A DNA stretch of 28,997 nucleotides, from assembly GCA_001275005.1 (NCBI GenBank), contig JWZX01003051.1:1-28997 (forward strand). The letters run 5' to 3'. Positions 1-28,997 of this stretch are shown here, piece by piece. Position 1 is the first letter of the stretch. Every line of letters starts with the position of its first letter. A program made the position numbers and the translations under genes. Source of the DNA: Chrysochromulina tobinii. Taxonomy: Eukaryota; Haptophyta; Prymnesiales; Chrysochromulinaceae. The notes under the pieces were generated by a model, which saw only the letters and a program-made list of their open reading frames with translations, ran no database searches and was not told the DNA's origin.

Positions 1-485
1 GAAGAATCTGGCTCTTCGCACGCCGCTGAGCTGGTTTGCTGCTGGCGCGCCTGACCAGATGCCAGCGGCACGTGGGCCAGACATGCACCACGCGAGCCTT
101 TGCGCCGGGACCTATCCGCAAGGCCTCCGCGACGCGAACGGGTTGGCGGAGGGAAGATGTGGGGAAGAGGCGAGAGCAGGCTTTCTTTGCGGGGAAAACA
201 GGATCGGATTCAGTGGTCCATATTCCCCCTTACCTATGCAAAATGTATATAACGCATCAGACCGAGTATCGAGGCACTGCGCACTCGCACGACTCTCACC
301 ACTTCATGCACATGCCCACTCTCCACTGTGATCACGCATTATTCGGGCGACTCCCGTCACACAGTGTCGCACATCATCGCGTACCCATCTCGCGCCTGCA
401 TATCAGCTCTGAGGGTTCGTGTAGCTACACGTGCTCGGCGTGGCCCGCCTGGCCCTCGGCCAGCGGCGGGCGCCGCGCCGGCCGC
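1..485. other. Left-edge region without a supported gene
   Basis: No reading frame here has recognisable domains. The open frames that cross it on the plus strand have Arg/His-rich composition and run antisense into the membrane-protein gene that ends at 486. A short AT-rich patch with a TGTATATAA-like string lies near 243-251, but no downstream plus-strand gene uses it. It probably contains the 3' UTR of the minus-strand gene ending at 486, plus spacer. Confidence 0.5.
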
Positions 486-1655
486 TCAGATGAGCTGCGA
501 GCCCTGCTCGCGCGCCTGCCATGTGGCCATCGCGCGCGGCGGGCGGTTGCCGAACAGAGCCGCAGTGCAATCTGGCAAGAGAGGGAACCTCGCCTTGTGG
601 CGCGAATCAAGAACCAAGTAGAGAGCGACGCCGAGGTACGGGTTCGGGAAGGCGAAGGCACAGAGGAACGCGAGGCGCACGTGCAGGTCGTAGCCCGGCG
701 CGACGCCGAGCAGCGGGGGCGGCGGCGCCTCACCCTCGTTATCCGCCGACTGGCTGTAGAAGGCATGTAACAGGCCAAAGAAGAACAGGCCGACCCAGTC
801 GACAACGAAGATGGCGCTCAGGCGGGAGAGCCATCCGGAGGTGAAGATGAGGCCGAGTGGCCACAAGTAGAAGGTGAGGAAGGCGACCAGGTCGAGGCCG
901 TCCGTCGGGTCGAGGCTGGGCAAGCCCAAGGCCGCCGTCGTCGCCGCGGCGATGAGCGCGAGAGCGACCAGGTACACCCACTGCATGCCGTCCGCGAGTA
1001 GTGCCTGTCGCTCCTGATGGTGCATCGCAACCGCGGCCTTGTGGCGCGCGAGCTCCTCGCAGTGCGCGCTCAGCGCGAGCGCGCAAGCTGGGCCGCCGAC
1101 CACCACGGCCACCAGCATCAGCAGACTGTACAGCGGTGTGAGCGGCGTCACCTCGCCCGCGAGGAGCACGTGCAGCACGACCACGAGCACGAGAACGTGC
1201 CCGGCGAGGTACATGGTACCGAGGCGGATGGACGTGTCGCTGGCGGTGGCGGTGCTCATGGCGGCATCGAAAAGGTCGTTAACGTACGTGCCCTCACTCG
1301 TCCCCTCAGTCAGCTCACTCAGCACCCACGAGCCGAGCAGCGTCACGTGCGCCAGGGAGCTCAGCAACGCGAGCTGCATGAAAAGGTTGACCTGGCCCGG
1401 CACGAAGAGGTTGAACAGGGCCTCGAAGAAACCCTCCACGTGCTTCCGCCCCGTCTTCGAGATCCACCCACCCTCTGGCTGCTTATCGTACTGGCTCCGT
1501 GCAATGGCCATCGCCTTGACACGGGCCTCCTCATTGAGGTCGGTGCCCAATCGGCGGAAGAGGCCATCGACGGCGCCCGATTCGGCCGCGCGCTGCTCCC
1601 ACTCCTCGGCCTTCCGCTGCACGGCCGACTTCCAGAAGGGCCACCAGCTGGGCAT
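486..1655 (-). CDS. Unrecognised multi-pass membrane protein
   Basis: Single-exon frame of 389 residues, read from the ATG at 1655 (protein begins MPSWWPFWK). The frame is open further upstream, but only to a TTG at 1715. The first ~70 residues are charged and amphipathic. About seven hydrophobic segments follow, including the runs MYLAGHVLVLVVVLHVLLAG, LYSLLMLVAVVVGG, VYLVALALIAAATTAALGLP, AFLTFYLWPLGLIF and IFVVDWVGLFFFGLLHAFYS, with a final one near FLCAFAFPNPYLGVALYLVL. An acidic/proline loop (DNEGEAPPPPLL) sits before the last span. I recognise no family, so substrate and role are unknown. It is divergent from the small basic protein gene at 2075. The existence of the gene is well supported by length and clear membrane-protein composition; the function is not. 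Confidence 0.7.
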   Translation of the reverse strand: MPSWWPFWKSAVQRKAEEWEQRAAESGAVDGLFRRLGTDLNEEARVKAMAIARSQYDKQPEGGWISKTGRKHVEGFFEALFNLFVPGQVNLFMQLALLSSLAHVTLLGSWVLSELTEGTSEGTYVNDLFDAAMSTATASDTSIRLGTMYLAGHVLVLVVVLHVLLAGEVTPLTPLYSLLMLVAVVVGGPACALALSAHCEELARHKAAVAMHHQERQALLADGMQWVYLVALALIAAATTAALGLPSLDPTDGLDLVAFLTFYLWPLGLIFTSGWLSRLSAIFVVDWVGLFFFGLLHAFYSQSADNEGEAPPPPLLGVAPGYDLHVRLAFLCAFAFPNPYLGVALYLVLDSRHKARFPLLPDCTAALFGNRPPRAMATWQAREQGSQLI

Positions 1656-2074
1656 GGTGCAGTGCACCCGAGCGCTGCAAAAGTTTCGCTCTCGCCAAAA
1701 TGTGCGCAAAACCAACTTTTGTCACCACGACGGCGTTTCACTAGTTTGCGCTATCTGTCTGCAACCACGCGACACACCTTTTCGCATTCCGACGTGTAGT
1801 ACTATTGTACTACGAAATTGTCTAGTTTATATTGTCTAGTCTCTCTAGACTCAAGTCAATTCTTGACTTATAGACAACAATACGGAAGCCTATCGAATGT
1901 GCTCCGGAATGTCTTGAGTCAACTTGACTTGACTTGACGCGCAACTTAAAACCTGGAGTGACGAAACTGAAGCGACTTTTTGTGGCACGTCTCTACTTGT
2001 ACGCTGCTCCTTGAGGAGTCGTGGAGTTCTTGTGGAGTCGTGGAGTTCGAGTCGCCCTCGTCGGTTCGTGAGAC
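1656..2074. promoter_or_regulatory. Divergent intergenic region with hairpins and repeats
   Basis: This 419-bp gap separates two divergent gene starts and should hold both promoters. It is locally AT-rich, unlike its surroundings. It contains a hairpin at 1796-1813 (GTAGTAC / GTACTAC, loop TATT). A nested set of inverted repeats spans 1818-1877. A run of TTGACTTGAC-type repeats lies near 1918-1938. A 15-bp direct repeat (GGAGTCGTGGAGTTC) occurs at 2015-2029 and 2034-2048. I see no convincing TATA element. Confidence 0.5.
1818..1877. repeat. Nested inverted repeats, cloverleaf-like
   Basis: An outer pair TTGTCTA (1818-1824) / TAGACAA (1871-1877) encloses two perfect hairpins. These are GTCTAG (1834-1839) / CTAGAC (1845-1850) with a 5-nt loop, and AAGTCAA (1853-1859) / TTGACTT (1863-1869) with a 3-nt loop. 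A second copy of TTGTCTA lies at 1832-1838. The set could fold as a three-way junction in RNA or single-stranded DNA. The pairing is seen directly; any function is inference. Confidence 0.5.
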
Positions 2075-2455
2075 ATGGGCAAAAACAGCAACGTGCACAG
2101 AAACCTTCCCTACATTCAAGCAGACATCGCGCGTGAGCGCGAGGATGATTTGAAACGGCAAAAGCTGCGTGAAAAGCGCGAGGCCTTGGCGGCACAGCGC
2201 CAGGAGGGCTCAGCGATGGATGTGGCCGGCGTGCCAGGCGAGGGCAAGGCGAAGAGGAAGCTAAAGAAGCTTGGCAAGCTCATTGCCAAAAAGAAGGTGG
2301 TTATCCAAACACACAAGCAAAAAGTCAATCCGTCAGCGATACCCATCCGCAAGAGCCTCTCTGGCATCAAAAAGAGGGCGAAAAACAAGCCATCAGCGCT
2401 CATGCGGAAGACATTGAAGAAGCTCGCAAAGAAGCATGAGATGGAGATGGGCTGA
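2075..2455 (+). CDS. Small lysine-rich protein, likely nuclear/nucleolar
   Basis: Intact ATG-started frame of 126 residues (MGKNSNVHRNLPYIQ...). The composition is strikingly basic. A charged helix-prone N-terminal half (residues ~18-45, rich in ERED, KRQK and REKRE) is followed by Lys clusters (AKRKLKKLGKLIAKKKVV at ~58-76, GIKKRAKNK at ~97-105, KTLKKLAKKH at ~112-121) that could act as nuclear or nucleolar localisation signals. The composition resembles small ribosome-biogenesis or RNA-binding proteins, but I do not recognise a family. It is divergent from the membrane-protein gene at 1655 and convergent with the carrier gene ending at 2747. A candidate polyadenylation hexamer follows 37 bp after the stop. 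Confidence 0.7.
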   Translation: MGKNSNVHRNLPYIQADIAREREDDLKRQKLREKREALAAQRQEGSAMDVAGVPGEGKAKRKLKKLGKLIAKKKVVIQTHKQKVNPSAIPIRKSLSGIKKRAKNKPSALMRKTLKKLAKKHEMEMG

Positions 2456-2491
2456 TTTGCCGGTGATGACCAAGGTGTCCTTTAGGTGTCC

Positions 2492-2497
2492 AATAAA
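2492..2497 (+). promoter_or_regulatory. Candidate polyadenylation signal AATAAA
   Basis: AATAAA lies 37 bp after the stop of the small basic protein gene, in an AT-rich pocket of a GC-rich region. Placement fits a poly(A) signal, but I cannot tell whether this organism uses the animal-type hexamer. Confidence 0.35.
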
Positions 2498-2746
2498 AAT
2501 TGAATTCGTCTTTCACGGGCTTCTTAAGGTTTTATAGGTATCTCTCACATCACCGTCACAGTCACGTTGCTAGCGCATGATGTTGATGATATTCTACGCT
2601 CCGCGGTCGGGTTTCTACCGGGCCGGGCAGGGCGCGCCCCGGGTCGCATCTCTCCGAGACGGACGCGGTCCCCACATATCGGGAACGCCACCGCCTTTGT
2701 ATGCTTGGGTCCCGGACCCTCGCGAGGTGACCGTTGCCGCGCTTAC

Positions 2747-3646
2747 TTACGCATCTCTCCAAGCCTCGAACGCAAAGATGAAGTCTTTGCACGCTTCATA
2801 GACGGCAAACTGAATGCCCGTGTTCGGGATGGATCGCACCATGGTCACGCCGAGCCCCCGGTAGAGGGACTGCCATCCTTCGTACTTGACGATCTGCCGG
2901 AAGCAGTCCATCCAGCCACGGTAGCGCACTGGCTCACCGTTGACGCCCTGCATCTGCAGCCGGCGGCGGATTGTGTCGTTCGGGTACGTCAGGGCGTGCG
3001 CAAGCATCGCAGCGAACGCGCCACAGGACGCACGCCACAAGGGGCCCTGAGACGCAACTCCGGCCGCCTCGCCACTCCGCGTGTGTCGCTTGAGCACATC
3101 GTACGTGCCAAATTTGATGCCCTCATAGGGAAGCGCGCCGAGCACGGTTGGCGTAGCTCCGCGGTACAGAGCGCTTGCACCCTCGGTACGCACGATGGTG
3201 AGCATCGTGGCAATGGCACCGCGCTGTGCCTGCTCAGTCGCTCGCACGTGTAGCAGCCCGGCCATGCGTGTCCGCGCTAGATCGAGCGGGTAAGTGCAAG
3301 CGGTGGCCGTCACGCCCGCGCAGGCACCAGCGATGCCGCCCTGGGCAAAAGCCGACAGATGCGAGAGGCCGAGCAAGTCCTTGTACAAGTCGGAGCACGC
3401 GAGAAGCACACACTTGGAGGGTACCATCCGCACAACGTTGAGAGTGTTCCCACGCCACAGCCCGATGAAGCCTTCATGGTGGACGACCCGTCGCAAAGTC
3501 ATCATAATTCCGCTCTGAGACTCGCCCGTCTGCAGGAGTAGCTTGACACGCTCGAGCGGCGCCACCGAGGTCTTTGCGATGCCACCCGCGAGACCACCGC
3601 TGACACCAAGCGCGGTTGCGTGCGCTGCTGAGGTCCTCGATGTCAT
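2747..3646 (-). CDS. Mitochondrial carrier family (SLC25) protein
   Basis: A 299-residue single-exon protein of the usual carrier length, started at the ATG at 3646. It shows the three-fold carrier repeat with signature motifs at the end of each odd helix: PLERVK (30-35), PLDLARTR (120-127) and PNDTIRRR (222-229). Each is followed by the EGxxxLxRG-type matrix motif: HEGFIGLWRG (57-66), TEGASALYRG (154-163) and YEGWQSLYRG (255-264). It should sit in the inner mitochondrial membrane and exchange a metabolite. The LWRGN element after the first repeat and the overall pattern are most like the nucleotide/CoA/ATP-Mg-type carriers (SLC25A42/A16/A24 side of the family), but substrate assignment is inference. 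The gene is convergent with the small basic protein gene. Confidence 0.93.
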   Translation of the reverse strand: MTSRTSAAHATALGVSGGLAGGIAKTSVAPLERVKLLLQTGESQSGIMMTLRRVVHHEGFIGLWRGNTLNVVRMVPSKCVLLACSDLYKDLLGLSHLSAFAQGGIAGACAGVTATACTYPLDLARTRMAGLLHVRATEQAQRGAIATMLTIVRTEGASALYRGATPTVLGALPYEGIKFGTYDVLKRHTRSGEAAGVASQGPLWRASCGAFAAMLAHALTYPNDTIRRRLQMQGVNGEPVRYRGWMDCFRQIVKYEGWQSLYRGLGVTMVRSIPNTGIQFAVYEACKDFIFAFEAWRDA

Positions 3647-3740
3647 GAATGTTCACCAGGCGACGGTTGGTTTGGGGCGCATGGTGGCATGGTCGGCCGT
3701 CGGCGAGTAACTTCACCATTCATTCATGTGAATACACACC

Positions 3741-3945
3741 ATTCACAACACACCAACACGTACAAAGCAAACTCATATGAAGGGCATTCATAGGAATCCC
3801 TATGAATTCACACCAACACCAAAAGGACTCTCGAAATGAGACGCATGCATTCACAAGGTCTTCACTGTGTCCTGTTTCGCTGTTAACAAAAGAGCCCATT
3901 CACAACACACCAGCATACAATGGTCAATTCACAAAACACCAACTC
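3741..3945 (+). repeat. Dispersed ATTCAC(AACACACCAACAC) repeats
   Basis: Copies of a motif beginning ATTCAC start at about 3741, 3806, 3849, 3898 and 3927, with irregular spacing (29-65 bp). The copies at 3741 and 3898 share ATTCACAACACACCA exactly; the others are shorter or diverged. They lie upstream of two divergent genes and could be degenerate tandem repeats or clustered binding sites. Confidence 0.5.
3786..3807. repeat. Perfect 9-bp hairpin
   Basis: ATTCATAGG (3786-3794) is followed by a 4-nt spacer and its exact reverse complement CCTATGAAT (3799-3807). It lies inside the repeat-bearing divergent intergenic region. Function unknown. Confidence 0.6.
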
Positions 3946-4490
3946 CACGTACGAACGAAATCGTGCACAGGCGCACATGTGAAGAACAACACCTCGCACA
4001 CGTTCACACTCGCTTCATTCTCATGGTTGGGCCCAAGCGCACTGCTGCGCAAGGGCCAAGGCGAACATTTCATACGTTCTACTTCTAGTATTTTGAGGGA
4101 CTCTCGACCAGGATGAAAGCTACACTAACATGCTGACGCGCACTGCGCTCAACGCATCGCGGGACGCGGGACGCGCTACGCATGCCGCTTTTGCCCAATT
4201 TGCCGCTATCTCGAATCGCTCGATCGAGCGCGCTAGATTCTCGAAGCCATTTTACTGCATGCACAAGTTTAATCCATGTAATATTTGACCGTTATCATTC
4301 ATGGATGAGGACGCGCGGCGTCGCAGATTGGCTGAGATAAATTTTATGTTTGCGGGATGCGATTGGATTTGAGCTGGGACCCCTTTTATGGAATCGCACT
4401 CAAAGAAAACATCTCGCGTTGCGCGTTCCTAAGATCTGATGAAAACCTCCGTGCGGGGCTTTTTGTTTCTTCGTGCCCGTGTGAGAAGGA

Positions 4491-5363
4491 ATGACAGACA
4501 TCTTGCCCTTCCCCGGCCCCGGCCCAGTCCACCCGTCGCGCGAGAAGAGCGAGCTCGATGCCGAGTTCACTCGCAAGTTTCTCGAGTCCACAAAGCTCGA
4601 GCTCGAAATGCGGGTGGCGGACAAGAGCGACCCTTTGTGGGAGAAGCGCATCCGCAACGAGTGGCCAATCGCCAGAGTGAAGAAGATCATGAAGATGCCT
4701 ACGATAATGGGGGGCCGCCCACGAATGATCTCCGGCGATGCAGTCTATCTCATGGCGTATGCCACGAGAGTCTTCCTGCGCCACATCACGGCGCGTGCGG
4801 CACGGTTCATGATTGCCGAGAAGCGCACCACACTTTTGGTGAGAGACATTATCGCTGCTGTGAAGGGCTCGTCCCATTGCGACTTCTTGCTTGACATCGT
4901 CGACGACTGGGAGGAGTCACACAAGTGCACGACGCCTACTTCCAAGCGGGGACTTAAGGCTAATGAGGCTAAGGCCGCTCTTTCCAATCAGGGACTCAAG
5001 GCCGCTCCTTCCGCGCAGGGACTCAAGCCCGCTCCTTCCGCGCAGGGACTCAAGGCCGTTCCTTCCACTTTGCTGCCGCGCCCGCCGACAGGATCGGGAG
5101 CGGCGCACCAGGAACGCTATGCCCATCGTTCCCAGCCCCCGTTGCCCATGCCGGGGACGGGATGGGAAACACCACAGATGGGAAGCATCGATCTCGGTGC
5201 CGAGCTTCGCCAGTGGGGAAGCGAAAGTGCTGATCTTCTGAGCGACCGCTTCACTCAAGAATCGGTTGACCTCGCGTCAGACTGGGAAGCAGTGCAGCTA
5301 GCGCTTGAGCCAGGCAGCTTTGAGCTCGACGGCGAGCTTGCCCAGTTTGGGCGCATGTGTTAG
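4491..5363 (+). CDS. NF-YC/HAP5-like histone-fold protein
   Basis: A 290-residue single-exon protein. Residues ~57-138 form a histone fold of the CBF/NF-Y type. WPIARVKKIMKMP (58-70) aligns with the LPLARIKKIMK start of NF-YC, MISGDAVYLMAYA (79-91) with MISAEAPVLFAKA, KRTTLLVRDI (111-120) with KRRTLQRNDI, and DFLLDIV (131-137) with DFLIDIV. Family knowledge: NF-YC pairs with NF-YB and, with NF-YA, binds CCAAT boxes in the nucleus. Relative to the family there is a small insertion (TIMGGR) after the first helix. Residues ~160-192 hold tandem 9-residue repeats of the GLKAAPSAQ type, and the C-terminal ~60 residues are acidic. Related subunits such as POLE4 or NC2-alpha are possible, but the end of the fold favours NF-YC. 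Confidence 0.82.
   Translation: MTDILPFPGPGPVHPSREKSELDAEFTRKFLESTKLELEMRVADKSDPLWEKRIRNEWPIARVKKIMKMPTIMGGRPRMISGDAVYLMAYATRVFLRHITARAARFMIAEKRTTLLVRDIIAAVKGSSHCDFLLDIVDDWEESHKCTTPTSKRGLKANEAKAALSNQGLKAAPSAQGLKPAPSAQGLKAVPSTLLPRPPTGSGAAHQERYAHRSQPPLPMPGTGWETPQMGSIDLGAELRQWGSESADLLSDRFTQESVDLASDWEAVQLALEPGSFELDGELAQFGRMC
4991..5066 (+). repeat. 27-bp in-frame tandem repeat in the NF-YC-like gene
   Basis: Almost three copies of a 27-bp unit start at 4991, 5018 and 5045, differing by single bases (AAGGCC/AAGCCC, GCTCC/GTTCC). They encode GLKAAPSAQ-type units. A degenerate copy precedes them from about 4949. The near-identity at the DNA level points to recent slippage or unequal exchange. Confidence 0.75.
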
Positions 5364-6203
5364 TAAGTGTTAGCGCATATGCGTGCATATGCGTGCTGAT
5401 CCCATGCCCAGTCGTGAAGCGGGGCGCGGGCCGGTCGAAGCCGCGGTCAGAGAGTGACTGTCTGCCTCTGCGTGGCGGGCGACTGGAGTCAAAGGTGTGA
5501 GGCCAGTGCAGTGTGGCGTGGTGTTGATGTGAGGCACTGAGGCTTGGCGTGGTTTATGCTGTCTGTCGGATTGAGGGATTGTATCCGCTGACGCTGTTAT
5601 GGTGTCGGTATAGCATGCGGTATAGGTTGCGGTCGTGTTGTGATATGTGATTAAAGTTTACGTTTAACGTTGAATTGGCGTACATAGAGCGCACGGGGTT
5701 ATCCCCTCCCCCCCCTATCCCCTCCCGGCGCGGTCCGCGGATAGCCGGTTCCCGCGCGGCCGGGCCCGAGCGGTACGGTAACAACCCCGGGATATCGTGT
5801 GTCCCTTGCGTCGCGTCGCGCTCGGTCCTCGTCGGGTCGTGCGGGGACCGGATGCCCGCCGACCAAGAGCACAAGCGCGAATCCGGAATCGTGGAACGGA
5901 ATCGGTATATCATTTTCCGCATTCCGGGTAATCAAAAACAAAATCGGTAATAATGCAACGAAATGCAACGACGGACAGTAGACCAGTCAGTGCGACCAGT
6001 CAGTGCGAGTATCATTCTCCTTCAACGACAACGATCATGCCCGATTCATGCCACATGGACATGCTGTTCGCATGCGAAGGACATGTTACTAAGAACGGCG
6101 GTATGCGAGCATTCCAAGCTCATCACGTACGTAGGCATAACGTATGGGGTAGACCTATGGACGTATGGATACCAGCGCTGCGGAGTGCGCTGTTCTAAGG
6201 GCC
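5364..6203. other. 840-bp convergent intergenic region
   Basis: No gene is supported. It lies between the stops of the NF-YC-like gene (+) and the MFS gene (-). Visible structure: GCATATGCG-type palindromic repeats just after the NF-YC-like stop (about 5373-5396), a C-run region at 5703-5728, and a 13-bp tandem repeat (GACCAGTCAGTGC) at 5981-6006. Open frames here have no domain signature and disagree in composition with the flanking genes. Confidence 0.5.
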
Positions 6204-7706
6204 CTATGTGCTGCTCTGGTCTTTCTCGCCCTCCTCGACCGCCGGTAGGGGCGACACGCCGTTGTCGCCCTCGCCCTCGGCGGCGGCACGAGCTTCCTCG
6301 TCACGGAGGACTCGGTCGCGGTCCTTGGGGTAGGTCCACGTGATGGCGGACCATATGAAGAGACATATGATCCAGGGCACCACCATCATCCACCCTATGC
6401 TCGACGAGAGCGCTGTCGCGTTGCTCCGGCGCTGAGCTTGCGGCATGTGGGCAACGTCCTCGGTGGAGGTGTCGTAACCAAAGACGTGCTGCGCGAGTAC
6501 GCCCGTCACTAGGGAGCCGAAGATGGAGGAGGAGGCGTGCTCGAGGCCGTACGCCACCCCCATCACGCTCACCATCATGTGCGACGGTACGATCTCCGCG
6601 AGCATCGGTGTCTTGACGCCAGAGCCCACCCACGAGCCCGTGAGACCAAGAAAGAAGAGCAAGGCCATGACCGTCGACGGGCTCTTCGCCGCATCAGAGA
6701 TGACGCAGAAGAGTGTGACGACCCAGGTGATCCCGAGCAAGACCGAGACCTGCGCCACGCGCACGCGCCCCGTGTCCGGTGCGTACGACGCTGCTATGTC
6801 ACCCAGCAGCCCACCCAGCAGCTCGCCGAACCCGTTGCCCACGCCGAAGCACACGAGCGCCAGCGAGATTTGGTCTCGGCTCAAGTCGGAGTACTGGAGC
6901 CAGAGGGGGCCGAAGCCTGAGAAGGCGCTCCACGGCACCAGTCCGAACATGGCCTGCAGCACCAGCAGCGCGAACGTCGGCACGTTGGCCATGTAGCTCA
7001 TGCTTCGGTTGACTGTCTCGCAGTTGAGCGTCGGCGTCTTCCCCTTGCGCACAGGCTCGACGGCGAGCACGGTGATGAAAAGCGCGGCGACGAGCGAGAG
7101 GATGGCGATGTCGAGGAAGACCCATCGCCAGCCGCGCATGCCGTAGATGGTCTCCGTCGAGATGTCGGTCGCGATCAGCAGCGCGAAGCCCGCGCCGGCG
7201 CCGCCGCACACGGTGAGCAGCGCGAACATGCGGCCGCGGTACACGTTGGGCACGAGGTCGGCGACGATGCCCTGCGAGATGGGCAGGATGCCGCCGAGTG
7301 CTACTGCGGTGAGCCCGCGCGAAAAGCACAGCAACGCAAAGGATTGCGAGAAGGCGGAGATGAAGGTGGTCAGCCCCCAGAAGATGGCCGAGACGATCAT
7401 AAGCCGGAAGCGTGGGTACGAGTCGGCGAGCAGGCCCCACACCGGCGCGAAGATGGCCAGCGGCAGCGCGCTTATGACCAGAAGCAACGCCTCCTGGTCG
7501 GCGTCGATGCCGAAATCCAGCTCCAGGGCGCGCAGCATGCCGGCGATCGTGCTCTTCATGTCGCTCTTGTCGAGCATCTGCAGCAGGCTGAGGAGCACCA
7601 TGTTGGTGACGATGGTCCGCGTGCAGAGCACGCGCCACGTCATCTCGGGCGCCTGCTTGCCGCTCTCCTGCAGCAGCGCCGACGATTCCGTCTTCGTCGC
7701 CGCCAT
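6204..7706 (-). CDS. MFS transporter, Spinster-like
   Basis: A 500-residue single-exon membrane protein read from the ATG at 7706 (MAATKTESSALL). The frame extends to 7763 only with a TTG. It has about 12 hydrophobic spans. The MFS motif A region after span 2 reads GLLADSYPRFRLM, and span 4 reads SRGLTAVALGGILPISQGIVADLVP, which is close to the Spinster/sphingolipid-transporter branch (GEASY-like segment before a D-x-F/VP-type loop). After span 4 comes the typical RGRMFALLTVCGGAGAGFAL. The C-terminal ~45 residues are charged and cytosolic. Family knowledge: Spinster-like MFS proteins move lysolipids or sphingolipids; the true substrate here is unknown. It is divergent from the lectin-TIR gene with 357 bp between start codons. 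Confidence 0.88.
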   Translation of the reverse strand: MAATKTESSALLQESGKQAPEMTWRVLCTRTIVTNMVLLSLLQMLDKSDMKSTIAGMLRALELDFGIDADQEALLLVISALPLAIFAPVWGLLADSYPRFRLMIVSAIFWGLTTFISAFSQSFALLCFSRGLTAVALGGILPISQGIVADLVPNVYRGRMFALLTVCGGAGAGFALLIATDISTETIYGMRGWRWVFLDIAILSLVAALFITVLAVEPVRKGKTPTLNCETVNRSMSYMANVPTFALLVLQAMFGLVPWSAFSGFGPLWLQYSDLSRDQISLALVCFGVGNGFGELLGGLLGDIAASYAPDTGRVRVAQVSVLLGITWVVTLFCVISDAAKSPSTVMALLFFLGLTGSWVGSGVKTPMLAEIVPSHMMVSVMGVAYGLEHASSSIFGSLVTGVLAQHVFGYDTSTEDVAHMPQAQRRSNATALSSSIGWMMVVPWIICLFIWSAITWTYPKDRDRVLRDEEARAAAEGEGDNGVSPLPAVEEGEKDQSST

Positions 7707-8063
7707 CGGCGCCGCCAAGCGGCACCGCGACCAAGTGTGCTTTTGCACACGCAGAGATCCCAAATTTGGGACGTAAATGGAGACTGCTTCGCGCTGTAGT
7801 TCGCGTCTTGTGACGGGTGTTGCGTCACAGTGTGACGGTTTGCGTCTCAGTGTGAGGGAGTTCCATCACAGGTGTGAGGGGTATTTCCGAGCACTGCACA
7901 TCCCAAGAGTGTGACGCGCAGAGTGGCACTCTGGTCTGCTGTCACTTTGGGTGTTGGTAACTCCGACCTTCCTATGATTTCCTTTCGCAGCGAGAGTCCG
8001 CAGCCAGTCTACTAACAGGGTCATACAAACAAGCGCAATCCTTTTTTGGTCTCCGTGACGGAG
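7707..8063. promoter_or_regulatory. Shared divergent promoter region, MFS and lectin-TIR genes
   Basis: This 357-bp gap separates two opposite start codons. Around 7790-7885 it carries repeats of TGCGTC, GTGTGA and TCACAG type. One perfect inverted repeat, CGTCACA-G-TGTGACG (7823-7837), presents two TGACG half-sites of the kind bound by bZIP factors. That bZIP factors act here is inference. No TATA box is evident. Confidence 0.45.
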
Positions 8064-11000
8064 ATGGCTGTCCAGCGACCCGCCACGGTCGCGTGCCTCC
8101 TCCTCGTTATCGCGCTCGCTTCCGCCGCGTGCCCCGGCGGCTGGTCGCACTGGGACGTGGGCAACAAGTGCTACAGGTTGACCGCGGGGCTGTTCAACGC
8201 CTATGGGTGCGCGGCAGCGTGCATCAGCTTGGGGGTATCAACCACCGACGCGTTTCAACCATCCACGCTCGCGTGCATCAGCTCAAGCGCGGAGTCCGAC
8301 TTTGTCACCACGCTCACGAGCGGCCTAGCTGCCGATAAGAGCGCTTACAGCTCTTACGTGTGGATCGGGCATCACCAGTCGCCCGGCAGCGTGGAGCCCG
8401 GTGGCGGGTGGGACACGTGCGCGTCGGGCGAAAGGGCCAACTTCACCAACTGGGGTGAGGGGCAGCCGGACGATGCGAACGATGATGGGACAGCCGGTCT
8501 CAACGCGGATGGTTTTCTCCGATGGCCGACGAGGGCGCAGTGCGCCGTCCTCGGCCAACCCTGCTATGCCTGCACGTACGACAAGTGGTACGACCATCCA
8601 TGCTATTTTGCCTATCCATGCTTGTGCGAGCTTGGGTCGCCCGCCTCCGCCGAGTACCTCTCATCCGTCGGAGCGGACATCGAGGAAGAGCTGCAGCAGC
8701 TCCGCAAGGGTGTGGCCATCCTCTATGGCGCAATCATTCCCGCGCTCTGGCTTGTCCCCGCCTTCCTTCGCGCCTGCTTCCGCCTCGCCTCCAGCAGAAT
8801 CTGCCCGACCCGAGACTCGTCTGCCTCCTCGGCCGACGCGTCGTCGGCCGACGCATCGGAGAAGATGACGATGACTCTGGAAAGGCTCGAGGACGCGGAG
8901 AAAAATGGCAAACGGCTCCGTTTGCGCGTGAGCAGCACGCTCGCGCAGCTCGGCTGGATGCTACTGGTCTTGGGGCTTGCACAGACGGCATTCATGGTCT
9001 ACATCATCGACCTCACGCCCGTCGCGGGCGCCTCCCTGTGCTATTTGGCCGCCGTGCCGTGGGGCTTCGCCTTCCAAGGCCTCGCGCTGCGCCCTACTGA
9101 CGAAGGAGCCATTCGCATCGCGTGCGCCGTCGGCTTCCTCTCCTTTTTCTTCATCGGTCTGCTTCTTGCCTGGCTGTCCGTTTCAGACAGCGCGTTCGCC
9201 TCCGACGTCCGATCAATCGTCATCGCCGGTCAAGCTCTCGCCGCCGCCGCCAGTGCGATATGCACCGTGCTCCTCTCGACAACAATGAACATGCGCTTCG
9301 TGTGCCGCAATAAGGAGCAATTCAAAGCAGTCGCGATAAGGTTGCAGGCAATTCAGCGCGGCAAGACGGCTCCCCACGAGGTAAACAAGGCGAAAAAGGC
9401 ATATGACTTGGAGGCGGCAAAGAATGCGGGGTCGAAAGAGGCGTCTTCTGCCCATTACGCTCTTGAGAAGGCCGAAGAGCGCGAGAAAGCTGCCAATAGT
9501 CATCTCGAAGAGCGCGAGAAAGCTGCCAATAGTCATCTCGAGCTCCTGAAGGAGCTGAAGGATTTGACGTCAAAAGAGCAGCAGGAGCAGGCGATTGATC
9601 TGTGCAAGGACTACCTGGGCAAGCAGCACACTGACAAGGATGCGGCGTGGAAGAAGCTCGATGAGCACATCGAAGCAAGCCAAGTCGAACCAGGCCGACT
9701 CAAAGCCTGGTCCGCTCTTGAGAAGGCCAAAGTGCGCGAGGAAGCTGCCAAGAAGCATCTCAAGTTCCTGGAAGAGCTGAAGAAGTTGAAGTCAGAAGAG
9801 CAGAAGGAGCAGGCGATCAATCTGTGCAAGGACTACCTGGACAAGACGCACACTGACAAGGATGCGGCGTGGAAGGAGCTCGATGAGCACATCGAAGCAA
9901 GCCAAGTCGAACCAGGCCGACTCAAAGCCATTCAAAGTACATCAAAACAAACACGTGAGAAGGCCAAAGTGCGCAAGGAAGCTGCCGAGAAGCATCTCGA
10001 GTTCCTGGAAAAGCTGAAGGAGTTGACGTCAGAAGAGCAGAAGGAGCAGGCGATCGATCTGTGCAAGAAGTACCTGGACAAGCAGCACACTGACAAGGAT
10101 GCGGCGTGGAAGGAGCTCACTGAGCACATCGGAGCAAGCCAAGTCAAACCAGGCCGACTCAAAGCCATTCAAAATACATCAAAACAAACACGATCTGTTT
10201 CGGGGAGCGCCGCCAAGCTGGCATCGAAGCTCTTGGGGCTATTTGGCATTGATGCCAACGAGGCATTTGTGGCTGTTGAGACATTCTGCGGCCGGAGCGG
10301 TGGAGAAGCTGGAGGTGAAGCGGTAGCCATTCAAAGCACGCTCACCGCGCGCGACATCACCTCGTTCAAGGACTTCGCCGATGCCTATAGAATACAAGTC
10401 TTGACAATGATGCCGCTCAACCTGTGGTTCGCGTTCCGCCTCGCCTTTATCGGGAAAGTGGTCTACTACCGCAACAAGAAGTCGTATGAGATTATGTGGA
10501 CGAAGCCGTCAGCACTCAAGCTCAACGATCTGAAAGTGCGGAAGCTCAAGGTGCGTGACACGATCGATCATCTGAAGGCAGCTGGTCGAAATGAGTCGAA
10601 GCAGGTGCTCGAGAAGATCGATGAACTAGAAAAGGAGGAGAGTGAGCTGGAGCGAATGTACGTTAGGGAATTGGATGCTCACGCTAAGGCTCGCGATCTC
10701 GAGCTCAAGACTGACCAGGAGAAGGGGGGAGCAGAGAAGGCGGCAGCAGCAGAAGCAGGGGACTGGATGGAGTTCACCCTCGAGTATACAATGGCGCCAC
10801 GCCGCCAGCTGCGCCGCTTGTGGCTCGTGCTCCGCCTCTTCTTCAGCGGAGGTGCGCTCTTCTGTTTCGCCATCTTCATCAGCACTGTGCTGTATGTGCC
10901 GATCGATCCCAGCGGCCCGACCCCGTTTGCACTCTGGATCCTCCTCGGCGCCAATTTACTCGCCGCCGCGCTCGTCTTCACGCGCGCCAACCGCGGCCGC

Positions 11001-12137
11001 GTTGTGGCGTGGCTCGGCACGCTCGGCAAGACCGACGATGCCGACAACAAGGCCGCGGCGCTCGCGGCGCTCGTCGGCAGCCTCTCCGCTGCCAAGGCGT
11101 TCAAGCTGGGAATTGATAACTTCCGGAAGCTGGATCTCGATAATCTTAAGGTAGAAGAGATCGCCGGGCGCAAGGCGGAGACAGTCGCCGGGGACTGGAA
11201 AACATCGCCCGGCTGGCCCACCCTGGAGTTGTATAACAAGACGTCCCAAGCGAAGTTCGGCCAAGTCGACGCCTTCATCTCGCACTCGTGGTCCGACGAC
11301 GGCGTCGCCAAGTTCAATTGCTTGCGTTATTGGAAGGAGGAAGAGTTAAGGAAGGCTAAGGCTAATGGAGAGGATAAGAAAGATGTGACCATCTGGCTCG
11401 ACAAGGCGTGCCTGAACCAGAGAGACATCCAAGCGAGCCTCGCGGGGCTACCCGTCTTCATCTCGGGCTGCAAGCACCTCCTCGTGCTCGCGGGGGACAC
11501 GTACGCGTCTCGGCTGTGGTGCGTGATTGAGCTCTTCGTCTTCGTGCAATTGGGCCGCAATGTGAAGGAAAACATGATCGTGAAGCTGCTGAACGTGAGC
11601 GACACACCCGACTTACAGAACCAGAACAAAACTGCAGAAGACCTTGTGAAATTCGACGCGGGCAAGGCGGAGACCTTCGACCCGAACGACAGGCAGAGGC
11701 TGTTGGCGGTGATCGAGGCGTCGTTCGGCACCTTCACCCCGTTCAACAAAATCATACGTGCCACATATCCAACTGCAAAACTGAAGGCAAGTGCTGTCTC
11801 TGTTATTTCTGGGGACTCGCTCACACTGACTCCTACCTTTGAAAACGGAATGAACGTACAGATTACGTCGGATGATGGGGTCTCAGACCCCATTTCCGAG
11901 TGGAAATCAGGCCGTTCCTCAACCGTTAAGCCCACATCGACCACCAAATACACTTTGACAGTCGAATCGCCGAACGGCATCAAGGTGTCTACGAGCGTCA
12001 CGATCAAAGTCGAGACTGTCGAGACCCGAACGTCAGATTCACCTTCTGCAAAACGAAAACCGCTGGAGAAAAAAGCCTCACGGAAATCCGTCGCCTCTAC
12101 AGGCAATCTGAGTCAGGTGCACCCAGCGCCTGCATAG
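8064..12137 (+). CDS. C-type lectin / multi-TM / coiled-coil / TIR-like receptor
   Basis: A 1357-residue single-exon protein started at the ATG at 8064; the frame reaches 8046 only with a TTG. Order: signal peptide (~1-22); C-type lectin domain (~23-192) with WIG (100-102), NFTNWGEGQPDD (126-137, including the QPD motif known from galactose-type lectins), a WYD in place of WND, and paired Cys ending PCLCEL. About five membrane spans follow (~220-405). Then comes a Lys/Glu coiled-coil region (~415-710) of three ~80-residue repeats, a second helical region (~815-885) and two further spans (~918-973). A TIR-like domain (~1068-1180) follows, with DAFISHSWSDD, IWLDKACLNQ and SRLWCVIELF. An Ig/PKD-like module (~1243-1316) and a basic tail end the protein. 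Seven spans would put the lectin domain outside and TIR inside. The proposed role is glycan sensing and signalling, which is inference. Confidence 0.85.
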   Translation: MAVQRPATVACLLLVIALASAACPGGWSHWDVGNKCYRLTAGLFNAYGCAAACISLGVSTTDAFQPSTLACISSSAESDFVTTLTSGLAADKSAYSSYVWIGHHQSPGSVEPGGGWDTCASGERANFTNWGEGQPDDANDDGTAGLNADGFLRWPTRAQCAVLGQPCYACTYDKWYDHPCYFAYPCLCELGSPASAEYLSSVGADIEEELQQLRKGVAILYGAIIPALWLVPAFLRACFRLASSRICPTRDSSASSADASSADASEKMTMTLERLEDAEKNGKRLRLRVSSTLAQLGWMLLVLGLAQTAFMVYIIDLTPVAGASLCYLAAVPWGFAFQGLALRPTDEGAIRIACAVGFLSFFFIGLLLAWLSVSDSAFASDVRSIVIAGQALAAAASAICTVLLSTTMNMRFVCRNKEQFKAVAIRLQAIQRGKTAPHEVNKAKKAYDLEAAKNAGSKEASSAHYALEKAEEREKAANSHLEEREKAANSHLELLKELKDLTSKEQQEQAIDLCKDYLGKQHTDKDAAWKKLDEHIEASQVEPGRLKAWSALEKAKVREEAAKKHLKFLEELKKLKSEEQKEQAINLCKDYLDKTHTDKDAAWKELDEHIEASQVEPGRLKAIQSTSKQTREKAKVRKEAAEKHLEFLEKLKELTSEEQKEQAIDLCKKYLDKQHTDKDAAWKELTEHIGASQVKPGRLKAIQNTSKQTRSVSGSAAKLASKLLGLFGIDANEAFVAVETFCGRSGGEAGGEAVAIQSTLTARDITSFKDFADAYRIQVLTMMPLNLWFAFRLAFIGKVVYYRNKKSYEIMWTKPSALKLNDLKVRKLKVRDTIDHLKAAGRNESKQVLEKIDELEKEESELERMYVRELDAHAKARDLELKTDQEKGGAEKAAAAEAGDWMEFTLEYTMAPRRQLRRLWLVLRLFFSGGALFCFAIFISTVLYVPIDPSGPTPFALWILLGANLLAAALVFTRANRGRVVAWLGTLGKTDDADNKAAALAALVGSLSAAKAFKLGIDNFRKLDLDNLKVEEIAGRKAETVAGDWKTSPGWPTLELYNKTSQAKFGQVDAFISHSWSDDGVAKFNCLRYWKEEELRKAKANGEDKKDVTIWLDKACLNQRDIQASLAGLPVFISGCKHLLVLAGDTYASRLWCVIELFVFVQLGRNVKENMIVKLLNVSDTPDLQNQNKTAEDLVKFDAGKAETFDPNDRQRLLAVIEASFGTFTPFNKIIRATYPTAKLKASAVSVISGDSLTLTPTFENGMNVQITSDDGVSDPISEWKSGRSSTVKPTSTTKYTLTVESPNGIKVSTSVTIKVETVETRTSDSPSAKRKPLEKKASRKSVASTGNLSQVHPAPA
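9459..10193 (+). repeat. Three ~240-bp in-frame repeats encoding the coiled coil
   Basis: Three consecutive units (about 9459-9710, 9711-9956, 9957-10193) encode segments starting EKA(K/E)xREEAA and ending HIEASQVEPGRLKA. They agree in long stretches at the DNA level, including silent sites. Each carries the segment TDKDAAWKELDEHI with one or two changes. Unit 1 holds an extra exact 33-bp tandem duplication at 9474-9506 and 9507-9539 (encoding EEREKAANSHL twice). Confidence 0.85.
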
Positions 12138-12897
12138 GCGACGGTCGAAGTCACGGCGGCGACCGACACGGAAGCAGATTCCAAGGACGAAGGAGGGGGG
12201 AACATGTTGTGACCCTTAAGTCCTTGACATCTGGGCGACCAGCCGACCACATGCGTGTGGCTGAGGGCGCGCGACCACGCGGTGCTGCCGTGCGAGGAGC
12301 CGGGCCGAGCCGTTTGAAACAATGGGGGGCGAGAGGTAGGAGGCAACGGGAAGTGCAAGTGGCACACGTTAGGCACACGGGGCATCCGGTTGTGCGGTGA
12401 GCGGTGTCGCCGCGCACGAGGCCACAAGAGCGGGGCCCATGAAGGGACCCATGTATCTGATATGAGCTGTGCGAGCACCGTAACAGTACAGCGAGCCCGA
12501 GCGCACGGTGTTCGACACGGTTGACGGTAACCCGACCCACCGCCACAGTAAAACGTATATTAATTTGTTGGTGAGGAAACTTACGCTGTACGACAACGAA
12601 TTTGGAATTATATTATAGAATGTGATCGGTCGAGAAATGGGTCTACGACACGAACGCCGGATCCCACACCCCAAACATCGGCCACAGCGCTCCGTCCTCA
12701 TACGGAAGCCTTGCAGACCTGGGCCTTGCGAGGTATAGGCGTATAGCCCTGGCGCGGCAAAGTAACAGAAACACCAAAAATAGCGTAGTGACAGAGCCGC
12801 GCCGCCGCCGATCGTCGATCGCATCGCTGCGTGCGCCCTCTCCCGCCAGCGCCATCTCGGGCGTGCAGGCACGCTCTTGACGCGCTCCATGGCGCTC
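12138..12897. other. 760-bp convergent intergenic region
   Basis: No gene is supported between the stops of the lectin-TIR gene (+) and the DHHC gene (-). The middle holds an AT-rich island (about 12545-12630) in an otherwise GC-rich setting. Open frames crossing it have no domain signature and run into the 3' end of the DHHC gene antisense or out of frame. It should contain both 3' UTRs. Confidence 0.5.
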
Positions 12898-14110
12898 TCA
12901 CAGGCCAAAGACGCCCAATGGCCTGTCGCTCGCGATCAATGGCTTGCTGGCGGGCGCTGCTGGCGTAACGGTTGACGTAACGGTTGCGGCGGGAGGGCTC
13001 GGCCACCCAAGCCAGAAGCCAGCGCAGTTGCGTAGCGGGCCGCGATCGTAGGGGCGCATGTCGGGTGGCAGCTTGGCAGCAGCGTTGATGCGCTCGCGCC
13101 GTAAGTGCTCCCACGTCGTCTCGCCCCGCGCGATCAGGCCGCACTGGAAGAGAAGGAGCGACACGCTCAGGAGCCCGAGCACGCTCGACATGCCCACGCA
13201 GCCCACAGAGCCGAGCCCTGAAAGCACCGGCACCGGCCCAAGAGGCGTTGGGCTCGTGTACGCGCCGCGCGCGACAAAGACTCCAAAAGAGCAAATCAGG
13301 GTCGCCTGGCACACGAGGTAGCACAGGAAGACGCGGTGGTTGCCCACGCCCACGCAATTGCCCACCCACCAGCAGTGGTGGTCGAGCCGGTTCACGCAGC
13401 GGCCGCAATCGTAGCAGTGCTGTCGGGCGAGACGTCGAGAATGCCCAGTCAGCAACAGCCGCCGCATCCGCCGCATCCGCATCCGCATCCGCATCCGCCG
13501 CAGCCGCAGCAGCAGACGCAGCAGACGCAGCAGACGCAGCAGCCGCAGCCGCAGCCGCAGCCGCCGCAGCAGCAGCAGCATCGCGCAACATGTGAAGAGG
13601 CAAGCGTGTGCGCAGCGGGGCGAGCGCTACGGCAGCGCGCGCTGACCCAGTGCACGGTGGCCATTAGGTGCTCACCTTAGCCCGTGGCAACTGCCCCGCC
13701 TGGCAGAGCGTGCACTGCGGCAGCTCTAGCAACGGCTTCTCTCTAGGGTTGGCCTCGACATCGCTCGGCGGCAGGTATCCGGGATCCTTAAGCCCTGCGG
13801 CGATGTAGAGCACCGTTGTCATCCCGGCGAGCGTCCAAAAGAGCTGGCCTTCGGGCCAGAGCGGCAGGTTGCCCGAGAGGTAGAGGAGCAGCATGCCGAA
13901 TGCATGGAAGCCAATCCACGTGAGCCGAGCGCAAGTTGGGTCGGTCTTCGTGCGCTCCACGAGTGGCTCGGGGTCGTTGTCGTTCATGTCGTCAAGCAGA
14001 GTGCCTACTGGCCCGCCGCCGTGAACATGTTCGAGGCGGCGAGGTTGAGGTTCGTCAATGAGACGTCGTTTGATTTTTTCTTTGGGGCAAGCCCCGAAAA
14101 ACACAACCAT
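12898..14110 (-). CDS. DHHC palmitoyltransferase, two exons
   Basis: Exon 1 is 14110-13676 (145 codons) and exon 2 is 13419-12898, giving 318 residues; the intron is 13675-13420. The phase-0 join AAG/GTGAGC...CGACAG/CAC restores PRAKHCYDCGRCVNRLDHHC, exactly the zinc-finger DHHC consensus. Cys-rich domain: C133-x2-C136, H146-C147, C150, C153, D158-H-H-C161, C167. C161 is the expected acyl-carrying Cys. Two spans precede it, ending with the family's DPG motif (DPGYLPP, 109-115). Two spans follow, with the TTxE motif (TTWEHL) and a PaCCT-like RPYDRGPLRNCAGFW segment near the C-terminus. The protein S-acylates proteins at endomembranes. Odd: W162 replaces the usual Pro after DHHC. The intron is largely triplet repeat. 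Confidence 0.93.
13420..13675 (-). other. Intron of the DHHC gene, 256 nt
   Basis: A GT-AG intron (donor GTGAGC, acceptor CCGACAG) in phase 0. It was placed because the join rebuilds the DHHC zinc-binding consensus. Much of its interior is triplet repeat (see separate entry). It interrupts the Cys-rich domain between its second Cys and the HC pair. Confidence 0.9.
13455..13581. repeat. Triplet/hexanucleotide repeat tract in the DHHC intron
   Basis: On the plus strand the tract mixes CAG, CCG, GACGCAGCA and CATCCG units: (CCGCAT)n near 13461-13500, (CAGACG)-type units near 13510-13540, then CAGCCG and CAG runs to about 13580. Different frames read polyalanine, poly-Ala-Asp or Gln/Pro, which creates long false open frames. 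Such tracts can form hairpins and vary in length. Confidence 0.8.
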
Positions 14111-14304
14111 GCGTACCTTTTTGGACCGAGCGCGTGACTGTGCGCGCCGCTCAACAAACCTCTGATCTCAGATCTGCGCTGCCTGCCAAATAAAGACAGC
14201 TCTCGGTCTGCATCCTCAACGCCTCGCCGCGGGGCCTCCCTTCGTTATCCAGGTATCCCGGGCGGGCGTCATAGGCCCGAGAGCCATCTGCTCCCGAAGA
14301 CGCT

Positions 14305-14938
14305 CTACGCGTCAGGGATGGCCAAGGTGCCCTCCTTGATCTGGTCGATGATGTCGTGCGGGTCCTCGCCCTCAACTCGGCAGCCCGTCGACTGCGCGGT
14401 GCCAAGCATCTCGAGCACGGTGCCCTTGAAGGTTTTCGAGAGCGATTTGGGCTTCATGATGCGCGCGATGCGGATGATCTCGTCGAGTGGCACGCTGCCA
14501 GAGTGCTTGACTGCGAGCAGCGCAAAAGAGGCAGCACACGGCATCAGCGTCGTGCGCGCAGCGCGTCGCACACAGCCGCCGCGCGCTTCCGCTGTCAGCG
14601 CGGTATTGACCCAATGCGCAAGCCATAAAGGCGTGGCACGCACTGTTCTTGACCTTCTTGCGGTCACGCTGCGGCTCCTTGAGAGCCTTGATGATGAGCG
14701 ACGCGGCGGAAGGGCAGACCTCGACCTTGGCCTGACGGTTCTGCACGATGAGCTTGCACGTCACGCGCAGGCCGTTCCACTCGCCACTGGTCGCCTTGAC
14801 GATATCATCACCGACCTTCTTCGGCGACATGCCGAGCGGGCCGACCTTGGGGGCCAGCGATGACGCGCCGGGCACAATGCCGCCCGTCACGCGAACGTAG
14901 ACGATTTTGATCTCGTTGGGGTCCATTTTGGGCGGCAT
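14305..14938 (-). CDS. RPL12: 60S ribosomal protein L12 (uL11), two exons
   Basis: Exon 1 is 14938-14644 and exon 2 is 14510-14305, giving 166 residues, the usual eukaryotic L12 length. The intron 14643-14511 (133 nt, phase 1; donor GTGCGT, acceptor CTCGCAG) was placed because the join rebuilds [19 protein letters not shown], as in known L12. Hallmarks: [20 protein letters not shown], the conserved [30 protein letters not shown], and [19 protein letters not shown] near the end. uL11 forms part of the ribosomal stalk base (GTPase-associated centre) and binds large-subunit rRNA. It is divergent from the cycloisomerase gene (285 bp between starts) and lies tail-to-head with the DHHC gene on the same strand. 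Confidence 0.97.
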
Positions 14939-15223
14939 GGCTGCTGAAGTGTTGTGTGAGGAAGCACGCTACCTGAGGAGGCGGCATTCAGGCGAGCGTC
15001 AGGGTGGTCGCTGGGCGCGATGCCTCAGGCAGCGACGTCAAGAGCCGGGGCATTACGAGAAAAGTCACGTCGCTTTTCTCGATTACAAAATTCATTTTGA
15101 GCATCTAAGTGAAATCGGTAGATGCTGGGGATTGCGAACGTACATGTACGCGGCGGCCAGAGAAGGCTCTTCCTCTTTGTGAAAAGATCTTACATGTATG
15201 AATACCTTTTCGTTCGACTCACG
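14939..15223. promoter_or_regulatory. Divergent promoter region, RPL12 and cycloisomerase genes
   Basis: This 285-bp gap lies between opposite start codons. An AT-rich stretch is present around 15056-15120, with a GAAAAGTCACGTCGCTTTTC inverted repeat (about 15058-15077; GAAAAG pairs with CTTTTC around a CACGT-like core). No canonical TATA box is visible. If the longer form of the cycloisomerase (ATG at 15122) is used, the gap is shorter. Confidence 0.4.
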
Positions 15224-16201
15224 ATGTCTGTCGCAATCTCTGTCGCACCGTCTTTTACCTCGCTCTGGGACATGGTCTTTGCGCCGCCGCCGCCGCCGGC
15301 ATCGCAACTCCGAGGCCCGCCCGCAGAGTCGCTCGCCATCTTTGCGGCCCTCGGCGCGGCGCTGCTTGCCTTGGTCGCGGCGCAGACGACCGCAAAGACG
15401 ACCGACACTTGGAAGCCTCACTGGCTGCCGCCGTCCGGAGAGAAGCGGGCATACGAGGTGTGGGTGCTGAAGTACTCCGTCGTGTGGATGGGCGCATTTG
15501 CTGTGATCATCGCTGGACAGCTGTACGAGCAGTTCGACGCGCTCGGATACTTTGTGGTTTGCGGCGGCCTCGCGGCGCCACTGCTGCTGCAGCCGCTCTT
15601 CTTCCCTCCACGCGCGGCGGGGCACGCGCTGCGCGCGCAGCTGTGGATCGCCATTTTCGGCTTCATCGGCAACTACTGGTACACGCACTACTTCTACTGC
15701 GTGCTGCGCGCCAAGTACACGATGCCCGCGTGGCGGCTGAACGACGTGCCCATCGCCATGTACGCTGGGACACATTTCTACTTCACGTCGTACCACGTGC
15801 TCGCCAACCTTCCGATTCGGCGCGTGCGCTCGACGTTCGCGCCGGGCACCGCACGCACATGCCTCGAGCTCGGCCTCGTGCTCGCCATGTCGTACGCCAC
15901 CGCCTTCATGGAGACTCTCACCATCTCCAACTTCCCGTACTATGACTTTGAGAACCGCTCGATGGCGTACACGGTGGGATCGGCCTTCTACGGGCTGTAC
16001 TTCGTCGTCTCGTTCCCCATATACTTTGCCCTCGACGAGCCCGACGCCGCGCTGCCCTCGCCCGGAGCGGCGCTCGTCGAGGTCGCCTTGAGCTCCCTCG
16101 GGGCCGGCATGGCGGTGCTGCTGCTCCTCGATGCTGCGCGCCTCGCCGTTGTCGGCGTGCCGCTCACGATCACGGGCACGCTGTGGGAGGTGACGGGCTG
16201 A
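15224..16201 (+). CDS. CPI1: Cycloeucalenol cycloisomerase (sterol biosynthesis)
   Basis: A 325-residue membrane enzyme from the ATG at 15224. In-frame ATGs at 15122 and 15194 would add 34 or 10 residues; that stretch looks like leader, so the start is uncertain. The family (plant CPI1, about 280 residues) opens the 9,19-cyclopropane ring of cycloeucalenol to give obtusifoliol in the cycloartenol branch of sterol synthesis, in the ER. Family motifs seen: GNYWYTHYFY (149-158), YTMPAWRLNDVP, the H-containing THFYFTSYHVLANLPIRR region, NFPYYDFENR (236-245) and VSFPIYFALDEP (262-273). There are several hydrophobic spans. The N-terminal ~60 residues, including a run of five Pro, are extra relative to plants. 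Its presence implies cycloartenol-type sterol synthesis, as in plants and many algae. Confidence 0.92.
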   Translation: MSVAISVAPSFTSLWDMVFAPPPPPASQLRGPPAESLAIFAALGAALLALVAAQTTAKTTDTWKPHWLPPSGEKRAYEVWVLKYSVVWMGAFAVIIAGQLYEQFDALGYFVVCGGLAAPLLLQPLFFPPRAAGHALRAQLWIAIFGFIGNYWYTHYFYCVLRAKYTMPAWRLNDVPIAMYAGTHFYFTSYHVLANLPIRRVRSTFAPGTARTCLELGLVLAMSYATAFMETLTISNFPYYDFENRSMAYTVGSAFYGLYFVVSFPIYFALDEPDAALPSPGAALVEVALSSLGAGMAVLLLLDAARLAVVGVPLTITGTLWEVTG

Positions 16202-16667
16202 GGGTGCATGGGGACGGGGTGAAGGCATGCGCGGAATGCGCGGACAGCTTGTGAGTACGTGAGACGGGCAGGTCTCACGGGTCAACTGAGAATCTTGAGA
16301 GTCGAGCCACAGGACAGGGGGTCACCGGGCTCAGGGCCAGTCGAGCGTCCTCGGTTGCAGTCGTGGGTGCGCACGACCACACGCGTGGAGGTCTTTGAAG
16401 CAGGAGCGAGTCCGTCTGGACCCGATCGGGGATCGACGTGTGCGCACCCCGGCTAACCCCCCCGAGACGCCCGCGCCCGCCGTTTTAATGCATTCCGCGG
16501 ATCCGCGCCATCGCGCCGGCGATTAAGGGTCCCTAAAAGTGTTTAATTTGGCTCGGCTAATACCTAGGTTGAACTACTGAACTTCTAGATCGGTAGAATC
16601 CTAGAAAGTACCCCGCAAGCGGGTCCCTTCTTCCTACCACGATTGGTATCCGGATACACCACGGCAA
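16202..16667. other. 466-bp convergent intergenic region with small hairpins
   Basis: No gene is supported between the stops of the cycloisomerase (+) and DUF3431 (-) genes. Its right part is AT-richer and holds an inverted repeat TTCTAG/CTAGAA (16583-16588/16601-16606), a CCCGC-AA-GCGGG hairpin (16612-16623) and a 12-bp perfect palindrome GTATCCGGATAC (16646-16657) shortly after the DUF3431 stop. These may be 3'-end features; function is unknown. Confidence 0.45.
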
Positions 16668-18219
16668 TTATACCGAGAGTCCGCGTGGCCGGAACTTGTC
16701 AGGAACGTCATTGGGAGGCTTTTGCGTTGCGTCACCGAGTCGTTGCCATTGAGGCGTTGGTTCGCCTGGAGCCCCAGCGTGGCCCCAGCCGTCAGTGCGG
16801 CACATTGCGTCGGGCGGCTCGCCGAGCATGTAGCCCCACGTGAGCTCGAGCACGTGGCCCGAGACCTTGCACACGGGCGGCACCTCGCCATCGAGCAGGT
16901 CGGCGAGCAACTGCCGCCAGAAGCTGAGCGGCCGGCGGCGGATTCGGTCCGCGGAGACGATGAACTGCGTGCAGCAGTACGCCTCCTTGAGCCGCGGCGG
17001 CTGGCCGAGAGCTCCGACCATCTCGCGTGCCCAGCCGTGCCGCTGTGCGAGCATCTCCGCTTCCCACTCGCCGTGCCCGTCGCGCCAGCACTCCTGGAAG
17101 TCGTTGAACGAGCGGTACACGTCGCCCTTGGCCGCGGCGGCTCTCAAGTCCATTTGGCGCAACTTCTCGGCCGCGGGGGACGAGCGCGTATTGTGCCAGG
17201 AGGTGTGATGCCCGTGCAGGAAGACGCTCAGCTTGGGCAGATCGTTGTAAAAGGCGCAGATGTAGCGCAGGTAGACGGCGTGCACATGAAAGACATTGGG
17301 CACCACGTACCTGATGAGGGAGGCAGGGAGGCACTCATGAGGGCACTCAGGGAGGCCATCAGCGGCCATCAGCCTCGGGGCCTCGGGCAGCATCACGTAC
17401 AGCCCAGCCGCCGAAACCGTTCGCTGGTAAGTGAGGGTCGGGAACTGGCGCAGATGCTCGGACTGCAGCCAGTCGAGTGACTCTTTATGAACCGCCACCA
17501 CGAGGCATGCCATCGAGCGCCCGCTGCAGCCGCTCGCGCGCTCGCGAGCGCTCGGCGTGTCGGGCGCGAGCGCGAGCGCCGTCGCGGCCGCGTGAGGATC
17601 GCCCGAGTGCGGCGAGTGCGTGACTAGTGGGAGAAGCCCTTTGAGCACGCCGAGCGCCGCGCTCGGCGTGGCGCTCGGCGTGGCGCTCGGCGCGCCAGGT
17701 GCGCCTGGCTGCTCCAGCGATGCGTCTGGCACCGGTGCGACGGCGCCGCCCGTTGGTGAAGCGCTGGCAGGTCTCAACTGAAGAGGGGCGAGGAGAGGCT
17801 CGCGCACGGCGCCCCATCCCCCAGTTTCGTCACATGCAAAGTCGCCGGGCAGGTAGGCGCCCCCGAGGAGAGCCATCCAGACGCGCGGGAGCAGCCGGTG
17901 CAGCGCATCCGCGTGCCGGGCCGTGCGCGAGAGCATCGTCGCCAGAAGCGCGCCGTAGAGCGAGCGCGGCAGCGAGCGCCAGGCTTCACGGGTGGCGAGA
18001 AGCTCTCCATCGCCCGCATAGGCACGCAGCACGCGGGGGGGGGGGCCGAGGTATGGGGTGAGTACGGCCGCCCACGCGACCGCCTCGGCCGGGCTCAGCG
18101 CATGCTCGACGCAGCGGAAGCCGTAGATGGGAGCGGCGGCGGGAGAGCCGGCGGCGGCGGCGGAGCCAGCGGCGGCGGGAGTCTCACTGGCGGCGCGAGC
18201 GGCGGCGGCGGCGGAGCCA

Positions 18220-18258
<39 letters not shown>

Positions 18259-19271
18259 GCGATCGGCGCTTCGAGCGGTGTCGGGTGCAGAGCGAGGCTC
18301 TTGAAGGCCAGCTGGCCGCTCAGCTGGCCCGCCGCACATACGCGCGCCAGCTGCGCCAAATGCACCGCCTGCGCGCACACATCGATCCCCGCGCTCAGAT
18401 GCTCGTCACCATGATCGATCAGCATCGCGAGAGCCCGCGGTAGCGCGTCATACTCGTCGTACAGGTAAGACAGGAGGACGACGGCCGCGTGCCGGCGGCG
18501 CGGGTAGTCGCGCAGCTTGGCGCTCAGCACCGGCACCTCGGCCGGCATCGACTCGATCGGCCGCGCGCTAAATGGATCGTGGGTCACACTCGCGGCGAGC
18601 AAGATGCACAGCGCATGGTCCGCGGTGCATGCATAGCCCCGCCTCTTGGGCTCCACAATCGGCGCGCACCAGGGCAGCTGGCGCAGCGGCACCGATGGCT
18701 GCCCGCTGCCCACAAGCTTGAGTGACTTGAGCGTCGCCCAAGTTCCCTCCGAGTTGGTGTTGACGCGAACGCACTGCTGGAGCTTGGCGCAGGCGGCGCG
18801 CCCGCTCGGGCAGCGGCGGCCCTTGGCATCGCGCGACGAGGCGCCGCCTTTGCACTGGACCTGGCAGCCGCTGTCGCGTGGGAGCTCATCGACGCCCGGG
18901 CATTCGAGCTCGCCCAGACCGACGCACGTCCAGGTGGCGGTTGGCCCGTCGGGCACCGAGATCTTGAGCACAGGCGGCACTGACGCAGAGTCATTGAAAA
19001 AGAAGGCAGCGCCGGGCACTGTAGCGCGGCTCCGCCGCCATCGACGACGTTCCTGACGATTGAGGCGACGACGCTTGGGCAGCGGCGGCGACGACGACGG
19101 CGATGGAGCAAAGAGGCTGCTGCGCAGCCAGGCGGCTGCAGCAGCTTTGAATGATGGCTTGTCGTCGTCGTCGGTCAGCACTACCGGGGCCGTCACCACA
19201 GGCAGCGATAGCAGAGCGGTCGCCGTCATCCAGAAGGTCGGCGGCAGCGTGTGCACACTCGCGTGCGTCAT
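16668..19271 (-). CDS. Secretory-type protein with C-terminal DUF3431 domain
   Basis: An 867-residue single-exon protein taken from the ATG at 19271; the frame stays open upstream to 19598 but only to a GTG, and would overlap the RING gene. Residues ~15-32 (MTATALLSLPVVTAPVVL) are a likely signal peptide or type II membrane anchor, followed by a basic RRR-rich stretch. A Cys-rich segment (~114-215; WTCVGLGELECPGVDEL...) suggests an extracellular or Golgi-lumen fold. An alanine run (~338-352) and other Ala/Pro/Ser-rich linkers follow. The last ~280 residues match DUF3431: LVVAVHKESLDWL, then AVYLRYICAFYNDLPKLSVFLHGHH, and CCTQFIVSADRIRRRPLSFWRQLL. DUF3431 resembles glycosyltransferase-like proteins, but its activity is not established. 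It shares a 155-bp divergent gap with the RING gene. Confidence 0.8.
18199..18257. repeat. (GCG)n tract encoding polyalanine
   Basis: An almost pure GCG triplet array within the DUF3431 gene. On the minus strand it reads as GCC codons giving a run of about 13 Ala, broken by Gly/Ser. Related GCN repeats extend from about 18128. Opposite-strand frames across it read polyglycine or polyalanine and are artefacts. Length variation between strains is likely. Confidence 0.8.
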
Positions 19272-19426
19272 TTCCGAAGCGGTGCGGAATTGAGGGCGTG
19301 AAGAAGGCCGGTTTGTTTGGGCCTTGTGAATCAGGCCGCCAGGAAACACCACATGCGAATCAACAAGTGGCTCGGCGGTTTTTGATGCGGCGCGAACATG
19401 AGTTTCGTCGAGGACGGAAGGGAACA
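19272..19426. promoter_or_regulatory. 155-bp bidirectional promoter gap
   Basis: The start codons of the DUF3431 gene (19271, -) and the RING gene (19427, +) face away from each other across only 155 bp, so both promoters and 5' UTRs must fit or overlap here. The sequence is unremarkable, with a GTTTTTGATGC-like patch near 19377. No TATA box is seen. Confidence 0.45.
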
Positions 19427-20767
19427 ATGCCTCAAGTTTTATCATCGCTGGCGGCCTTGGCTGCGACGGCTTCGAGTCACTCGCACATCTCGGCTCTCCT
19501 CGACCTGCACGAACGCGCCTCGACGAGGAATAGCCGCCTCGTGCAGGTCTGCGTGATAGACCATACATCCCCGCTTGTCGCCGAGGAGAGACGGCCACAT
19601 TTGCACCTTCAGTTTCTCTTCTCGGGCCACACCCGCACGACGTGGGCGTACGTCGATACGGATCTCGCCACGCTCAACGAGGTCATCCTGAGCTGGTCTG
19701 CCCGCTCACGCCACCGCATCCGCCTGCGCGTGCACCTGCACGAGGAGATGCCCTCCAACGGCGGCCCTGCATGTGCGGAGGCGGTCGCCGCGCTACCGCG
19801 GCTGGTGCTCCAGCAGGCAAGCGCGGAGCGGCTTTCCGCCGATGGGTACGACGCGTGCCCGATTTGCCTTGACAAGTACGACGCGGGCGACGAGGTCGTG
19901 TGCATGCCGTGCAGCGGCAACCACATCTCGCACGCCCCGTGCCTTGTCAAGTGGCTGGCGACAGCTTCTACATGCCCATCGTGCCGCTTCATGCTGCCAT
20001 CCAAAGGCTCGGCGCCCTCCATCACGGAGCTGCATGATCTCTGCGCCGGGGCGCGCGCCGCACTCGAGCGCATCCGCCGCAATGAGGCGGCGCCTTGTCC
20101 ACCGTGCGACCCCGAGTCGTCCGACGATGCGCAGGGAGAGGACGCGTCCCAATCCCCCGAGCTGGAGGCGAAGGCGGCGATCCTGCGGAACGAGCTCGGC
20201 CTCCGAGGCACCCCTGCGGAGGTGGCGAAGCAGGCGGCGGCGACGCTGGGCTTGACCGAAACGGCAAGCCTCTCGATGAACGCCCTATTAGACAGCTGCC
20301 TCCACACGGCAGGCATGACGACTACCGCCGGCGGCGGCGCTGCCGCTGCCCGGCACCTGGGCACAGCCACCCTCGCGTCACGCGGGCTGCAGAGCGCCGT
20401 GGTGGGCAGCCCCATGGGATCGCCGAGCAGCGGTCGTGATCTCCCTAGGGAGATCACGAGATCGCCGAGCAGCGGTCGTGATCTCCCTAGCGCCCGTGAC
20501 GGCGCCTCTCCCTCCGGGCGCGCACTGCAATCGTACTCGCTGGCGGCGCCACTACGCTCGCGCTCCCAGTCGCCGTCTCAGCCGGCGTCGCCATTGACGC
20601 GCACGCCCGCGGCGACCATGCGCGCGTGCTCGCGCCTCTTTTCGCTCCGACGATCTCCGACCAGCTCGCCTGCCACGGCCCACACGGAGGAGCGCACGCG
20701 GCGCGACTCTCTGAGCCTCCGCATGCTCAATGTTGGCCGCTGCCTCTTCCCTCGCTCCGCGCAATAG
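19427..20767 (+). CDS. RING-finger protein, putative E3 ubiquitin ligase
   Basis: 446 residues from the ATG at 19427 (MPQVLSSLAAL). The frame extends to 19151 but overlaps the divergent gene and lacks conserved content. A RING-H2 finger occupies 144-186: C144-x2-C147, C162-x3-H166-x2-H169-x2-C172, C183-x2-C186, with the WLATASTCPSCR tail typical of the fold. These residues bind two zinc ions and recruit an E2 enzyme. Residues ~40-105 form an unrecognised N-terminal region (VQVCVID...LHLQFLFSGHTR...RIRLRVHLHEEMP) that could be a small beta-rich domain. A probable helical stretch (ELEAKAAILRNELGL, ~245-259) is followed by a Ser/Arg/Pro-rich low-complexity tail with a duplicated SPSSGRDLP segment. 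Substrate unknown. Confidence 0.85.
   Translation: MPQVLSSLAALAATASSHSHISALLDLHERASTRNSRLVQVCVIDHTSPLVAEERRPHLHLQFLFSGHTRTTWAYVDTDLATLNEVILSWSARSRHRIRLRVHLHEEMPSNGGPACAEAVAALPRLVLQQASAERLSADGYDACPICLDKYDAGDEVVCMPCSGNHISHAPCLVKWLATASTCPSCRFMLPSKGSAPSITELHDLCAGARAALERIRRNEAAPCPPCDPESSDDAQGEDASQSPELEAKAAILRNELGLRGTPAEVAKQAAATLGLTETASLSMNALLDSCLHTAGMTTTAGGGAAAARHLGTATLASRGLQSAVVGSPMGSPSSGRDLPREITRSPSSGRDLPSARDGASPSGRALQSYSLAAPLRSRSQSPSQPASPLTRTPAATMRACSRLFSLRRSPTSSPATAHTEERTRRDSLSLRMLNVGRCLFPRSAQ
20418..20490 (+). repeat. 31-bp direct repeat with embedded 26-bp palindrome
   Basis: An identical 31-bp segment occurs at 20418-20448 and 20460-20490, 42 bp (14 codons) apart, encoding SPSSGRDLP twice. 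The first copy plus the following bases form a perfect 26-bp palindrome at 20434-20459 centred on CCTAGG. All of this lies inside the RING gene's disordered tail. Confidence 0.85.
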
Positions 20768-21304
20768 GCGTTGGCGACTGAGCCGCAGGCTCGTCGTGGA
20801 AAAAGAGACATGGGAGACGGGGAGAGCCACGCGATGAGACTCTGTACGTCTGATGTCACGCCGGTCATCACACGGCCGGGACTCGAGACTGGCAGGTGTC
20901 AAATGGTGGCCACCGTGGCAGCTGACACCATTTCGCCGGCATTATTATACAACTCGCGCGCATCCCCGATCCGCCGGGCATTATATCTGTACGAATCTCC
21001 ACCGACTTCGGCAGGCCGTTGCGGATGGCGCCTGCGCCGGGCGCATGGCCGGGCCGCGGGCGCGTGTCACTTCCGCTCGACGGTCCGGTCACTGTATAAT
21101 TGTCGCTATCGCCGCGCGACCAATGCGGCGTCGCGCGTGTGGGTGTGCTTAAGCGTGGGTGCCTTGTACGTACGTCGCTACTTGGACCTTGGTCGGGTCG
21201 ATCCGGCACAGACAAAACCGACACACAGCCATCTGCATCTCCCCCCCCTACGCGTAGAAGGCTCACGACGACGCCGAGTGCGCATGTAACGACGCCGAAA
21301 GCGC
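20768..21304. other. 537-bp convergent intergenic region with inverted repeats
   Basis: No gene is supported between the stops of the RING gene (+) and the chromatin gene (-). A small GAGCC-GCA-GGCTC hairpin (20780-20792) follows the RING stop. Nested inverted repeats lie at 20895-20933: GGTGTCA/TGACACC, the palindrome GGTGGCCACC, and the alternative pairing AAATGGTG/CACCATTT. Near the right end, a 21-bp tandem repeat runs into the chromatin gene's stop codon. Confidence 0.5.
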
Positions 21305-21323
21305 TCACGACGACGCCGTTTGC
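21261..21323. repeat. Three 21-bp tandem repeats across a stop codon
   Basis: Units at 21261-21281, 21282-21302 and 21303-21323 share the core ACGACGCCG and end GC. Units 1 and 3 match except for three bases near the end. Unit 3 contains the last codons (QTASS) and stop of the chromatin gene on the minus strand; the others lie in its 3' UTR. Confidence 0.7.
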
Positions 21324-24300
21324 GCGAGCGCCTTCCACCGATCGACGAGCATCTTCGCACGCGGCGCGAGGCTCGTCTCGCCCTTTTTGATCGCATTGAC
21401 CGCCTTGCCCGCGCCGCTCGCCGCGAGGAGAGCGAGCGTCATCGGCATCACCTCGAGCTCCGCGAGCGCCGCACTGAGCTCCTCGAGGGCGGATGAGTCC
21501 ATCCGCTTCACGCACGCGACGGCTCGTTCGACGAGCTTGGGGTCAGCCGGCGCGCTGGAAGACGACGCGGCGGGCGCGGCCGCTGCCGGCGGCGGCTTCG
21601 GCTTTGGCTTCGGCGCCTCCTCCTCCACAGCCTCCTCCACCTTGGGCTCCGCCTTGGGCCGCTTCACGGCCTTCGACTTGCCGTCCACCAACTCCTCATC
21701 GACATGCGCAGCGCGCTTGCGCTCCTGCGCAGCCGCCGCCTTCTCCGCCTTTTCAGCCGCCGCCTTCGCCTTGGCCGCCTTCTCTGCGGCCGCCTCTCGC
21801 TCGGCCACCTCCTTCTGTGCCATCTTGAGCTTGGCGCGCTCCCTCGCGGCACGCTCGATCGCCTCCCGCTCCGCCTTCGCCTTCTCGGCCGCCGCCTCGG
21901 CCGCCTTCACAGCTCCCTCGGAGTCGCCCCCCGCCCTCCCAGGCCCCTCGGCGCCCTCGGCGCCCTTCTCGGGCTCCTTGCGCTTCTTGCTCGCGGCCGC
22001 CTTCTTCTCCTCCTCACGCCTCTCGAGCTCGTCAAATTGCTTGATGAGCAGCTTGTTCTCGCGCTTGTTCGCGCCGACCTTTTCGAGCAGCTCGGCGAGC
22101 TCCTTGTTCACACCCTTCTCGTACTCGTCCATCTGCGCGCGCAGCGTCGCCGCCTCCTCGGCCGCGCTCCCCTCCAGCTTGCCGCCGCTCTCTGCCTCCT
22201 TGGCATCGAGCTCCGCGCGCTTGGCCGCGAGCTTCTCCAGCCGCTGGCGCTTTTTGGCCACCAGCTGGTCGATCTCCTCGCGCGCTTCCTTGAGGCGCTT
22301 CATCTGCTGCATCACCTCGCGCACGGCTGGTGGCTTGGACGAGCCCCCCCCCTCTCCCTTGGGTTTACGAGGCGCCTTGTTGGGCGTCGCGCCCTTGGGC
22401 TCCAGTCCTTTTGCACGACGTACTGCCTCCGCCTGGGTCTCGCCTCCCGCCTCCTTGAAGGCGGCAAGCTCGCGCTCGTACCGCGCCTTATCCTCGGCCG
22501 CCTCCTGCTCGTACAGCCATGGGAGGCGATACATGGCGCTCAGAGGCGCATTCAGGCGCATTCAGGCGCATTCAGGCGCATTCAGGGGCGATCAGGGGCG
22601 TTAGGGGCGTCAGGGGCACTCCTTCGAGCGCACCTGCTCATACGGCTTCCGTGCGTCCTCATCCATGGCCTTCCACAGCTCACTCACGATCTTGGAGACT
22701 GCGCCCATGTCCGCGGTCGGGTGCTCCGCCTTGACCGCCGCACGCCGAGACGCCATGAAGTGCATGTACGCATTCGCTGGTCTCTTGGGCTCGCCGGTAG
22801 CTTCGCGTGCCGCCTTATTCTCGGCCGCCTTGGAGCGCGCTGTCTTGGGCTTGGGGGCTTCGTCAGCGCCGCCCTCGCCCTTGGGCCTGCGCTTACCCGA
22901 GCGCGACTTCTTGATGAGAGAGCTCCCTTCGCCCTTCTCGCCCTCGGCGCCCTCCTCGTCTTCCTCGTCCTCGTCCTCGGCGGCAAACTCATCCCCCGAC
23001 GATGGCGCGTCCTCCTCCTCCTCCTCCTCCTCCCCGCTCGCCTCTTCCGCCTCGCCCTCGCCCTCCCGCTTCGTCATCCGATGGGTGCCCTCGCCCGCCA
23101 GCTTCATCGTGATGCCATGCTTCGCCTTCTTCGAGGCAGCCTTACCCGTTGCACCCTTGACCTTACGCTTGACACCCTTGACCTGCTGCCGCCGCCAGCG
23201 AGAGTACTGCTCGAATGCTTTGGAGAGCGCCAGCTGCACGCACGCGCCCGCACGCGCCTCATCTGAGCTCGCAGCGTCCTTATAGACCGTGCGCGCCGCA
23301 TCGAGCGCTGCCGTGCGCTCGGACGCTTGCGCCGCCTCCTCGTCAGAGCTGTCCACATCCGCCGCCGCGGAGATGAACGCCGAGATCGACTTTGCGCCCG
23401 CCAGCTTCATCGTGACGCCATGCTTCGCCTTCTTCGAGGCAGCCTTACCCGTTGCACCCGATTTGGGACCCTTGGAGAGCGCGGCCTTCGACCTCTGCGG
23501 ACGCTTGGCGCCACCGCTGCTGCCCGCGCCGCCGCCTGCTGCCGCTTCGTCATCGCTCGAATCGGGCGCCACCGGCGTCGTCTCGAGCCACTTGCCACTC
23601 GTCGCGCTCCACGTCATCTTGAGGCCATTCGCGCCCTTGGGCGCCGCGCCGACGGGCCGCTTGTGCAGGCCCTTGGTCGGCTTGTCGGTGGAGGCGCCCG
23701 CCTCTTCGTCGCTCGAGTCACCGGCGCCCATGGGCTCCGCCGCCTCCTCGCCCTCCTCGTCCTCCTCGCCCTCCTCCTCGCCCTCCTCCTCGCCCTCCTC
23801 GTCCTCCTCAATCTCGAGGTCGGGCTCGACGGGCGACGGGTTGGCGATCTCCGCCTCGGCCTCCTCAACGCCCAGCTTGAAGCCGCGCACCGACGCGGGC
23901 TTCTTCTTGTGCGCCACCTCGGCCTCCTTGAGGCACTTCTCCTTTCCTTCGGCCCACGACATCGTGCGGTTGCAGTACGCGAATTGGTTCGTGCCGAAGT
24001 AGCGCACAAAGGTCCAGCCTCCGTCGCGCATGTGGCGGTCGGGGCCCCGCTCCTCGCGCGCGACGATCGCCGGCCAGTACACGTAGCCCACCTGCTTAGC
24101 CCAGAGGACGGTGCCAAGCGGGCCAGCCGGCGGTGGCGGCATGGGCACCTTGGCCCTCTTAGGTGCGGCTGGCTCCTCCGCTTCGTCGCCATCCTCTCCC
24201 TCGCCCTCCTTGGCCGGCGCGGCATCCTCCATGTCGGCGTCCTCCTCGTCCGCCTCCTTTTTCGGGGCATCTTCGTTCATCCTGTCCAAGCAAATCTGGT

Positions 24301-24472
24301 CCACGCTCTCCTTGAGCCACGACTTCTCGTAGTGCGTGCCCTGCTCCGCACCGAGCTCGGTACTGAGCATCTGCCTGATGTTCTTGATGGTGACCGTCTC
24401 GAGGTCGGCGGTCTTGATGTATCCATTCAGGAAGCTCGTGATGGACTCGAGCGTCGGCTCTCCGCGCGACAT
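21305..24472 (-). CDS. DEK_C-PWWP-HMG box-TFIIS N-domain chromatin protein, two exons
   Basis: Exon 1 is 24472-22634 and exon 2 is 22504-21305, giving 1012 residues; the 129-nt phase-0 intron 22633-22505 has donor GTGCGC and acceptor GAGCAG. The join restores the HMG box end (DEDARKPYEQ/EAAEDKARYERELAAF). The start is the ATG at 24472. Domains: DEK C-terminal-like helical domain (~6-66; TLESITSFLNGYIKTADLET); PWWP (~119-190) with VLWAKQVGYVYWPAIV and VRYFGTNQFAYC; acidic Glu-rich stretches and SSDEE clusters; HMG box (~561-637; KRPANAYMHFMASRR); a long Lys/Glu/Ala coiled coil; and a C-terminal TFIIS N-type helical bundle (~935-1012; ELEVMPMTLALLAASGAGKAVNAI). PWWP plus TFIIS-N recalls LEDGF/HRP2 proteins that read H3K36 methylation on transcribed genes. 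A 65-bp internal duplication lies in exon 1. Confidence 0.9.
22505..22633 (-). other. Intron of the chromatin gene, built on 10-bp tandem repeats
   Basis: A 129-nt GT-AG intron. Its interior (22547-22615) is a tandem array: on the plus strand (GCGCATTCAG)x4 followed by degenerate GGGGCGATCAG/GGGGCGTTAG/GGGGCGTCAG units. The donor side reads CAG/GTGCGC and the acceptor side ACGAGCAG/GAG. Confidence 0.85.
23092..23459 (-). repeat. 65-bp direct repeat within the chromatin gene
   Basis: Segments 23092-23156 and 23395-23459 are 65 bp each with one mismatch, spaced 303 bp (101 codons) so the frame is kept. Both encode GATGKAASKKAKHG(V/I)TMKLAG. The Lys-rich unit may be a repeated nucleic-acid-binding or nuclear-localisation element. 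Confidence 0.85.
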
Positions 24473-24625
24473 GGTGCCCAGCACGAAGCCACACGGACCT
24501 CACACCTCAAGTTTCACAGCAACAAAAACACAGGCTGTCCCCCAACCGCCTCCGTCTCAAGGGACGGCTCCGCTGGCCCCGGTGCTTTCACCATTTTGCC
24601 GCTGAGCCCAGCCAGTCACAGGTTG

Positions 24626-25990
24626 TCAGCGACGCCGTCGGCTTTCCTGACGCCCACGCTCGTCCTCGACCTCGTGGTGGATGCGGTCGATGGCGCATGC
24701 AATCCCCACGAAGAGGAGCACGTCCGTGTGCGCCGCGATCTGCACGTGGTACGTCTCCGTCAGCGAGACGAGCTGCTTGTTCACACTCGCGACGACAGCG
24801 CCGCCAGCGAGGAGTGTGAACTGGTTTGGCCACGACCCTGAGCACGTGACCGTGCCGTGGAGCCCGACCTGGTTGTAGTGCTCGATGCGGTACTTATCAT
24901 TGATCCGCATAAAGTTGTCGACACACGAGCGCACGATCTTGCACACGGGCACATGCATGCGCGTTCTCGGGTCGATGCGGAACAGGTCGTACTCAAAGTT
25001 CATGCAGCGAAACTTCTCCTGCAGCACGAGCAGCACCTCGCCGCTCATCGTCGTGATGGCAAAGTGGGCATTCTTGAAGAGCTCGCCGAAGAAAGAGGGG
25101 TTGGTGCGCACGAGCTTGAACCAAGGATGGCCGCCGGGCCCCTTGATGACCGCGTCGCCCCAACCCCCCAACTTGTTGCGGAGCTCGAACTGCTGAGGCC
25201 GAGGGAAGGTGATCGTCGTGAGCGCCCCAGGCGGCACGGACGAGTAAGCGATCATAGAGTTGAACGTCTGAGCGAAGGCGCAATCGTCGCGTTGCTCCGT
25301 GGCGATCGCGGCGAGGCGGGCGGCCTCCACCGCCCGTGCCGCGTCTGCTACGCGCTTACGCTCTGCTGCGACGGCATAGAGTGCGCTCGCCATGGGCGAA
25401 GAAGACGCGACCTGTAGCGCGGCGTGGGTTACCGCCGATCCAAGCCGTCTGCCCTCGTCGTGCTGGTTGAGTGCGCGCTCGAGGAACGCTCTCAGCTTAT
25501 GTGCACGCTGGGCCACGTTGTCGTCATTGGTCGTGTAGTTGTACGCAAAGTGGAACCAATCCTTTGGAAAATCGTCAGCCCACTCTGACATGGGTCTTTC
25601 GAAGGCACTGTAGCGCCCGCAAAGCGTGTGCTCCATGCCGAGCACCTCGATTACAAAGTTGTACTCGCGGAAGGGCTTCTCATTTGCGTACTTGAGGACC
25701 GTCTCGCCAAGCCGCACTCGCACGCCGGTGTCCAACCCAGGCCCCATGTGCACGAAGGAAGCTGAAGAAGGGTACCCTGGCAGGAGCCATGCCGGAGCCA
25801 CGGGCTGCGCCATCGCCATGGGCGGTGGCGGCTGCTGGAGCACACCAACGATGGGTGGTGGCTGCTGGGGCACGCCTATAGCGATGGGCTGTTGCTCCGG
25901 CGTCACGGCAGCTGACTGTTCGAAGCTAGGGTACAGGTTAGGGTACTGGTTAGAATACTGGCTTGATGCAGCAACACCCTTCGTCTCCAT
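24626..25990 (-). CDS. PX-like plus LURP-one-related (tubby-like) domain protein
   Basis: 454 residues from the ATG at 25990 ([13 protein letters not shown]); the frame is open to 26308 but that extension is low-similarity and overlaps the divergent lipoyl synthase gene. Residues 10-85 are Gln/Pro-rich and probably disordered. Residues ~88-176 look like a PX phosphoinositide-binding domain: FVIEVLG, then the [12 protein letters not shown] motif, and [14 protein letters not shown] at its end. A helical Ala/Arg-rich linker (~180-235) follows. Residues ~262-440 match the LURP-one-related/DUF567 fold: [50 protein letters not shown] and [21 protein letters not shown] proteins have a tubby-like barrel and may bind membranes or DNA; in plants LURP1 relates to defence. 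Molecular role here is unknown. Confidence 0.75.
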
Positions 25991-26214
25991 CGCCCACCGC
26001 AATCTGCTCGGCTTCTTGCATTGCGATGACAGGAAGACGTTCACACTTGATTCCCAAACAACTGAGAGTTGGCAGGAGTTGGTGCCACACGGCTCGCTCC
26101 GAACAGTACATGTACGTCCCCGGCAAAACTGCACGCTGTCCATCTGTGAACGAAAGCGCATCGAGATGCCGCGAGCACTCACCAGCTCGACCCGGCGGGG
26201 GCCGGGGTGTAAAA
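25991..26214. promoter_or_regulatory. Divergent promoter region, PX-LOR and lipoyl synthase genes
   Basis: A 224-bp gap between opposite start codons. It includes a GTACATGTAC palindrome near 26105-26114 and no clear TATA element. Open frames continue through it on both strands, so either start could lie somewhat further upstream. Confidence 0.4.
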
Positions 26215-27524
26215 ATGCGCCTTCATTTGCACACCCTGCTCGCCGTGAGCCTCCAGCACCCAGGTCCAGCAGCCCGCCATGTTCATCCGCCACGCATGCA
26301 CATGCCACGTCCGGCCCCGTCCGGAGGCATTACGGCCAAAGAGGCCGCTGACGCACATCTTGCCAGCCTCGGCTACGGGCCTGGCGGCCGCACGGAGGCC
26401 ATGCGCCCCAAGGTGGGTGCGCCGATGCCCGAAGGCCGTCGGCCCGATTGGTTTCATGTGCCTGCGCCCGGCGGAGCCAACACACGCTTCGCCGACCTCA
26501 AGGAATCGCTGGAGAAAACGGCCCACGAGGGCAAGCCACGGCTGGCAACCGTGTGCGAGGAGGCGCAGTGCCCAAACATTGGCGAGTGCTGGAATGGTGG
26601 CACGGCGACGATCATGCTGCTCGGCGATACGTGCACGCGTGGGTGCAAATTTTGGTGCGAGCCGCGTCCTCTCGACGCCCCTCCGCCCCCACGCTCCACC
26701 GGGGCCCTCCCTCGCAATACGTCGCACTCGGGGGTTCTCTGACTCGCGAGTCCGCTGCCCCGCTCGGCTCTGTGTGTGCGCGCAGCGCGGTGAAGACGGA
26801 CGCGGCGCCCGAGCCGCCCGACGAGGAGGAGCCTTGGAACACTGCGGACGCCGTCACGCAGTGGGGTGTGGACTACATAGTGCTCACGTCCGTGGACCGC
26901 GACGACCTTCCCGACGGCGGCGCGGCGCACTTTGCACAGACGGTGGGTCTGCTCAAGTTGCGAAAGCCGTCGCTGCGTGTCGAGTGCCTCGTGTCCGACT
27001 TCCAGGGCGACCTTAAATCGGTCGCGATGCTCGCCCAGTCGGGCCTCGACGTCTACGCGCACAACATCGAGACGGTGGAGCGTCTGCAGCCCTTTGTACG
27101 CGACAAGCGCGCGAGCTACAAGCAGTCGCTCTCGGTACTCAAGGAGGCGAAGCGGCTGGGCGAGCTGCCGGGGGCGCAGCGTGTGTACACCAAGTCGTCC
27201 ATCATGCTCGGCCTCGGTGAGACTGAGGCCGAGATCCTACAGACGATGCACGACCTTCGCCAAGTCGGAGTGGACGTGCTCACGCTGGGTCAATACCTGC
27301 GCCCGACAGACCATCATCTCGCTGTCGTTGACTACGTGACGCCAGAGCGTTTCGAGTACTACCGGCAGCAGGGCGAGGCGATGGGCTTCCGGTACGTGGC
27401 GAGTGGCCCGATGGTGCGCTCCTCGTATAAGGCAGGCGAGCTGTTCATGGCGGCGATGATGGATCGCGATCGTTCGGAGGCGGAGATAAAGGAGCCAAGC
27501 TGGAATCCTGCGCTCGCGATCTAG
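26215..27524 (+). CDS. LIAS: Lipoyl synthase (mitochondrial-type), two exons
   Basis: Exon 1 is 26215-26654 and exon 2 is 26786-27524, giving 392 residues; the intron is 26655-26785 (131 nt, phase 2; donor GTGCGA, acceptor GCGCAG). The join gives CTRGCKFCAVKT, completing the radical-SAM motif. Auxiliary cluster: C114-x4-C119-x5-C125 ([12 protein letters not shown]). SAM cluster: C140-x3-C144-x2-C147. The C-terminal RSSYKAG (358-364) supplies the conserved Ser ligand. Other signatures: [38 protein letters not shown] and [13 protein letters not shown]. The enzyme inserts two sulfurs into octanoyl chains on lipoyl-dependent enzymes. The first ~40 residues ([20 protein letters not shown]) are Arg/His-rich with no acids, fitting an organelle-targeting leader. 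The start ATG at 26215 follows AAAA. A mitochondrial rather than plastid form is inferred, not shown. Confidence 0.95.
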
Positions 27525-28094
27525 AACTACCATCGCCGCTCGCGATCTAACACGAGCGCCAGCACGTGGGAAGCATAGGGCAGCGCGCCGATGACGTGCA
27601 GATCGGCCGCGTCTAAGCCGCGTCTGCATCCCAGGTGCGAAGCGGATGCACCTTTCGAGTGCTGCCAAGTGCCATCAGATCGGGACGTCACGTGCCCAGG
27701 TCGCGCCCGCGTGCACGACTAGACAATCGGTGCGCCGGTGTAAACAAAGATAATATTGAGACAGTTAACTGACCCTCACCCCGGGGGTGTGACAATCTCA
27801 AATGGTTTCGATGTTAAACAGGTTACACGTGTCTATCCACTCGACCCTGCTCCAATATAACTACTAGTTAGACCCTCTACCGGACTACCGCAATCGTTCG
27901 ACCCGCGCGCAGCCGCCACGATCGTGCAGAATCGAGCATGATCCATGGTTCGTTGGATGCCGCCCGCCACCGCGGACGCTAGCTTGCTTGCCTGGATTTG
28001 TGGATGGGGGATCTTGAATTGCCGTACAATTGTACTTCGTCCCACGGGCGTTGGGCGGTCTGCGGAATCTGCGCCTTCGTGTTCGTCTGGAGTC
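27525..28094. other. 570-bp region upstream of glutaredoxin gene
   Basis: No gene is supported. A 13-bp direct repeat (CGCTCGCGATCTA) occurs at 27511-27523, including the lipoyl synthase stop, and again at 27537-27549. The middle (27735-27880) is AT-richer. A perfect 12-bp palindrome GTACAATTGTAC lies at 28024-28035, 60 bp before the preferred glutaredoxin start. An in-frame ATG at 27945 could extend the glutaredoxin by 50 residues. Confidence 0.5.
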
Positions 28095-28641
28095 ATGACG
28101 CTCCGTGGATTCACGCTCGCTCGCCTACTGGCCTCGTGCACTGCGTTGAGAGTGATGTTCGCGCAATCGCAACCTGCACTCTACGCGGCAGCGGCGCCGC
28201 GCGCTACCCTCGTGCAGATGGCTGCTGCGGGCCTAGAGGACCAGATCAAGAAAACCATCGGCTCCACCAAGGTGGTGGTCTACTCCAAGAGCTACTGCCC
28301 TTATTGCGCGAAGACCAAGGCGCTCTTCGATTCGATGGACGTCAAGTACACGGCCATCGAGCTCGACCTTATGGATGACGGGCCAAAGGTGCAGGAAGCG
28401 CTGCTCTCGATCACGGGCCAGAAGACGGTTCCCAATGTTTTCGTCGGCGGAAAGCACGTCGGCGGGAACGATGGTGCGCGCCTCCCTAGCGCACACTGCG
28501 CATGCTAGCGCCGCAGCTCACGAATGCTCATGCCTCTGCTACACGTGCTCACCATCGCGCATCCTCTGCACCATTGTGCACCTCGCAGCCACGCAAGCTG
28601 CCGCCAAGAGCGGCGAACTGCAGAAGATGCTTGCAAAATGA
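28095..28641 (+). CDS. Glutaredoxin (CPYC, dithiol type), two exons
   Basis: Exon 1 is 28095-28473 and exon 2 is 28589-28641, giving 143 residues; the intron is 28474-28588 (115 nt, phase 1; donor GTGCGC, acceptor CTCGCAG). The join restores GGNDATQAAAKSGELQKML, the usual glutaredoxin end. Active site CPYC at 68-71 after VVVYSKSY; the glutathione-binding TVPNVF (111-116, with the cis-Pro) and GGND (123-126) are present. It would reduce protein-glutathione mixed disulfides. Residues 1-46 (MTLRGFTLARLLASCTALRV...) are Arg/Ala/Leu-rich without acids and could be a signal or organelle-targeting leader; compartment is uncertain. An upstream in-frame ATG (27945) gives a longer, less typical leader. 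A strong hairpin overlaps the stop codon. Confidence 0.93.
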
Positions 28642-28659
28642 GCTCTGCGAGAGCTCATT
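28637..28659 (+). other. Perfect 10-bp stem-loop overlapping the glutaredoxin stop
   Basis: AATGAGCTCT, a 3-nt loop GCG, then AGAGCTCATT. The TGA stop (28639-28641) lies in the left arm. The fold is seen directly; a role in 3'-end formation or mRNA stability is inference. Confidence 0.6.
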
Positions 28660-28997
28660 AGAGCTGTGCCGCTTAGATGGGCTGATGGCGCGAGCGCGGA
28701 TGCGATATACGTTGGGCCGGCCGCGCATCACGTCAGTGGTTCGAATTGACAAACGTAGCCGTGGTATAGTCACCCTCCGTAAGCTGACAAGGCGCTCTAC
28801 TGACTACTCACTCCTGTGTACTCACTGTCGACTGTGCAAACTGGGTAACAATGATTGCAAACATATGTTTCAAACAAGGGCTTCGCTCCTGACAGGCCTA
28901 AGGGCCAGCGCACGAGAAATCGTGCCGACACCGGGGACGCGCGCGCGGCGAGCCGGGGAGCCGGTCTCTTGGCCGGTCTCGGGTCTGCGGTCACGCA
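28660..28997. other. Right-edge region without a supported gene
   Basis: Only short open frames without domain content are present. The region carries the glutaredoxin 3' UTR and spacer. A gene could begin beyond the window edge. Confidence 0.45.

Follow-up and report, generated by a model that had tools for sequence, protein, structure and literature searches.

Introduction

Viruses and bacteria constantly assail single-celled phytoplankton, and little is known of the surface receptors on which these cells rely. Plant TIR-NLRs such as RPP1, RUN1, and SNC1 are cytosolic proteins with NB-ARC and leucine-rich-repeat (LRR) parts and are not known to carry a lectin or membrane helices, and the animal C-type lectin receptors Dectin-1 and Mincle have one membrane helix and no known TIR domain. 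Toll-like receptors have been described in choanoflagellates (PMC6040629) and several TIR architectures in an anemone (PMC5094078), and the excerpted text of a ctenophore study reports TIR and lectin proteins of unusual architecture, with no lectin–TIR chain among those described there (PMC11797021). For the haptophyte Emiliania huxleyi, LRR receptors are absent according to an excerpt of one study (PMC2939053), and part of another, on its lipid rafts, puts forward the hypothesis of a viral lectin and a host TIR-NB-LRR protein (PMC4236053). In open-licence PMC full text we found no description of a lectin–membrane–TIR protein in algae. As far as this literature search goes, the domains reported below are of known kinds, and their combination with seven helices is undescribed.

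Results

An uninterrupted reading frame in nuclear DNA

In the stretch of Chrysochromulina tobinii DNA analysed here (the window, 28,997 nt), a single frame encodes a signal peptide, a lectin domain, seven hydrophobic spans, a repeat, a TIR-like domain, and a tail without interruption, as an earlier reading of the letters only (the sequence-only reading) had claimed, and ORF analysis, profiles, hydropathy, and models bear this out. The features are as follows.

8064..12137, + strand: whole reading frame, 1357 codons plus stop
8064..8129, + strand: signal peptide, residues 1–22 (by eye; hydropathy peak at 7–25)
8130..8633, + strand: C-type lectin domain, residues 23–190 (profile matches; fold of the homologous domain in the P0008 model)
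8463..8471, + strand: QPD triplet, residues 134–136, at the usual sugar-site loop (sequence)
8706..8768, + strand: membrane helix 1, residues 215–235 (hydropathy; charge/topology analysis)
8958..9272, + strand: membrane helices 2–5, residues 299–403 (hydropathy; P0008 model; charge/topology analysis)
9508..10168, + strand: tandem repeat of 237 nt (79 residues), 2.9 copies, charged and helical-looking, on a cytosolic loop
10416..10511, + strand: WW-like element, residues 785–816 (by eye)
10824..10982, + strand: membrane helices 6–7, residues 921–973 (hydropathy; model; charge/topology analysis)
11259..11759, + strand: TIR domain, residues 1066–1232 (weak profile; model; structure comparisons; RPP1 alignment)
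11529..11531, + strand: Glu1156 in YASRLWCVIEL, opposite WCLDEL of the plant TIR RPP1 (sequence alignment, E 0.11)
11769..12023, + strand: probable Ig-like (PKD-type) tail, residues 1236–1320 (model and structure comparisons; weak)

The preceding in-frame stop lies just upstream of 8016, and the probability of a random open frame of 1373 codons at the local base composition is about 5e-18, which rules out a chance frame. GC content differs among the codon positions of the frame, as in coding DNA. A tblastn search of the protein against the window returned only the protein itself, with no second copy in the 28,997 nt.

The neighbouring genes are eukaryotic (a mitochondrial carrier, a histone-fold protein, an MFS transporter, DHHC and RING proteins, and a PWWP/HMG protein), and the lipoyl synthase (LipA) gene contains a GT–AG intron of 130 nt at 26656–26785, evidence for a nuclear eukaryotic origin of the window. 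We also placed this gene in a quick tree of 63 lipoyl synthases, in which Coccolithus braarudii is the sole named haptophyte. The two fall in one 39-row group (99*), apart from brown algae and diatoms, which supports a haptophyte-like host and makes a haptophyte probable. The window also holds a 409-residue frame on the minus strand (486–1715) that has several hydrophobic stretches and matches no Pfam model at E 0.001, and short tandem repeats at 22544–22618 and 13450–13580, including 10-nt units of AGGCGCATTC and GCA-rich runs.

A multi-gene family with lectin-to-TIR order

Homologues were collected with the whole protein as query (20 matches) and with the membrane–TIR part of P0013 (99 matches), and the union comprises 102 proteins (P0002–P0103, the window protein being P0001). 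A family TIR profile matches 102 of 102, partly because the second query was itself a membrane–TIR region, while a family lectin profile, trained on 18 of the 40 lectin-bearing homologues, matches 40 (37 under a stricter rule). The lectin-bearing members, which have the same domain order, are about 650–1392 residues long with no stop between lectin and TIR, and the recurrence in 40 of 102 makes it unlikely that the frame arose by a fortuitous fusion or covers two genes. Among the 31 members in which both domains are well covered, pairwise identity in the lectin goes along with that in the TIR domain (correlation r 0.80, Mantel p 0.0001, 9999 permutations), as expected of two domains that have long been in one gene. 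Mean identity in these members is 0.48 for the lectin and 0.60 for the TIR domain, so the lectin diverges faster, which is what a recognition part should show. None of the lectin-bearing homologues is of transcriptome origin; P0066 (mmetsp) is without a lectin. The receptor interpretation of the sequence-only reading is supported as regards one chain with the lectin predicted outside and TIR inside; the protein is a member of a multi-gene family and not an isolated oddity.

Relatives of the TIR family without a lectin occur in Triparma strigata (P0071), Symbiodinium (P0088), and Diacronema lutheri (P0097). On the tree, at least 19 gains or losses of the lectin are needed over 90 rows, 7 of them forced by strong branches, but several lectin-less rows are incomplete gene calls (P0006 begins inside the lectin), and we therefore claim no history of gain and loss. 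In P0063, leucine-rich repeats stand ahead of the membrane helices and TIR domain (Pfam LRR_1, E 1.8e-6, above cut-off). This protein matches the TIR and helix 6–7 profiles and not the helix 2–5 profile at E 0.01, suggesting that its membrane part is related and not identical. P0067 groups with P0063 in the tree (97*) and has LRR-like sequence by eye, with only a glycosyltransferase fragment matched in Pfam.

Scans with two to six exact peptide patterns, which are weak evidence of absence, gave 3 and 44 matches in viral contigs (two scans) and 26 in contigs of 84,980 prokaryotic species, none of them confirmed as a relative. In a viral structure library, lectin and TIR were matched separately and no chain had both among the 50 matches listed, the best of which were a poxvirus lectin (E 5e-4) and a TIR/WD40 protein of a Tetraselmis virus (E 0.096). 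As far as these patterns and the 50 listed matches go, a viral origin or mimic was rejected.

The lectin domain

The C-type lectin fold is seen in the model of the homologous P0008 domain, and the lectin profile score of the window protein lies below the curated cut-off. Pfam Lectin_C is precomputed for 17 of the 102 homologues; it exceeds its cut-off in P0009, P0010, P0033, and P0056 and stays under it in P0003, P0005, and P0048. The QPD triplet favours galactose-type sugars, and after it WYD stands where WND is expected (residues 175–177). At the position of this triplet, 12 close relatives have YPS or FPS and P0013 has YPD; with QPD replaced by YPS/FPS in several relatives, perhaps not every member binds sugar. 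In the lectin of P0014–P0021, about 50 extra residues of hydrophobic character are inserted at the long loop. They are kept in these eight relatives and may be a genuine loop, an extra helix, or an unspliced intron.

Seven membrane helices and predicted topology

The count of about seven hydrophobic spans made by the sequence-only reading holds, with the correction that the seven helices are arranged 1+4+2. Using the seven helices of the P0008 model in 28 lectin-bearing members picked from the 74 rows of alignment A2, we counted K+R within 12 residues of the helix ends and obtained a mean of 17.2 on the predicted inner side compared to 2.7 on the outer, the inner count being higher in 28 of 28. 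The placement of the lectin outside and the TIR domain inside, also claimed earlier, is thereby borne out as a prediction and is well supported at that level. At least one N-glycosylation sequon lies in the short ectodomain of 26 of the 28 members; the window protein carries one in that part and another six outside it, which is why sequons by themselves do not settle the topology. For a GPCR seven-helix fold, Foldseek gave weak rows, none above a probability of 0.20, and the helices are split 1+4+2; this reading was not adopted.

The TIR domain and its conserved glutamate

The modelled C-terminal domain has a TIR fold, and in each of the three structure comparisons the top rows for this part are TIR structures, with no Foldseek TIR match at E 0.001 or better. 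Pfam TIR_2 gives E 0.039 and 14.9 bits in the window protein, short of its cut-off of 28, and in P0040 its E value is 0.0064. Neither NCBIfam nor PADLOC has a TIR or defence model that matches the domain, and a profile of the wider membrane–TIR alignment found no TIR match in the PDB (best E 0.14, unrelated). By sequence alignment to RPP1, Glu1156 is the putative counterpart of the catalytic glutamate in the alpha-C helix of TIR NADases; this position is Glu in 95 of the 102 homologues (6 gaps, 1 Pro).

Some further observations concern this region. The window protein and a near-identical metagenome copy, P0002, differ only at residues 1138 and 1145, both in the TIR domain. The C-terminal half of P0056 has, by eye, a second and different SHAW...DYAC domain behind the TIR, possibly another protist TIR-like family. 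P0067 and P0099 have in-frame insertions within the TIR that resemble retained introns, their gene calls having been made without splicing.

Accessory parts: repeats, inserts, and tail

The coiled-coil repeats and the probable Ig-like tail noted earlier are shared by the window protein with a few close relatives only and do not belong to the core. The 79-residue repeat occurs in one copy in 6 of the 102 homologues, all close relatives, and in three copies in P0002; a pattern search finds the tail in 8 of 102. To judge from these sequences, the shared core of the family is lectin, membrane helices, and TIR, with the repeats and tail as accessories. Between repeat copies 2 and 3, 14 changes are non-synonymous and none is synonymous (Fisher p 0.075; 0.26 and 0.17 for the others), a non-significant hint of diversification or unusual recombination, and at this p value we do not claim positive selection. 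Effector-associated domain 11 (EAD11) was rejected as an identity for the repeats (E 0.0014, 19 bits against a cut-off of 26, 30 of 80 positions).

The WW-like pattern is present in 12 of 102 homologues; Pfam WW reaches only E 0.21, in P0010, and the model has strands and a helix in the place of the first strand. Cytosolic inserts of other members contain EF-hands (P0005, E 1.6e-6, slightly under cut-off, and P0024) and a double zinc ribbon (P0048, E 2.8e-8), with weak matches to RRM in P0003 (E 0.012) and IQ in P0009 (E 0.14).

Discussion

We favour, with reasonable rather than high confidence, a one-component membrane receptor with a sensing role. The lectin at the cell surface would bind a glycan carried by a microbe, a virus, prey, or a partner cell, and ligand binding would cluster the receptor. 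The clustered TIR domains could come together and act in one of two ways, by drawing in further TIR proteins or by NAD cleavage via the conserved glutamate, and the assembly would trigger a defence or recognition response, while the variable cytosolic inserts (repeats, EF-hands, and zinc ribbons across members) may tune or localise the signal.

An artefact, in which the frame joins two genes or includes a stretch removed by splicing, would fit a genome with introns such as that of the lipoyl synthase gene and the intron-like insertions of P0067 and P0099, but we give this hardly any weight, as the stop-free order in 40 of 102 homologues of 650–1392 residues and the joint divergence of lectin and TIR argue against it. 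It is also very improbable that the C-terminal domain only resembles TIR and belongs to a different family of Rossmann type that lacks TIR function. The sub-threshold Pfam scores and the lack of an NCBIfam or PADLOC TIR model point that way; TIR structures nevertheless fill the rows of all three comparisons, the Triparma homologue P0071 is labelled a TIR domain protein in UniRef, and TIR_2 attains its E of 0.0064 in P0040.

What the TIR domain does is a closer matter. NADase activity we regard as evenly balanced. A TIR acting as a docking scaffold only, with no enzyme and the signal passing via other TIR proteins, is possible at below even odds, since 95 of 102 homologues retain the glutamate where plant NADases have theirs and the best Foldseek rows are plant NADase TIRs. 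The same architecture might instead serve a non-defence purpose, the recognition of prey by a phagotrophic alga, of a mating partner, or of substrate glycans. Nothing in the sequence names the ligand, C-type lectins have adhesion roles besides immunity, and many divergent copies suit cell–cell recognition equally well as immunity; against this, TIR domains serve mostly in immune or cell-death signalling and the LRR-bearing relative P0063 looks like pathogen receptors, and we consider such a purpose rather unlikely.

Beyond the single receptor, we tentatively propose, at somewhat below even odds, that algae, haptophytes among them, possess their own Toll-like immune receptor system, in which a common polytopic membrane–TIR part with swappable ectodomains (C-type lectin, leucine-rich repeats, and others) and inserts (EF-hand, zinc ribbon, repeats) would sense microbes or viruses and cleave NAD. 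If true, the lectin-to-TIR family would be a concrete, testable gene set for algal immunity and a separate assembly of ectodomain, membrane part, and TIR, and cell-surface TIR signalling would reach past animals and choanoflagellates. One published search required a single membrane helix and a Pfam TIR model, to which this family would be invisible.

Compared with known systems, the window chain has seven helices and a TIR, which sets it apart from the C-type lectin receptors of animals (Dectin-1, Mincle, REG3A fold). The plant TIR-NLRs RPP1, RUN1, and SNC1 provide the closest TIR structures by Foldseek, and the WC..E stretch aligns with RPP1. The algal membrane–TIR proteins P0071, P0088, P0097, and P0066 share the TIR subfamily of the window protein, likewise placed after several hydrophobic spans, with no lectin domain detected in the four. 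Toll-like receptors, including the choanoflagellate Kinase TLRs as far as the excerpted source goes (PMC6040629), similarly have a single chain that runs from a signal peptide and an ectodomain through a membrane anchor to a TIR in the cytosol. The window protein has their cytosolic C-terminal TIR by prediction, but with a lectin in place of the LRR ectodomain (found among relatives in P0063 only), seven helices instead of one, and a TIR sequence outside the Pfam TIR cut-offs. If the receptor reading is correct, a single-celled alga may hold its own counterpart of the animal Toll-like receptors.
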